DNA from: an uncultured Blastococcus sp.
GTDB lineage: Bacteria > Actinomycetota > Actinomycetes > Mycobacteriales > Geodermatophilaceae
Direction of reading: 5' to 3'
NCBI GenBank assembly: GCA_902805535.1
Contig: CADCTN010000030.1
Coordinates: 1-45,907 of the forward strand
Length of the DNA stretch: 45,907 bases
Shown: piece by piece, positions 1 through 45,907 of the stretch
Layout: every line of letters begins with the position of its first letter
How positions within the stretch are numbered: the first letter of the stretch is position 1
The notes under the pieces: generated by a model
The model's database searches: none
What the model was told of the DNA's origin: nothing
The model's input: only the letters and a program-made list of their open reading frames with translations
Position numbers and translations under genes: made by a program

Positions 1-26
1 CCGAGCAGGTGCTGGCGGAGGGCTAG
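1..26 (+). CDS. C-terminal end of an upstream gene (partial)
   Basis: The first bases can be read as the last codons of a plus-strand gene, ending EQVLAEG then TAG at 24-26. A long perfect hairpin starts 20 nt after the stop, which is what a gene end would look like. There is too little sequence to assign a family, and the reading frame itself is an inference from the stop plus hairpin arrangement. Confidence 0.3.
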
Positions 27-45
27 CCGCAACCGGCCTGAGCGG

Positions 46-92
46 GTGCGCTGACGCCCCGTTCCGGGCTCCGGAACGGGGCGTCAGCGCAC
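46..92. terminator. Bidirectional long-stem hairpin between convergent genes
   Basis: Arms 46-67 and 71-92 are perfect reverse complements (22 bp) around a 3-nt loop (GCT). It lies between the end of the upstream partial gene and the end of the MerR gene on the other strand, so it is placed to end both transcripts. There is no U-tract, as is common in high-GC actinobacteria. Confidence 0.75.
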
Positions 93-99
93 ACACGGT

Positions 100-852
100 T
101 CAGCCATGGCGGGCGGCGTTGGCCTGCACGGCGGTGCTCACGAACCGCGCCAGGCCGGGTGCGCGCTGGTCGTAGTGGGCGGTGAACCGCTCGTCCTCGA
201 CGTACATCCGGCCCAGGCCGGCGTGCATCTGCGGTGGGCAGTCGTAGAAGTACCGGCTGATCTGCTGCCGGTGCTCCTCCGCGATGTCCATCGCCTCGAC
301 CGAGTCGGGCGCGACCCCGGCCCGCAGCGCGGCGGCGAAGCGAACCTCGACGTCCTCACCCTCGGCCTTGATGCGCACCCAGTCGTCCTTCGAGTACGCC
401 GCCGTCTTCCGCTTCGACTGCGCGTAGGCGTCGGTGTCGCCCCAGCGCTCCTCGACCTCGACGTCGTACCGGGCCGGGTCGTGCTCCCCGAACACCTCGA
501 ACCGTTCCTCCGGGGTCAGTGAGATCCCCATGTTCCGTGCCTCCATCTCCTTCTCGACGGCCGCGACCATCGCCGACGTCCGGTCCAGCCGGTCCCGCAG
601 CAGCCGGTGCTGGCGGCGCAGGTGCGCCGCGGGATCGGCGGACGGGTCGTCGAGCAGGGTCGCGACCTCCTCGAGGGGGAACCCGAGCTCGCGGTAGAGC
701 AGCACCTGGTGCAGCCGGTCCAGATCGGCCGGCGAGTACTGCCGGTAGCCCGACGCCGTCCGCCCGGACGGCGACAGCAGCCCGATCCGGTCGTAGTGGT
801 GCAGCGTGCGCACCGTGACGCCGGCCAGCGCCGCCACCTCACCCACGTTCAT
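100..852 (-). CDS. MerR-family transcriptional regulator with TipAS effector domain
   Basis: This is a 250-aa one-component regulator. Residues 1-70 are a MerR winged helix-turn-helix (starts MNVGEVAALAGVTVRTLHHY), residues about 73-107 are a charged coiled coil for dimerisation, and 108-250 match the TipAS/antibiotic-recognition fold (EEHRQQISRYFYDC region). TipAL of Streptomyces binds thiopeptides through this domain and activates its own promoter by DNA untwisting; a similar drug or small-molecule sensing role is inferred here. The ATG at 852 has a strong GGAGGAGGG ribosome site. The gene is divergent from a haloalkane dehalogenase, and a TipA-like operator lies 37 nt upstream of the start, so autoregulation is likely. 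Confidence 0.9.
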   Translation of the reverse strand: MNVGEVAALAGVTVRTLHHYDRIGLLSPSGRTASGYRQYSPADLDRLHQVLLYRELGFPLEEVATLLDDPSADPAAHLRRQHRLLRDRLDRTSAMVAAVEKEMEARNMGISLTPEERFEVFGEHDPARYDVEVEERWGDTDAYAQSKRKTAAYSKDDWVRIKAEGEDVEVRFAAALRAGVAPDSVEAMDIAEEHRQQISRYFYDCPPQMHAGLGRMYVEDERFTAHYDQRAPGLARFVSTAVQANAARHG

Positions 853-888
853 GCGGGTCCCTCCTCCCTGACGGGGACGAGCGTGCAG

Positions 889-905
889 CCTGACGTCGCG
901 TCAGG
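889..905 (-). promoter_or_regulatory. MerR/TipA-type operator upstream of the regulator
   Basis: CCTGACGTCGCGTCAGG is a perfect 7-bp inverted repeat with a 3-nt spacer and closely resembles the operator of the Streptomyces tipA promoter as I recall it. On the minus strand a TTGACC -35-like hexamer (910-905) precedes it, so the palindrome fills the spacer where MerR proteins bind. The -10 about 19 nt further is weak, also typical of MerR promoters. Control of the divergent dehalogenase from the same site is inference. Confidence 0.65.
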
Positions 906-960
906 GTCAAGCACTTTCCCGGGACGGCGCATCGACGACGGCGATGTGAGGATCGACCGC

Positions 961-1854
961 ATGGCCCCGATCCCCGCCGACACCGACGACGTCTCTCCCG
1001 AGGACCCGTTCCCGCGCGCACGGATCGGCGTCAAGGACACGGAGATGGCCTACGTGGACGTCGGCACCGGCGAGTCGATCGTCTTCCTGCACGGCAATCC
1101 GACGTCGTCCTATCTGTGGCGCAACGTGATCCCGCACGTGCAGCACCTCGGCCGCTGCATCGCCCCCGACCTGATCGGCATGGGCGAGTCGGACAAGATC
1201 GAGGGCAGCTACACCTACGCCACCCACGCCGCGTACCTCGAGGAGTTCCTCGACCGCGTGTTCGTCGGCGACCGCGTGACGCTCGTCCTGCACGACTGGG
1301 GCTCGGCGCTCGGCTTCGACTGGGCCGAACGGCACCGCGACCAGATCCGGGGCATCGCCTTCACCGAGGCCATCGTCACGCCCATGACCTGGGACGACTG
1401 GCCCGCCGACGCCCGCAAGATCTTCCAGCTCATGCGCGGCGAGGACGGCGAGGCCGCGGTGCTCGACAAGAACGTCTTCGTCGAGCGCATCCTCCCGGCA
1501 TCGGTCGCCCGCGGCCTCACCCCGGAGGCGCACGACCGGTACCGCGCCCCGTTCCAGACCCGGGACGACCGCCGGCCCACCCTCGACTGGCCGCGGCAGA
1601 TCCCGATGGAGAACGAGCCGCCCGACGTCCACGAGGTCGTCGTCCGCTACCGGGACTGGCTCGCCACCAGCGACGTCCCGAAGCTGTTCATCGACGCGGA
1701 CCCCGGCTCGATCCTCGTCGGCCGCCAGCGGGAGCTGGTGCGCTCCTGGCCCGCGCTCACGGAGGTCACGGTGAAGGGCAGCCACTTCGTGCCGGAGGAC
1801 TCCCCGCACGAGATCGGCCGGGCCCTGGCCGAGTGGATCCCGACGCTCCCCTAA
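961..1854 (+). CDS. dhaA: Haloalkane dehalogenase (alpha/beta hydrolase, DhaA/LinB type)
   Basis: A 297-aa alpha/beta hydrolase that aligns by eye along its whole length with DhaA/LinB. These enzymes hydrolyse carbon-halogen bonds of haloalkanes to alcohol, halide and a proton. Catalytic features are all present: nucleophile D112 with halide-binding W113 (HDWGSALG), N46 of HGNPTSS as the second halide ligand, acid E136, and H275 in GSHFVPED. This pattern is the HLD-II subfamily. The ATG at 961 is preceded by GTGAGGATC; the longer frame upstream would run through the divergent MerR gene and was rejected. The stop overlaps the convergent DUF1905 gene by 4 nt. The natural substrate cannot be read from the sequence. 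Confidence 0.9.
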   Translation: MAPIPADTDDVSPEDPFPRARIGVKDTEMAYVDVGTGESIVFLHGNPTSSYLWRNVIPHVQHLGRCIAPDLIGMGESDKIEGSYTYATHAAYLEEFLDRVFVGDRVTLVLHDWGSALGFDWAERHRDQIRGIAFTEAIVTPMTWDDWPADARKIFQLMRGEDGEAAVLDKNVFVERILPASVARGLTPEAHDRYRAPFQTRDDRRPTLDWPRQIPMENEPPDVHEVVVRYRDWLATSDVPKLFIDADPGSILVGRQRELVRSWPALTEVTVKGSHFVPEDSPHEIGRALAEWIPTLP

Positions 1855-2297
1855 CGCGTCTTCTTGCCTTCTCGCAGTGCCGCGGCGGTCTTCTCGATCC
1901 GCGCCGCCCGGGTCTCCGGCTTCTTCGCCTCCTCGACCCAGCGCACCCACTCCTTGCGGTGCGACGGCGCCAGCGCGTGGAAGTGGCTGCGGGCCGCGTC
2001 GTCGAGGGCGGCGTCCAGGTCGCCGGGCAGGGCGGTGTCCCGGGGTGCGGTGTCGAGCTCGATCCGGACGTCGACCTCGTCGTCGGCCCGCACGCCGGCG
2101 GCCTCGCGGTGCTCGGCGGCGAGCGGGATCCAGAACGCCCCACCCATCGGCGCCACGGTCGTCCGGTAGGTGTAGCCGCCGACGGTCACCACCACCGGCG
2201 GCCGCTTGCCCGCGCCGAGTGCCTCGACGACGTCGTCGGGCACCTGCAGCCCGGTCGCCGTCCTCCCACCCAGCACCACCGTCGTCCGGAACTCCAT
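1851..2297 (-). CDS. DUF1905 / YdeI-OmdA-like protein
   Basis: A 148-aa soluble protein with an N-terminal DUF1905 beta-barrel (about residues 1-85, EFRTTVVLGG...GGAFWIPLAAEHREAAG) and a C-terminal helical YdeI/OmdA-like segment (AALDDAARSHFHALAPSHRKEWVRWVEEA...). YdeI-type proteins have been linked to bacteriocin protection, but no enzyme activity is established. It starts 13 nt after the stop of the ABC permease gene on the same strand and is probably the last gene of that operon. Its stop codon overlaps the end of the convergent dehalogenase gene. Confidence 0.8.
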   Translation of the reverse strand: MEFRTTVVLGGRTATGLQVPDDVVEALGAGKRPPVVVTVGGYTYRTTVAPMGGAFWIPLAAEHREAAGVRADDEVDVRIELDTAPRDTALPGDLDAALDDAARSHFHALAPSHRKEWVRWVEEAKKPETRAARIEKTAAALREGKKTR

Positions 2298-2310
2298 GCG
2301 CGGCAGCGTC

Positions 2311-3117
2311 TCAGTCCAGCGCCCGGCGGCGGAAGCCGATCAGGCTGGCGATCCCGAACACGGCCAGGAACCCCAGCAGGGCCAGTGCGCAGATCCACAG
2401 CGGCAGGTGCGGCACGTCCGGGGCCATCTGGGCCCGTAGCGCCTCGCTCACGTAGGTCAGCGGGTTGATCGCGCACACCACCTGGAACCAGCGCAGCGTG
2501 TCCAGCGACTGCCACGGGAACTGCGTCGAGCCGGTGAACAGCAGCGGCGTGAGGACGACGGCGAACACCACGTTGATCCGGTTCGGCGTGACGAAGGTGC
2601 CGATCGTCATCCCGACGCAGGCCCCGACCAGCGACCCCAGTACCAGGAAGACGACCAGCACCGGGACGTCGGACCAGCCCACCGGCAGCGATCCCAGCAC
2701 CCAGAGGCTGATCGGGAACATGACGACGGCGGCGACCAGCGCCCGCAGCAGCGAGAAGACGATCTTCTCCACCGCCACGAGGTGCGTGGGCAGCGGCGCG
2801 AGCAGCCTGTCCTCGATCTCCTTGGTGAACGAGAAGTCGATGACCAGCGGGAACGCGGTGGTCTGCAGCGCGGTGAGGAACGCGGTCAGCGCGATGACCC
2901 CGGGCAGCAGCACGTCGGAGTACTCGCTCGTCGCGAAGCCCAGCTCGACCAGCACCTTGCCGAACACGAACAGCAGGAAGACCGGCTGCAGCACGACCTG
3001 CAGCAGGAACGGGACGAGCTCGCGCCCGGTGACGAACACGTCGCGCCACAGCAGGGCCCGGAACGCACGGGCCACGCTCGGCGTCGCCGGTGCGCCCACG
3101 TCGGCGACCAGGCTCAT
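2311..3117 (-). CDS. ABC-2 type transporter permease (DrrB-like)
   Basis: A 268-aa integral membrane protein with about six hydrophobic segments and the ABC-2 permease layout (amphipathic N-terminus, a long loop after TM2 containing EIEDRLLAPLPTHLVAVEK, and C-terminal FRRRALD). The start ATG overlaps the stop of the ATPase gene (ATGA), so the two are translationally coupled and form one exporter. DrrAB-type pairs export drugs or lipids; substrate is unknown here. Confidence 0.9.
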   Translation of the reverse strand: MSLVADVGAPATPSVARAFRALLWRDVFVTGRELVPFLLQVVLQPVFLLFVFGKVLVELGFATSEYSDVLLPGVIALTAFLTALQTTAFPLVIDFSFTKEIEDRLLAPLPTHLVAVEKIVFSLLRALVAAVVMFPISLWVLGSLPVGWSDVPVLVVFLVLGSLVGACVGMTIGTFVTPNRINVVFAVVLTPLLFTGSTQFPWQSLDTLRWFQVVCAINPLTYVSEALRAQMAPDVPHLPLWICALALLGFLAVFGIASLIGFRRRALD

Positions 3118-4082
3118 CGCAGCTCCCGGCCGGTCAGGCTGAGGAAGACGTCCTCCAGGCTGGGCTCGCCGATCCGGACGCCGGTGAGCCGGGCCGAGCG
3201 GGCGGTCAGGGTGTCCGAGACCGGGCCGACCAGCGCGGCGGCGTCCCCGGACAGGTAGATGCGGGCGCGCAGGCCACCGGCGTCGGCCACCGGCTCGACG
3301 CGCTCGGCCGCCGGCAGCTTGCCCAGGGCCGCGAGCACGTCGTCGTCGGTGTCCTCCGGCGACCGCTCGACGTCGACCTCCAGGGTGGCGCTGCCCGGCA
3401 GCGACCGTGTGAGGGCGGACGGCGTGTCGAGGGCCAGCAGCTTCCCGTGGTCCATGATCCCGACCCGGTCGGTGAGCGCGGCGGCCTCGTCCATGTCGTG
3501 CGTGGTGAGGACGACGGTCACCCCGCCGTCGCGCAGCTCGCGCACCCGGTCCCAGACGAACAGGCGGGCCTGCGGGTCCAGGCCGGTGCTCGGCTCGTCG
3601 AGGAAGATCACCTGCGGGGCGTGCATGAGGGCGCGGGCGATGAGCAGCCGTTGCGCCATGCCGCCCGAGTAGTTGTCCACCTTGTCCTTGCCGCGGTCGC
3701 CCAGCCCGAGCTGCTCGAGGAGGGCGTCGGCCCGGCGGTTGCGCTCGGCCCGCCCGATGCCGTGGTACGCCGCGTGGAAGACCAGGTTCTGCCGTGCGGT
3801 CAGCGCCCGGTCCAGGTTGGACCGCTGGGGGACGACGGAGAGCCGGCTCCGTGCGGTCACCGGGTCGGCGGCGACGTCGACGCCCGCGACGCTCGCGGTG
3901 CCGGAGGTGGGCAGCACCCGGGTGGTGAGGACGCCGATCGTCGTCGTCTTGCCGGCGCCGTTGGGGCCGAGCAGGCCGAACACCTCGCCGCGTTCGACGG
4001 TGAAGGAGATCCCGTCCACGGCGTTGGTGGGCCGGCCGGGATACCGCTTGACCAGCTCGCTCACCTGCACGGCCGGCTCCAT
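3114..4082 (-). CDS. ABC transporter ATP-binding protein (DrrA-like)
   Basis: A 322-aa ATPase: Walker A GPNGAGKTT (39-47), Q-loop around Q86, signature SGGMAQ (139-144), Walker B VIFLDE (158-163) and H-loop H195. The C-terminal 100 residues form the DUF4162-like extension found in DrrA-type daunorubicin and lipid exporters. It pairs with the overlapping permease gene downstream. The ATG at 4082 (MEPAVQVSELVKRYPG) gives the normal N-terminus; longer readings run into non-coding frame. Confidence 0.92.
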   Translation of the reverse strand: MEPAVQVSELVKRYPGRPTNAVDGISFTVERGEVFGLLGPNGAGKTTTIGVLTTRVLPTSGTASVAGVDVAADPVTARSRLSVVPQRSNLDRALTARQNLVFHAAYHGIGRAERNRRADALLEQLGLGDRGKDKVDNYSGGMAQRLLIARALMHAPQVIFLDEPSTGLDPQARLFVWDRVRELRDGGVTVVLTTHDMDEAAALTDRVGIMDHGKLLALDTPSALTRSLPGSATLEVDVERSPEDTDDDVLAALGKLPAAERVEPVADAGGLRARIYLSGDAAALVGPVSDTLTARSARLTGVRIGEPSLEDVFLSLTGRELR

Positions 4083-4126
4083 CGCTCGCCATCCTCCCAC
4101 CGGCCGCGAGGTCGGCCGCAGGGGTT

Positions 4127-4723
4127 TCAGCCGGTGAGCGCGCGGACGGTCTCGATCGCCGCGAACACCGCGAAGACGACGAACAGCGCCGCGGCCACGC
4201 GGCGGATCAGCGCGATCGGCAGCCGGTCGGCCAGCTTCTTGCCCAGGAACACCGCCAGGCCGGAGACCACGAGCAGCGCGGCCCAGGCGCCGACGAACAC
4301 CGACAGCGGCTCGTCGTAGCGGGCGGCGAGCCCGGCGGTGGCCAGCTGCGACAGGTCGCCCCACTCGGCGGCGAACAGGACGCCGAAGGAGATCGCGGCC
4401 ACGCGCAGGAACGACGTCCCCTGCCTCGTCTCGGCGAGCTCCTCCTCCTCGGGCCCGCTGGACGCGCTGCGCCACAGGATGACCGCGCCGACGAGGAACA
4501 GCACCGCGACGATGCCGGTCACCAGCGCCTCGGGCAGCAGGGACAGCAGCGATCCGGCGGTGACCGCGATCGCCACCTGCAGGCCGAACGCCGTCCCGAC
4601 GCCGACGAACACCGGCAGCGGCGGGAAGCGCGTGGCCAGCACCAGGCTGGCGAACAGCGTCTTGTCCGGGAGCTCCACGGGGAGCACCAGGACGAACGCG
4701 GTCGCGACGACCGACAGGACCAC
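4127..4723 (-). CDS. GDT1/TMEM165 family (UPF0016) cation exporter
   Basis: A 198-aa membrane protein with six predicted membrane segments in two repeats. Each repeat holds the family acidic motif: ELPDKT at residues 17-22 and EWGDLSQ in the second half. Members of this family export Mn2+ or exchange Ca2+/H+ (for example bacterial MneA); Mn2+ export is the likeliest role but is inferred. There is no ATG in frame near the N-terminus. A TACCGT hexamer lies 7 nt before GTG 4723, so a leaderless start there is well supported. The gene precedes the ABC transporter pair by 44 nt. Confidence 0.85.
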   Translation of the reverse strand: MVLSVVATAFVLVLPVELPDKTLFASLVLATRFPPLPVFVGVGTAFGLQVAIAVTAGSLLSLLPEALVTGIVAVLFLVGAVILWRSASSGPEEEELAETRQGTSFLRVAAISFGVLFAAEWGDLSQLATAGLAARYDEPLSVFVGAWAALLVVSGLAVFLGKKLADRLPIALIRRVAAALFVVFAVFAAIETVRALTG

Positions 4724-4730
4724 GCCGCAG

Positions 4731-4736
4731 ACGGTA
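4731..4736 (-). promoter_or_regulatory. -10 element for leaderless GDT1 transcript
   Basis: TACCGT on the minus strand (TANNNT) lies 7 nt upstream of the GTG at 4723. Transcription would start at or next to the start codon, and no Shine-Dalgarno sequence is present. This decides the start of the GDT1 gene. Confidence 0.55.
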
Positions 4737-4783
4737 ATCGGGCCCGTCCGGCAATGCCGCTGTGCATCCGCAGGTCGCGGCGT

Positions 4784-4789
4784 TACCCT
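4784..4789 (+). promoter_or_regulatory. -10 element with a leaderless 4-codon ORF before the MFS gene
   Basis: TACCCT lies 6 nt before ATG 4796. That ATG opens a reading frame MPFR followed by TGA (4808-4810), and the same frame continues into the MFS gene from GTG 4823. A weak TGTGCA lies at a 17-nt spacing upstream. Confidence 0.45.
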
Positions 4790-4822
4790 CCGCACATGCC
4801 GTTCCGTTGACGTCGTCCTCCG

Positions 4823-6022
4823 GTGGCTCTGCCGCCCGCTGCCCGGCCGCTGGCCCGCCTGGCGGTGGGATGGGCAGCGCTGTCCGAGCTGGTGCCGCTG
4901 TACCCGCTGTACGCGCTGCTGTTCCTCGACACCGGCCTCTCCGGCGCCCAGATCTCGCTGCTGTTCGCCCTCTGGTCGATCACCTCCTTCGTCACCGAGG
5001 TGCCCGCCGGCGTGCTCGCCGACCGGTGGTCCCGCCGCGGCGTCGTCGTCCTCGCCGGAGTCCTGCAGGCGGCCGGCTTCGCGGTGTGGACGGCGGCACC
5101 GGAGGTCTGGGCCTTCGCCGTCGGCTTCGTGATCTGGGGACTGTCCGGCGCGCTCGTCTCCGGGGCGAGCGAGGCGCTGGTCTACGACGGCCTGGTCGCC
5201 GTCGGCGCCGGGGACAGCTACGCCCGGGTCAACGGCTGGATGACCTCCGCCGAGCTCCTCGTGCAGATCCCGACGGCGTTCGCCGCCAGCGCGCTGTTCG
5301 CCCTGGGCGGCTACCCGCTGGTCGGGTGGGCGAGCGTCGTCGCCGGCCTGGCCGCGGCCGCGCTCGCCCTGCGGTTCCCCGAGGCGCCGCGGACGGCGGA
5401 CGACGACGAGGAGGGGCCCCTCCGCCGGGGCGTCGTCGAGGCGCTGCGGTCCCCGGCCCTGCGCGTCCTCGTGCTGGCGGTCGCGCTGATCGGAGGCCTC
5501 GACGCCATCGAGGAGTACTTCCCCGTCCTCGCCGGCGACTGGGGCGTGCCCACGACCGCCGTCCCGTTCGCGGTGCTGGTGATCGCTCTCGCCGGCGCTG
5601 CCGGTGCCGCGCTGGGCGGCCGGGCCGACCGGCTGCCCGGGGGCGCCCTGCTCGGGATGCTCGTCGCCGCGGCCGGCTGCCTGGTCCTGGCCGCCGCGTG
5701 GGCCCGGCCGGCGGCGCTGGCGGCGGTCGCGATCTTCTACGCGCTCTACCTGGCGGTGCTCGTCGTCGCCGAGGCGCGGCTGCAGGAGGGGATCGCCAGC
5801 CGGCACCGGGCCACCATCACCTCGGTCGCGGGCCTGGGCATCGAGGTCGCCGCGTTGCTGGTCTTCGCCGCGTGGGCGCTGGCCGGGCCGGTCGCGGTGG
5901 CGGTGCTGGTGCTCGCCGTCGTCCCGGTCGTCCGGGCGGGTCTGCGGACTAGGGAGCCCGACGGGCCCGCTGCAGGTATGCCGACGGGGGAACGCCGACG
6001 ACCGCGCGGAAGTCGCGGCTGA
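4823..6022 (+). CDS. Major facilitator superfamily transporter
   Basis: A 399-aa transporter with about 12 hydrophobic segments. The loop between TM2 and TM3 holds the MFS motif-A-like GVLADRWSRRGVVV, and a charged linker (PEAPRTADDDEEGPLRRG) separates the halves. No substrate can be named; the family includes drug and metabolite exporters. The chosen GTG at 4823 has no ribosome site. A leaderless promoter points at ATG 4796 in the same frame, but TGA 4808 interrupts it, so the 5' end is odd: either reinitiation, or a nonsense change in a gene that used to start MPFR. The 3' end overlaps the convergent AraC pseudogene by 74 nt. Confidence 0.8.
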   Translation: MALPPAARPLARLAVGWAALSELVPLYPLYALLFLDTGLSGAQISLLFALWSITSFVTEVPAGVLADRWSRRGVVVLAGVLQAAGFAVWTAAPEVWAFAVGFVIWGLSGALVSGASEALVYDGLVAVGAGDSYARVNGWMTSAELLVQIPTAFAASALFALGGYPLVGWASVVAGLAAAALALRFPEAPRTADDDEEGPLRRGVVEALRSPALRVLVLAVALIGGLDAIEEYFPVLAGDWGVPTTAVPFAVLVIALAGAAGAALGGRADRLPGGALLGMLVAAAGCLVLAAAWARPAALAAVAIFYALYLAVLVVAEARLQEGIASRHRATITSVAGLGIEVAALLVFAAWALAGPVAVAVLVLAVVPVVRAGLRTREPDGPAAGMPTGERRRPRGSRG

Positions 6023-6742
6023 AGTGCGCCTGGTCGAACCAGCCCAGCGACACCGCGAGGCCGGCCAGGTCCTCGACCTCGCCGACGTACCCGGCGAACA
6101 GCCGCTGCAGGGACCGCACGCTCAGCCCGCCGAGTGCCGCCACCTGGTCGACACGGACGAGCTCGCGGTCGGAGATCATCGCGCCGATGAGGCTGAGTAG
6201 GTCGAGGTAGGCGCCCGGCGGCTCGGTGGCGACGGGCGCCAGGCGGCGTCGAGCGCGGCGGCCCGGTCGTCGTCGTCCTCGGGGGCCAGGACGTCGACGA
6301 GCAGCCGGGCGGCCGGCACGCCCAGCTGGTCGCCGAGCGGCTCGACCGAGTTGCGCCCGGCGAGTGCCCCGGTGAGGGCGGTGAAGCCGCCCGGCCGGAA
6401 CTTCACCGCGGTCACCCGGCCGGCGCCGGTCAGGTCGACGCCGAAGCGGCGGGTGACGACCCCGTGCAGCAGCACCGCCGGCATCGCGGAGCCGAAGCGC
6501 GGCTCGGTGCCGGACTCCACCGACACGTTGACGCTGGGATGGCTGAGCACCTCGGAGCGGAACGGCGCCCGGCCGGTGAGGTCCCAGCGCACCGACCAGT
6601 ACCGCTCGACGAAGGGCCGCAACGCCTCGCTCACCGGGGCGTCGCGGCGCAGCCCGGTGTGCTCGGCGGTCTCGGCCGGCCGCAGGATCCCCCGCAGGGT
6701 CGCCGCCCGGTCGAGGGTTGTCGCGTTCTTCCAAGACGCCAC
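5949..6742 (-). pseudogene. AraC-family regulator, frameshifted and internally deleted
   Basis: The N-terminal ligand domain is readable from GTG 6742 (MASWKNATTL...) to about 6247; the DNA-binding half continues in another frame down to 5949 (ending PPSAYLQRARRAP). The correct continuation (LAPVATEPPGAYLDLL) requires one extra base near 6242-6248. The AraC domain also looks shortened: after SLQRLFAGYVG the sequence jumps at about 6080 to EVEDLAGLAVSLGWFDQAHFSRDF, whereas family members have some 25-30 residues (VSPKWVxxRYR...) between these two helix-turn-helix units. Two separate lesions argue for a true pseudogene rather than a sequencing error. A TAGGCT -10 element 6 nt before the start is still intact. 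Confidence 0.8.
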
Positions 6743-6769
6743 GGCAGCAGCCTAGGCAGCATCGGGGAC

Positions 6770-7243
6770 ATGGCGATCACGAATGGCAAGCCCGAGGGGT
6801 ACCCGACCCTGACCCCGTTCCTCGTCTGCTCCCCGGCCGCCGAGGCCATCCGCTTCTACGCGGAGGTCTTCGGTGCCACCGTCGTCTCACGGATGGACGG
6901 CCCGGGGGACACCGTGCTGCACGCGGAGCTGCAGATCGGCGAGGGCCGGCTCCAGCTGAGCGACCCGAACGAGCAGTACGGCCTGGTCGTGCCCGACCGG
7001 TCCGGCGACGCGGTCAGCGGGTCGACCTGCATCTACGTGCCCGACGTCGATGCCGTCTTCGCGACGGCCGTCGAGCGCGGCGCGACCGTGCGCGAGAAGC
7101 CCGACACCTTCGTCACCGGCGACCGGTTCGCCTCGATCTACGACCCGTTCGGCCACCGCTGGGCGGTGATGACCAGGGTCGAGGACGTCAGCCCGGCGGA
7201 GGCGGAGCGGCGGCTGGCCGAATGGGGCGCCCAGCAGGGGTGA
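6770..7243 (+). CDS. VOC-family (PhnB/glyoxalase-like) protein
   Basis: A 157-aa vicinal-oxygen-chelate protein with paired beta-alpha-beta-beta-beta modules: TPFLVCSPAAEAIRFYAEVFGA at the N-terminus and YVPDVDAVFATAVERGATV...DRFASIYDPFGHRWAVMT at the C-terminus. PhnB-like members bind divalent metal, and many act in resistance or small-molecule conversion; the exact activity is unknown. ATG 6770 is close behind CAGCAT and GGGG elements. The gene is divergent from the AraC pseudogene (27-nt gap), a common regulator-target arrangement, so it may have been its target. The 3' end overlaps the convergent membrane-protein gene by 56 nt. Confidence 0.85.
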   Translation: MAITNGKPEGYPTLTPFLVCSPAAEAIRFYAEVFGATVVSRMDGPGDTVLHAELQIGEGRLQLSDPNEQYGLVVPDRSGDAVSGSTCIYVPDVDAVFATAVERGATVREKPDTFVTGDRFASIYDPFGHRWAVMTRVEDVSPAEAERRLAEWGAQQG

Positions 7244-7865
7244 CGCCCACGGACAGCCGGGGGAGCAGGAGCTGCACGAGGGGGCCGATCGCCACCGCGT
7301 AGAGGACGGTGCCGATCCCCAGGGTGCCGCCCAGCAGCCAGCCGACGGCCACGACCGCGACCTCGATGGACGTGCGGACCAGCCGGACCGACCGGCCGGT
7401 CCGCCGGACGAGGCCGGTCATCAGGCCGTCCCGCGGGCCCGGGCCCAGGTGCACGCCGATGTAGGCCGCCGTGGCGACGGCGTTGAGCAGCACGCCGCCC
7501 ACCAGGAACCCGGCCCGGATGGGCAGTGCCGTCGGTTCGGGGAGGACGGCGAGCGTGGCGTCCAGCGCCAGCCCCAGGACGACGACGTTGCTGACCGTGC
7601 CCAGGCCGGGGCGCTGGCGCAGCGGGATCCAGGCCAGCAGCACCAGCGCGCCGACGACGACGGCGGCGGTGCCGATCGACCAGCCCAGCCGGTCGGCCAG
7701 CCCCTGGTGCAGCACGTCCCAGGGCATGTTGCCCAGCGTCGAGGCGACGATCAGCGCCATCGAGACGCCGTACAGCGCCAGGCCCGCGTAGAGCTGGACC
7801 AGGCGGCGGGGCAGCCTGCGGCCGGGCGGAGCGGGGGACCGGAGCACGCTACGAGCTTCGTCCAT
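7188..7865 (-). CDS. YczE/YyaS/YitT-type membrane protein
   Basis: A 225-aa protein with five hydrophobic segments and the family patterns LYGVSMALIVASTLGNMPWDVLHQGLA near the start and HLGPGPRDGLMTGL near residue 140. This family (YczE) has no settled function; YczE is needed for lipopeptide production in Bacillus. The N-terminus and C-terminus are proline- and arginine-rich. The start at 7865 has no clear ribosome site. Confidence 0.75.
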   Translation of the reverse strand: MDEARSVLRSPAPPGRRLPRRLVQLYAGLALYGVSMALIVASTLGNMPWDVLHQGLADRLGWSIGTAAVVVGALVLLAWIPLRQRPGLGTVSNVVVLGLALDATLAVLPEPTALPIRAGFLVGGVLLNAVATAAYIGVHLGPGPRDGLMTGLVRRTGRSVRLVRTSIEVAVVAVGWLLGGTLGIGTVLYAVAIGPLVQLLLPRLSVGVTPAGRPIRPAAAPPPPG

Positions 7866-7910
7866 GGCCGGCCCGCGGTCGACGGGCCAATCGGCGCAGT
7901 GGCCTGGCCG

Positions 7911-9086
7911 TCAGCCCGCCGGGTGGGCGGCCTGCGCCGCCGCCGTGGCGGCCCGCAGGACCTCCTTGACCGGCAGGTCCCGGTCGCGGGCCAGCGCGGC
8001 GACGTCCTCGTACTCGACGCTCACGTTGACCACCCGCCCGTCGTGGACGGCGACCTTCGCGCCGACGGTGCCGCCGAGCACCTCCACCGACGTGTGCACC
8101 CGCTCGAGGGCGACCTTGCCCACCGGCACGATCCGCAGGCCGATGCTGGTCGTGGTGGCGAACACCGCCGCCTGGACGGCGGCCACCGCGGCGGGGCGGC
8201 ACAGCGCCGACAGCGTGTGCGCCGCACGGCCCTTCTTCATGAGGATCGGCGTCAGCCAGGCGTCGGAGGCCCCCGCCGCGAACAGCGCCTCGAGCACTCC
8301 GGGCCACAGCCGGGGGTCCAGGTCGTCGACGTTCGTCTCCAGCACGACGGCGCCGGCAGGCTGCGGCTGCGCCGGCTCGCCCAGGACCAGCCGGACGACG
8401 TTGGGCAACTGGGCCGGGTCCCGGCCCCCGGCGCCCATGCCGACGCGCTCGACGCGCATCGGCGGCAGCGTCGTCCAGTCGTCCACGCGGGCGGCGACCA
8501 GCGCCGCGCCGGTCGGTGTGCACATCTCCGCCGGCACCGGCCCGCCGGTCACCGGGACACCGGCCAGCAGCTCCAGCACGGCCGGGCCCGGGATCGGGAC
8601 GACGCCGTGCGACCCCCGTGCCGAGCCGCTGCCGAGCGCGACCGGCGAGGCGGCCAGCCGGGTGAGCCGCAGGTGCTCGAACCCGGCGACCACCCCGACG
8701 ACGTCGGCGAGCGCGTCCAGCGCCCCGACCTCGTGGAAGTGCACGTCGTCGGGGGCGACCCGATGCACCCGGCCCTCGGCGACCGCCAGCCGTTCGAAGA
8801 CGGCCAGGGACCCGTCGCGGACCGCTGTGGAGAGGGCCGCCCCGGCGAGCAGGGCGCGCACGGAGGCCCAGGTGCGGTGCTCGGAGGACGGCGGCGCGTG
8901 CACGTGCACGCGGGTGGCGCCCAGCCCGTGCCGGCTGGTCTCCTCCGTCACCAGCCGGATCCGCTCGACCGGCAGTGCGGCGACCGCCGTCGCGAGCACC
9001 TCCAGCGGAACGCCGGCGTCGACGAGCGCGCCCAGGAGCATGTCGCCCGAGGCGCCCGCGGAGAGGTCCAGCCAACCGATCGTCAC
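7911..9086 (-). CDS. larC: LarC, nickel-pincer cofactor biosynthesis nickel insertase
   Basis: A 391-aa protein of the LarC (DUF111) family: WLDLSAGASGDMLLGALVDAGV at the N-terminus, DVHFHEVGALDALADVVG, TPTGAALVAA and METNVDDLDP-like ETNVDDLDPRLW in the middle, and ALERVHTSVEVLGG...SVEYEDVAALA at the end. LarC is the CTP-dependent enzyme that inserts nickel into the sulfur-containing pincer nucleotide used by lactate racemase and its relatives. It is one uninterrupted frame, with no sign of the programmed frameshift known from lactobacilli. No larE or larA is in the window; a LarB-like domain is found 5 kb away fused to a diguanylate cyclase. Start is GTG 9086. Confidence 0.9.
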   Translation of the reverse strand: MTIGWLDLSAGASGDMLLGALVDAGVPLEVLATAVAALPVERIRLVTEETSRHGLGATRVHVHAPPSSEHRTWASVRALLAGAALSTAVRDGSLAVFERLAVAEGRVHRVAPDDVHFHEVGALDALADVVGVVAGFEHLRLTRLAASPVALGSGSARGSHGVVPIPGPAVLELLAGVPVTGGPVPAEMCTPTGAALVAARVDDWTTLPPMRVERVGMGAGGRDPAQLPNVVRLVLGEPAQPQPAGAVVLETNVDDLDPRLWPGVLEALFAAGASDAWLTPILMKKGRAAHTLSALCRPAAVAAVQAAVFATTTSIGLRIVPVGKVALERVHTSVEVLGGTVGAKVAVHDGRVVNVSVEYEDVAALARDRDLPVKEVLRAATAAAQAAHPAG

Positions 9087-9203
9087 CGCATGATCATCGC
9101 GCAGCGGCGGCCGGGCACGTCACTGGCCGGTAGGCAGAGGCTCTTGCCGCTCGGGGTCGCCCGCGTCCCGGACCGCTCGAGGGCCGGGTCAGGCACGTGG
9201 TTC

Positions 9204-9253
9204 GTGGACAGTTGTGCTCTGCCCGCCATGGCGGGCAGAGCACAACTGTCCAC
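9204..9253. repeat. 50-bp perfect palindrome, probable terminator
   Basis: Bases 9204-9228 and 9229-9253 are exact reverse complements, centred on CCATGG, with no spacer. The arms contain CAGTTGTG, a core shared with the dispersed repeats at 20293-20360 and 42965-43034. It lies 106 nt after the end of the DUF1445 gene and 118 nt before the LarC start, both on the minus strand, so a terminator role for the DUF1445 transcript is likely. Confidence 0.7.
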
Positions 9254-9358
9254 CAGGCCACCTACGACCGGGACCTCAGCCGGATGGCCGAGGTTCGCCG
9301 GTACCCCTCCGGGTGTGCCTTGGCCGCAGTCCTCCGGTTCGGCACGCGAGTCGTCGCG
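9254..9358. other. Intergenic stretch without recognisable gene
   Basis: Together with 9087-9203 this makes up a gap of about 270 nt between larC and the DUF1445 gene. Apart from the palindrome I see no coding pattern, RNA gene or clear promoter in it. Confidence 0.5.
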
Positions 9359-10159
9359 TCACTGGCGGTAGACCTCATCCGGGACGTCCGTGACGAACAT
9401 GTGGCCCGGCGCGTGCGTGATGGCGAACGGTGGCCTGGACGCCATCAGCGCCGCCTGGGGGGTGACGCCGCAGGCCCAGAACACCGGGACGTCACCGTCG
9501 ACGAGGTCCACCGGGTCCCCGAAGTCCGGCTCCGCCAGGTCGGCGATGCCCAGGGAGGAAGGTGCGCCCACGTGCACCGGTGCCCCGTGCACCTGCGGCA
9601 TCCGTCCGGTCACCTGCACCGCGGTGACGACGTGTTCGGCCGGTATCGGGCGCATCGACACCACGAGCGGCCCGGACAGCCGACCGGCCGGCCGGCAGGC
9701 CCGGTTGGTCCGGTACATCGACACGTTGCGGCCCTGCTCGATGTTGCGGACCGGTACGCCGGCGTCCAGCAGGGCGGTCTCGAAGCTGAAGCTGCAGCCG
9801 ATCAGGAAGGCGACCAGGTCGTCGGTCCAGAGATCGCGCACGTCGGTCGGCTCGTCAGCGAGCTCGCCGTCGCGCCAGACCCGGTACCGCGGCAGATCGG
9901 ACCGGAGATCGGCATCCGGTGCGAGCACGGTGCGGAACGAGCCCGGTTCGGTCACGTCCAGCAGCGGTACGGGCTGCGGATTGCGCTGGCCGAACAGCAG
10001 CATGTCGAAGGCCCAGTCCCGCGGCACCACCACCAGGTTGGCCTGGGTGAAGCCGGGTGCCTCCCCGGAACTCGGCACCGCCAGCCCGGCGCGGTAGCGG
10101 GCGCGGGCGTCGGCCGGTGTCCGGCGCGCGAGCGTGGCGGTGTCGGCGGTCGCGGTCAC
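9359..10159 (-). CDS. Putative hydro-lyase, DUF1445 (YcsI / D-glutamate cyclase-like)
   Basis: A 266-aa DUF1445 protein ([36 protein letters not shown]..., [52 protein letters not shown]). The same domain forms mammalian D-glutamate cyclase, which dehydrates D-glutamate to 5-oxo-D-proline. In Bacillus the homologue YcsI sits in the ycsFGI-kipIA cluster, and here it likewise sits beside an NRAMP-like gene and pxpABC, so a role in 5-oxoproline metabolism is likely. GTG 10159 has a GGAGGG ribosome site 4 nt upstream; the long open frame downstream of it on the other strand is a shadow. It is divergent from the transporter gene. Confidence 0.88.
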
Positions 10160-10181
10160 GGGGCCCTCCGGACGGCTCGAA

Positions 10182-10210
10182 TTGCCGGGCGTCGGACGCG
10201 AATCTACGGT
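10182..10210 (+). promoter_or_regulatory. Candidate promoter of the transporter-pxpABC operon
   Basis: TTGCCG (10182-10187) and TACGGT (10205-10210) are separated by 17 nt in the divergent region between the DUF1445 gene and the NRAMP-like gene. This fits a primary-sigma promoter, giving a 5' leader of roughly 75-80 nt. No operator palindrome was recognised. Confidence 0.5.
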
Positions 10211-10294
10211 CGACGGCGACGAGGTGAAAGCGCCGCTCCGTCCCGCCGGACGATCCGACCCCCGGACGTCGATCGCAGGTTCCCTGGAGCGCTG

Positions 10295-11533
10295 ATGTCG
10301 CACCCACTGGAACAGCCCACCGCCACCCAGCCGACCGGCAAGCTCGCCTCGAGCACCCGCTCCACGCTGCTGGGCGCGATGTTCCTGATGGCCACCTCGG
10401 CCATCGGACCGGGTTTCATCACCCAGACGACGGCGTTCACCGTGCAGCTGGGAGTGGCGTTCGCCTTCGCGATCGCCGTCTCGATCGTCATCGACATCGC
10501 CCTGCAGATGAACGCCTGGCGGGTCATCGGCGTCTCCGGCCGCCGGGCCCAGGAGCTGGGCAACCTGGTCCTTCCCGGCCTCGGCTGGGTGATGGCCGCC
10601 TTCCTGCTCGTCGGCGGCCTGGTGTTCAACGTCGGCAACGTCAGCGGCGCCGGGCTGGGCACCGACGCGATGTTCGGGCTGGACCCCAAGATCGGCGGCG
10701 CACTGTCGGCGCTCATCGCGATCGGGATCTTCCTGAGCAAGCGGGCCGGGGTCGCCGTCGACCGGATCGTGGTCGTCCTCGGGCTGCTCATGATCGTGCT
10801 GACCACCTACATCGCGGTCACCTCCGGCCCGCCCGTCGGCCAGGCGCTGAAGAACGTCGTCCTCCCCGAGGAGGTGTCCTTCCTGGCGATCACGACGCTG
10901 GTCGGGGGCACCATCGGCGGCTACATCGTCTACGCGGGCGCCCACCGACTGCTCGACTCCGGGGTCACCGGACCGCAGCACGTCCGGGACATCACCCGCG
11001 GCTCGATCACCGGCATCATCATCACCGGGATCATGCGCATCGTCCTCTTCCTGGCGATCCTGGGCGTGGTCACGGGCGGCGCCGACCTCGGCGTCGAGAA
11101 CCAGGCGGCCAACGCCTTCCAGCAGGCGGCCGGCGAGGTCGGCCTGCGGGTCTTCGGCATCGTCCTGTGGGCGGCCTCTATCACCAGCATCATCGGGGCC
11201 TCCTACACCTCGGTGTCGTTCGTGACCTCCCGGACGCACACCAGCGACCGCACCCGCACGATCCTGGTGTGCGCCTTCATCGCGGTCACCACGCTGGCGT
11301 TCGTGCTGGCCGGCGCCGCGCCGACCACGCTGCTGGTGTTCGCCGGCGCCTTCAACGGCCTCCTGCTGCCGATCGGCATCGCCGTGCTGCTGTGGGTGGC
11401 CACCCGCCGGGCCGACCTGCTGAACGGCTACCGCTACCCGCGGTGGCTGCTGGTCGTCGGCTGGGCCGCGTGGCTGCTGACGCTCTACCTGGCGGTCAAC
11501 TCCGTCCGCCCGGTGCTCGAGCTGTTCTCATGA
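10295..11533 (+). CDS. NRAMP-fold transporter of the YcsG type
   Basis: A 412-aa membrane protein with about 11 transmembrane segments and the NRAMP fold. Classical NRAMP metal carriers have DPGN in TM1 and MPHN in TM6; here the corresponding places read GPGF (38-41) and YAGAH (213-217), so the metal-binding ligands are missing. B. subtilis YcsG, next to ycsF and ycsI, belongs to the same branch. I infer uptake of 5-oxoproline or a related organic acid rather than a metal. ATG 10295 follows GGAG at 6 nt. pxpA starts 7 nt after its stop, so it is the first gene of the operon. Confidence 0.88.
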
Positions 11534-11540
11534 GGGCACG

Positions 11541-12302
11541 ATGGCCGGCGTGGACCTGAACTCAGACCTCGGCGAGGGGTTCGGGCAGTGGACCCTCGGC
11601 GACGACGACGCCCTGCTCGGCATCGTCACCAGCGCCAACGTCGCCTGCGGATTCCACGCGAGCGACCCCTCGATCATGAGCCGGGTGTGCGCCCGGGCAG
11701 TGGATTCCGGCGTCGCCATCGGCGCCCAGGTCGGCTACCGCGACCTGGCCGGGTTCGGCCGCCGGTTCATCGACATGGAACCGGACGCGCTCACTGCGGA
11801 CGTGATCTACCAGATCGGCGCGCTGGAGGCGTTCGCCCGCGTCGCGGGCTCGCGAGTGCGCTACGTCAAGCCGCACGGCGCCCTCTACAACGCGATCGTG
11901 CACCACGAGGAGCAGGCGGCCGCCGTCGTGCGCGCCGTCGTCGACTACGACCGCACGCTGCCGGTGCTGGGGCTGCCCGGCTCGGCGTGGCTGCGCCAGG
12001 CCGCCGACGCCGGGCTCACCGTGGTCCACGAGGCCTTCGCCGATCGCGCCTACACGCCCGAGGGGACGCTGGTGTCGCGGCGGCTGCCCGGTGCGGTGCT
12101 GCACGACCCGGCCGAGATCGCCCGTCGCTGCGTCGCGATGGCGGCCGGGGAGCCGATCCAGGACGTGGAGGGCGGCGAGCTGACGCTGCGACCGGACTCC
12201 ATCTGCGTGCACGGTGACACCACGGGCGCGGTCGAGATCGCCCGCCAGGTGCGGCAGGCGCTCACCGCCGCGGACGTGGCCATCTCCCCCTTCGCGCCGT
12301 GA
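11541..12302 (+). CDS. pxpA: 5-oxoprolinase subunit A (LamB/YcsF family)
   Basis: A 253-aa YcsF-family protein with the expected N-terminal [11 protein letters not shown] and [13 protein letters not shown], a central [10 protein letters not shown], and the C-terminal [15 protein letters not shown]. With PxpB and PxpC it forms the ATP-dependent enzyme that opens 5-oxo-L-proline to glutamate. It lies between the transporter gene and pxpB; its stop overlaps the GTG of pxpB (GTGA). Confidence 0.95.
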
Positions 12303-12919
12303 CGCGCGTCCTGCCGAGCGGCAGCACGGCGCTGCTGGTCGAGCTGGACGACCTCGACGCCGTCCTTGCCCTGTACGCCGCGCTCGCCGAGCAGCCGCCG
12401 GACGGCGTCGTCGACATCGTCCCCGCCGCGCGCACCGTGCTGCTCGTGACCGATCCGTCCCGGACCTCCCTGTCCGCGGTGGCCGACGCGGTGGGACGGA
12501 CCACGCCGCGTCCCGACGCCCGGACCGGCGGGGACGTCGTCGAGCTGCCGGTGCGCTACGACGGGGAGGACCTCGCGGAGCTGGCGCGGCTGCTGGACCT
12601 GACCCCGGAGGAGCTGGTGCGCCGGCACACGGGCACCGAGTGGACCGTCGCCTTCGGCGGCTTCGCCCCCGGCTTCGGCTACCTCACGCAGCCGGGCGGG
12701 CAGTGGGACGTGCCGCGCCGGGCCACGCCGCGGACCAAGGTGCCGCCGGGGTCGGTCGCGCTGGCCGGTGAGTTCAGCGGCGTCTACCCGCGGGAGTCCC
12801 CCGGCGGCTGGCAGCTGATCGGGCGGACCGACGTCGCCGTCTTCGACCTGGACCGCGACCCTCCGGCGCTGCTGCGCCCCGGAGTGCGGGTGCGCTTCGT
12901 CGAGGCGGAACCGCGATGA
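12299..12919 (+). CDS. pxpB: 5-oxoprolinase subunit B (KipI family)
   Basis: A 206-aa KipI-family subunit with [19 protein letters not shown] near the start and the family signature GFAPGFGYL followed by [19 protein letters not shown]. KipI was first named as an inhibitor of the sporulation kinase KinA; in non-sporulating bacteria it is the B subunit of 5-oxoprolinase. Both ends overlap their neighbours by 4 nt (GTGA with pxpA, ATGA with pxpC), showing tight translational coupling. Confidence 0.94.
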
Positions 12920-13779
12920 CGCGCGAGTTCACCGTCGTCGCGGCGGGTCCGCTGACCACCGTGCAGGACGGCGGCCGGCCCGGCCAGGCCGCGCTCGGCA
13001 TCGGCCGCTCGGGTGCCTGCGACCGGGCGGTGTACCGGCAGGCCAACCGGCTCGTCGGCAACCCGGAGGATCTCGCGGCCCTGGAGGTGACCTACGGCGG
13101 GCTGGTGCTGCGGGCCGAGGCCGACCTGCTCGTGGTGACGACGGGCGCCCGCTGCGCCGGGCCCTTCCCCCACGCCGCCCCCACCCCGCTCCGTCGCGGC
13201 GCGCAGCTGCGGCTGGGACCGCCAGGGACCGGCCTGCGCACCTACCTCGCCGTCCGCGGCGGCATCGACGTCCTCCCGGTGCTGGGCTCCCGCGCCACCG
13301 ACGTGCTGTCGGGGCTGGGACCCGCGGTGGTCGCCGACGGGGACGTGCTGCCGGTCGGCCCGCCGGTCGACCCGATGCCCGGCGTCGACGTGGCGCCGGT
13401 GCCGGAGATCCCCGGCGGCGAGGTGACAGTGACGGTGCTCCCCGGCCCACGCGCGGACTGGTTCGGCGACGCGGGATGGGCGGCCCTCACCGGGCAGGCC
13501 TGGACGGTGACGAACGAGAGCAACCGGGTGGGCCTGCGGCTGGACGGCGCGCCGCTGGAGCGGGTGCGCGACGGTGAGCTCCCCAGTGAAGGCATGGTGC
13601 GGGGCGCCCTGCAGGTGCCGCCGTCGGGACTGCCGGTGCTGTTCCTTGCAGACCATCCGGTGACCGGCGGCTATCCGGTGATCGGGTACGTCGCGGACGA
13701 GCCGCTGCGCAGCGACGTCGACCGCTGCGGGCAGCTGCGTCCCGGGCAGACGCTGCGCTTCAGGCCCGCCCCGTCCTGA
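12916..13779 (+). CDS. pxpC: 5-oxoprolinase subunit C (KipA family)
   Basis: A 287-aa biotin-dependent-carboxyltransferase-like (KipA) subunit: TTVQDGGRPGQAALGIGRSGACD, ALEVTYGGL, YLAVRGGIDVLPVLGSRATD, and the late ESNRVGLRLDG and LADHPVTGGYPVIGYV. It completes the PxpABC enzyme. It is the last gene of the operon; the convergent GGDEF-LarB gene ends 24 nt away and no terminator hairpin is visible between them. Confidence 0.94.
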   Translation: MTREFTVVAAGPLTTVQDGGRPGQAALGIGRSGACDRAVYRQANRLVGNPEDLAALEVTYGGLVLRAEADLLVVTTGARCAGPFPHAAPTPLRRGAQLRLGPPGTGLRTYLAVRGGIDVLPVLGSRATDVLSGLGPAVVADGDVLPVGPPVDPMPGVDVAPVPEIPGGEVTVTVLPGPRADWFGDAGWAALTGQAWTVTNESNRVGLRLDGAPLERVRDGELPSEGMVRGALQVPPSGLPVLFLADHPVTGGYPVIGYVADEPLRSDVDRCGQLRPGQTLRFRPAPS

Positions 13780-13803
13780 CCGCCCCCTTGGACGACGGGC
13801 GCC

Positions 13804-16623
13804 TCAGCGGTGGACCCGGCGGGCCACCCTCGCGGCGAAGACACCGGCGGAGTAGCCGTTGTCGATGTTGGTCACGGCGACGCCGGGCGCGGCCGAGTTG
13901 AGCATGGTCATGAGCGCGCCCAGGCCGGCGAAGGCGTTGGGCGCACCGGTCGACGTCGGCACCGCGACCACCGGGACGTCGGCCGTGGCGCCCACCAGCC
14001 CCGCCAGCGAGGCGTCCATCCCGGCGACGACGACCAGGCAGTCGGCGTCGGCGAACAGGGACCCCTCCGAGAGCAGCGACACGATCCGGCTGCCGGCGAC
14101 GTCCTCCACGCGGACGACCTCGGTGCCGGCGACCCGGGCGACGAACGCGGCCTCGGCCGCGACCGCGCCGTCGGCACCGCCGGCGCACAGCACGTGCACG
14201 CGGCCCACCGGCTCGGGCACGGGGCCCACCGCCGCGGCCATCGCGGCGGCGTCCATCGTCGTGTACGCGTCGTGCTCGGTGGCGACCGCGACGAGGGTCT
14301 CGGCGGTGGCGCGCAGGACCAGCGCCGGGCGGGCGGGATGCTCCCGCCGCGCCTCGCGCACCAGGGCCAGGACCTGCTCGGTGGTGCGGCCGGTCGCCCA
14401 GATGACCTCCGGCTCGACCGCCGCCGGGCGCGGGGCCGCGACCTGCTCGGGCACCTGGTCCAGGACGACGTCGGGCACCGGCCCGAGCAGCGGCTCGGCC
14501 GGGGTGCCGAGGCCGAGCGGCGGGTCCACCAGGAGGGGGGCGAAGGCGGCGGTCTCGGCGGGAGCGGGACGGGGATCCAGCGGGAGCGGCTGCACGGTCG
14601 CGACCGTAGCCGCCGGGGCGGCCTCCTCCGGGGAATCCGCGGGGGTCGTGTCGTCGGCCTGCGGGGCCGCGGGGGGAGGGCCGAAGAGGGCGTCGAGCGG
14701 GCTGGCGCCGGGAGCCCGGGTCTGGGTCACCCCGGACAGCCGGACGACGCGGTCGCGACCACTGCGCTTGGCGTCGTAGAGGACGCCGTCGGCGGCGGCG
14801 AACAGGGTCCGGCGGTCGTCACCGCGAGCGGCGGAGGCGATGCCGACGCTGATCGTGACCGGGATGTCGATGCCGAGCAGCGACCAGTCGTAGGTCGCGA
14901 CCCCCCGGCGGATCCGTTCCAGCGCCCGCTCGCCCTGTTCGGCGGTCGTCTCCGGCAGCAGGACGACGAACTCGTCGCCGGCCCAGCGGCAGACCTCGTC
15001 GGTGTCCCGGACCCCGTCGACCAGCAGTTCGGCCACCGTGCGCAGGGCCGCGTCGCCGACCGGGTGGCCGAAGGCGTCGTTGATCGTCTTGAACCGGTCC
15101 ACGTCGACGACGGCGAGCGCCGGAGCGCCGCCGGTCGCCAGCAGCCCGTCCAGCCGCGCCTCGGCGTACCGGCGGTTGGGCAGGTGGGTGAGGGGGTCCT
15201 CGTAGGCCTGGCGACGGAGCTGACCGGCGGCCCGCTCGGTCTCCAGCAGGCTCTTGCGGCGGCCGAACAGCTCGACCCAGCGGGTGCGCCGCTCGTCGAC
15301 CCGGTCCAGCTCGTCGGAGAGGTAGGCCTGCAGGTAGGGCAGCGCGCGGCCGGCGTCGTCCAGCTCGGCGTGCAGCGTGCACAGCTCGCGGAGGGCGGCG
15401 CGGCGCAGCCGGGGCAGGCCGTGCTCGGTGGCCAGCTTGAGCGCCGAGACCAGGTGCTCGTCGGCCTCGGCCACGTCGCCCTGGCGGCGCAGCGCCCGGC
15501 CCAGGGCGAGCTGCGCGGAGGCCAGCTGCCCGCGGTCGGCGGTGGCGGAGGTGATGCGGACGGCGGCTCGGAGCGGACCGACCGCCGCGGCGTGCTCTCC
15601 GAGCCCGACCAGCGCCCAGCCGTGCACCACCTGCGCCGTGACGATGCCCGGATGCTCGGGGGGCAGCAGCGCGAGCGCTTCCTCGGCCCGTTCCCGGGCC
15701 TCGGCGAAGTGCGGGGCGGCCGACTCGGGCACGCCGTCGTCCAGGAGGCCCTCGCCCAGCTCGGCGCACAGCTCACCCAGGCAGGTGGCCGTGGTGGCGA
15801 CCAGCACGTCGGGGTCGCCGTCGTCGGGCCCCAGGGCGCCGGGCTGGGCCGCCGCGGTGAGCGCGGCCTCGTGCGACCGGCGCTGGTAGTCCAGGGCGAG
15901 CGGCATGAGCTCGAGGTCGGCCAGCACGCCGGCGAGGGTGCCGAGCGTGTCCACCAGCAGGCCGCTGGGCGGGATGACCGGGTCGAGCAGGCTGGCGGCC
16001 TCGACGGCCTCGTCCATGGCGGCGTCGATGCGCCGGGAGAGCAGTTCGATGCGCGCGTGCCGGGCCAGGCCGGCGGCCCGCTGCAGGTCGTCGTCGGAGG
16101 CGTCGAAGGCGGCCTTCGCGGAGCGGACCAGCGCGATGGCCAGCGCGGCGCGGGAGGCGGACTCCGACCGGGTGTCGGTCTCCCCGTCCTGGCCCGCGCC
16201 GCCGGTGCCCTCGATGAGGTCGGCGACCCCGGCGTGCAGGTCGAGGGACTCCTCCTCGGTGGATGCGGAGGTGGTCACCGGATCGCCGACCAGGGTGAAC
16301 CCGGCGACGCGCAGCCGGCGCACGAGCAGCTCGGCGCGGAGCGTGTCGGCCCAGGCCTTGCCGAGCGAGACGGGGCCGTCCTCGGGCACGTCGGCGGGCG
16401 GGTCCGCGGCGACGTAGGGCGACGGGTCGCGGTCGAAGTCGGCCAGCAGGTCCTCGGCGTCGTCGAGCTGCCAGTTCGCCAGGGCGGCGGTCACCCGCTG
16501 ATGCAGAGCTCCGGGCGGCACGAGCGCACTGTGCACGGAGGGGAGGGCGCTGTCGAGCACCTGTTCGAGAACGCGCCGTCCCCCGCCCGTCGCGTCCCAC
16601 GCGTCCCACTGGGAGCGGGTCAC
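13804..16623 (-). CDS. TPR-diguanylate cyclase-LarB-like fusion protein
   Basis: A 939-aa protein read without interruption. Residues 1-430 are helical TPR-like repeats; about 430-600 is a GGDEF domain with DVDRFKTIND, inhibitory site RDTD (539-542) and active motif AGDEF (548-552), so c-di-GMP synthesis with product inhibition is expected. Residues about 610-735 are a Pro/Ala-rich linker. Residues about 737-939 match LarB (PurE-like pincer-cofactor carboxylase): EVIWATGRTTEQVLALV, VVVAGMDASLAGLVG, VPVVAVPTSTG, MLNSAAPGVAVTNIDNG. LarB normally has SCAP where this has SAAP (A911), so its nucleophilic cysteine seems lost. GTG 16623 overlaps the stop of the upstream TPR-GGDEF gene (GTGA). A separate larB gene was considered, but there is no stop or ribosome site in the linker. 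Confidence 0.88.
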   Translation of the reverse strand: MTRSQWDAWDATGGGRRVLEQVLDSALPSVHSALVPPGALHQRVTAALANWQLDDAEDLLADFDRDPSPYVAADPPADVPEDGPVSLGKAWADTLRAELLVRRLRVAGFTLVGDPVTTSASTEEESLDLHAGVADLIEGTGGAGQDGETDTRSESASRAALAIALVRSAKAAFDASDDDLQRAAGLARHARIELLSRRIDAAMDEAVEAASLLDPVIPPSGLLVDTLGTLAGVLADLELMPLALDYQRRSHEAALTAAAQPGALGPDDGDPDVLVATTATCLGELCAELGEGLLDDGVPESAAPHFAEARERAEEALALLPPEHPGIVTAQVVHGWALVGLGEHAAAVGPLRAAVRITSATADRGQLASAQLALGRALRRQGDVAEADEHLVSALKLATEHGLPRLRRAALRELCTLHAELDDAGRALPYLQAYLSDELDRVDERRTRWVELFGRRKSLLETERAAGQLRRQAYEDPLTHLPNRRYAEARLDGLLATGGAPALAVVDVDRFKTINDAFGHPVGDAALRTVAELLVDGVRDTDEVCRWAGDEFVVLLPETTAEQGERALERIRRGVATYDWSLLGIDIPVTISVGIASAARGDDRRTLFAAADGVLYDAKRSGRDRVVRLSGVTQTRAPGASPLDALFGPPPAAPQADDTTPADSPEEAAPAATVATVQPLPLDPRPAPAETAAFAPLLVDPPLGLGTPAEPLLGPVPDVVLDQVPEQVAAPRPAAVEPEVIWATGRTTEQVLALVREARREHPARPALVLRATAETLVAVATEHDAYTTMDAAAMAAAVGPVPEPVGRVHVLCAGGADGAVAAEAAFVARVAGTEVVRVEDVAGSRIVSLLSEGSLFADADCLVVVAGMDASLAGLVGATADVPVVAVPTSTGAPNAFAGLGALMTMLNSAAPGVAVTNIDNGYSAGVFAARVARRVHR

Positions 16624-18332
16624 GCGGGTGCCGGGCCGTCGGTCGCATCGGTGGCGGAGGGCTCCTCGCCGGCCGTCCCGCCAGGGGCGCGGACGCGGTT
16701 GCGGCCGCTGCGCTTGGCCGAGAACAGGTGCAGGTCGGCGGTGTCGAACAGCGCCTTCCACCCCACGCGTCCGCGGAGGGGGTCCGCCGTCGGGCCGTCG
16801 TCGAGCGCCGGGGCGGTGGCCACGCCGATGCTGACGGTGACCGGGCCCGGGATGAGGTCGCTCCAGTCGGCCGCGGCCACGGCGGCCCGCAGGCGCTCCA
16901 TCACCACGACCGCCTGTGCCTCGGTCGCCGTCGGGAGGACGACGAGGAACTCGTCGCCCGCCCACCGGTAGACCTCGTCGCCGGTGCGGCTGTGCTCGCG
17001 GAGCAGGTCGGCCACCCGGCGCAGGACGGCGTCCCCGTGGGTGTGCGAGGCCTCGTCGTTGACCTTCTTGAAGCGGTCGACGTCCACGACCGCCAGCGAC
17101 AGCGGCTCGTCGCCCAACCGCATCGCGCCCAGCCGCCGCTCGGCGCTGCGGCGGTTCCCCAGGCCGGTCAGCGGGTCCTCCAGCGCGTGCCGGCGCAGCA
17201 GGGCCGCCTGGCGCTCGGCCTCGCGCAGCCGGCTGCGGCGGACGAACATCTCCGCCCACATCTCGCGGGAGCGCGAGTGCGCCCGGCCGCTGTCGGCGCG
17301 GTAGGCCTCCAGCCAGTGCAGCGCCTCGGCCGGGCGGCCCAGGTCCGCGGAGTTCTGGCCCAGCTCCAGCAGGCACTGCCGGTAGCGGCGGCGGTCGCCG
17401 GATGCCACGAAGCCGCCGGCGGCGTCGACCAGCAGGCCGACCGCCTCCTCCCCGTACTCCTCCTCGCCCTCCTCGTCGCGGCGGGCCACGCGCACGAGCA
17501 GGCGGGCCAGCACCAGGTCGGTGTAGGCGCGCAGCCACAGGCCGCCGTGCTCCTGCACGCGGCGGCGGACGCGGCGCAGTGGCCCGATGGCGCCGTCCAG
17601 GTCGTCGGAGCTGTTCAGCGCCCACGCCTGGACGACGTCGAGGAGGTCGGCGTCGGCGGGGTCGGGCTCCCACGCCATCTCGCGGGCCTCGGTCGCCTGC
17701 GCGGTGGCGACGGCGGACAGTGCCCGGGCCCGATCGGAGTCGCCGCGGCGGCGGAGGGTCTGGGCGAGCTCGGCGTGCTGCTGGGCGGAGAGCTGCAGCA
17801 TCTGCCACTGGTCGCCGAGGTCGGGCAGGACGGCGGCGATCCGGTGACCGCGGCCGGCGTGGGAGACCGCCAGCTCCTCCAGGTCCAGGCCCGACAGCGT
17901 CAGCGACAGCCAGCGGTGGGCCTGGTGCAGCGCCCGGGTGGGTTCCCCGGCGTTGGGGCCCTCGGTGAGCAGGCTGGCGTCGACGGCCAGCAGCATCGCC
18001 GCGTCGAAGTGGTCGGCGGTCACCTGGACGTGGGCAAGGTAGGCGAGGGTGAGCGCGGTGTCGGCGGACGGCGGGCACTTGTCCAGCGCCTCGCGGGCCG
18101 CGGCGACGGCGTCGGCAGCGGCCTCCGGGTCGTTCTCGATCAGCGCGCGCCGCGCCGCGAAGGCCCGCCCCCAGGCGGTCCACCGGGGCTCGTCGGCCTC
18201 CTCGAGCGCCCCGTCGGCGTCCTCCAGGAGGGCCAGGAAGGTGGTGGAGTCCTCGCGCGAGCTGGCGTCGAGCAGGCGCCACAGCACGGCCGCCGGAGCA
18301 CCGGAGGTGACGCGCGCCTGGCTGGAACTCAA
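16620..18332 (-). CDS. TPR-GGDEF diguanylate cyclase
   Basis: A 570-aa cytoplasmic protein: helical TPR-like repeats over about residues 10-390 (for example HAELAQTLRRRGDSDRAR and LLELGQNSADLGRPAEALHWL), then a GGDEF domain with DVDRFKKVND, I-site RTGD and AGDEF (458-462), followed by VSIGVATAPA. It should make c-di-GMP and be product-inhibited. TTG 18332 is chosen because GGAGGG lies 5 nt upstream; the open frame upstream of it runs into the divergent pheA promoter. The gene is translationally coupled to the GGDEF-LarB gene that follows and is clearly its paralogue, so tandem duplication followed by gain of the LarB part is likely. Confidence 0.88.
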   Translation of the reverse strand: MSSSQARVTSGAPAAVLWRLLDASSREDSTTFLALLEDADGALEEADEPRWTAWGRAFAARRALIENDPEAAADAVAAAREALDKCPPSADTALTLAYLAHVQVTADHFDAAMLLAVDASLLTEGPNAGEPTRALHQAHRWLSLTLSGLDLEELAVSHAGRGHRIAAVLPDLGDQWQMLQLSAQQHAELAQTLRRRGDSDRARALSAVATAQATEAREMAWEPDPADADLLDVVQAWALNSSDDLDGAIGPLRRVRRRVQEHGGLWLRAYTDLVLARLLVRVARRDEEGEEEYGEEAVGLLVDAAGGFVASGDRRRYRQCLLELGQNSADLGRPAEALHWLEAYRADSGRAHSRSREMWAEMFVRRSRLREAERQAALLRRHALEDPLTGLGNRRSAERRLGAMRLGDEPLSLAVVDVDRFKKVNDEASHTHGDAVLRRVADLLREHSRTGDEVYRWAGDEFLVVLPTATEAQAVVVMERLRAAVAAADWSDLIPGPVTVSIGVATAPALDDGPTADPLRGRVGWKALFDTADLHLFSAKRSGRNRVRAPGGTAGEEPSATDATDGPAPA

Positions 18333-18431
18333 CGCTTCCCTCCAGTGACGGGTCGGGCCGGCGGTCGCGGGCCGGGGTGTCGGTGACCATGCAGTTCCCC
18401 CGGGCCGCCACCGTCGCCGACCCGCCCGCAC

Positions 18432-18437
18432 TACCCT
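18432..18437 (+). promoter_or_regulatory. -10 element of leaderless pheA transcript
   Basis: TACCCT lies 7 nt upstream of ATG 18445, and there is no Shine-Dalgarno sequence between. No convincing -35 was found. The region is shared with the divergent TPR-GGDEF gene. Confidence 0.55.
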
Positions 18438-18444
18438 CCTCGGA

Positions 18445-19314
18445 ATGCCCGGGACACCCAGAACGCCGCCGACGAGGTTCGCCTATCTCGGGCCCGAGGG
18501 TACCTTCGCCGAAGCGGCGCTCCGCACGGCCATTGCCTCCTCCGAGGGAGCGCGGTACCCCCAGCCGAGTGTCGCCGCGGCGCTGGCCGCCGTCCGATCG
18601 GGGGCCGCCGACGCCGCACTGGTCCCGCTGGAGAACTCCGTCGAGGGCTCGGTGCCCGCGACGATGGACGGGCTGGCCGAGCAGGAGCCCCTGGTCATCA
18701 CCCGCGAGGTGTTCCTCGACGTCGCGTTCGTCCTCGCCGCCCGGCCCGGCACCGCCCTCGGCGACGTGCGGTCGGTGGTCAGCCATCCGCACGCCCTGGC
18801 CCAGACCGCCGGCCGGCTGGCGGAGCTGCTCCGGGACGTCGTCCCGCTGCCGCTGCCGTCCACCGCGGCGGCGGCCGCGGCGGTCGCGGCCGGGGAGCAC
18901 GACGCGGCCGTGTGCGCCCCCATCGCGGCGGAGCGCTACGGGCTGGTGCCGCTGGTCGAGGACCTCGCCGACATCCCGGGAGCGGTGACCCGCTTCGTGC
19001 TCGTCGAGCCCGCGGGCGCGCTCCCGGCCCCCACCGGCAACGACAAGACCTCGCTCATCGCCGTCGTCGAGGACCGCACCGGGGCCCTGCTGGACGTCCT
19101 GCGCGAGTTCGCCGACCGCGGGATCAGCCTCACCCGGATCGAGTCGCGCCCGACCCGGGACCGGCTGTGGGTCTATTCGTTCTCGCTGGACTGCGAGGGC
19201 CATGTCGCCGAGCGACGGGTGGGCGAGGCGCTGGCTGCCCTGCGCCGGGTCTGCGCGGACGTCCGCTTCCTCGGGTCCTACGCCCGCGCCGACGGGCGGG
19301 AGAACCGCACCTGA
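18445..19314 (+). CDS. pheA: Prephenate dehydratase
   Basis: A 289-aa enzyme that converts prephenate to phenylpyruvate in phenylalanine synthesis. The catalytic part covers residues 10-190: YLGPEGTFAEAAL, VPLENSVEGSVPATMDGL, and the essential TRF triad in GAVTRFVLVEP. A C-terminal ACT domain (about 200-280, SLIAVVEDRTGALLDVLREF, then ISLTRIESRPTRDRLWVYSF) should bind phenylalanine for feedback control. Length and order are normal for monofunctional actinobacterial PheA. It is transcribed alone and ends in front of a 27-bp hairpin. Confidence 0.95.
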   Translation: MPGTPRTPPTRFAYLGPEGTFAEAALRTAIASSEGARYPQPSVAAALAAVRSGAADAALVPLENSVEGSVPATMDGLAEQEPLVITREVFLDVAFVLAARPGTALGDVRSVVSHPHALAQTAGRLAELLRDVVPLPLPSTAAAAAAVAAGEHDAAVCAPIAAERYGLVPLVEDLADIPGAVTRFVLVEPAGALPAPTGNDKTSLIAVVEDRTGALLDVLREFADRGISLTRIESRPTRDRLWVYSFSLDCEGHVAERRVGEALAALRRVCADVRFLGSYARADGRENRT

Positions 19315-19321
19315 CCTTGGG

Positions 19322-19379
19322 CGAGATCTGCACACTCGCCCCCATCAGCCGCCTGATGGGGGCGAGTGTGCAGATCTCG
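19322..19379. terminator. 27-bp perfect hairpin between pheA and the ketopantoate-reductase gene
   Basis: Arms 19322-19348 and 19353-19379 are exact reverse complements with a 4-nt loop. The hairpin starts 8 nt after the pheA stop and ends 5 nt before the end of the convergent reductase gene, so it serves both strands. No U-tract follows. Confidence 0.85.
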
Positions 19380-19383
19380 TCGG

Positions 19384-20262
19384 TCAGCGCAGCTGCGCGC
19401 GAAGGTGCTCGACGACGCGCGCCGTCACCGGCACGTCGACGCCGTGCCGCTCGGCCGCGCGCAGCACCGCGCCGCCGATCGCCTCCAGCTCGGTCTCGTG
19501 GCCCGCGGCGGTGTCGCGCTGCAGGGACGACGTCATGGCGGCGGGCACGGTCGCCATGAACGCGAGCGTCGCGCCCGCGTCGGCCTGCGCGCCCTCGGCC
19601 CGGGCGACCGAGGCCACCTCCTCGACCAACGCCCGCAGCTCCGCCCCGAGCCGTTCGCGGACGGCGCCCAGCGGCGCGTCCAGCGTGGTCGTCAGCAGCG
19701 CCACCGGGGCGAGGAAGGCGAGCTTGTCCCAGAGCAGACCCGCCTCGTCCGGTCGGACGGCCACGTCGAGCCCGGCGTCGGTCAGGGCGGCGGCCAGGGC
19801 GTCGGCTCCGGGAGCCAGCTGGACGGCGGCGAGCGTCCCCTCGTGCCGGATATCGCCCGGCGCCGTCCGGCTGGCCACCACCCGGATGGCGCCGGCGACG
19901 ACGCGGGCGTCCGGATAGCGCTGCCGCAGCAGCGCCATGTGCTCGAGGCCGTTGAGCAGCGGCACCACGGCGGCGTCGCCGAGCGCCGCCGCCGGGACCC
20001 GCTCCAGGGCCTCGTCCAGCCTGGTCGCCTTCGGCGTGACCAGACAGACGTCGACCGGCTCCTCCAGCAGCTGGATGCCGTGGGCGGGGGCGGTCACCTC
20101 CCCGTACCGGTCGCTGACGAGACGGAGCCCGTGCTGCCCGATGTGCGCCGCGGTGTCCGGTCCGGCCAGGCAGGTGACCTCGTGTCCCCGCCGGGCGAGC
20201 AGTGCGCCGATCAGGCCGCCGACGCCGCCCGGTCCCAGGACGGCCACGCGCAGGTGCTTCAC
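19384..20262 (-). CDS. panE: 2-dehydropantoate 2-reductase family protein
   Basis: A 292-aa ApbA/PanE-family oxidoreductase. An N-terminal Rossmann motif VLGPGGVGGLIGALLARRGHEV binds NADPH; VVPLLNGLEHM contains the family's conserved N near residue 100; the C-terminal helical domain has LLWDKLAFLAPVALLT with the conserved lysine. PanE reduces ketopantoate to pantoate for coenzyme A, but actinobacteria often carry several paralogues of unclear substrate, so the symbol is tentative. It starts with GTG 20262 and lies downstream of the MmpL gene, separated from it by a repeat-type terminator. Confidence 0.8.
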   Translation of the reverse strand: MKHLRVAVLGPGGVGGLIGALLARRGHEVTCLAGPDTAAHIGQHGLRLVSDRYGEVTAPAHGIQLLEEPVDVCLVTPKATRLDEALERVPAAALGDAAVVPLLNGLEHMALLRQRYPDARVVAGAIRVVASRTAPGDIRHEGTLAAVQLAPGADALAAALTDAGLDVAVRPDEAGLLWDKLAFLAPVALLTTTLDAPLGAVRERLGAELRALVEEVASVARAEGAQADAGATLAFMATVPAAMTSSLQRDTAAGHETELEAIGGAVLRAAERHGVDVPVTARVVEHLRAQLR

Positions 20263-20292
20263 CCGCCCAGCCTGCCCGCGTGGTCAAGCCGG

Positions 20293-20360
20293 CCGAGTGA
20301 GCAGTTGCGGTCGCCGCGGTCGGCGTGTGGGCGCGTGTCGGCGACCACAACTGCTCAGTC
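20293..20360. repeat. Dispersed palindromic repeat, copy A (terminator-like)
   Basis: GAGCAGTTG...CAACTGCTC ends frame a 62-nt core: left arm 20299-20315 and right arm 20340-20356 pair at 16 of 17 positions. The same element, equal in core length and inverted, occurs at 42965-43034; the outer 17-20 nt and TCGCCGACACGCG are shared and the centre differs. It starts 7 nt after the stop of the MmpL gene (minus strand), so it probably also works as its terminator. Confidence 0.75.
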
Positions 20361-20366
20361 GCGGGC

Positions 20367-22481
20367 CTACACGGTCTCCAGCTCGCGCTCGGGAGCCGGC
20401 GTGCGCTGCCCCCTGGCCAGCCTGCTCGGCCACCACACCCGGTCGCCGAGGAGCGCGACTGCCGCGGGAACGACCAGGGACCGCACGACGAAGGTGTCCA
20501 GCAGGACGCCGAAGCCCACCAGGAAGGAGAGCTGGACGAGGAACAGGAGCGGCAGGACCGACAGCGCGCCGAAGGTGGCGGCCAGCACCATCCCCGCCGA
20601 CGTGATCACCCCGCCGGTGACCGCCAGCGCGCGGAGGACGCCGCCCTTGGCACCGTGCCGCTGGGTCTCCTCGCGCGCCCGCGTCATCAGGAAGATGTTG
20701 TAGTCGATCCCGAGCGCGACGAGGAACACGAACCCGATCAGCAGGATGCCGGGATCGCTGCCCGGGAAGCCGAAGACGCCGTCGAAGAGCAGGGCGGCCA
20801 CGCCGACCGTGGCGCCGACGCTGAGCACGACCGTGGCGACCAGCAGCAGGGGAGCGACCAGCGACCGCAGCAGCAGGGCCAGGACGACGGTGATCACCAG
20901 CAGCACCGCCGGGATGATGACCCGGAGGTCGCGCGCCGCGCTCTCGCGCGCGTCGAGGTTGTTCGCGGTCTCGCCGCCCACCAGCGCCGCCGGGTCGGCC
21001 TCGTCGAGCGTCGTCCGGAGGTCCTGCACGGTCTCGATGGCCGCGACGCTGTCCGGTGCGACGTCGAGGGTGGCGTCGAGGCGGACCTGTCCGTCCACGA
21101 CCACCGGCTCGGCACCGGGAAGCGGCGGTCCCTCCCCGGTGAACGGCGCCACGGAGGCGACGCCGTCCGTTGTCTGGGCCGCCTGGGCGACGGCGGGCCA
21201 GCTCTCCTCCGGCGTGATGATCGTCGCCGGGCTGGCGACGCCGGCCTCGAAGTGGCGGCCCAGGGCCTCCTGCCCGGCGACGCCGTCGGACTCTCCCTGG
21301 ATCGCGTCGGAGAACGCGATGCCGTCGGCGTCGTAGGTGGGCGCGAAGACCGCGGCGGCGACCAGGGCCAGGACGCTGATCGCCAGCACGCGCCGGGGCC
21401 GGCGGCCCACCAGGCGGGCGACCCGCTGCCAGCCCCGCCCCTCGGCCGGCTCCACGCCGTACTTCGGGCGGAACGGCCAGAAGGCGGCGCGGCCGAGCAG
21501 GGTCAGCGCGGCCGGCAGGAAGGTGAGCGCGGCGACGACGGCGAGGGTGACGCTGACCGCCGAGATCGGTCCCAGGCCGCGGTTCGAGCCGAGGTCGGAG
21601 AAGAGCAGGCAGAGGACGCCGAGCACGACGGTGGCGCCCGAGGCGACGATCGGCTCCCACGACTGGCGCAGGGCGATCCGCATGGCGGTGTACTTCGACG
21701 CCTCGCGTCGCAGCTCCTCGCGGAAGCGGGCCACCAGCAGCAGGCCGTAGTCGGTGGCCGCGCCGACGACCAGGATGGCGGCGATGCCCTGGCTCTGGCC
21801 GTTCACCGTGATGACCCCGGCGTCGGCGAGCAGGTAGGCGACCGCGTTGGCGGCGGTGAGCGCCAGTGCCGCGGTGCCGATGACCAGGAAGGGCAGGATC
21901 GGGCTGCGGTAGACGATCAGCAGGATGAGCAGCACGATGCCGAACGCGGCGAGCAGGAGCAGCCCGTCGATCCCGGCGAAGCCGTTGGCGAAGTCGGCGA
22001 AGATGCCGGCCGGGCCGGTGACGAACGCGTCGGTGCCCTCCAGCTCGATCGCCGCCCGGAGGTCGGCCACCACGGTCACGAGCTCGTCGCCGAGGTCGGG
22101 GCTCAGCGGGAGGAGGGCCTGGACGGCCTGGCCGTCGTCGGAGGGGATCGGTGGGGAGGCCCGGCCCGCGAGGGCGTCCGCCTCCTGGGCGACCCGCTCG
22201 GCCGCGGCGACGCGCTCGGCGATCTCGGCGACGGTCGCCTCGTCCACGCCGCCGGGGCTCTCCCAGAGCAGGACCGCGGGGATCGACTGCTCCGGCTGGA
22301 AGCCCGCCTGGAGCTCCTGCACCCGGGTGGACTCCGCGCTGTCCGGGAGGAACGCCGCGACGTCGTTCTCCTGGAGGCCGGTGAGCTTGGCGCCGAGGAT
22401 GTTGAGGGGTCCGGCACCGACCACCCACACCAGCAGGACGACGAGGGGGAGGAGCCAGCGGAGGGAGCGAGGACGAGGCAT
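20367..22481 (-). CDS. MMPL/RND-family membrane exporter
   Basis: A 704-aa integral membrane protein with the MMPL layout: TM1 near residue 15, a periplasmic domain of about 150 residues, TM2-6 (from IDGLLLLAAFGIVLLILL, with VVGAATDYGLLLVARFREELR), a second extracytoplasmic domain, and TM7-12 (with FLVALGIDYNIFLMTRAREE). The two GxxxDY elements carry the aspartate-tyrosine pairs that MmpL proteins use for proton transfer. Likely substrates are lipids or drugs. ATG 22481 is divergent from a MarR gene over a shared operator, which implies repression by that regulator. Confidence 0.9.
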   Translation of the reverse strand: MPRPRSLRWLLPLVVLLVWVVGAGPLNILGAKLTGLQENDVAAFLPDSAESTRVQELQAGFQPEQSIPAVLLWESPGGVDEATVAEIAERVAAAERVAQEADALAGRASPPIPSDDGQAVQALLPLSPDLGDELVTVVADLRAAIELEGTDAFVTGPAGIFADFANGFAGIDGLLLLAAFGIVLLILLIVYRSPILPFLVIGTAALALTAANAVAYLLADAGVITVNGQSQGIAAILVVGAATDYGLLLVARFREELRREASKYTAMRIALRQSWEPIVASGATVVLGVLCLLFSDLGSNRGLGPISAVSVTLAVVAALTFLPAALTLLGRAAFWPFRPKYGVEPAEGRGWQRVARLVGRRPRRVLAISVLALVAAAVFAPTYDADGIAFSDAIQGESDGVAGQEALGRHFEAGVASPATIITPEESWPAVAQAAQTTDGVASVAPFTGEGPPLPGAEPVVVDGQVRLDATLDVAPDSVAAIETVQDLRTTLDEADPAALVGGETANNLDARESAARDLRVIIPAVLLVITVVLALLLRSLVAPLLLVATVVLSVGATVGVAALLFDGVFGFPGSDPGILLIGFVFLVALGIDYNIFLMTRAREETQRHGAKGGVLRALAVTGGVITSAGMVLAATFGALSVLPLLFLVQLSFLVGFGVLLDTFVVRSLVVPAAVALLGDRVWWPSRLARGQRTPAPERELETV

Positions 22482-22499
22482 GATTTTCCTTGATGGTCG

Positions 22500-22522
22500 A
22501 TTATCTCGATCGTCGAGATAAT
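22500..22522. promoter_or_regulatory. MarR operator in the divergent MmpL/MarR promoter
   Basis: ATTATCTCGA and TCGAGATAAT form a perfect 10-bp inverted repeat with a TCG spacer. It is an AT-rich island in a GC-rich region and holds -10-like hexamers in both directions (GATAAT for marR, TATTAT or GATAAT for the exporter). Binding of the MarR dimer would block both promoters. Confidence 0.8.
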
Positions 22523-22560
22523 AGCCGGTGGCTCGGCCCGGCGCGAGAGACGGAGGTGCG

Positions 22561-23037
22561 ATGCAGAGCGATGCCGCCGCCGCGCGTCAGGAGATCGCAC
22601 TGCTCCTTCGCCGGCTGAACGTCGAACTGGATGCGGTCGGCCAGCGATTCGCCGATCTGCACGGCCTCAACCGCACCGACGTCCGGGCGCTCGTCGCGAT
22701 CATGGACGCCGCCCGGCGCGGGGAGGCGCTCACCGCGGGCCGGCTGGGGGAGGCCGTCGATCTGCGCTCGGCCTCGGTGACCGCGCTGGTCGACCGGCTG
22801 GAGAAGGTCGGCCACGTGCGCCGCGTGCGCGACCCCGAGGACCGCCGTCGGGTCGGGCTGGAGATGTCCGAGGCGGCGATGACGGCCGGCGCCCAGCACT
22901 TCGGCGGGCTGGCGCGAGACCTGTCGGCCGCCATGGAGGGCTACTCGGCGGAGGACCTGGCCGTCGTCCGCCGGTGGCTCGAGGACATGACCGGCGTGAT
23001 CACCCGGCACTCGCGCGGCGAGCCGTCCGCGGACTGA
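22561..23037 (+). CDS. MarR-family transcriptional regulator
   Basis: A 158-aa winged-helix regulator. The DNA-binding part reads LTAGRLGEAVDLRSASVTALVDRLEKVGHVRRVRDPEDRRRVGLEMSE, with the recognition helix and the D-R-R wing typical of MarR. N- and C-terminal helices would form the dimer and ligand pocket. ATG 22561 has GGAGG 5 nt upstream and is preferred over GTG 22528, which lies next to the operator. The gene is divergent from the MmpL exporter and should repress it and itself. Confidence 0.9.
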   Translation: MQSDAAAARQEIALLLRRLNVELDAVGQRFADLHGLNRTDVRALVAIMDAARRGEALTAGRLGEAVDLRSASVTALVDRLEKVGHVRRVRDPEDRRRVGLEMSEAAMTAGAQHFGGLARDLSAAMEGYSAEDLAVVRRWLEDMTGVITRHSRGEPSAD

Positions 23038-23047
23038 GCCCGGCGAT

Positions 23048-23071
23048 CGGTCCACCTGGCCGGGTGGACCG
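23048..23071 (+). terminator. Terminator hairpin after marR
   Basis: CGGTCCACC (23048-23056) and GGTGGACCG (23063-23071) form a perfect 9-bp stem with a 6-nt loop, 11 nt after the marR stop. There is no T-run. Confidence 0.65.
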
Positions 23072-23133
23072 GTCCTGCGGTCCAGGAAGCGTGTGACGCT
23101 CGCCCTTCCGCATCCGATTCCCGGAGAGGTGTC

Positions 23134-23640
23134 ATGGGCGTCGTCGTGCAGCGCGTGGTCGACCGTTCGATGCAGGTCGCCATCGAGGACCTGGAGACCG
23201 AGTACTTCGGCTGGGTCAACGCCGAGCTCGAGGCCGAGTTCGGCATCCGCCTGGACGTGGCGGCGATGATCGCCCGCGACCTGGGTGAGCTGGAGATCTA
23301 CCTGCCGCCGCGCGGCGCCCTGTTCCTGGCCGCCGACGGCGCCGACCTCGCCGGGATGATCTTCCTCACCCCGATCAGGGACGACACGGCTCAGGTGCGG
23401 CGGATGTACGTGCGCGACAGCCACCGCCGTCAGGGCCTGGGCGGGACGCTCTTCGCCGCCGCCGTGCAGGCCGCGCGCGACATCGGGTACGCACGCGTCC
23501 TGCTGGAGAGCCCCCGCTCCTGGGCCGGCGCGCACGCCGTCTACCGGGCGCACGGCTTCGAGCCGGTGGCGGGCTACCCCGAGAGCGAGGTCCCGGAGAG
23601 GCTCCGCGAGTACTGGATCCACATGGGCACCGAGCTGTGA
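23134..23640 (+). CDS. GNAT-family N-acetyltransferase
   Basis: A 168-aa GCN5-type acetyltransferase. The acetyl-CoA site is motif A, VRRMYVRDSHRRQGLGGTLFAAAVQ (R/Q-x-x-G-x-G form at RRQGLG), followed by beta strand and helix ARVLLESPRSWAGAHAVYRAHGF. The substrate is unknown. ATG 23134 follows GGAGAGG. The gene stands alone, convergent with the GroES gene. Confidence 0.85.
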   Translation: MGVVVQRVVDRSMQVAIEDLETEYFGWVNAELEAEFGIRLDVAAMIARDLGELEIYLPPRGALFLAADGADLAGMIFLTPIRDDTAQVRRMYVRDSHRRQGLGGTLFAAAVQAARDIGYARVLLESPRSWAGAHAVYRAHGFEPVAGYPESEVPERLREYWIHMGTEL

Positions 23641-23689
23641 CCCGCGGGCCGCGCCACGAGTCGACGCGGGACCGCCGCGCGGCAGCGGG

Positions 23690-24016
23690 TCAGAGGTAGA
23701 GGCCGGTCGTCTCCTCGATGCGCTCGGCGGCGACGGCGTGCACGTCGCGCTCGCGCAGGATGACCAGATCCTCGCCGTGCACCTCGACCTCGTGCTGGTC
23801 CTCGGGGGAGAAGAGCACCTGGTCGCCGACCTTCACCTGCCGCACCGACGCGCCGATGCCCCGGGCCTCGCCCCACACCAGCCGCTTGGCCACCTGGGCC
23901 GTCGCCGGGATCAGGATGCCGCCGGTGGAGCGGCGGTCGCCGTCCTCCTTGCGCAGCGCCACCAGGATGCGGTCGTGCAGCATCTTGATCGGCAGCTTGC
24001 CCGAGGTCTCCGACAC
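23690..24016 (-). CDS. GroES-like co-chaperonin, orphan copy
   Basis: A 108-aa chaperonin-10 protein: IKMLHDRILVAL at the N-terminus, a mobile-loop region STGGILIPATAQ, VKVGDQVLFSPEDQHEVEVHGEDLVILRERDV in the core. The loop keeps a hydrophobic ILI tripeptide for GroEL contact but the rest is divergent, and no groEL gene is nearby. GTG 24016 is chosen because TAGCGT lies exactly 7 nt upstream (leaderless); an earlier GTG at 24025 is possible. It may partner with a GroEL encoded elsewhere or have its own role; that cannot be decided here. Confidence 0.82.
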   Translation of the reverse strand: MSETSGKLPIKMLHDRILVALRKEDGDRRSTGGILIPATAQVAKRLVWGEARGIGASVRQVKVGDQVLFSPEDQHEVEVHGEDLVILRERDVHAVAAERIEETTGLYL

Positions 24017-24023
24017 GCCGATC

Positions 24024-24029
24024 ACGCTA
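24024..24029 (-). promoter_or_regulatory. -10 element of leaderless GroES transcript
   Basis: TAGCGT on the minus strand lies 7 nt before GTG 24016. It also falls inside the alternative N-terminal extension, which argues for the shorter start. Confidence 0.45.
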
Positions 24030-24040
24030 CCCGGACCCGC

Positions 24041-25869
<1,829 letters not shown>

Positions 25870-25870
25870 C

Positions 25871-25876
25871 TACGAT
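25871..25876 (+). promoter_or_regulatory. -10 element of leaderless serS transcript
   Basis: TACGAT lies 6 nt before GTG 25883. No tRNA-like leader or T-box is visible, so serS appears to be transcribed without a leader. Confidence 0.55.
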
Positions 25877-25882
25877 CGGGGA

Positions 25883-27178
25883 GTGATCGACCTGCGGCTC
25901 GTGCGTGAGAACCCCGACCTCGTCCGTGCCAGCCAGCGTGCCCGGGGTGCCGACGAGTCCCTGGTCGACGGACTGCTGAAGGCCGACACTGCGCGGCGGG
26001 AAGCGGTCAAGCGCGCCGACGACCTGCGCGGCGAGCAGAAGAACGCGTCGCAGGCGGTCCGGACGGCCACCCCGGCGGAGCGCCCCGCGGTCCTCGGGCG
26101 CGCCAAGGCTCTCGCCACCGAGGTCAAGGAGGCCGAGGAGGTCCAGCGCGCCGCCGACGCGGCGCTGCGTGCGGCGCACCTGAGGATCCCGAACGTGGTC
26201 GCGGGCGAGGTCCCCCCGGGCGGCGAGGACGACGCGGTGACGCTGCGGACGGTCGGCGACGTGCCGACCTACGACTTCCCGGTGCGCGACCACATCGAGA
26301 TCGGTGAGGCGCTCGGCGCCATCGACATGGAGCGCGGCGCCAAGGTCTCCGGCGCCCGCTTCTACTTCCTCACCGGTCCGGGCGCGCTGCTCGAGTTCGC
26401 GCTGGCGCAGCTGGCGATCAGCCGTGCCGTGGCCGCCGGGTTCATTCCCGTCGTCGCCCCGGCGCTGGTCAAGCCGGAGGCGATGGAGGGCACCGGTTTC
26501 CTGGGCGAGCACGACGAGGAGGTCTACCGGATCGAGCGCGACGACCTGTACCTCGTCGGCACCTCCGAGGTCGCCCTGGCCGGGATGCACGCCAAGGAGG
26601 TGCTCGACCTCTCCGCCGGACCCAGGCGGTACGCGGGCTGGTCCTCCTGCTTCCGCCGCGAGGCCGGCTCCTACGGCAAGGACACCCGCGGCATCATCCG
26701 CGTGCACTGGTTCGACAAGGTCGAGATGTTCAGCTTCTGCCGGCCGGAGGAGGCCCAGGCCGAGCACCTGCGGCTGCTGGCCTGGGAGGAGGAGTTCCTC
26801 CAGGCGCTGGAGCTGCCCTACCGGGTGGTCGACATCGCCGCCGGCGACCTGGGCACCAGCGCCACCCGCAAGTACGACATCGAGGCCTGGTTCCCCAGCC
26901 AGGGCACCTACCGCGAGCTGACGAGCACGTCGGACTGCACCACCTTCCAGGCCCGGCGCCTGTCCATCCGCTACCGGGACGAGGACGGCAAGCCGCAGAC
27001 GGCGGCCACGCTCAACGGCACGCTGTGCGCGATCGCGCGCACCATCGCCTGCCTGCTGGAGGTGCACCAGCGGCCCGACGGCGCGGTGCACGTGCCCACG
27101 GCGCTGCGCCCGTGGCTGGGCGGGGTGGCGGAGCTCACCCCCGGGATGACGCTCGCGGCCGGGGTGCCCCCCGTATGA
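25883..27178 (+). CDS. serS: Serine-tRNA ligase
   Basis: A 431-aa class II aminoacyl-tRNA synthetase. Residues 1-110 form the long antiparallel coiled-coil arm that reads the tRNA-Ser variable arm; the catalytic core has motif 2 ([17 protein letters not shown], then [13 protein letters not shown]) and motif 3 ([20 protein letters not shown]). GTG 25883 ([17 protein letters not shown]) is the family N-terminus; the ORF could be extended but would reach into guaB1. Its stop overlaps the start of the first HAD gene (ATGA). Confidence 0.96.
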
Positions 27179-28086
27179 GCCGGGAGCGACCGAAGGCGCT
27201 CAAGGCCTACGGCGTCCTGCCCCATGCGGACCGGGTGATCGACCTCGGCGAGCTGGGCGGATGGCGCCCGAAGCTGGTCGCCACCGACCTCGACGGCACG
27301 CTGCTGGACTCCGACGGCGAGGTCAGCGCGCGTACGCGGGCCGCCCTGGAGTCCTGCTGGGACGCCGGCATCCCGGTCGTCGGCGTGACCGGTCGCGGGC
27401 CACGGCTGCTGGACAGCGTCCGCACCGCCCTCGACGGCCGCGGCATCGCGGTGCTCGCGCAGGGCGGCTTCGTCGTCGACCTCGAGCGCGACGAGGTGCT
27501 GCGCACGGTCGGGCTGCCCCGCGACCAGGCGCAGGCGGTCATCGAGCGCATCGAGGCGGTCGCGGGCGAGCTGGTCCTCGCCGTCGAGGACGCCGCCGAG
27601 CAGAGCGAGGTCTCCGGCCCCCTCCGGGTGCAGCACGGGTTCGACTGGCCGTATCCGGAGGCCGCGTTCCTGCTCCCGCGGCACGAGGTGCTGCCCGACG
27701 GGCCGGTGCTCAAGGCGTTCCTGCGCTCCGCGACGCTGGGCCAGGACGAGTTGCTGGCCCGCGCGAAGGGCGTCGTGGACCCGGCGGACGCCGAGGTGAC
27801 CCACGCGGGGCTCGGCTTCATCGAGGTGCTGCCGCCGGGCATCACCAAGGCCACCGGGCTGGCGATCGCCCTCGAGCGCTACGGCGTCGGCTTCGGCGAC
27901 GTCCTCGTGTTCGGCGACATGCCCAACGACCTGCCGATGATCGGCGCGGTCACCGAGGCCGGTGGGCGCGCGATCGCCGTCGCCAATGCCCACCCCGCCG
28001 TCCGTGCGGCGACGACGGGGCTCACCAGCGGGCACGACGCCGACGGGGTGGCCCGCTACCTGGAAGCGATCCTGCGTGATGTCTGA
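27175..28086 (+). CDS. HAD-superfamily (Cof-type) hydrolase
   Basis: A 303-aa phosphatase of the Cof/HAD IIB group. Motif I is [11 protein letters not shown] (nucleophile and acid aspartates), motif II lies in PVVGVTGR, motif III is the lysine in GITKATGL, and motif IV is [12 protein letters not shown]. Such enzymes dephosphorylate sugar phosphates or cofactors; the substrate is not predictable. The ATG at 27175 overlaps the serS stop. A longer upstream start in the same frame lies inside serS and was rejected. The C-terminal end carries the first unit of a 19-nt tandem repeat. Confidence 0.88.
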
Positions 28087-28113
28087 CCGGAAGCGCGATG
28101 TCTGACTGGAAGC
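28078..28113 (+). repeat. 19-nt tandem micro-duplication at the junction of the two HAD genes
   Basis: GATGTCTGACCGGAAGC (28078-28094) is repeated as GATGTCTGACTGGAAGC (28097-28113), a 19-nt period with one mismatch. Each unit contains an ATG followed by TCTGAC. The first unit holds the stop of the upstream gene and a dead-end ATG; the second holds the start of the downstream gene. Confidence 0.85.
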
Positions 28114-28901
28114 CGCGGCTGATCGCCAGTGACATGGACGGCACGCTGCTGCGCGGGGACGACACGGTCAGCGACAGCACGGTCGCCGAGCTGGAGCGCT
28201 GGCGGGCGACCGGGGTCCCGGTGGTGCTGGCCACCGGCCGGCCACCGCGCTGGATGTCGCACATCCGCGATGTCCTGGGGTACGGGACGGCGGTCTGCTG
28301 CAACGGAGCCGTGCTCATGGACCTCGAGCGGTTCGAGATCTTCCACGAGGAGCTCCTGCACCCCGACGTCCTCCGCTTCGTCACCGGCGAGCTCCGCCGA
28401 CGCCAGCCGGACACCTGGTTCGCGGTCGAGTACGGGCTGGAGTTCCGTCACGAGGCGATCTACAAGCCGCGCTGGGACGTCGACGCCCCCGGCGTGGCGG
28501 AGGCGACGCTCGACGAGCTGGTCGCCCAGCCGGTGGCCAAGCTCCTCGCCCGGCACGAGGACCTGCCGCGCGACGAGTTCGTCTCCCTGGTCGAAGAGGT
28601 CCTCGCCGGGCGCGCCACGGTCACCAACTCCTCCACCGACGCCCTCGCCGAGATCTCGGCCGTCGGGGTGACCAAGGCGTCCGGTCTCGCGCGCGTCGCC
28701 GCGAGCCACGGCATCGGGCCGGAGGACGTCGTCGTCTTCGGGGACATGCCGAACGACATCGCCGCCTTCGAGTGGGTGCGGGCCGGCGGCGGGCGAGCGG
28801 TCGCGATGGCGCATGCCCATCCCGACCTGGTGGCCGTCGCCACCGACGTGACCGGCACGAACGAGGACGGCGGCGTCGCCGCGTTCCTCGCCGCTCTCTG
28901 A
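28098..28901 (+). CDS. HAD-superfamily (Cof-type) hydrolase, second copy
   Basis: A 267-aa paralogue of the preceding gene with motif I SDMDGTLLRGDD, motif II VLATGRP, motif III GVTKASGL and motif [14 protein letters not shown]. It lacks the 40-residue N-terminal extension of its neighbour. Both probably arose by tandem duplication and now differ in cap-domain sequence, so substrates may differ. ATG 28098 lies 11 nt after the stop of the first gene. The proteasome-activator gene converges on it 42 nt further. Confidence 0.88.
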   Translation: MSDWKPRLIASDMDGTLLRGDDTVSDSTVAELERWRATGVPVVLATGRPPRWMSHIRDVLGYGTAVCCNGAVLMDLERFEIFHEELLHPDVLRFVTGELRRRQPDTWFAVEYGLEFRHEAIYKPRWDVDAPGVAEATLDELVAQPVAKLLARHEDLPRDEFVSLVEEVLAGRATVTNSSTDALAEISAVGVTKASGLARVAASHGIGPEDVVVFGDMPNDIAAFEWVRAGGGRAVAMAHAHPDLVAVATDVTGTNEDGGVAAFLAAL

Positions 28902-28943
28902 CACCCCGCCCTCTGACGTTCCGTGCCTCTGGCGCAGGGCCGG

Positions 28944-29489
28944 CTAGAGGTACTGACCCCCACCGGGGCGGAAGTCCGGCTGCTGACCGCCGGCCCCCTG
29001 CCCACCGGGCAGTGCCTTCCGGCGGATCTCCTCCAGCTGGGCGCGGGCCGCCATCTGCTGGGCGAAGATCGCCGTCTGGATGCCGTGGAAGACACCCTCC
29101 AGCCAGCCGACCAGCTGTGCCTGGACGATGCGCAGCTCGGCGTCCGACGGCGTCTCGCCCTCGGTGAAGGGGAGGGTGATCCGCTCCAGCTCCTCGCGCA
29201 GCTCCGGTGCCAGGCCGTCCTCCAGCTCCCGGATGGAGGCGGCGTGGATGTCGCGGAGCCGGTTGCGGCTCGCGTCGTCCAGGGGCGCGGCCCGGACCTC
29301 CTCGAGCAGCTGCTTGATCATCGTGCCGATCCGCATCACCTTGGCCGGCTGCTCGACCATCTCGCCCACCGACGGCGGGCCGTCGCCGTCGTCGGCCTGC
29401 GGCATGGCGAGGGCGCCGACCGGCTGTCCGTCCGGGCCCACCACGACGACCTGCTGGGAGCGCTCGCTGCCGTTTCCGGGTGCAGTCAT
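28944..29489 (-). CDS. bpa: Bacterial proteasome activator Bpa/PafE
   Basis: A 181-aa member of the proteasome-activator family (DUF2587). The core is four helices (MIKQLLEEVRAAPLDDASRN..., RELEDGLAPELREELERI, AELRIVQAQLVGWLEGVFHGIQTAIFAQQMAARAQLEEIRRKAL) that assemble a dodecameric ring. The C-terminus ends exactly GQYL, the tetrapeptide that docks into the 20S proteasome and opens its gate without ATP. Its presence implies that the organism has a 20S proteasome. ATG 29489 has CAGGAT 6 nt upstream. The quinone-oxidoreductase gene lies 45 nt upstream on the same strand. Confidence 0.93.
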   Translation of the reverse strand: MTAPGNGSERSQQVVVVGPDGQPVGALAMPQADDGDGPPSVGEMVEQPAKVMRIGTMIKQLLEEVRAAPLDDASRNRLRDIHAASIRELEDGLAPELREELERITLPFTEGETPSDAELRIVQAQLVGWLEGVFHGIQTAIFAQQMAARAQLEEIRRKALPGGQGAGGQQPDFRPGGGQYL

Positions 29490-29534
29490 GCCCCCATCCT
29501 GCCCCGGCTCCGCCACCACCGGACGAGGGGGCGG

Positions 29535-30527
29535 TCAGGCATCGGGGAGGAGGAGCACCTTGCCGACGTGCTCGCTGGCCTCGACGACGCGGTGCGCCTC
29601 GGCCGCCCGCGACATGGGCAGCCGGCGGTCGATGATCGGGCGGACCACGCCGCGCTCGATGTCGGGCCACACGTCGTGGCGGACCGCCGCCACGATCTCG
29701 GCCTTCCCGCCGCGACCGGTTGCCGGCCGCGCGCGCAGCGTGGCCGCGTGCACCGAGGCCCGCTTGCGGTGGAGCGTGGCGATGTCCAGCTCGGCCTTGG
29801 TGCCGCCCTGCATGCCGATGATCACCAGCCGCCCGCCGACGGCGAGGGCGTCGACGTTCCGGGCCAGGTACTGGGCGCCCATGTTGTCCAGGATGACGTC
29901 CGCCCCGCGGCCGCCGGTCTCCTCGCGGACGCGCTCGACGAAGTCCTCGTCGCGGTAGTTGATGCCGACGTCGGCGCCCAGCTCCCGGCAGACGGCCAGC
30001 TTGGCCGCCGTCCCTGCCGTCGTGAGCACGCGGGCGCCGGCGCGGGCCGCCAGCTGCACGGCCATCGTCCCGATGCCGCTGGAACCGCCGTGGACCAGGA
30101 AGTTCTCACCCCGCTCCAGGCCGGCGAGCAGGAAGACGTTCGACCAGACGGTGCAGGTGACCTCCGGCAACCCGGCGGCGGTGGCCAGCTCCACCCCCGA
30201 GGGGCGGGGGAGCAGCTGCCCGGCCGGGACGGCGACCCGCTCGGCGTAGCCGCCGCCGGCGAGGAGGGCGCACACCTCGTCGCCCACGGTCCAGCCCTCC
30301 ACCCCGGCGCCGACCTCGCTGATCACTCCGCTGCACTCCAGGCCCAGGATCTCGCTGGCGCCCTTCGGCGGCGGGTAGAAACCCTGGCGCTGGAGGAGGT
30401 CCGCCCGGTTCACGGCGCTGGCGACCACGTCGACGATCACCTCGCCGGGCCGGCACACCGGATCGGGTACCTCCGCCCAGGTGAGCATCTCGGGTCCGCC
30501 CGGCTCGGTCACCGTCACTGCACGCAT
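29535..30527 (-). CDS. NAD(P)H-quinone oxidoreductase, PIG3 type
   Basis: A 330-aa zinc-free medium-chain dehydrogenase/reductase. PIG3/TP53I3 hallmarks are present: NRADLLQRQGFYPPPKGASEILGLECSG at the N-terminus and the NADPH-binding HGGSSGIGTMAVQLA near residue 145. Members reduce quinones and can produce semiquinone radicals. No zinc ligands of alcohol dehydrogenases are seen. TAAGGT lies 6 nt upstream of ATG 30527, so the transcript is probably leaderless. It may be co-transcribed with bpa. Confidence 0.9.
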   Translation of the reverse strand: MRAVTVTEPGGPEMLTWAEVPDPVCRPGEVIVDVVASAVNRADLLQRQGFYPPPKGASEILGLECSGVISEVGAGVEGWTVGDEVCALLAGGGYAERVAVPAGQLLPRPSGVELATAAGLPEVTCTVWSNVFLLAGLERGENFLVHGGSSGIGTMAVQLAARAGARVLTTAGTAAKLAVCRELGADVGINYRDEDFVERVREETGGRGADVILDNMGAQYLARNVDALAVGGRLVIIGMQGGTKAELDIATLHRKRASVHAATLRARPATGRGGKAEIVAAVRHDVWPDIERGVVRPIIDRRLPMSRAAEAHRVVEASEHVGKVLLLPDA

Positions 30528-30533
30528 GACCCG

Positions 30534-30539
30534 ACCTTA
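30534..30539 (-). promoter_or_regulatory. -10 element of leaderless quinone-oxidoreductase transcript
   Basis: TAAGGT on the minus strand lies 6 nt before ATG 30527, with no ribosome-binding sequence. Confidence 0.5.
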
Positions 30540-30619
30540 GGGCGGTGGCCGGGCCGGGGCCCCCGCCCACCCTCGGCCCTGACGTGCCGCTCCCGGTCCC
30601 AGGGCGACCGTCGGCGGTG

Positions 30620-31285
30620 TCACGCCCCGACGGGCGCCGCGCCGGACACCGAGACGCACGACCCGACGTCGTCCCGGCCGGTCGCCAGGGCGGCCAGGAC
30701 GCCGCCGACCGCGCGGCGGGACACCTTCATGCCCTCCACCGAGCCGTCCGTCGACACTGTGGCCGGCTCGTCCGCGTCGGTCAGGTAGACCGGTTGCACG
30801 AGGGTCCAGTCCAGCCCGCTGCCGCGCGCCAGCCGCTCCTGCACCTCGTGGTCGGCGATCTGCGGCTTCAGAAGCAGCGCGAACACCAGACGCGAGGAGA
30901 GCGGCAGGCGGTCGCGCGTGTCGCCGACCCCGTAGGACGACTGCACGACCAGCCGTCGCACGCCGTGCTCACGCATCGCCGCCACCACCGCGGCCGTGCC
31001 CCGCGACCGCACGTCGAGCGGCGTCCCGGACGGCCCACGCAGCCGTACCCGCAGCGCGTTCTCCGCGATGCCGAGCGCCACGACGACGGCGTCCTGGCCC
31101 TGCACCGCGCGGTCCACGACCGCCGGCGACGTCGCGTCGCCGTCCAGCGGCCGCACGCCTGGCAGCCCCGCGAGGACGGCGCTCGCCCGCCGGGCCAGCG
31201 CCGTCACCTCGTGCCCACCCGCGACCAGGGCGTCGACCGCCTGGCGACCCGTCCCACCCGTTGCACCCACGACCAAGACCTTCAC
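30620..31285 (-). CDS. NAD(P)-binding SDR-like protein
   Basis: A 221-aa atypical short-chain dehydrogenase of the NAD(P)H-binding (NmrA/flavin reductase-like) type. The dinucleotide motif is VVGATGGTGRQAVDALVAGGHEV at residues 5-27, and VVQSSYGVGDTR and DWTLVQPVYLTD match the SDR-a5 group. It may be a reductase or a redox sensor. GTG 31285 has AGGAG at 7 nt. It is divergent from the AraC gene, which probably controls it. Confidence 0.85.
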   Translation of the reverse strand: MKVLVVGATGGTGRQAVDALVAGGHEVTALARRASAVLAGLPGVRPLDGDATSPAVVDRAVQGQDAVVVALGIAENALRVRLRGPSGTPLDVRSRGTAAVVAAMREHGVRRLVVQSSYGVGDTRDRLPLSSRLVFALLLKPQIADHEVQERLARGSGLDWTLVQPVYLTDADEPATVSTDGSVEGMKVSRRAVGGVLAALATGRDDVGSCVSVSGAAPVGA

Positions 31286-31435
31286 GACCTGCTCCTCTCG
31301 CCATTGCCGGCGGTATGCCGGCGCAACCACCCTCTCCGGGACGCACGGTCGCGCAGAATGGCCCTGGATCCGCGTCCCATGACCGTTCGTCCAGCGTGCC
31401 TGGACGTGCGGTGCCCCCTGCACGACGATGGCGGC

Positions 31436-32419
31436 GTGGACGCGGACACCGTCAGCCCGTGGGCCCCGGTCGATCCGCTCGGCGGGGTGCTGGGGGACCT
31501 GCGGATGCACGGCACCTTCTACTGCCGTGCCGAGGGAACGGCCCCCTGGGGCCTGGAGATGCCGGCCCTGCACGGCTGCATGAGCTTCCACGTCGTCACC
31601 GAGGGAAGCTGCCTGCTCGAGGTGGACGGCGAGACCTGCGAGCTGCGCGCCGGCGACCTCGCGCTGGTCCCGCACGGCAGGGGGCACCTGTTGCGTAGCG
31701 GAGTCGGCGCCCCGATCGCCGGCCGCGCCGACCTACTCCCCCAGGAGATGCTCGACCCGCACTACTCGGTGCTGCGGCTCGACGGTGGCGGGGCGTCGTC
31801 ACGTCTGGTCTGCGGCGTTCTCCAGCCCGAGCCGCACGGGACGGCGCACCTGCTGGACCTGCTGCCACCCGTGCTGCTGGTGGAGGCCGACGGCGCGGCG
31901 CGCGGCGGATGGCTGTCGGTGCTGCTGGGGATGATCACCGACGAGGTCCGCCGGAACAGGCCCGGCGCGGAGGCGGTCGTCACGCGGCTTGCCGACGTCG
32001 TGGTCATCCAAGCGATCCGCGGCTGGCTGGAGACCGGCGGCACGGGCCCCGGCTGGCTGCGGGCGCTGCGTGACCCGCAGGTCGGGCGGGCGGTGGCGCT
32101 GGTGCACCAGAACCCCGGCGCTCCGTGGACGCTCGACCGCCTCGCCCGGGAGACGCAGATGTCCCGGTCGGCCTTCGCGGCCCGCTTCACCGAGCTGGCC
32201 GGCGAACCCGCGCTGCGCTACGTCAGCCGGTGGCGGATGCACCTGGCGACGGTGGAGCTGGCCCGGGGAGCCCGGGTGGGCGAGGTGGGCCGGCGGTTGG
32301 GCTACGAGTCGGAGGCGGCGTTCTCGCGGGCCTACAAGCGGGTGGCGGGTGTTCCGCCGGTGTCGGTGCGGGGCCGGCCGGGTGCGCCGGCCGGCCCCGC
32401 CGCCGTCAGCGGGCCTTGA
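31436..32419 (+). CDS. AraC-family transcriptional regulator with cupin domain
   Basis: A regulator of about 327 aa. The N-terminal cupin_6 domain (MHGTFYCRAEGTAPWGL, CMSFHVVTEGSCLLEVDGE, LRAGDLALVPHGRGH) would bind a small ligand; the C-terminal AraC domain has two helix-turn-helix units (WTLDRLARETQMSRSAFAARF and RVGEVGRRLGYESEAAFSRAYKR). The start is uncertain: GTG 31436 is preferred because GACGAT lies 6 nt upstream and the length fits the family, but ATG 31358 and ATG 31379 in the same frame are possible. It is divergent from the SDR gene, its likely target, and overlaps the convergent acyl-CoA synthetase gene by 14 nt. Confidence 0.85.
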   Translation: MDADTVSPWAPVDPLGGVLGDLRMHGTFYCRAEGTAPWGLEMPALHGCMSFHVVTEGSCLLEVDGETCELRAGDLALVPHGRGHLLRSGVGAPIAGRADLLPQEMLDPHYSVLRLDGGGASSRLVCGVLQPEPHGTAHLLDLLPPVLLVEADGAARGGWLSVLLGMITDEVRRNRPGAEAVVTRLADVVVIQAIRGWLETGGTGPGWLRALRDPQVGRAVALVHQNPGAPWTLDRLARETQMSRSAFAARFTELAGEPALRYVSRWRMHLATVELARGARVGEVGRRLGYESEAAFSRAYKRVAGVPPVSVRGRPGAPAGPAAVSGP

Positions 32420-34004
32420 GGTCCTTGCGCAGGATCTTGCCGGCGGCCGACTTCGGCACCGCCTCGATGAACTCGACCAGGCGGATCTTCTTGTGCGGCG
32501 CCACCTTGGCCGCCATGTACTCCTTGACGCCCTCCTCCGACAGCTCCGAGCCGGCCGCGCGGACGACGAACGCCTTCGGCAGCTCCTCGCCGGTCTCCTT
32601 CTCCGGCACCCCGATGACCGCCGCGTCGGCGATCTCCGGGTGGCCGAGCAGCACGGCCTCGAGCTCGGCCGGGGCGACCTGGTAGCCCTTGTACTTGATC
32701 AGCTCCTTGACCCGGTCGACGACGGTGTAGCAGCCGTGGTCGTCGACGACGGCCACGTCGCCGGTGTGCAGCCAGCCCTCGGCGTCGATGGTGTCCGCGG
32801 TCGCGGAGTCGTTGTTCAGGTAGCCCTGCATGACCTGCGGGCCGCGGATCCACAGCTCGCCCCGTTCGCCCTGGGCGGCGTCCGCGCCGGTGCCGGGGTC
32901 GACCAGGCGGCACTCGGTGTTCGGGATCGCGTAGCCGACCGACCCCTTCGGCACCTCGTACCCCTCGGCGCCGGGCGGCTCGAGGCCCGGGTCGGGGGTG
33001 GTGTGCGAGACCGGGGAGAGCTCGGTCATGCCGTAGCCCTGCGCGACGGTGACGCCGGTGTCGGCGCCCTTGCGCAGCCGCTGCTCCACGGCCCTGGCGA
33101 GCGACTCGTCCAGCGGGGCGGCGCCGGAGAGGATCGACGTCAGCGAGGACAGGTCGTAGGAGTCGACCAGCGGGTGCTTGGCGAGCGCCACGAGGATCGG
33201 CGGTGCCACGAAGGCCCGGGTGATCTTGTGGTCCTGGAGAGTGCGCAGGAAGTCCTCGAGGTCGAAGCGCGGCAGCGTCACCACCGCCGCGCCCCACTGC
33301 AGCCCCTGGTTCATCAGCACGGTCAGGCCGTAGATGTGGAAGAACGGGAGGACGGCGATGATCCGCTCCTCCGGCTGCAGGTCGATCAGCTTCCGGGTCT
33401 GCGCGACGTTGGCCACCAGGTTGCGGTGGGTCAGCATGACGCCCTTGGGCAGGCCGGTCGTGCCACTGGAGTAGGGCAGCGTGACCAGGTCGGTCGCCGG
33501 GTCGATGTCGACCTGCACGCTCGGCGCGTCCGCGCCGAGCAGGTCGAAGAGGTTGGCGTGCCCCTCGGCGCCGTCGAGCACGATGATCTCGTCCAGCGGT
33601 GACTTCTCGGTGGCGGCGGTGGCGCGATCCAGGAACAGCCCGATCGTGATCAGGATCTTCGCGCCGGAGTCCTTCAGCTGGAAGGCGATCTCGTCGGGCG
33701 TGTAGAGCGAGTTGATCGGGCTCATCACGCAGCCGGCGGCCGCGATGCCGTGGAAGACCACCGGGAACCAGGGCGTGTTGGGGCAGAAGACGGCGACGAC
33801 GTCGCCCTTGCGCAGGCCCCGGGCGTGCAGGTTCGCGGCCACCCGGTCGACGTAGGCGGCGAGCTGACCGTGGGTGATGACGTCGCCCTTGAGTCCGTCG
33901 ATCAGTGCGGGCGCGTCGGGACGGTCCCGGCCGGCCGCCAGGACGAACTCGGGCACCGACAGGTTCGGGATCTCGACGTCGGGATACGGGCTGGCCAGGG
34001 CCAC
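32406..34004 (-). CDS. Acyl-CoA synthetase / 4-coumarate-CoA ligase-like
   Basis: A 532-aa ANL-superfamily adenylating enzyme. Core motifs are YSSGTTGLPKGVMLTHRN (A3), QGYGMTELSPVSH (A5), GWLHTGD (A7), DRVKELIKYKGYQVAPAELE (A8) and the C-terminal lysine in GKILRKDL (A10). The order and spacing are those of 4-coumarate:CoA ligases and medium-chain or aromatic acid activators. It activates a carboxylic acid to its CoA ester through an acyl-adenylate. GTG 34004 has a strong GAGGAGG site. A thioesterase follows on the same strand upstream, which fits CoA-ester metabolism. Confidence 0.92.
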   Translation of the reverse strand: MALASPYPDVEIPNLSVPEFVLAAGRDRPDAPALIDGLKGDVITHGQLAAYVDRVAANLHARGLRKGDVVAVFCPNTPWFPVVFHGIAAAGCVMSPINSLYTPDEIAFQLKDSGAKILITIGLFLDRATAATEKSPLDEIIVLDGAEGHANLFDLLGADAPSVQVDIDPATDLVTLPYSSGTTGLPKGVMLTHRNLVANVAQTRKLIDLQPEERIIAVLPFFHIYGLTVLMNQGLQWGAAVVTLPRFDLEDFLRTLQDHKITRAFVAPPILVALAKHPLVDSYDLSSLTSILSGAAPLDESLARAVEQRLRKGADTGVTVAQGYGMTELSPVSHTTPDPGLEPPGAEGYEVPKGSVGYAIPNTECRLVDPGTGADAAQGERGELWIRGPQVMQGYLNNDSATADTIDAEGWLHTGDVAVVDDHGCYTVVDRVKELIKYKGYQVAPAELEAVLLGHPEIADAAVIGVPEKETGEELPKAFVVRAAGSELSEEGVKEYMAAKVAPHKKIRLVEFIEAVPKSAAGKILRKDLKAR

Positions 34005-34024
34005 GGGTTCCTCCTCGGTGCTGG

Positions 34025-34063
34025 TGTGGCGCCAGTCTCACACTCAGCGTGGCGGGCGCCACA
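34025..34063 (-). promoter_or_regulatory. Inverted repeat upstream of the acyl-CoA synthetase
   Basis: TGTGGCGCC (34025-34033) and GGCGCCACA (34055-34063) are perfect 9-bp arms 21 nt apart, 20 nt upstream of the acyl-CoA synthetase start. It could be an operator for a dimeric regulator or a leader hairpin; the sequence does not decide this. Confidence 0.4.
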
Positions 34064-34098
34064 GGGGGGTTACCCGCCGGTTCGCCGGTTCCATGCCC

Positions 34099-34524
34099 TC
34101 AACGCGGCCACAGCACCGACTGCGTGCAGCGGAACAGCGCGATGGTGCGACCGGACTCCGCGTTCGTCACGACGGCGTCCCAGACCTGCGTCGTCCGGCC
34201 GGCGTGCACGTTGGTGGCCGTGCAGGCGATCCGTCCCTCGCGCGCCGTGCCCAGATGGTTGCTCTTGAGCTCGATGGTCGTGAAGCCGCTGGACCCCTCG
34301 GGCAGCAGGGCGCGCGCGGGCAGGCCGCAGCTGGTGTCGGCGAGGGTGACGACGGTGCCCGCGTGCAGGTAGCCGTTCGGCGCGAGCAGCTCCGGCCGGA
34401 CGTCGAGGTGGCTGCTGAGCCGGCCGCGCTCGTGGGTGTCGATGACGATGCCGAGGAGCGCGGGGAACGTGCCGGGGAGGAGGGCGTTGAGCTCGTCGGC
34501 GGTGTGGAACTCGGGAGCGGCCAT
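34099..34524 (-). CDS. PaaI-family hotdog thioesterase
   Basis: A 141-aa hotdog-fold protein with the family signature PNGYLHAGTVVTLADTSCGLPARALLPEG, where the catalytic acidic residue sits in the LADT segment, and TTIELKSNHLGTAREGRI on the substrate strand. Such enzymes hydrolyse aryl- or acyl-CoA esters. ATG 34524 is chosen because TAGGTT lies 7 nt upstream (leaderless) and it gives the normal N-terminus; GTG 34551 is possible. It may work with the adjacent acyl-CoA synthetase. Confidence 0.88.
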   Translation of the reverse strand: MAAPEFHTADELNALLPGTFPALLGIVIDTHERGRLSSHLDVRPELLAPNGYLHAGTVVTLADTSCGLPARALLPEGSSGFTTIELKSNHLGTAREGRIACTATNVHAGRTTQVWDAVVTNAESGRTIALFRCTQSVLWPR

Positions 34525-34531
34525 GCGGGGC

Positions 34532-34537
34532 AACCTA
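34532..34537 (-). promoter_or_regulatory. -10 element of leaderless thioesterase transcript
   Basis: TAGGTT on the minus strand lies 7 nt before ATG 34524; it supports this start over the GTG 27 nt upstream. Confidence 0.5.
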
Positions 34538-34564
34538 GCGACGCACGACACCTGGGACAGGCAC

Positions 34565-35425
34565 CTAGGCCAGACCGCGGACGGTGCGGGCGGGGGAGCG
34601 GTCGCCGCGGATGGTGGCCACCATGTCCAGCGTCTGACGGGTCGCGGCGACGTCGTGGGCCCGGAAGACCCGCGCCCCGAGCCACGCGCTGACGGTGGTG
34701 GCGGCCAGCGTGCCGGTGAGCCGGTCCTCCAGCGGGACGTCGAGGGTCTCGCCGACGAAGTCCTTGTTCGACAGGGCCACGAGCACCGGCCAGCCGGTCG
34801 CCACCAGCTCGTCGAGCCGGCGCGTGGCCTCCAGCGAGTGGCGGGTGTTCTTCCCGAAGTCGTGGCCGGGGTCGATCAGCACCCGCTCCCGGTCCACGCC
34901 CGCGGCCACCGCGGCCTGCGCGAGCGCCGTCGTCCGCGCGACGATGTCGGTGACCACGTCGTCGTAGGTGACCCGGTGGGGGCGGGTGCGCGGCGGCAGC
35001 CCGCCGGCGTGCGTGCAGACGATGCCCGCGCCCGCGGCGGCGGCCACGTCGGCCAGGGAGGGGTCGACCCCGCCCCAGGCGTCGTTGACGACGTCCGCGC
35101 CGGCCGCGAGCGCCTCGCGGGCGACCTCGGCCCGCCAGGTGTCGATCGAGATCGGCAGCGACGGATGGGCGCCGCGGATCGCGGCGACCAGGTCGACGGT
35201 GCGGCGGATCTCCTCGGCGGCGTCGACGTCCTCGCCCGGCGCGGCCTTCACCCCGCCGACGTCGACCATGTCCGCGCCCTCGGCGACGACCCGGTCCACG
35301 CGCTCCAGCGCCGCACCCATGGCGTACGTGGCGCCGCGGTCGTAGAACGAGTCGGGTGTCCGGTTCACGATCGCCATCAGGACGAGGCGCCCGGGTGACA
35401 CGTCCAGCGCACCGATCCGGAGCAA
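34565..35425 (-). CDS. folP2: Dihydropteroate synthase homologue, FolP2 type
   Basis: A 286-aa DHPS-fold TIM barrel. It has MAIVNRTPDSFYDRGATY where true FolP1 has IVNVTPDSFSDGG, plus ISIDTWRAEVAREAL, VNDAWGG, DPGHDFGKN and SNKDFVGETL. The arginine in NRTPDSF and the YDRG loop are hallmarks of the actinobacterial FolP2 branch, which in mycobacteria does not replace FolP1 and lies near a glucosyl-3-phosphoglycerate synthase gene. No other folate gene is near. TTG 35425 follows GGGAGGG at 7 nt. Actual activity is uncertain. Confidence 0.85.
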   Translation of the reverse strand: MLRIGALDVSPGRLVLMAIVNRTPDSFYDRGATYAMGAALERVDRVVAEGADMVDVGGVKAAPGEDVDAAEEIRRTVDLVAAIRGAHPSLPISIDTWRAEVAREALAAGADVVNDAWGGVDPSLADVAAAAGAGIVCTHAGGLPPRTRPHRVTYDDVVTDIVARTTALAQAAVAAGVDRERVLIDPGHDFGKNTRHSLEATRRLDELVATGWPVLVALSNKDFVGETLDVPLEDRLTGTLAATTVSAWLGARVFRAHDVAATRQTLDMVATIRGDRSPARTVRGLA

Positions 35426-35493
35426 CCCGTGCCCTCCCTGTCGACGCCCGTGTGATGGAGTTCGCCAACGTAGTCGAGTCGAAGGAGATCCCC

Positions 35494-35955
35494 GTGGCGC
35501 AGACCACCGTCGAGGGCATCGAGGGCGTGCAGGGACTGGTCGGGCAGCACCTGGGCCACAGCGACTGGGTGGAGATCTCCCAGGAGCAGGTGAACCGGTT
35601 CGCCTCCGCCACGGGCGACCACCAGTGGATCCACGTCGACCCCGAGCGCGCGGCGAAGGAGAGCCCGTTCGGCGGGCCGATCGCGCACGGCTACCTGACC
35701 CTGTCGCTGATCCCCTCGCTGATCCCGCAGATCATCGAGATCACCGGTTTCCGCATGGGCGTCAACTACGGCACCGAGAAGGTGCGCTTCCCCTCACCGG
35801 TGCCCGTGGGCGCGCGGATCCGCGCCGGCGCGACGCTCGAGGCCGCGACTCCCTTCGACGGCGGCATCGCGATGAACCTCGGCGTCACGATGGAGATCGA
35901 CGGCGGCACCAAGCCGGCGATGGTGGCCACCGTCGTCTACCGGCGCTACCTGTGA
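35494..35955 (+). CDS. MaoC-like (R)-specific enoyl-CoA hydratase
   Basis: A 153-aa single-hotdog MaoC protein. The hydratase motif is present: FASATGDHQWIHVDPERA, with the catalytic aspartate and histidine, followed by AHGYLTLSLIP. Family members hydrate trans-2-enoyl-CoA to (R)-3-hydroxyacyl-CoA. GTG 35494 is preferred because GAAGGAG lies 6 nt upstream; ATG 35455 is an alternative. It is divergent from folP2 and close to acyl-CoA genes. Confidence 0.9.
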   Translation: MAQTTVEGIEGVQGLVGQHLGHSDWVEISQEQVNRFASATGDHQWIHVDPERAAKESPFGGPIAHGYLTLSLIPSLIPQIIEITGFRMGVNYGTEKVRFPSPVPVGARIRAGATLEAATPFDGGIAMNLGVTMEIDGGTKPAMVATVVYRRYL

Positions 35956-35983
35956 GGCCCGCGCCGAGCTTGCGGGTCCGCTG

Positions 35984-37252
35984 TCAGTCCACCAGCGCCT
36001 GGTTGACCAGCTGCCGCAGGTGGCTGCGGATCGGCAGGGTGCTCGACGGCAGCAGCTGCGTGTAGAAGCTGACCGTCACGTCCTCCACCGGGTCCACGTA
36101 GAAGGCCGTGGACGCCGCGCCGCCCCAGCTGTAGTCGCCGGAGCTGGCGACGACGCCGTAGCGCGCCGGGTCGATCACCATCGAGAACCCGAGGCCGAAA
36201 CCCACTCCGCGCAAGGGCGTCTCGGCGAACAGCGGCCGGCCGAAGGTCGCCAGGTCCTGGTTGCCCGGCAGGTGGTTGCGGACCATGTACGCGATCGTCC
36301 GGGGGCCGAGCAGCCGGCCGCCGTCGTAGGAACCGCCGCCGCGCAGCAGCTCGACGAAGCGCAGGTAGTCACCGGCGGTCGAGACGAGGCCTCCGCCGCC
36401 GGACAGGAAGGCCGGCTTGCTGCGGGCGCCGGCGTCGAAGGCCGCGCTGAACGTCATCCCGGTCGCCGCGCCGTCCAGCTGCCCCGGTGCCGCCAGGTAC
36501 AGCTTCGCCAGCGAGTCGGGGTCGTCGCCGGGGCGCAGGCCGAAGGACGTGTCGCGCATCCCGAGCGGCGCGAAGATCCGCTGCTCGAAGAACTCGTCCA
36601 GCGGCTGCCCCGAGAGCACCTCCACCAGCCGGCCCAGGACGTCGGTGGAGACGCCGTAGTTCCACTCGGTGCCCGGCTGGAAGACCAGCGGGACCGAGGC
36701 CCACTGCCGGCACACCTCGGCGGAGTCCGCGCCTGGCGGGGTGCCCCACTCGTGCCCCATCGCCCGGTACATGGCGTCGACCGGGTGGGCGTGGTGGAAG
36801 CCGTAGGTGAGGCCGGACATGTGGGTGAGCAGGTGCCCCACCCGGATCGGCTCGACCTGCGGGGCGGTGACCGGCTTCATCGCCGAGCCGGCCACGTAGA
36901 CCCGCGTCCCGGCGAACTCCGGCAGCCACGTCGCGATGGGGTCGCCCAGCTCGAAGGCGCCCTCCTCGTACAGCATCATCGCCGCGACCGAGGTGACCGG
37001 CTTGGTCATGGAGAAGATCCGCCAGCGGGTGTCCTCCTCGACGGGCAGCCCGTTCTCGACGTCCCGGAGACCGGCGCGGCCGACGTGCACGAGCCTGCCG
37101 TGGCGGGCGACGGTGAGCAGGAAGCCGGGGAGCTGCCCGTCGTCGACCCAGCGGGCCAGCCGCCGGTCGATCCGTTCGAGGCGGGCGGGGTCGAAGCCGA
37201 CGTCCGCCGGATCGGTGCCGACGGTCAGATCACTGCGCACCCGGGCCCCCAC
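35984..37252 (-). CDS. Class C beta-lactamase-like serine hydrolase (EstB type)
   Basis: A protein of about 422 aa of the serine beta-lactamase class C/EstB family. The nucleophile motif SxxK is SMTK in WRIFSMTKPVTSVAAMMLYEEG; the tyrosine motif YxS is in WNYGVSTDVLG; a late GFGLGFSMVIDP and SGDYSWGGAASTAFYVDP complete the pattern. No signal peptide is visible, so it is likely cytoplasmic. Most such enzymes are esterases rather than true beta-lactamases. GTG 37252 (GAGAGG upstream) is preferred; ATG 37312 lies in the loop of the hup terminator hairpin. Confidence 0.88.
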   Translation of the reverse strand: MGARVRSDLTVGTDPADVGFDPARLERIDRRLARWVDDGQLPGFLLTVARHGRLVHVGRAGLRDVENGLPVEEDTRWRIFSMTKPVTSVAAMMLYEEGAFELGDPIATWLPEFAGTRVYVAGSAMKPVTAPQVEPIRVGHLLTHMSGLTYGFHHAHPVDAMYRAMGHEWGTPPGADSAEVCRQWASVPLVFQPGTEWNYGVSTDVLGRLVEVLSGQPLDEFFEQRIFAPLGMRDTSFGLRPGDDPDSLAKLYLAAPGQLDGAATGMTFSAAFDAGARSKPAFLSGGGGLVSTAGDYLRFVELLRGGGSYDGGRLLGPRTIAYMVRNHLPGNQDLATFGRPLFAETPLRGVGFGLGFSMVIDPARYGVVASSGDYSWGGAASTAFYVDPVEDVTVSFYTQLLPSSTLPIRSHLRQLVNQALVD

Positions 37253-37278
37253 GTGTGTCGATCCTCTCTGGAACGCCG

Positions 37279-37339
37279 TCCGCCGTCGGGCGGCTCCTGC
37301 ATCCTGACCCATGGGGCAGGGGAGCCGCCCGACGGCGGA
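37279..37339 (-). terminator. Terminator hairpin downstream of hup
   Basis: Arms 37279-37297 and 37321-37339 are perfect 19-bp reverse complements around a 23-nt loop, with TGC/GCA pairing extending inward. The stem begins 42 nt after the stop of the HU gene on the minus strand. The loop contains an ATG that could be mistaken for the serine-hydrolase start. Confidence 0.75.
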
Positions 37340-37381
37340 GGTGGCAACGGGAGCGGGACCTCGGGTCCCGCACGACCCGGA

Positions 37382-37666
37382 TCAGACCGGAACGGAGCTG
37401 GCGGCCTTCTTGAGGTTCGAGCCCGCGGTCACCTTGACGGTGTTGGCGGCGGGGATGTCGATCGACTCGCCGGTCTGCGGGTTGCGACCGGTGCGCGCCG
37501 AGCGCTGCGTGCGCTCGACGGTCAGGAGGCCGGAGACGGCGACCTTGTCGCCGCGGGTGATCGCGTCGACGAGCTCCTCCTGAAGCCCGGCCAGGACCGA
37601 GTCCACGGTGGAGACGGGGACGTCGGCGCGCTTGGCGATCGCGGAGACCAGTTCGGCCTTGTTCAT
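37382..37666 (-). CDS. hup: HU-family DNA-binding protein
   Basis: A 94-aa bacterial histone-like protein (starts MNKAELVSAIAKRADVPVS). The DNA-clasping arm has RTQRSARTGRNPQTGESIDIPAANTVKVTAGSNLKKA, with the conserved RNPxTG. It lacks the long lysine/alanine-rich tail seen in mycobacterial HupB, so this is the short HU form. It compacts and bends DNA as a dimer. ATG 37666 follows GAGAGG. A strong hairpin ends the transcript. Confidence 0.95.
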   Translation of the reverse strand: MNKAELVSAIAKRADVPVSTVDSVLAGLQEELVDAITRGDKVAVSGLLTVERTQRSARTGRNPQTGESIDIPAANTVKVTAGSNLKKAASSVPV

Positions 37667-37940
37667 GGGGTTCCTCTCGTATGTGCGGTGGCAGGTGCCC
37701 GGACTCGGCACGCGGCCGGCTTCTTCCCCCGATGGGGACCGCCCGGCATCCGCGCACGCGGCGCGGGCAGGGCTCGCCCCCGGTCTTCTGGGAAGGCGGA
37801 CCCCGGGCACCGTGCCATGTCGGCCGGGGTTCTGGCCACCCAGGGTCCCCGGAAGACCCCTGCCAGGCCCCTGCGAGGCCCATGGACCACACCTGCACCA
37901 ACGGCCGGAGCGTGCGGGAGTGGCGGACGGGGGTCCGTCG
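37667..37940. other. Intergenic region between DUF1059 gene and hup
   Basis: A 274-nt stretch with no convincing gene. It must hold the hup promoter and the 3' end of the DUF1059 transcript. The open frames through it are shadows, as they are proline/arginine rich and lack starts with ribosome sites. I see no clear terminator stem and no strong -10/-35 pair. Confidence 0.5.
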
Positions 37941-38114
37941 TCAGACGCTGACGACGCGGTCCCGGACCGCCTGGACGAGCTCCGGGGTGATGTCGGTGAC
38001 GCCGTGGTCGGCGGCCGCGTGGCCGGCGACCTGGCTGAGGATGCCGTCCTCGTCGGCGGCGGAGAAGCGCGCGCCGCAACCGGGGATGACGTCTCCGCAG
38101 GCGAAGGTCTTCAT
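37941..38114 (-). CDS. DUF1059 miniprotein
   Basis: A 57-aa protein (starts MKTFACGDVIPGCGARFSA, ends VQAVRDRVVSV). It matches the small DUF1059 family, which has two cysteines (C6, C13) and a helical HAAADHG region. The function is unknown; a metal or redox role is possible because of the CxxxxxxC pair. AAGGAG lies 8 nt before ATG 38114. It follows the EAL gene by 61 nt on the same strand. Confidence 0.85.
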   Translation of the reverse strand: MKTFACGDVIPGCGARFSAADEDGILSQVAGHAAADHGVTDITPELVQAVRDRVVSV

Positions 38115-38175
38115 GGGTGGACTCCTTGTCGTGGGAAGGGTGCGTGCATCCGGCCGCGGGGCCGGCGTCCGTGGG

Positions 38176-39273
38176 TCAGCCGCGCCGGGGGGCGGCGGCC
38201 GCCAGGTCCTCCATGCGCAGCAGGCCCAGCACGTGGCCGGACGGGTCGGTGCAGAGGACGGGGTCGAACCGGACGGCGGCCGGGCGGGTCAGCGCCCGGT
38301 CGAGCGCCTCGGTGACGTCGGTGGTGGGGTGGACCCGCAGCGAGACCGGCGCCTGGTAGAGCTCGCCCGTGCGCGGGTCCTGCAGCAGGAGCCCGGTCGG
38401 CTCCCCCTGCGCGCCGAGCAGCACGACCGGGGCGACGAGCGGCCTCCCCTCGTCCACCGCCTGCTGGCGGACCGGGCGGAGCAGGCCCGCCACGGTGTCG
38501 CTGAGCCGGGCGCGGGCGACCTGTGCCCGGACCAGCGCCGTGACCCCGGCGGACAGCGGCGCGAAACCGGCCGACGGGCGGCCGAGCAGCCAGCCCTGGG
38601 CCAGCGGGACGCCCAGCTGGGCGAAGGCGGCCAGCTCGGCCGGGGTCTCGATGCCCTCGGCGAGCAGCCAGGCGTCGATGCGCCCGGCGAACTCGCCGAG
38701 CATCTGCGCCAGAGCCACGCGCACGGGGTCGGTGTCGGCGTCGCTGACCAGCGCCCGGTCGAGCTTGACCACCTGCGGGCGCAGCACGGCGAGCTGCTGC
38801 AGGCCCGAGTAGCCGCTGCCGGCGTCGTCCAGGGCGATCAGTGCGCCGCGGGCGCGGAGGTCGTCGCACTGGCGGCGCAGCGTGGCCAGGTCGTGCACCG
38901 GCGTGTGCTCGGTGAGCTCCACGACGACGCGGTGCAGGGCCGGGCGGGAGGCGAGGGCCTCCTGCACGGTCGCGGAGCCCAGGAGGTGCGGGCTGACGTT
39001 GACGGTGAGGAACGTGTCCGGCGGGAGGAGGTCCACGGCGGCGAGCGCCTTGTGGATGGCCAGGGCTTCCAGCTCCTCGGCGACCCCCGCCTCGGCCGCC
39101 GCGGCGAACCAGACGTCGGGACCCGCGGCTCCGGGGAAACGGGCCAGGGCCTCGTAGCCGGCGATAGTGGCGCCGGCGAGGTCGACGATGGGCTGGAACA
39201 CCATCGTCAGGTCGTCGGAGTCGGCGAGCAGCGGACGGCAGTCCGGGAGACGCGCCGTTCGCGTGCCGAGCAT
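38176..39273 (-). CDS. EAL-domain c-di-GMP phosphodiesterase with C-terminal CBS-like domain
   Basis: A 365-aa cytoplasmic protein. Residues about 20-255 are an EAL domain in which all key positions are present: EALAR (41-45), NVSP, VELTE, ALDDAGSGYS, VVKLDRALV, AEGIET and AQGWLLGRP. It should therefore hydrolyse c-di-GMP. Residues about 265-365 resemble a CBS pair (VAPVVLLGAQGEPTGLLLQDPR and VRFDPVLCTDPSGHVLGLLRMEDL) that may bind a nucleotide and tune activity. ATG 39273 is chosen; no strong ribosome site is seen. It is divergent from the SpoIIE phosphatase gene. Confidence 0.9.
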   Translation of the reverse strand: MLGTRTARLPDCRPLLADSDDLTMVFQPIVDLAGATIAGYEALARFPGAAGPDVWFAAAAEAGVAEELEALAIHKALAAVDLLPPDTFLTVNVSPHLLGSATVQEALASRPALHRVVVELTEHTPVHDLATLRRQCDDLRARGALIALDDAGSGYSGLQQLAVLRPQVVKLDRALVSDADTDPVRVALAQMLGEFAGRIDAWLLAEGIETPAELAAFAQLGVPLAQGWLLGRPSAGFAPLSAGVTALVRAQVARARLSDTVAGLLRPVRQQAVDEGRPLVAPVVLLGAQGEPTGLLLQDPRTGELYQAPVSLRVHPTTDVTEALDRALTRPAAVRFDPVLCTDPSGHVLGLLRMEDLAAAAPRRG

Positions 39274-39463
39274 GATTGTCCATCGGCCCGGACGCGCGCT
39301 TCCTTGACCTGGTGATTCGCGTCTCACCCATCGGGGGGACGCCGTCACCTCGGGTGAGGAAGAGCTGCACCGAGCGGGTCCCCAAGGCGGCCGTGTCAGC
39401 ATTACCCTCGGCCGGCGCTCGGCCGGTCGTCGGTCGTGCAGCAGTGGAGGGGGGCGATGAGGG
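39274..39463. promoter_or_regulatory. Divergent regulatory region between the EAL and SpoIIE genes
   Basis: This 190-nt region holds both promoters. CTCACCC (39323-39329) and GGGTGAG (39352-39358) form a 7-bp inverted repeat 22 nt apart. TACCCT (39403-39408) is a candidate -10 for the phosphatase gene with a leader of about 50 nt. No -35 is convincing. Confidence 0.35.
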
Positions 39464-42211
39464 ATGCCCGAGGCTTCCGCTCGCCCTGAGCCGGATGCGC
39501 TGCTGGACCCGCACCGCATCGCGGCTGCCCGCCGGCTGCTCGCCGAGGCCTCCGGCCCGGCGGCCTACGACCGGCTCTCGAACCTGGCCGCGCGCCTGCT
39601 CGGTGTGGGGCACGCCAAGGTCACCCTCTTCACCGACCAGGACACGGTGGTGGGTGGCTTCGGGCTCCCTCCCGGGGTGGTCGGCGGTCCGGCGCTGCTC
39701 ACCGGCGCGCTCTCGGCCATCACCGTGCAGCTGCGCCGCCCGCTGGTGATCGACTCCGCCGAGGACGACGACCGGGTGGCCCACCTGCCCGCGGTCACGT
39801 CGGGCCAGGTGCGGGCCTATCTGGGCGCGCCCCTGGTCGCCGACTCGGGCCACGTCGTGGGGGTCCTCGCGGTCTACGACCCGGACCCGCGGGACTGGTC
39901 CGACGACGCCGCCGAGCTGCTGGACGAGCTGGGCGCCTCCGTGGTGGCCGAGCTCGAGCTCTCGGCCGCCCGCACCGCCATCGGCACGTCGCTGGCGCGC
40001 CTCGACGTCGCCCTGGAGGCGAGCTCGGTCGGCACCTGGGAGGTCGACCTCGTCCGCGACGTCATGGCCTGGGACGAGCGGTGTGCGGCGATATTCGGTT
40101 ACGAGGGCGCGGTCAGCCTGCCCATGGACCGGCTCTTCGCCGAGCACGTGCACCCCGACGACATCGAGCCGGGTCGGGCCGCCATGCTCGCGGCGATCGA
40201 GGCCCGGGCGCAGTACACGGTGGAGCTGCGCGTCGTCCGAGTCGGCGACGGTGGCATCCGCTGGACCGTGTCCCGCGGACGGGTCCTGAGCAACCCCGAG
40301 GGCGAGCCGGTCCGCATCCTCGGCACCGTCCTGGACGTCACCGACGCCCGCGAGGAGTCGGCGTCCCGGCTGGCCGCGATCCAGCGTGCCGCGGCGATCG
40401 CCGAGGTGGCGGCCCAGGCGGCCAACGCCACCGACATCGCCGCCCTCGCCGACATCACGCTGCGCGGCGCCGAGGTTCTGGGGGCCGAGTCCGGCGGCGT
40501 CGCCGCCTTCGATCCCGTCGACGGCCTGCTGCGGGTGCACCTGGGCCGCCGGCTCATGGAGTCCGTCGAGGCCGAGACCCAGGAGGCGGTCCCGACGGGG
40601 GGCGTGGTCATCGAGCTGGACGACACGCTGCCGACCCAGTACACCGCGCGCACCGGGGAGCGGGTGCTCCTCGCCTCGGCCGGCGAGGCGGCCGAGCGCT
40701 TCCCGGCGATGGAGCAGATCACCGAGATCCTCGGCATCCACGCGCTGGCCTCGCTCCCCCTCGTGGTGGAGGGGCGGGTGCTCGGCAGCTTCGTGGCCAT
40801 CTGGCGCACCGACCACCAGTTCAGCAGCGAGGACCTCGAGCTCCTGGACGGGCTCACGGCGCAGATCTCCCTGAGCGTCTCGCGGCTGCAGGCCGACGCC
40901 CAGCGGGTCGCCGCGGTCGCCGCGATGGCCGACGCCAACCGGCAGGTGCAGCTCCTGGCGGACGCCGGTCGCGTCCTGTCCGGAACGCTGGACATCACCC
41001 AGCAGATCGAGCAGCTGGCCGACCTCGTCGTGCCCACGCTGAGCGACTGGTGCTGGATCATGGTCACCGACGAGCAGGGGCGGCTGAACGCGATCGCATC
41101 GGGGCACGGCGACCCGGAGCGCCGTGAGGAGCTGGCGGAGTTCGTCCGCTCGATGGTCGCCGTGATGAGCGAGGAGTCCGGCGCGCGGCTCGTGGCCGCC
41201 TCCGGACGGCCGATGATCATGCCGACGGTCGACCCCGCGCATCTCGAGCGGGCGCTGCCCGACGCCGACGTGCGTGCTGCACTGGACCGGCTGGGCGTGG
41301 CCTCCGCCGCCATCGTGCCCTTGTCGGCGCGCGGCCAGTCGCTGGGCTCGCTGGGCGTGTTCAACGGCGCGGAGCGGGCGCCGCTGACCGCCGCCGAGGT
41401 GGACACGGCGGTCGAGATCGGCCGCCGGGCGGGTCTGTCGCTGCAGCACGCCCGGCTCTTCGGCCAGCAGCGCGCGCTGGCCGACGCGCTGCAGCGCAGC
41501 ATGCTGACCGAGCCGCCGACGATCGAGGGTTGCGAGGTGGTCGTGCGGTACGTGCCGGCCGCCGAGGGGGCCGAGATCGGCGGCGACTGGTACGACGCGT
41601 TCTTCGACCGGTCGGGACACCCGGTCCTGGCCATCGGCGACGTGGTGGGGCACGACACCCGGGCCGCCGCGGCGATGGGGCAGGTCCGCGGGCTGCTCCG
41701 CGGGATCAGCTTCTCCAGCGGCGGCACGCCGGCCGAGGTGCTCCGCCGCGTGGACCTGGCGGTCGAGGGGCTCGCCCTGGACACCATGGCCACCGCGATG
41801 GTCGCCCGGCTCGAGCCGGACGAGGACGGCGACGGCACGGTGCTGCGCTGGGCGAACGCCGGCCACCCGTCGGCCGTCCTCATCCATGCCGACGGCGAGA
41901 TCACCGTCCTGGAGCCGAAGCCGGCAGACCTCCTCCTGGGCGTCTTCCCCGAGGCGGTGCGCGAGGACCACATCGAGCTGCTCGGGCACGGCGCCACGTT
42001 GCTGCTCTACACCGACGGGCTGGTGGAGCGGCGCGACCGCGACATCGACGCCGGCACCGTCGCGCTGGTCGAGGCCCTCCGCGCGTCCGCCTCCCTCCCG
42101 CTCGCGGAGCTCTGCGACCGGGTGCTGGAGGAGCTGGTGCTCCCCGACGCCGAGGACGACGTGGCGCTGCTCGCCCTCCGGTTGACCCCGGGGCCGCGGC
42201 CGGGCGGCTGA
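39464..42211 (+). CDS. GAF-PAS-GAF-GAF-PP2C (SpoIIE-type) sensor phosphatase
   Basis: A 915-aa cytoplasmic sensor. Order by eye: GAF about 20-170 (LGAPLVADSGHVVGVLAVYD), PAS about 185-310 (GTWEVDLVRDVMAWDERCAAIFGY, with a PAC-like ILGTVLDVTDARE), GAF about 325-480, GAF about 500-665 and a SpoIIE/PP2C phosphatase about 690-905 with GGDWYDAF, AIGDVVGHD, LLYTDGLVE and DDVALLAL, i.e. the metal-binding aspartates. Such RsbU-like proteins dephosphorylate anti-anti-sigma factors in partner-switch cascades. No anti-sigma kinase or STAS gene is in the window, so its target lies elsewhere. GGAGGGG lies about 11 nt before ATG 39464. Confidence 0.92.
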   Translation: MPEASARPEPDALLDPHRIAAARRLLAEASGPAAYDRLSNLAARLLGVGHAKVTLFTDQDTVVGGFGLPPGVVGGPALLTGALSAITVQLRRPLVIDSAEDDDRVAHLPAVTSGQVRAYLGAPLVADSGHVVGVLAVYDPDPRDWSDDAAELLDELGASVVAELELSAARTAIGTSLARLDVALEASSVGTWEVDLVRDVMAWDERCAAIFGYEGAVSLPMDRLFAEHVHPDDIEPGRAAMLAAIEARAQYTVELRVVRVGDGGIRWTVSRGRVLSNPEGEPVRILGTVLDVTDAREESASRLAAIQRAAAIAEVAAQAANATDIAALADITLRGAEVLGAESGGVAAFDPVDGLLRVHLGRRLMESVEAETQEAVPTGGVVIELDDTLPTQYTARTGERVLLASAGEAAERFPAMEQITEILGIHALASLPLVVEGRVLGSFVAIWRTDHQFSSEDLELLDGLTAQISLSVSRLQADAQRVAAVAAMADANRQVQLLADAGRVLSGTLDITQQIEQLADLVVPTLSDWCWIMVTDEQGRLNAIASGHGDPERREELAEFVRSMVAVMSEESGARLVAASGRPMIMPTVDPAHLERALPDADVRAALDRLGVASAAIVPLSARGQSLGSLGVFNGAERAPLTAAEVDTAVEIGRRAGLSLQHARLFGQQRALADALQRSMLTEPPTIEGCEVVVRYVPAAEGAEIGGDWYDAFFDRSGHPVLAIGDVVGHDTRAAAAMGQVRGLLRGISFSSGGTPAEVLRRVDLAVEGLALDTMATAMVARLEPDEDGDGTVLRWANAGHPSAVLIHADGEITVLEPKPADLLLGVFPEAVREDHIELLGHGATLLLYTDGLVERRDRDIDAGTVALVEALRASASLPLAELCDRVLEELVLPDAEDDVALLALRLTPGPRPGG

Positions 42212-42218
42212 GGAGCCG

Positions 42219-42914
42219 TCAGCCGCCGTCGCCCCGTCCGTGGCGGCGTCCCAGGCGCTTGCGCGCGTGCAGCGGCAGATCGACGGCCACGGGGGCCTCC
42301 CAGCCTCGCCAGACCGACAGGATGCGCAACGCGGCGACGAGCACGATCACGATCGCCGCGACCGGCAGCGGGTCCAGGCCCAGCGGCCCGGCGAGGACGG
42401 TCAGCGCGGCGGCGCCGATGAGCGCGGCCACGGCGTTGTAGGGCCCGGGCTGGACGATGTCAGCGCGCTGGGCCAGCAGGACATCGCGGATCACCGCGCC
42501 CCCGACCGCCGTCAGCGTGCCGATGAACACGACCGAGGCGCTGGGCAGGCCGACCAACTGCGCCTTCTGCGCGCCGATCACGGTGAAGAAGCCGAGGGTG
42601 AGGGCGTCGAGCACCACGAGCAGGGTCGTCAGGCGGGACAGCCAGCCCGCGAAGAAGAAGGTGACTCCCGCGGTGATCGCCACCGTGGGCAGGTAGACCG
42701 GGTTGGTGAGCGCGATGGGCGGGCCCTCGGCCAGCAGGACGTCGCGGATCAGCCCGCCGCCGAGCCCGCCGCTGACGGCCAGGAGCAGCACGCCGGAGAC
42801 GGCGAACCCCTCACGCGCCGCGAGCAGCCCGCCGGTCAGGGCGCCGATGACGATGGCGGCGAGGTCGACCGCCGCCGGGACCCGCAGCGTCTCGGCGGCG
42901 ACCAGGATGTCCAC
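42219..42914 (-). CDS. TRIC-family (UPF0126) cation channel protein
   Basis: A 231-aa membrane protein with seven hydrophobic segments in an internal repeat. Each repeat has the family signature: GGLGGGLIRDVLLAEGPP and TAVGGAVIRDVLLAQRADIV. Prokaryotic TRIC proteins form trimeric K+-permeable channels. GTG 42914 (VDILVAAETLRV) is preferred; GAATGT 6 nt upstream could be a -10 for a leaderless transcript. The gene ends 7 nt from the convergent SpoIIE gene. Confidence 0.88.
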   Translation of the reverse strand: MDILVAAETLRVPAAVDLAAIVIGALTGGLLAAREGFAVSGVLLLAVSGGLGGGLIRDVLLAEGPPIALTNPVYLPTVAITAGVTFFFAGWLSRLTTLLVVLDALTLGFFTVIGAQKAQLVGLPSASVVFIGTLTAVGGAVIRDVLLAQRADIVQPGPYNAVAALIGAAALTVLAGPLGLDPLPVAAIVIVLVAALRILSVWRGWEAPVAVDLPLHARKRLGRRHGRGDGG

Positions 42915-42964
42915 GGGCGGACATTCTCCCTGGTGACCGGCGCCGGCTCGCGGAGCCGTCCTGC

Positions 42965-43034
42965 CCGAGTGAGCAGTTGGAGTCGCCGACACGCGCGGAC
43001 GCTCCGCATCGGACGACCACAACTGCTCACTCGG
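42965..43034. repeat. Dispersed palindromic repeat, copy B (terminator-like)
   Basis: CCGAGTGAGCAGTTG (42965-42979) and CAACTGCTCACTCGG (43020-43034) are perfect 15-bp ends, with weaker pairing inside. It is a second copy, in inverted orientation, of the element at 20293-20360: the aligned 62-nt cores have equal length and share the ends and TCGCCGACACGCG. It begins 12 nt after the stop of the acyl-CoA dehydrogenase gene (minus strand), so it probably ends that transcript. Confidence 0.78.
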
Positions 43035-43046
43035 CGGGGAGCAGGC

Positions 43047-45098
43047 TCACTGGGCGGGCGGGACCTCCAGGGCGGTCGCGGTGCCGTCCGGGGTGGCCTG
43101 ACCGTTCCGGGCCCGCAGCTCGGCGTCGCGCGCCGCCATGGCCTCCTGCCGGCCGGGCTCCTCCTCGAGGATCCGTGCGGCCTTCCACGACGGCGGGATG
43201 GCGAACCCGTCGACCAGGGTGACCGCGTGCGGGCGCAGCTCCCGGAGCAGCTGGTTCACCGTGGCGGTGAGCAGCTTGGCGCGGGACGCCGTCAGCTGCG
43301 TGTGCTCCAGGAACCACGCCTTGTCCGCCTCGATGGTGGACAGCGCGTACAGGTCGCAGACCCGGTCGAGCAGGGCCCGGGCCGCCGGGTCCTCGGTCCG
43401 GTCGACCGCGGCGACGAAGGCCTCCAGCACGACGCGGTCGATGTGCGTCTGCGCCGTCTTGAGCACGTGGTCCTGGACGTCGTTGAACACGTCGAAGGGC
43501 GCCATGCCCTCGGTCGCGGAGTTGTTCCGCAGCCGCCGGATCGCGCCCTCGAGGCAGTGCTTCTCGCGGAACTCGAACATCTTCAGCTGCCAGCCGCGGT
43601 CGAGCATCGGGACCTCGTCGTCGCGACCGGGCACGGCGTCGACCAGCCGGGCGATCAGCGCGCGGGCCGCCGTCCGCTCCAGGACGGTCTCGCGGACCAT
43701 GTCGGCGACGAAGCCCACCCGGCCCCAGCCGTCCAGCGAGCCGAACGTGTCGCGGTAGCCGGTGAGCAGGCCCTTGGCGACCAGCTGCAGCAGGACGGTG
43801 TTGTCGCCCTCGAACGTGGTGAAGACGTCGGTGTCGGCCTTCAGGTGTGGCAGCCGGTTCTCCTGCAGGTAGCCCGCGCCACCGCACGCCTCGCGGCACA
43901 TCTGGATGGTGGCCGTCGCGTGGGCGGTCTGGGCGACCTTGAGCGCGGCTGCCCGCGACTCCAGCTCCCGCTGCGCGTCCTCGTCGACCTCCTGGCCGTG
44001 CACGTGGACGGCGGTCTGGACGTCGTGCATGGTCTCGACCAGGTGGCCCTGCGCGAAGTGCAGGGCGTAGGTCTTCGCCAGCGCCGGCAGCAGCTTGCGC
44101 TGGTGCACCAGGTAGTCGTTGACGACGATCTCGCGGTCCTCGCCGGGCGCGGCGAACTGCCGCCGGACGTCCCCGTACCGGACGGCGATGTCGAGGGCCA
44201 GCTTCGTGGCCGAGGACGCCGCGCCCCCCACGCTGACCCGGCCGCGGACCAGGGTGCCGAGCATGGTGAAGAAGCGGCGGGTCTCGTTCGCGATCGACGA
44301 GGTGTAGGTGCCGTCGGCCGCGACCTGGCCGTACCGGTCCAGCAGCATGGCCCGCGGCACGGACACGTGGTCGAAGCTCAGCCGGCCGTTGTCGACCCCG
44401 GGCAGGCCCGCCTTGGGACCGTCGTCGCCGATGGTGACGCCCGCGCAGGGCGTCCCGTCGTCGTTCCGGATCGGCACCAGCCAGGCGTGCACGCCGTGAT
44501 TCGTTCCCCGGGTGATCAGCTGGGCGAAGACGACGGCCATGCGACCGTCCTTGGCCGCGTTGCCGATGTAGTCCTTGCGCGCTGCCTGGTGCGGGGTGTG
44601 CAGGTCGAAGGTCTCGGTGGCCGGGTCGTAGGTGCACGTCGTCCGCAGTTGCTGGACGTCGGACCCGTGGCCGGTCTCGGTCATCGCGAAGCAACCGGGC
44701 AGGTCGAAGCTCATGACGTCGCGCAGGTACCGCTCGTGGTGCCGGGAGGTCCCCAGCAGCTCCAGCGCGCCGCCGAAGAGGCCCCACTGGACGCCGGCCT
44801 TGACCATGAGGGAGAGGTCGACGAAGGCCAGCATCTCCACGGAGGTCACCGACGCGCCCGAGTCGGCCTCGCCGCCGAACTCCTTGGGGAAGCCGAACCC
44901 GACGCGACCGGAGCCGGCCAGGGTCGTGGCCGCGCGGGTGACGCGCTCGCGGGCCTCCTGCATCGTCTCGCCGTACACCGGCAGGAAGTCGGGGTCGTCG
45001 AGGTTCTCGCGGGCGTCGCGGCGCACGGAGGCCCACCGGCCGTCCATGACGTCGCGCAGCTCCGCCGGGTCGACGGACGGGGGAACGGTGCCGGTCAC
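43047..45098 (-). CDS. Acyl-CoA oxidase/dehydrogenase (ACOX-like)
   Basis: A 683-aa flavoprotein of the acyl-CoA dehydrogenase superfamily in the long oxidase-like form. It has FGFPKEFGG, the substrate/FAD region CFAMTETGHGSDVQQL, MCREACGGAGYLQENRLP, and TTFEGDNTVLLQLVAKGLL with the acyl-CoA oxidase catalytic glutamate. It oxidises acyl-CoA to trans-2-enoyl-CoA; whether oxygen or an electron-transfer flavoprotein accepts electrons cannot be told. GTG 45098 overlaps the TetR stop (GTGA) and has a GAGGAGG site, so the two genes are coupled. Confidence 0.92.
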   Translation of the reverse strand: MTGTVPPSVDPAELRDVMDGRWASVRRDARENLDDPDFLPVYGETMQEARERVTRAATTLAGSGRVGFGFPKEFGGEADSGASVTSVEMLAFVDLSLMVKAGVQWGLFGGALELLGTSRHHERYLRDVMSFDLPGCFAMTETGHGSDVQQLRTTCTYDPATETFDLHTPHQAARKDYIGNAAKDGRMAVVFAQLITRGTNHGVHAWLVPIRNDDGTPCAGVTIGDDGPKAGLPGVDNGRLSFDHVSVPRAMLLDRYGQVAADGTYTSSIANETRRFFTMLGTLVRGRVSVGGAASSATKLALDIAVRYGDVRRQFAAPGEDREIVVNDYLVHQRKLLPALAKTYALHFAQGHLVETMHDVQTAVHVHGQEVDEDAQRELESRAAALKVAQTAHATATIQMCREACGGAGYLQENRLPHLKADTDVFTTFEGDNTVLLQLVAKGLLTGYRDTFGSLDGWGRVGFVADMVRETVLERTAARALIARLVDAVPGRDDEVPMLDRGWQLKMFEFREKHCLEGAIRRLRNNSATEGMAPFDVFNDVQDHVLKTAQTHIDRVVLEAFVAAVDRTEDPAARALLDRVCDLYALSTIEADKAWFLEHTQLTASRAKLLTATVNQLLRELRPHAVTLVDGFAIPPSWKAARILEEEPGRQEAMAARDAELRARNGQATPDGTATALEVPPAQ

Positions 45099-45826
45099 TT
45101 GTCCTCCTCGGTACGTGCTTCGGGCGTCACGACGCCGGACAGTCCGGCCCAGGCGAGATCGGTCAGGTGGGCGGTGAGCTCGGCGCGGAGCATGGGACGC
45201 CCGGCACGCAGCCACCAGTCGGCTGCCGAGCGGACCATCCCGACGGCGCCGTGGCCCCAGGGTGCGGCGGCCCGCCTGTCGTGTCCGGACCGTTCCAGCG
45301 CGAGGCCGACGATCGCGGCGGTCTGCTCGCCCACGAGGTCGGAGAGGCTGCTGATCGGGTCGTGGCCGGCCGGCCGGTCCAGCGTCTGCTGGTGGACGAC
45401 GAACCGGTAGAGCTCGGGGTCGGCCTCCAGGAACGCCAGGTAGGTGTCGATGGCCGCCGCGACCATCTCCCGCGGCTCGTCGCGGCTCTCGATCGCGTCG
45501 CGGAGCTTGGGCAGCAACTGTGCGGCGACCCGGCTGCAGACGGCGACGTAGAGCTCGGTGCGGTCGGTGAAGTGGCGATAGACGACGGTCTTGCTGGTGC
45601 CGGCCTCGGCGGCGATCTCGTCCATGCCGACGCCCGCGCCGTGCCGAGCGACGGCGTCCACGGTCGCCTGCACGAGCTGTTCCCGGCGCGTGCGCCGGTG
45701 CTCGTCCCACCTGGAGTCACGCCGGTCGCGGGTGCGGGCGCCATTCTCCGGAGGGCTGAACTCGTCCGCGGCCGGGCGGGGGAACGCACTCGTCCTCGCT
45801 GAGTCTCTCTCCGCCCCGACCTTCAT
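45095..45826 (-). CDS. TetR-family transcriptional regulator
   Basis: A 243-aa regulator with a 60-residue basic N-terminal extension before the helix-turn-helix (REQLVQATVDAVARHGAGVGMDEIAAEAGTSKTVVYRHFTDRTELYVAV). The rest is the ligand and dimer domain. ATG 45826 is supported by a TACTGT -10 exactly 7 nt upstream. The operator overlaps that -10, so the protein should repress itself and the coupled acyl-CoA oxidase gene, probably relieved by a fatty acyl-CoA. Confidence 0.9.
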   Translation of the reverse strand: MKVGAERDSARTSAFPRPAADEFSPPENGARTRDRRDSRWDEHRRTRREQLVQATVDAVARHGAGVGMDEIAAEAGTSKTVVYRHFTDRTELYVAVCSRVAAQLLPKLRDAIESRDEPREMVAAAIDTYLAFLEADPELYRFVVHQQTLDRPAGHDPISSLSDLVGEQTAAIVGLALERSGHDRRAAAPWGHGAVGMVRSAADWWLRAGRPMLRAELTAHLTDLAWAGLSGVVTPEARTEEDK

Positions 45827-45833
45827 GTAAGAA

Positions 45834-45849
45834 ACAGTACCGTGTACTG
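45834..45849 (-). promoter_or_regulatory. TetR operator overlapping a leaderless promoter
   Basis: CAGTAC-CGT-GTACTG (45835-45849) is a perfect 6-bp inverted repeat, and the -10 hexamer TACTGT of the tetR gene (minus strand, 45839-45834) lies inside it, 7 nt from ATG 45826. Another GTAC follows at 45853-45856. Binding there would block transcription directly. Confidence 0.75.
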
Positions 45850-45907
45850 CCGGTACCGACCACACTCGCCGGACGTTCTGATGGCCGGCACCATCCGCCC
45901 GCAACCG

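Follow-up and report, generated by a model that had tools for sequence, protein, structure and literature searches.

Why should a diguanylate cyclase carry, at its C-terminus, a domain that resembles the nickel-pincer cofactor enzyme LarB? The question is raised by a gene in a 45,907-nucleotide stretch of DNA (hereafter the window) from an uncultured Blastococcus sp. of the Geodermatophilaceae, bacteria of soil and stone. The original prediction, made from the sequence of the window alone, described a single 939-codon frame without interruption, and proposed that its LarB-like end either senses nicotinate dinucleotides or couples cofactor synthesis to c-di-GMP. The frame was borne out at 13804-16623, on the minus strand, which the prediction had not given. 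The motifs lie in the places claimed for them; the three LarB patterns begin at residues 868 (GMDASLAGLVG), 883 (VPVVAVPTSTG) and 918 (TNIDNG). The GGDEF domain is matched by Pfam; the predicted TPR-like repeats gave weak Pfam matches. The gene is made up as follows:

13804..16623, minus strand: fusion gene of 939 codons with a GTG start, encoding a TPR-like region, a GGDEF domain, a linker and a pseudo-LarB domain
15328..15708, minus strand: best TPR-like stretch, resembling TPR_MalT and TPR_12 (residues 306-432; Pfam, below cut-offs)
14749..15207, minus strand: GGDEF domain (residues 473-625; Pfam E 9.4e-39)
14998..15009, minus strand: I-site RDTD (residues 539-542)
14968..14982, minus strand: active-site signature AGDEF (residues 548-552)
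14419..14727, minus strand: Pro/Ala-rich linker (residues 633-735; 24 P and 22 A among 103)
13807..14418, minus strand: pseudo-LarB domain of 204 residues (736-939; profile and predicted structure)
14173..14175, minus strand: Ala817, at the site of Lactiplantibacillus (L.) plantarum LarB Ser127 (alignment)
13891..13893, minus strand: Ala911, at the site of L. plantarum LarB Cys221 (alignment)

The window genome is a draft of 242 contigs, 85% complete, and the frame is broken within the linker in two relatives, as might be expected if two genes had been joined by an assembly or gene-calling artefact. A fused-type LarB domain was found in 101 of 112 Geodermatophilaceae genomes (100 genomes of one reading, plus G107). 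Among the 100 copies, the GGDEF motif lies in the same frame in 91, is cut off by an edge in seven, and is separated by a break of frame in the linker in two (L155 in G046 and L192 in G091), where either a sequencing error or a true split into two genes could be responsible. The same fusion is thus in frame in 91 of the 93 copies free of edge cuts, and genomes assembled as one contig, G022 and G042 for example, have it too. When contigs of bacterial genomes were scanned, 127 relatives were confirmed, of which 78 distinct loci were kept; 75 of these are titled Blastococcus, Geodermatophilus, Modestobacter, Klenkia, Trujillonella, Goekera or Geodermatophilaceae. With so many loci, uncut copies and one-contig genomes in agreement, an artefact is rejected and its probability is negligible. 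The 11 genomes in which the domain was not seen comprise nine from three genera that yielded no such domain (G066-G074) and a further two (G080 and G097) whose cyclase part stops at a contig end, so that absence is not implied. The most degraded-looking copy among those read is that of G107 (L234, L292), whose pseudo-LarB domain lacks an internal stretch that includes the Ser127 site. Two records titled Bacillus sp. AZ43 (UNVERIFIED_ORG; L053 and L078) contain Blastococcus-like genes, and their organism is apparently misnamed.

Pfam, NCBIfam and structure searches were applied to the C-terminal domain, for which a LarB fold is predicted; the structure model at 91.7 was built from an alignment that included 46 unfused LarBs, and a model from fused copies only reached pLDDT 71. 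The NCBIfam LarB profile matches residues 738-935 (E 5.7e-45), though the score of 153.6 bits misses the cut-off of 175 bits and positions 1-11 of LarB are unmatched; the other LarB of the same genome scores 241.7 bits. Membership in PurE (N5-CAIR mutase / AIR carboxylase) was rejected, as the domain lies far under the cut-off of TIGR01162 (25.9 vs 149.6 bits). A high-scoring AIRC match (219 bits), presumably PurE, occurs elsewhere in the window genome.

The fold has outlasted the active site. Cys221, which we take to be the catalytic residue of the cysteinyl-pyridine intermediate of LarB, has an equivalent in 67/67 unfused LarBs vs 0/100 fused copies, in which the site is occupied by A (79), S (10), T (6), G (4) or P (1). 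Ser127, likewise a catalytic residue and one whose replacement by Ala reduces hydrolysis, is present in 66/67 unfused LarBs vs 0/100 fused copies (G in 49, A in 46, P in two, V in two and a gap in one). An S127A variant of LarB is named in PDB entry titles. The His158-Arg159 pair, found in 67/67 unfused LarBs, is replaced in most fused copies; the window protein has V848 and S849, and His occurs at the 158 site in 8/99 copies. When 72 positions conserved in unfused LarBs were followed through 99 fused copies, 17 were lost, 33 kept and 22 mixed. The lost positions include K57 (R in 99/99), 154-156, 158-159, Tyr204-Ala206 and Cys221, and those kept include R80, D128, T200, S201 and D231; a C-terminal helix motif is retained in 98/100 copies. 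Judged by these residues, the fused domain is almost certainly inactive as a catalyst. A bifunctional enzyme, in which an active LarB is coupled to c-di-GMP synthesis, had been the second suggestion of the original prediction, and it draws on the fold, the family match and two fused copies slightly above the LarB cut-off (G093 at 178.7 bits and G090 at 177.3 bits). These two copies, however, lack both the Cys and the Ser, as do all 100, and the window protein scores below the cut-off with its N-terminal positions unmatched. An active LarB is accordingly rejected, and we regard it as highly improbable.

The surroundings of the gene indicate how the fusion may have arisen. The relevant neighbors in the window are:

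16620..18431, minus strand: tandem upstream GGDEF protein of 603 amino acids, with AGDEF
18445..19314, plus strand: prephenate dehydratase gene pheA, divergent, a conserved flank of the locus
11541..13779, plus strand: pxpA, pxpB and pxpC (LamB/YcsF, CT_C_D, CT_A_B), between the fusion and LarC
7911..9086, minus strand: LarC

The GTG start of the fusion gene overlaps the TGA stop of the upstream cyclase gene (GTGA), and an overlap of one or four bases between the two cyclase genes recurs at 47 of 77 named loci, with the start extrapolated from the alignment. A promoter scan at the locus found no sigma-70-type site, and the sole terminator-like site was on the plus strand. The interval between the fusion and LarC (9359-13779 of the window) holds pxpABC, a hydro-lyase gene of the PRK05463/D-Glu_cyclase type and an Nramp-like transporter gene; pxp genes occupy the same interval in L004, L005, L021 and L078. 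Downstream of LarC (7188-7865), a protein without a Pfam match at E 0.01 is encoded; 23 of the 78 loci have a match to it close to the fusion.

In the core of the family, the gene order is pheA, cyclase, cyclase-pseudoLarB. In one genus where no fusion was found, four loci (L176-L179) read pheA, larB, larC without an intervening cyclase gene, and their larB is unfused and retains both Cys and Ser; in another such genus (L175), larB-larC lies near a contig end. Of 19 loci taken from other families in the taxonomic order, 8 also show pheA-larB-larC (with a gap of 3.4 kb between pheA and larB in L274), and the LarBs of these 19 loci keep the Cys in 19/19 and the Ser in 18/19. On the LarB tree, the fused copies group in a single clade (100/100) whose stem is long (0.9). 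The tree did not resolve a sister group for this clade, so orthology was judged by gene order. Because pheA-larB-larC with an intact larB is found in basal genera and in other families, the cyclase genes probably arrived between pheA and larB-larC and captured larB in place. It is hypothesized that, in an ancestor of the core Geodermatophilaceae, two tandem TPR/GGDEF genes separated pheA from the older larB-larC pair, and that the second of them became fused in frame to larB. On contig 3 of the window genome, an intact LarB with its Cys adjoins LarE. A separate, LarE-linked LarB of this kind would have taken over catalysis, and we propose that the fused copy could lose its catalytic residues because the cell kept that enzyme.

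If the domain served the nickel-pincer cofactor pathway, it should share the fate of that pathway. With canonical LarB scored at >=200 bits, LarC at >=170 bits and LarE above its cut-off, all three were present in 70 of the 112 genomes, none in 29 and a mixture in 13. Each of the 29 has a listed completeness of 95% or more, and 28 of them carry the fused domain, including G046 with its linker break; in the sole exception, G080, the contig stops within the locus. A tree was built from the cyclase part (88 rows, with 27 scored as lost and 55 as kept), and on it the pathway state changed at least nine times, eight of these changes being forced by supported branches; this counts changes and does not separate loss from gain. 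In the 33 genomes that lack the pathway or have just a LarC of low score, the domain has a median dN/dS of 0.40; the remaining 67 give 0.36, from which it follows that constraint on the domain is independent of the pathway. The coupling of cofactor synthesis to c-di-GMP thus fails as the main role and is rejected on retention, pathway changes and dN/dS alike. As the catalytic residues are gone, an intact LarB lies beside LarE and the fusion outlives the pathway, the fusion is no cofactor enzyme and is independent of nickel-pincer cofactor synthesis. Nearly the whole family keeps the dead domain, even species without cofactor synthesis, and the domain has therefore probably taken on a new job. 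A role in regulating the pathway, through mixed oligomers with canonical LarB or by linking LarC expression to c-di-GMP, would fit the position of LarC: among 44 loci of relatives where both are seen, LarC lies downstream of the pseudo-LarB match by no more than 1.1 kb in 39, and by no more than 250 bases in 29; the retention of the fusion in genomes lacking LarB, LarC and LarE, at similar dN/dS, makes such a role quite improbable.

Several observations concern the pathway itself. LarB, LarC and LarE occur together in 70 genomes of the family, and 39 of these, the window genome included, give no match to LarA (PF09861), so that in them some other, unknown enzyme may use the cofactor. Five genomes (G002, G011, G013, G015 and G018) have no canonical LarB or LarE, yet possess a LarC at 121.7-157.7 bits (above the 90-bit cut-off), which directly adjoins the fusion in the first four and lies about 4 kb off in G018; this LarC may be decaying or repurposed. 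Four genomes (L236-L239) have an extra, separate type of LarB with a distant LarE (about 40% identity), and with LarC (52-55%) at three of the four loci. This LarB groups with those of another family on the tree and was perhaps acquired.

All 91 copies with the GGDEF motif have an active-type signature (AGDEF in 87, AGDEY in four) and an RxxD inhibitory site (RDTD in 83, RDSD in five and RGND in three), and on these motifs the fusion is probably an active diguanylate cyclase. The window genome has 22 GGDEF and 18 EAL matches above cut-off. A further c-di-GMP gene lies in the window itself, with an EAL domain at 38575-39222 on the minus strand. According to PMC8325347, RsiG, a twin-motif c-di-GMP-binding anti-sigma factor, occurs in 16/16 Geodermatophilaceae species, so the second messenger likely has a target in the family. 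The linker varies from 71 to 178 residues across the family, and its motifs are unevenly distributed (SPLDxLFG-like in 33/91, FAPLL-like in 56/91). Median dN/dS was 0.77 for linkers, 0.38 for the fused LarB domain, 0.26 for GGDEF and 0.15 for 16 canonical LarBs, absolute values being rough for a simple counting method applied to GC-rich genes. The fused LarB domain is under relaxed but real constraint.

What, then, might the dead domain do? In our best account, to which we assign a probability of roughly one half, it is a regulatory or assembly module on the probably active cyclase. LarB itself is an octamer. By analogy with its relatives, the retained LarB/PurE core would self-associate, and the long, flexible linker would let it gather cyclase domains into one particle, thereby favoring the GGDEF-GGDEF encounter that makes c-di-GMP; the TPR region would receive the input signal, and a ligand in the old LarB pocket may tune assembly. 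A linker so long and fast-changing speaks for tethering more than for rigid allostery, and hence for an assembly that the retained core holds together. The chief rival is ligand sensing. Under that rival, which is possible but clearly the less likely of the two, the dead pocket would bind a pyridine dinucleotide or a nucleotide (NaAD, NAD, AMP) or else CO2 without turnover, and its occupancy would control the cyclase, tying c-di-GMP to NAD metabolism. NAD metabolism is general among cells, so loss of the cofactor pathway would be irrelevant to such a sensor. The retention of R80, D128, T200, S201 and D231, together with the uniform replacement of K57 by Arg, suggests that a ligand sensor would suit the data as well, and is thus a counterpoint to assembly. 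LarB structures have been deposited with NAD (7mj1) and AMP (7mj0), going by their entry titles. Against a sensor stand the erased positions 154-156, 158-159 and 204-206, and a linker that would be a poor rigid coupler.

The domain might instead be a vestige, a larB trapped by the fusion and tolerated as a functionless tail. Its relaxed dN/dS relative to canonical LarB, the long stem branch, the shrunken copy of G107 and the two frame breaks are what a vestige would be expected to leave. Its presence in 101/112 genomes, the near-universal helix motif and a dN/dS about half that of the linker argue otherwise, and we consider this explanation unlikely. The degraded domain of G107 and the broken frames of G046 and G091, along with the above-cut-off scores of G093 and G090, also count as counterpoints to a regulatory or assembly module.

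Beyond the family, 66 genomes matched in a sample of the order (397 genomes, with 75 family members among those listed; not a census), the best at 220.5 bits. The 19 of these that were read, the best included, all have the Cys and gave no match to the cyclase part within the fetched stretch. Three short fused copies within the family score in the same range (G005 at 226.3, G020 at 217.7 and G019 at 212.1 bits), so bits alone cannot separate fused from unfused domains. In a sample of 396 genomes from the phylum, again not a census, the best match besides the fusion of the window reached 141.6 bits. Literature searches of open-licence papers, judged by titles and the starts of abstracts, showed no link or fusion between LarB and GGDEF among the papers listed.

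The fusion resembles GGDEF cyclases with N-terminal sensor regions in its AGDEF signature, in an RxxD I-site five residues ahead of it and in a TPR-like input region; it differs from them in that its C-terminal accessory domain is a dead metabolic enzyme. From LarB it differs in that Cys221, Ser127 and the N-terminal segment are missing, as are His158 and Arg159 in most copies, and in being joined to a cyclase and kept without the pathway. It thereby adds to diguanylate cyclases an accessory domain of which no example was found in those searches. The fusion gene alone in a genome is no sign of an ability to make the nickel-pincer cofactor, and caution is needed in annotation. The locus offers a well-resolved capture of an enzyme by a signalling gene, for which living genomes display a likely unfused ancestor, the fusion itself, the disappearance of the catalytic residues and the pathway being lost again and again. 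Tentatively, and with the odds against it, we suggest that the dead domain may bind a nucleotide of the kind of NaAD or NAD without turning it over and thereby set cyclase assembly, such that pyridine-nucleotide status would steer c-di-GMP. If true, a whole actinobacterial family would have made a c-di-GMP control module from a nicotinate-dinucleotide carboxylase.
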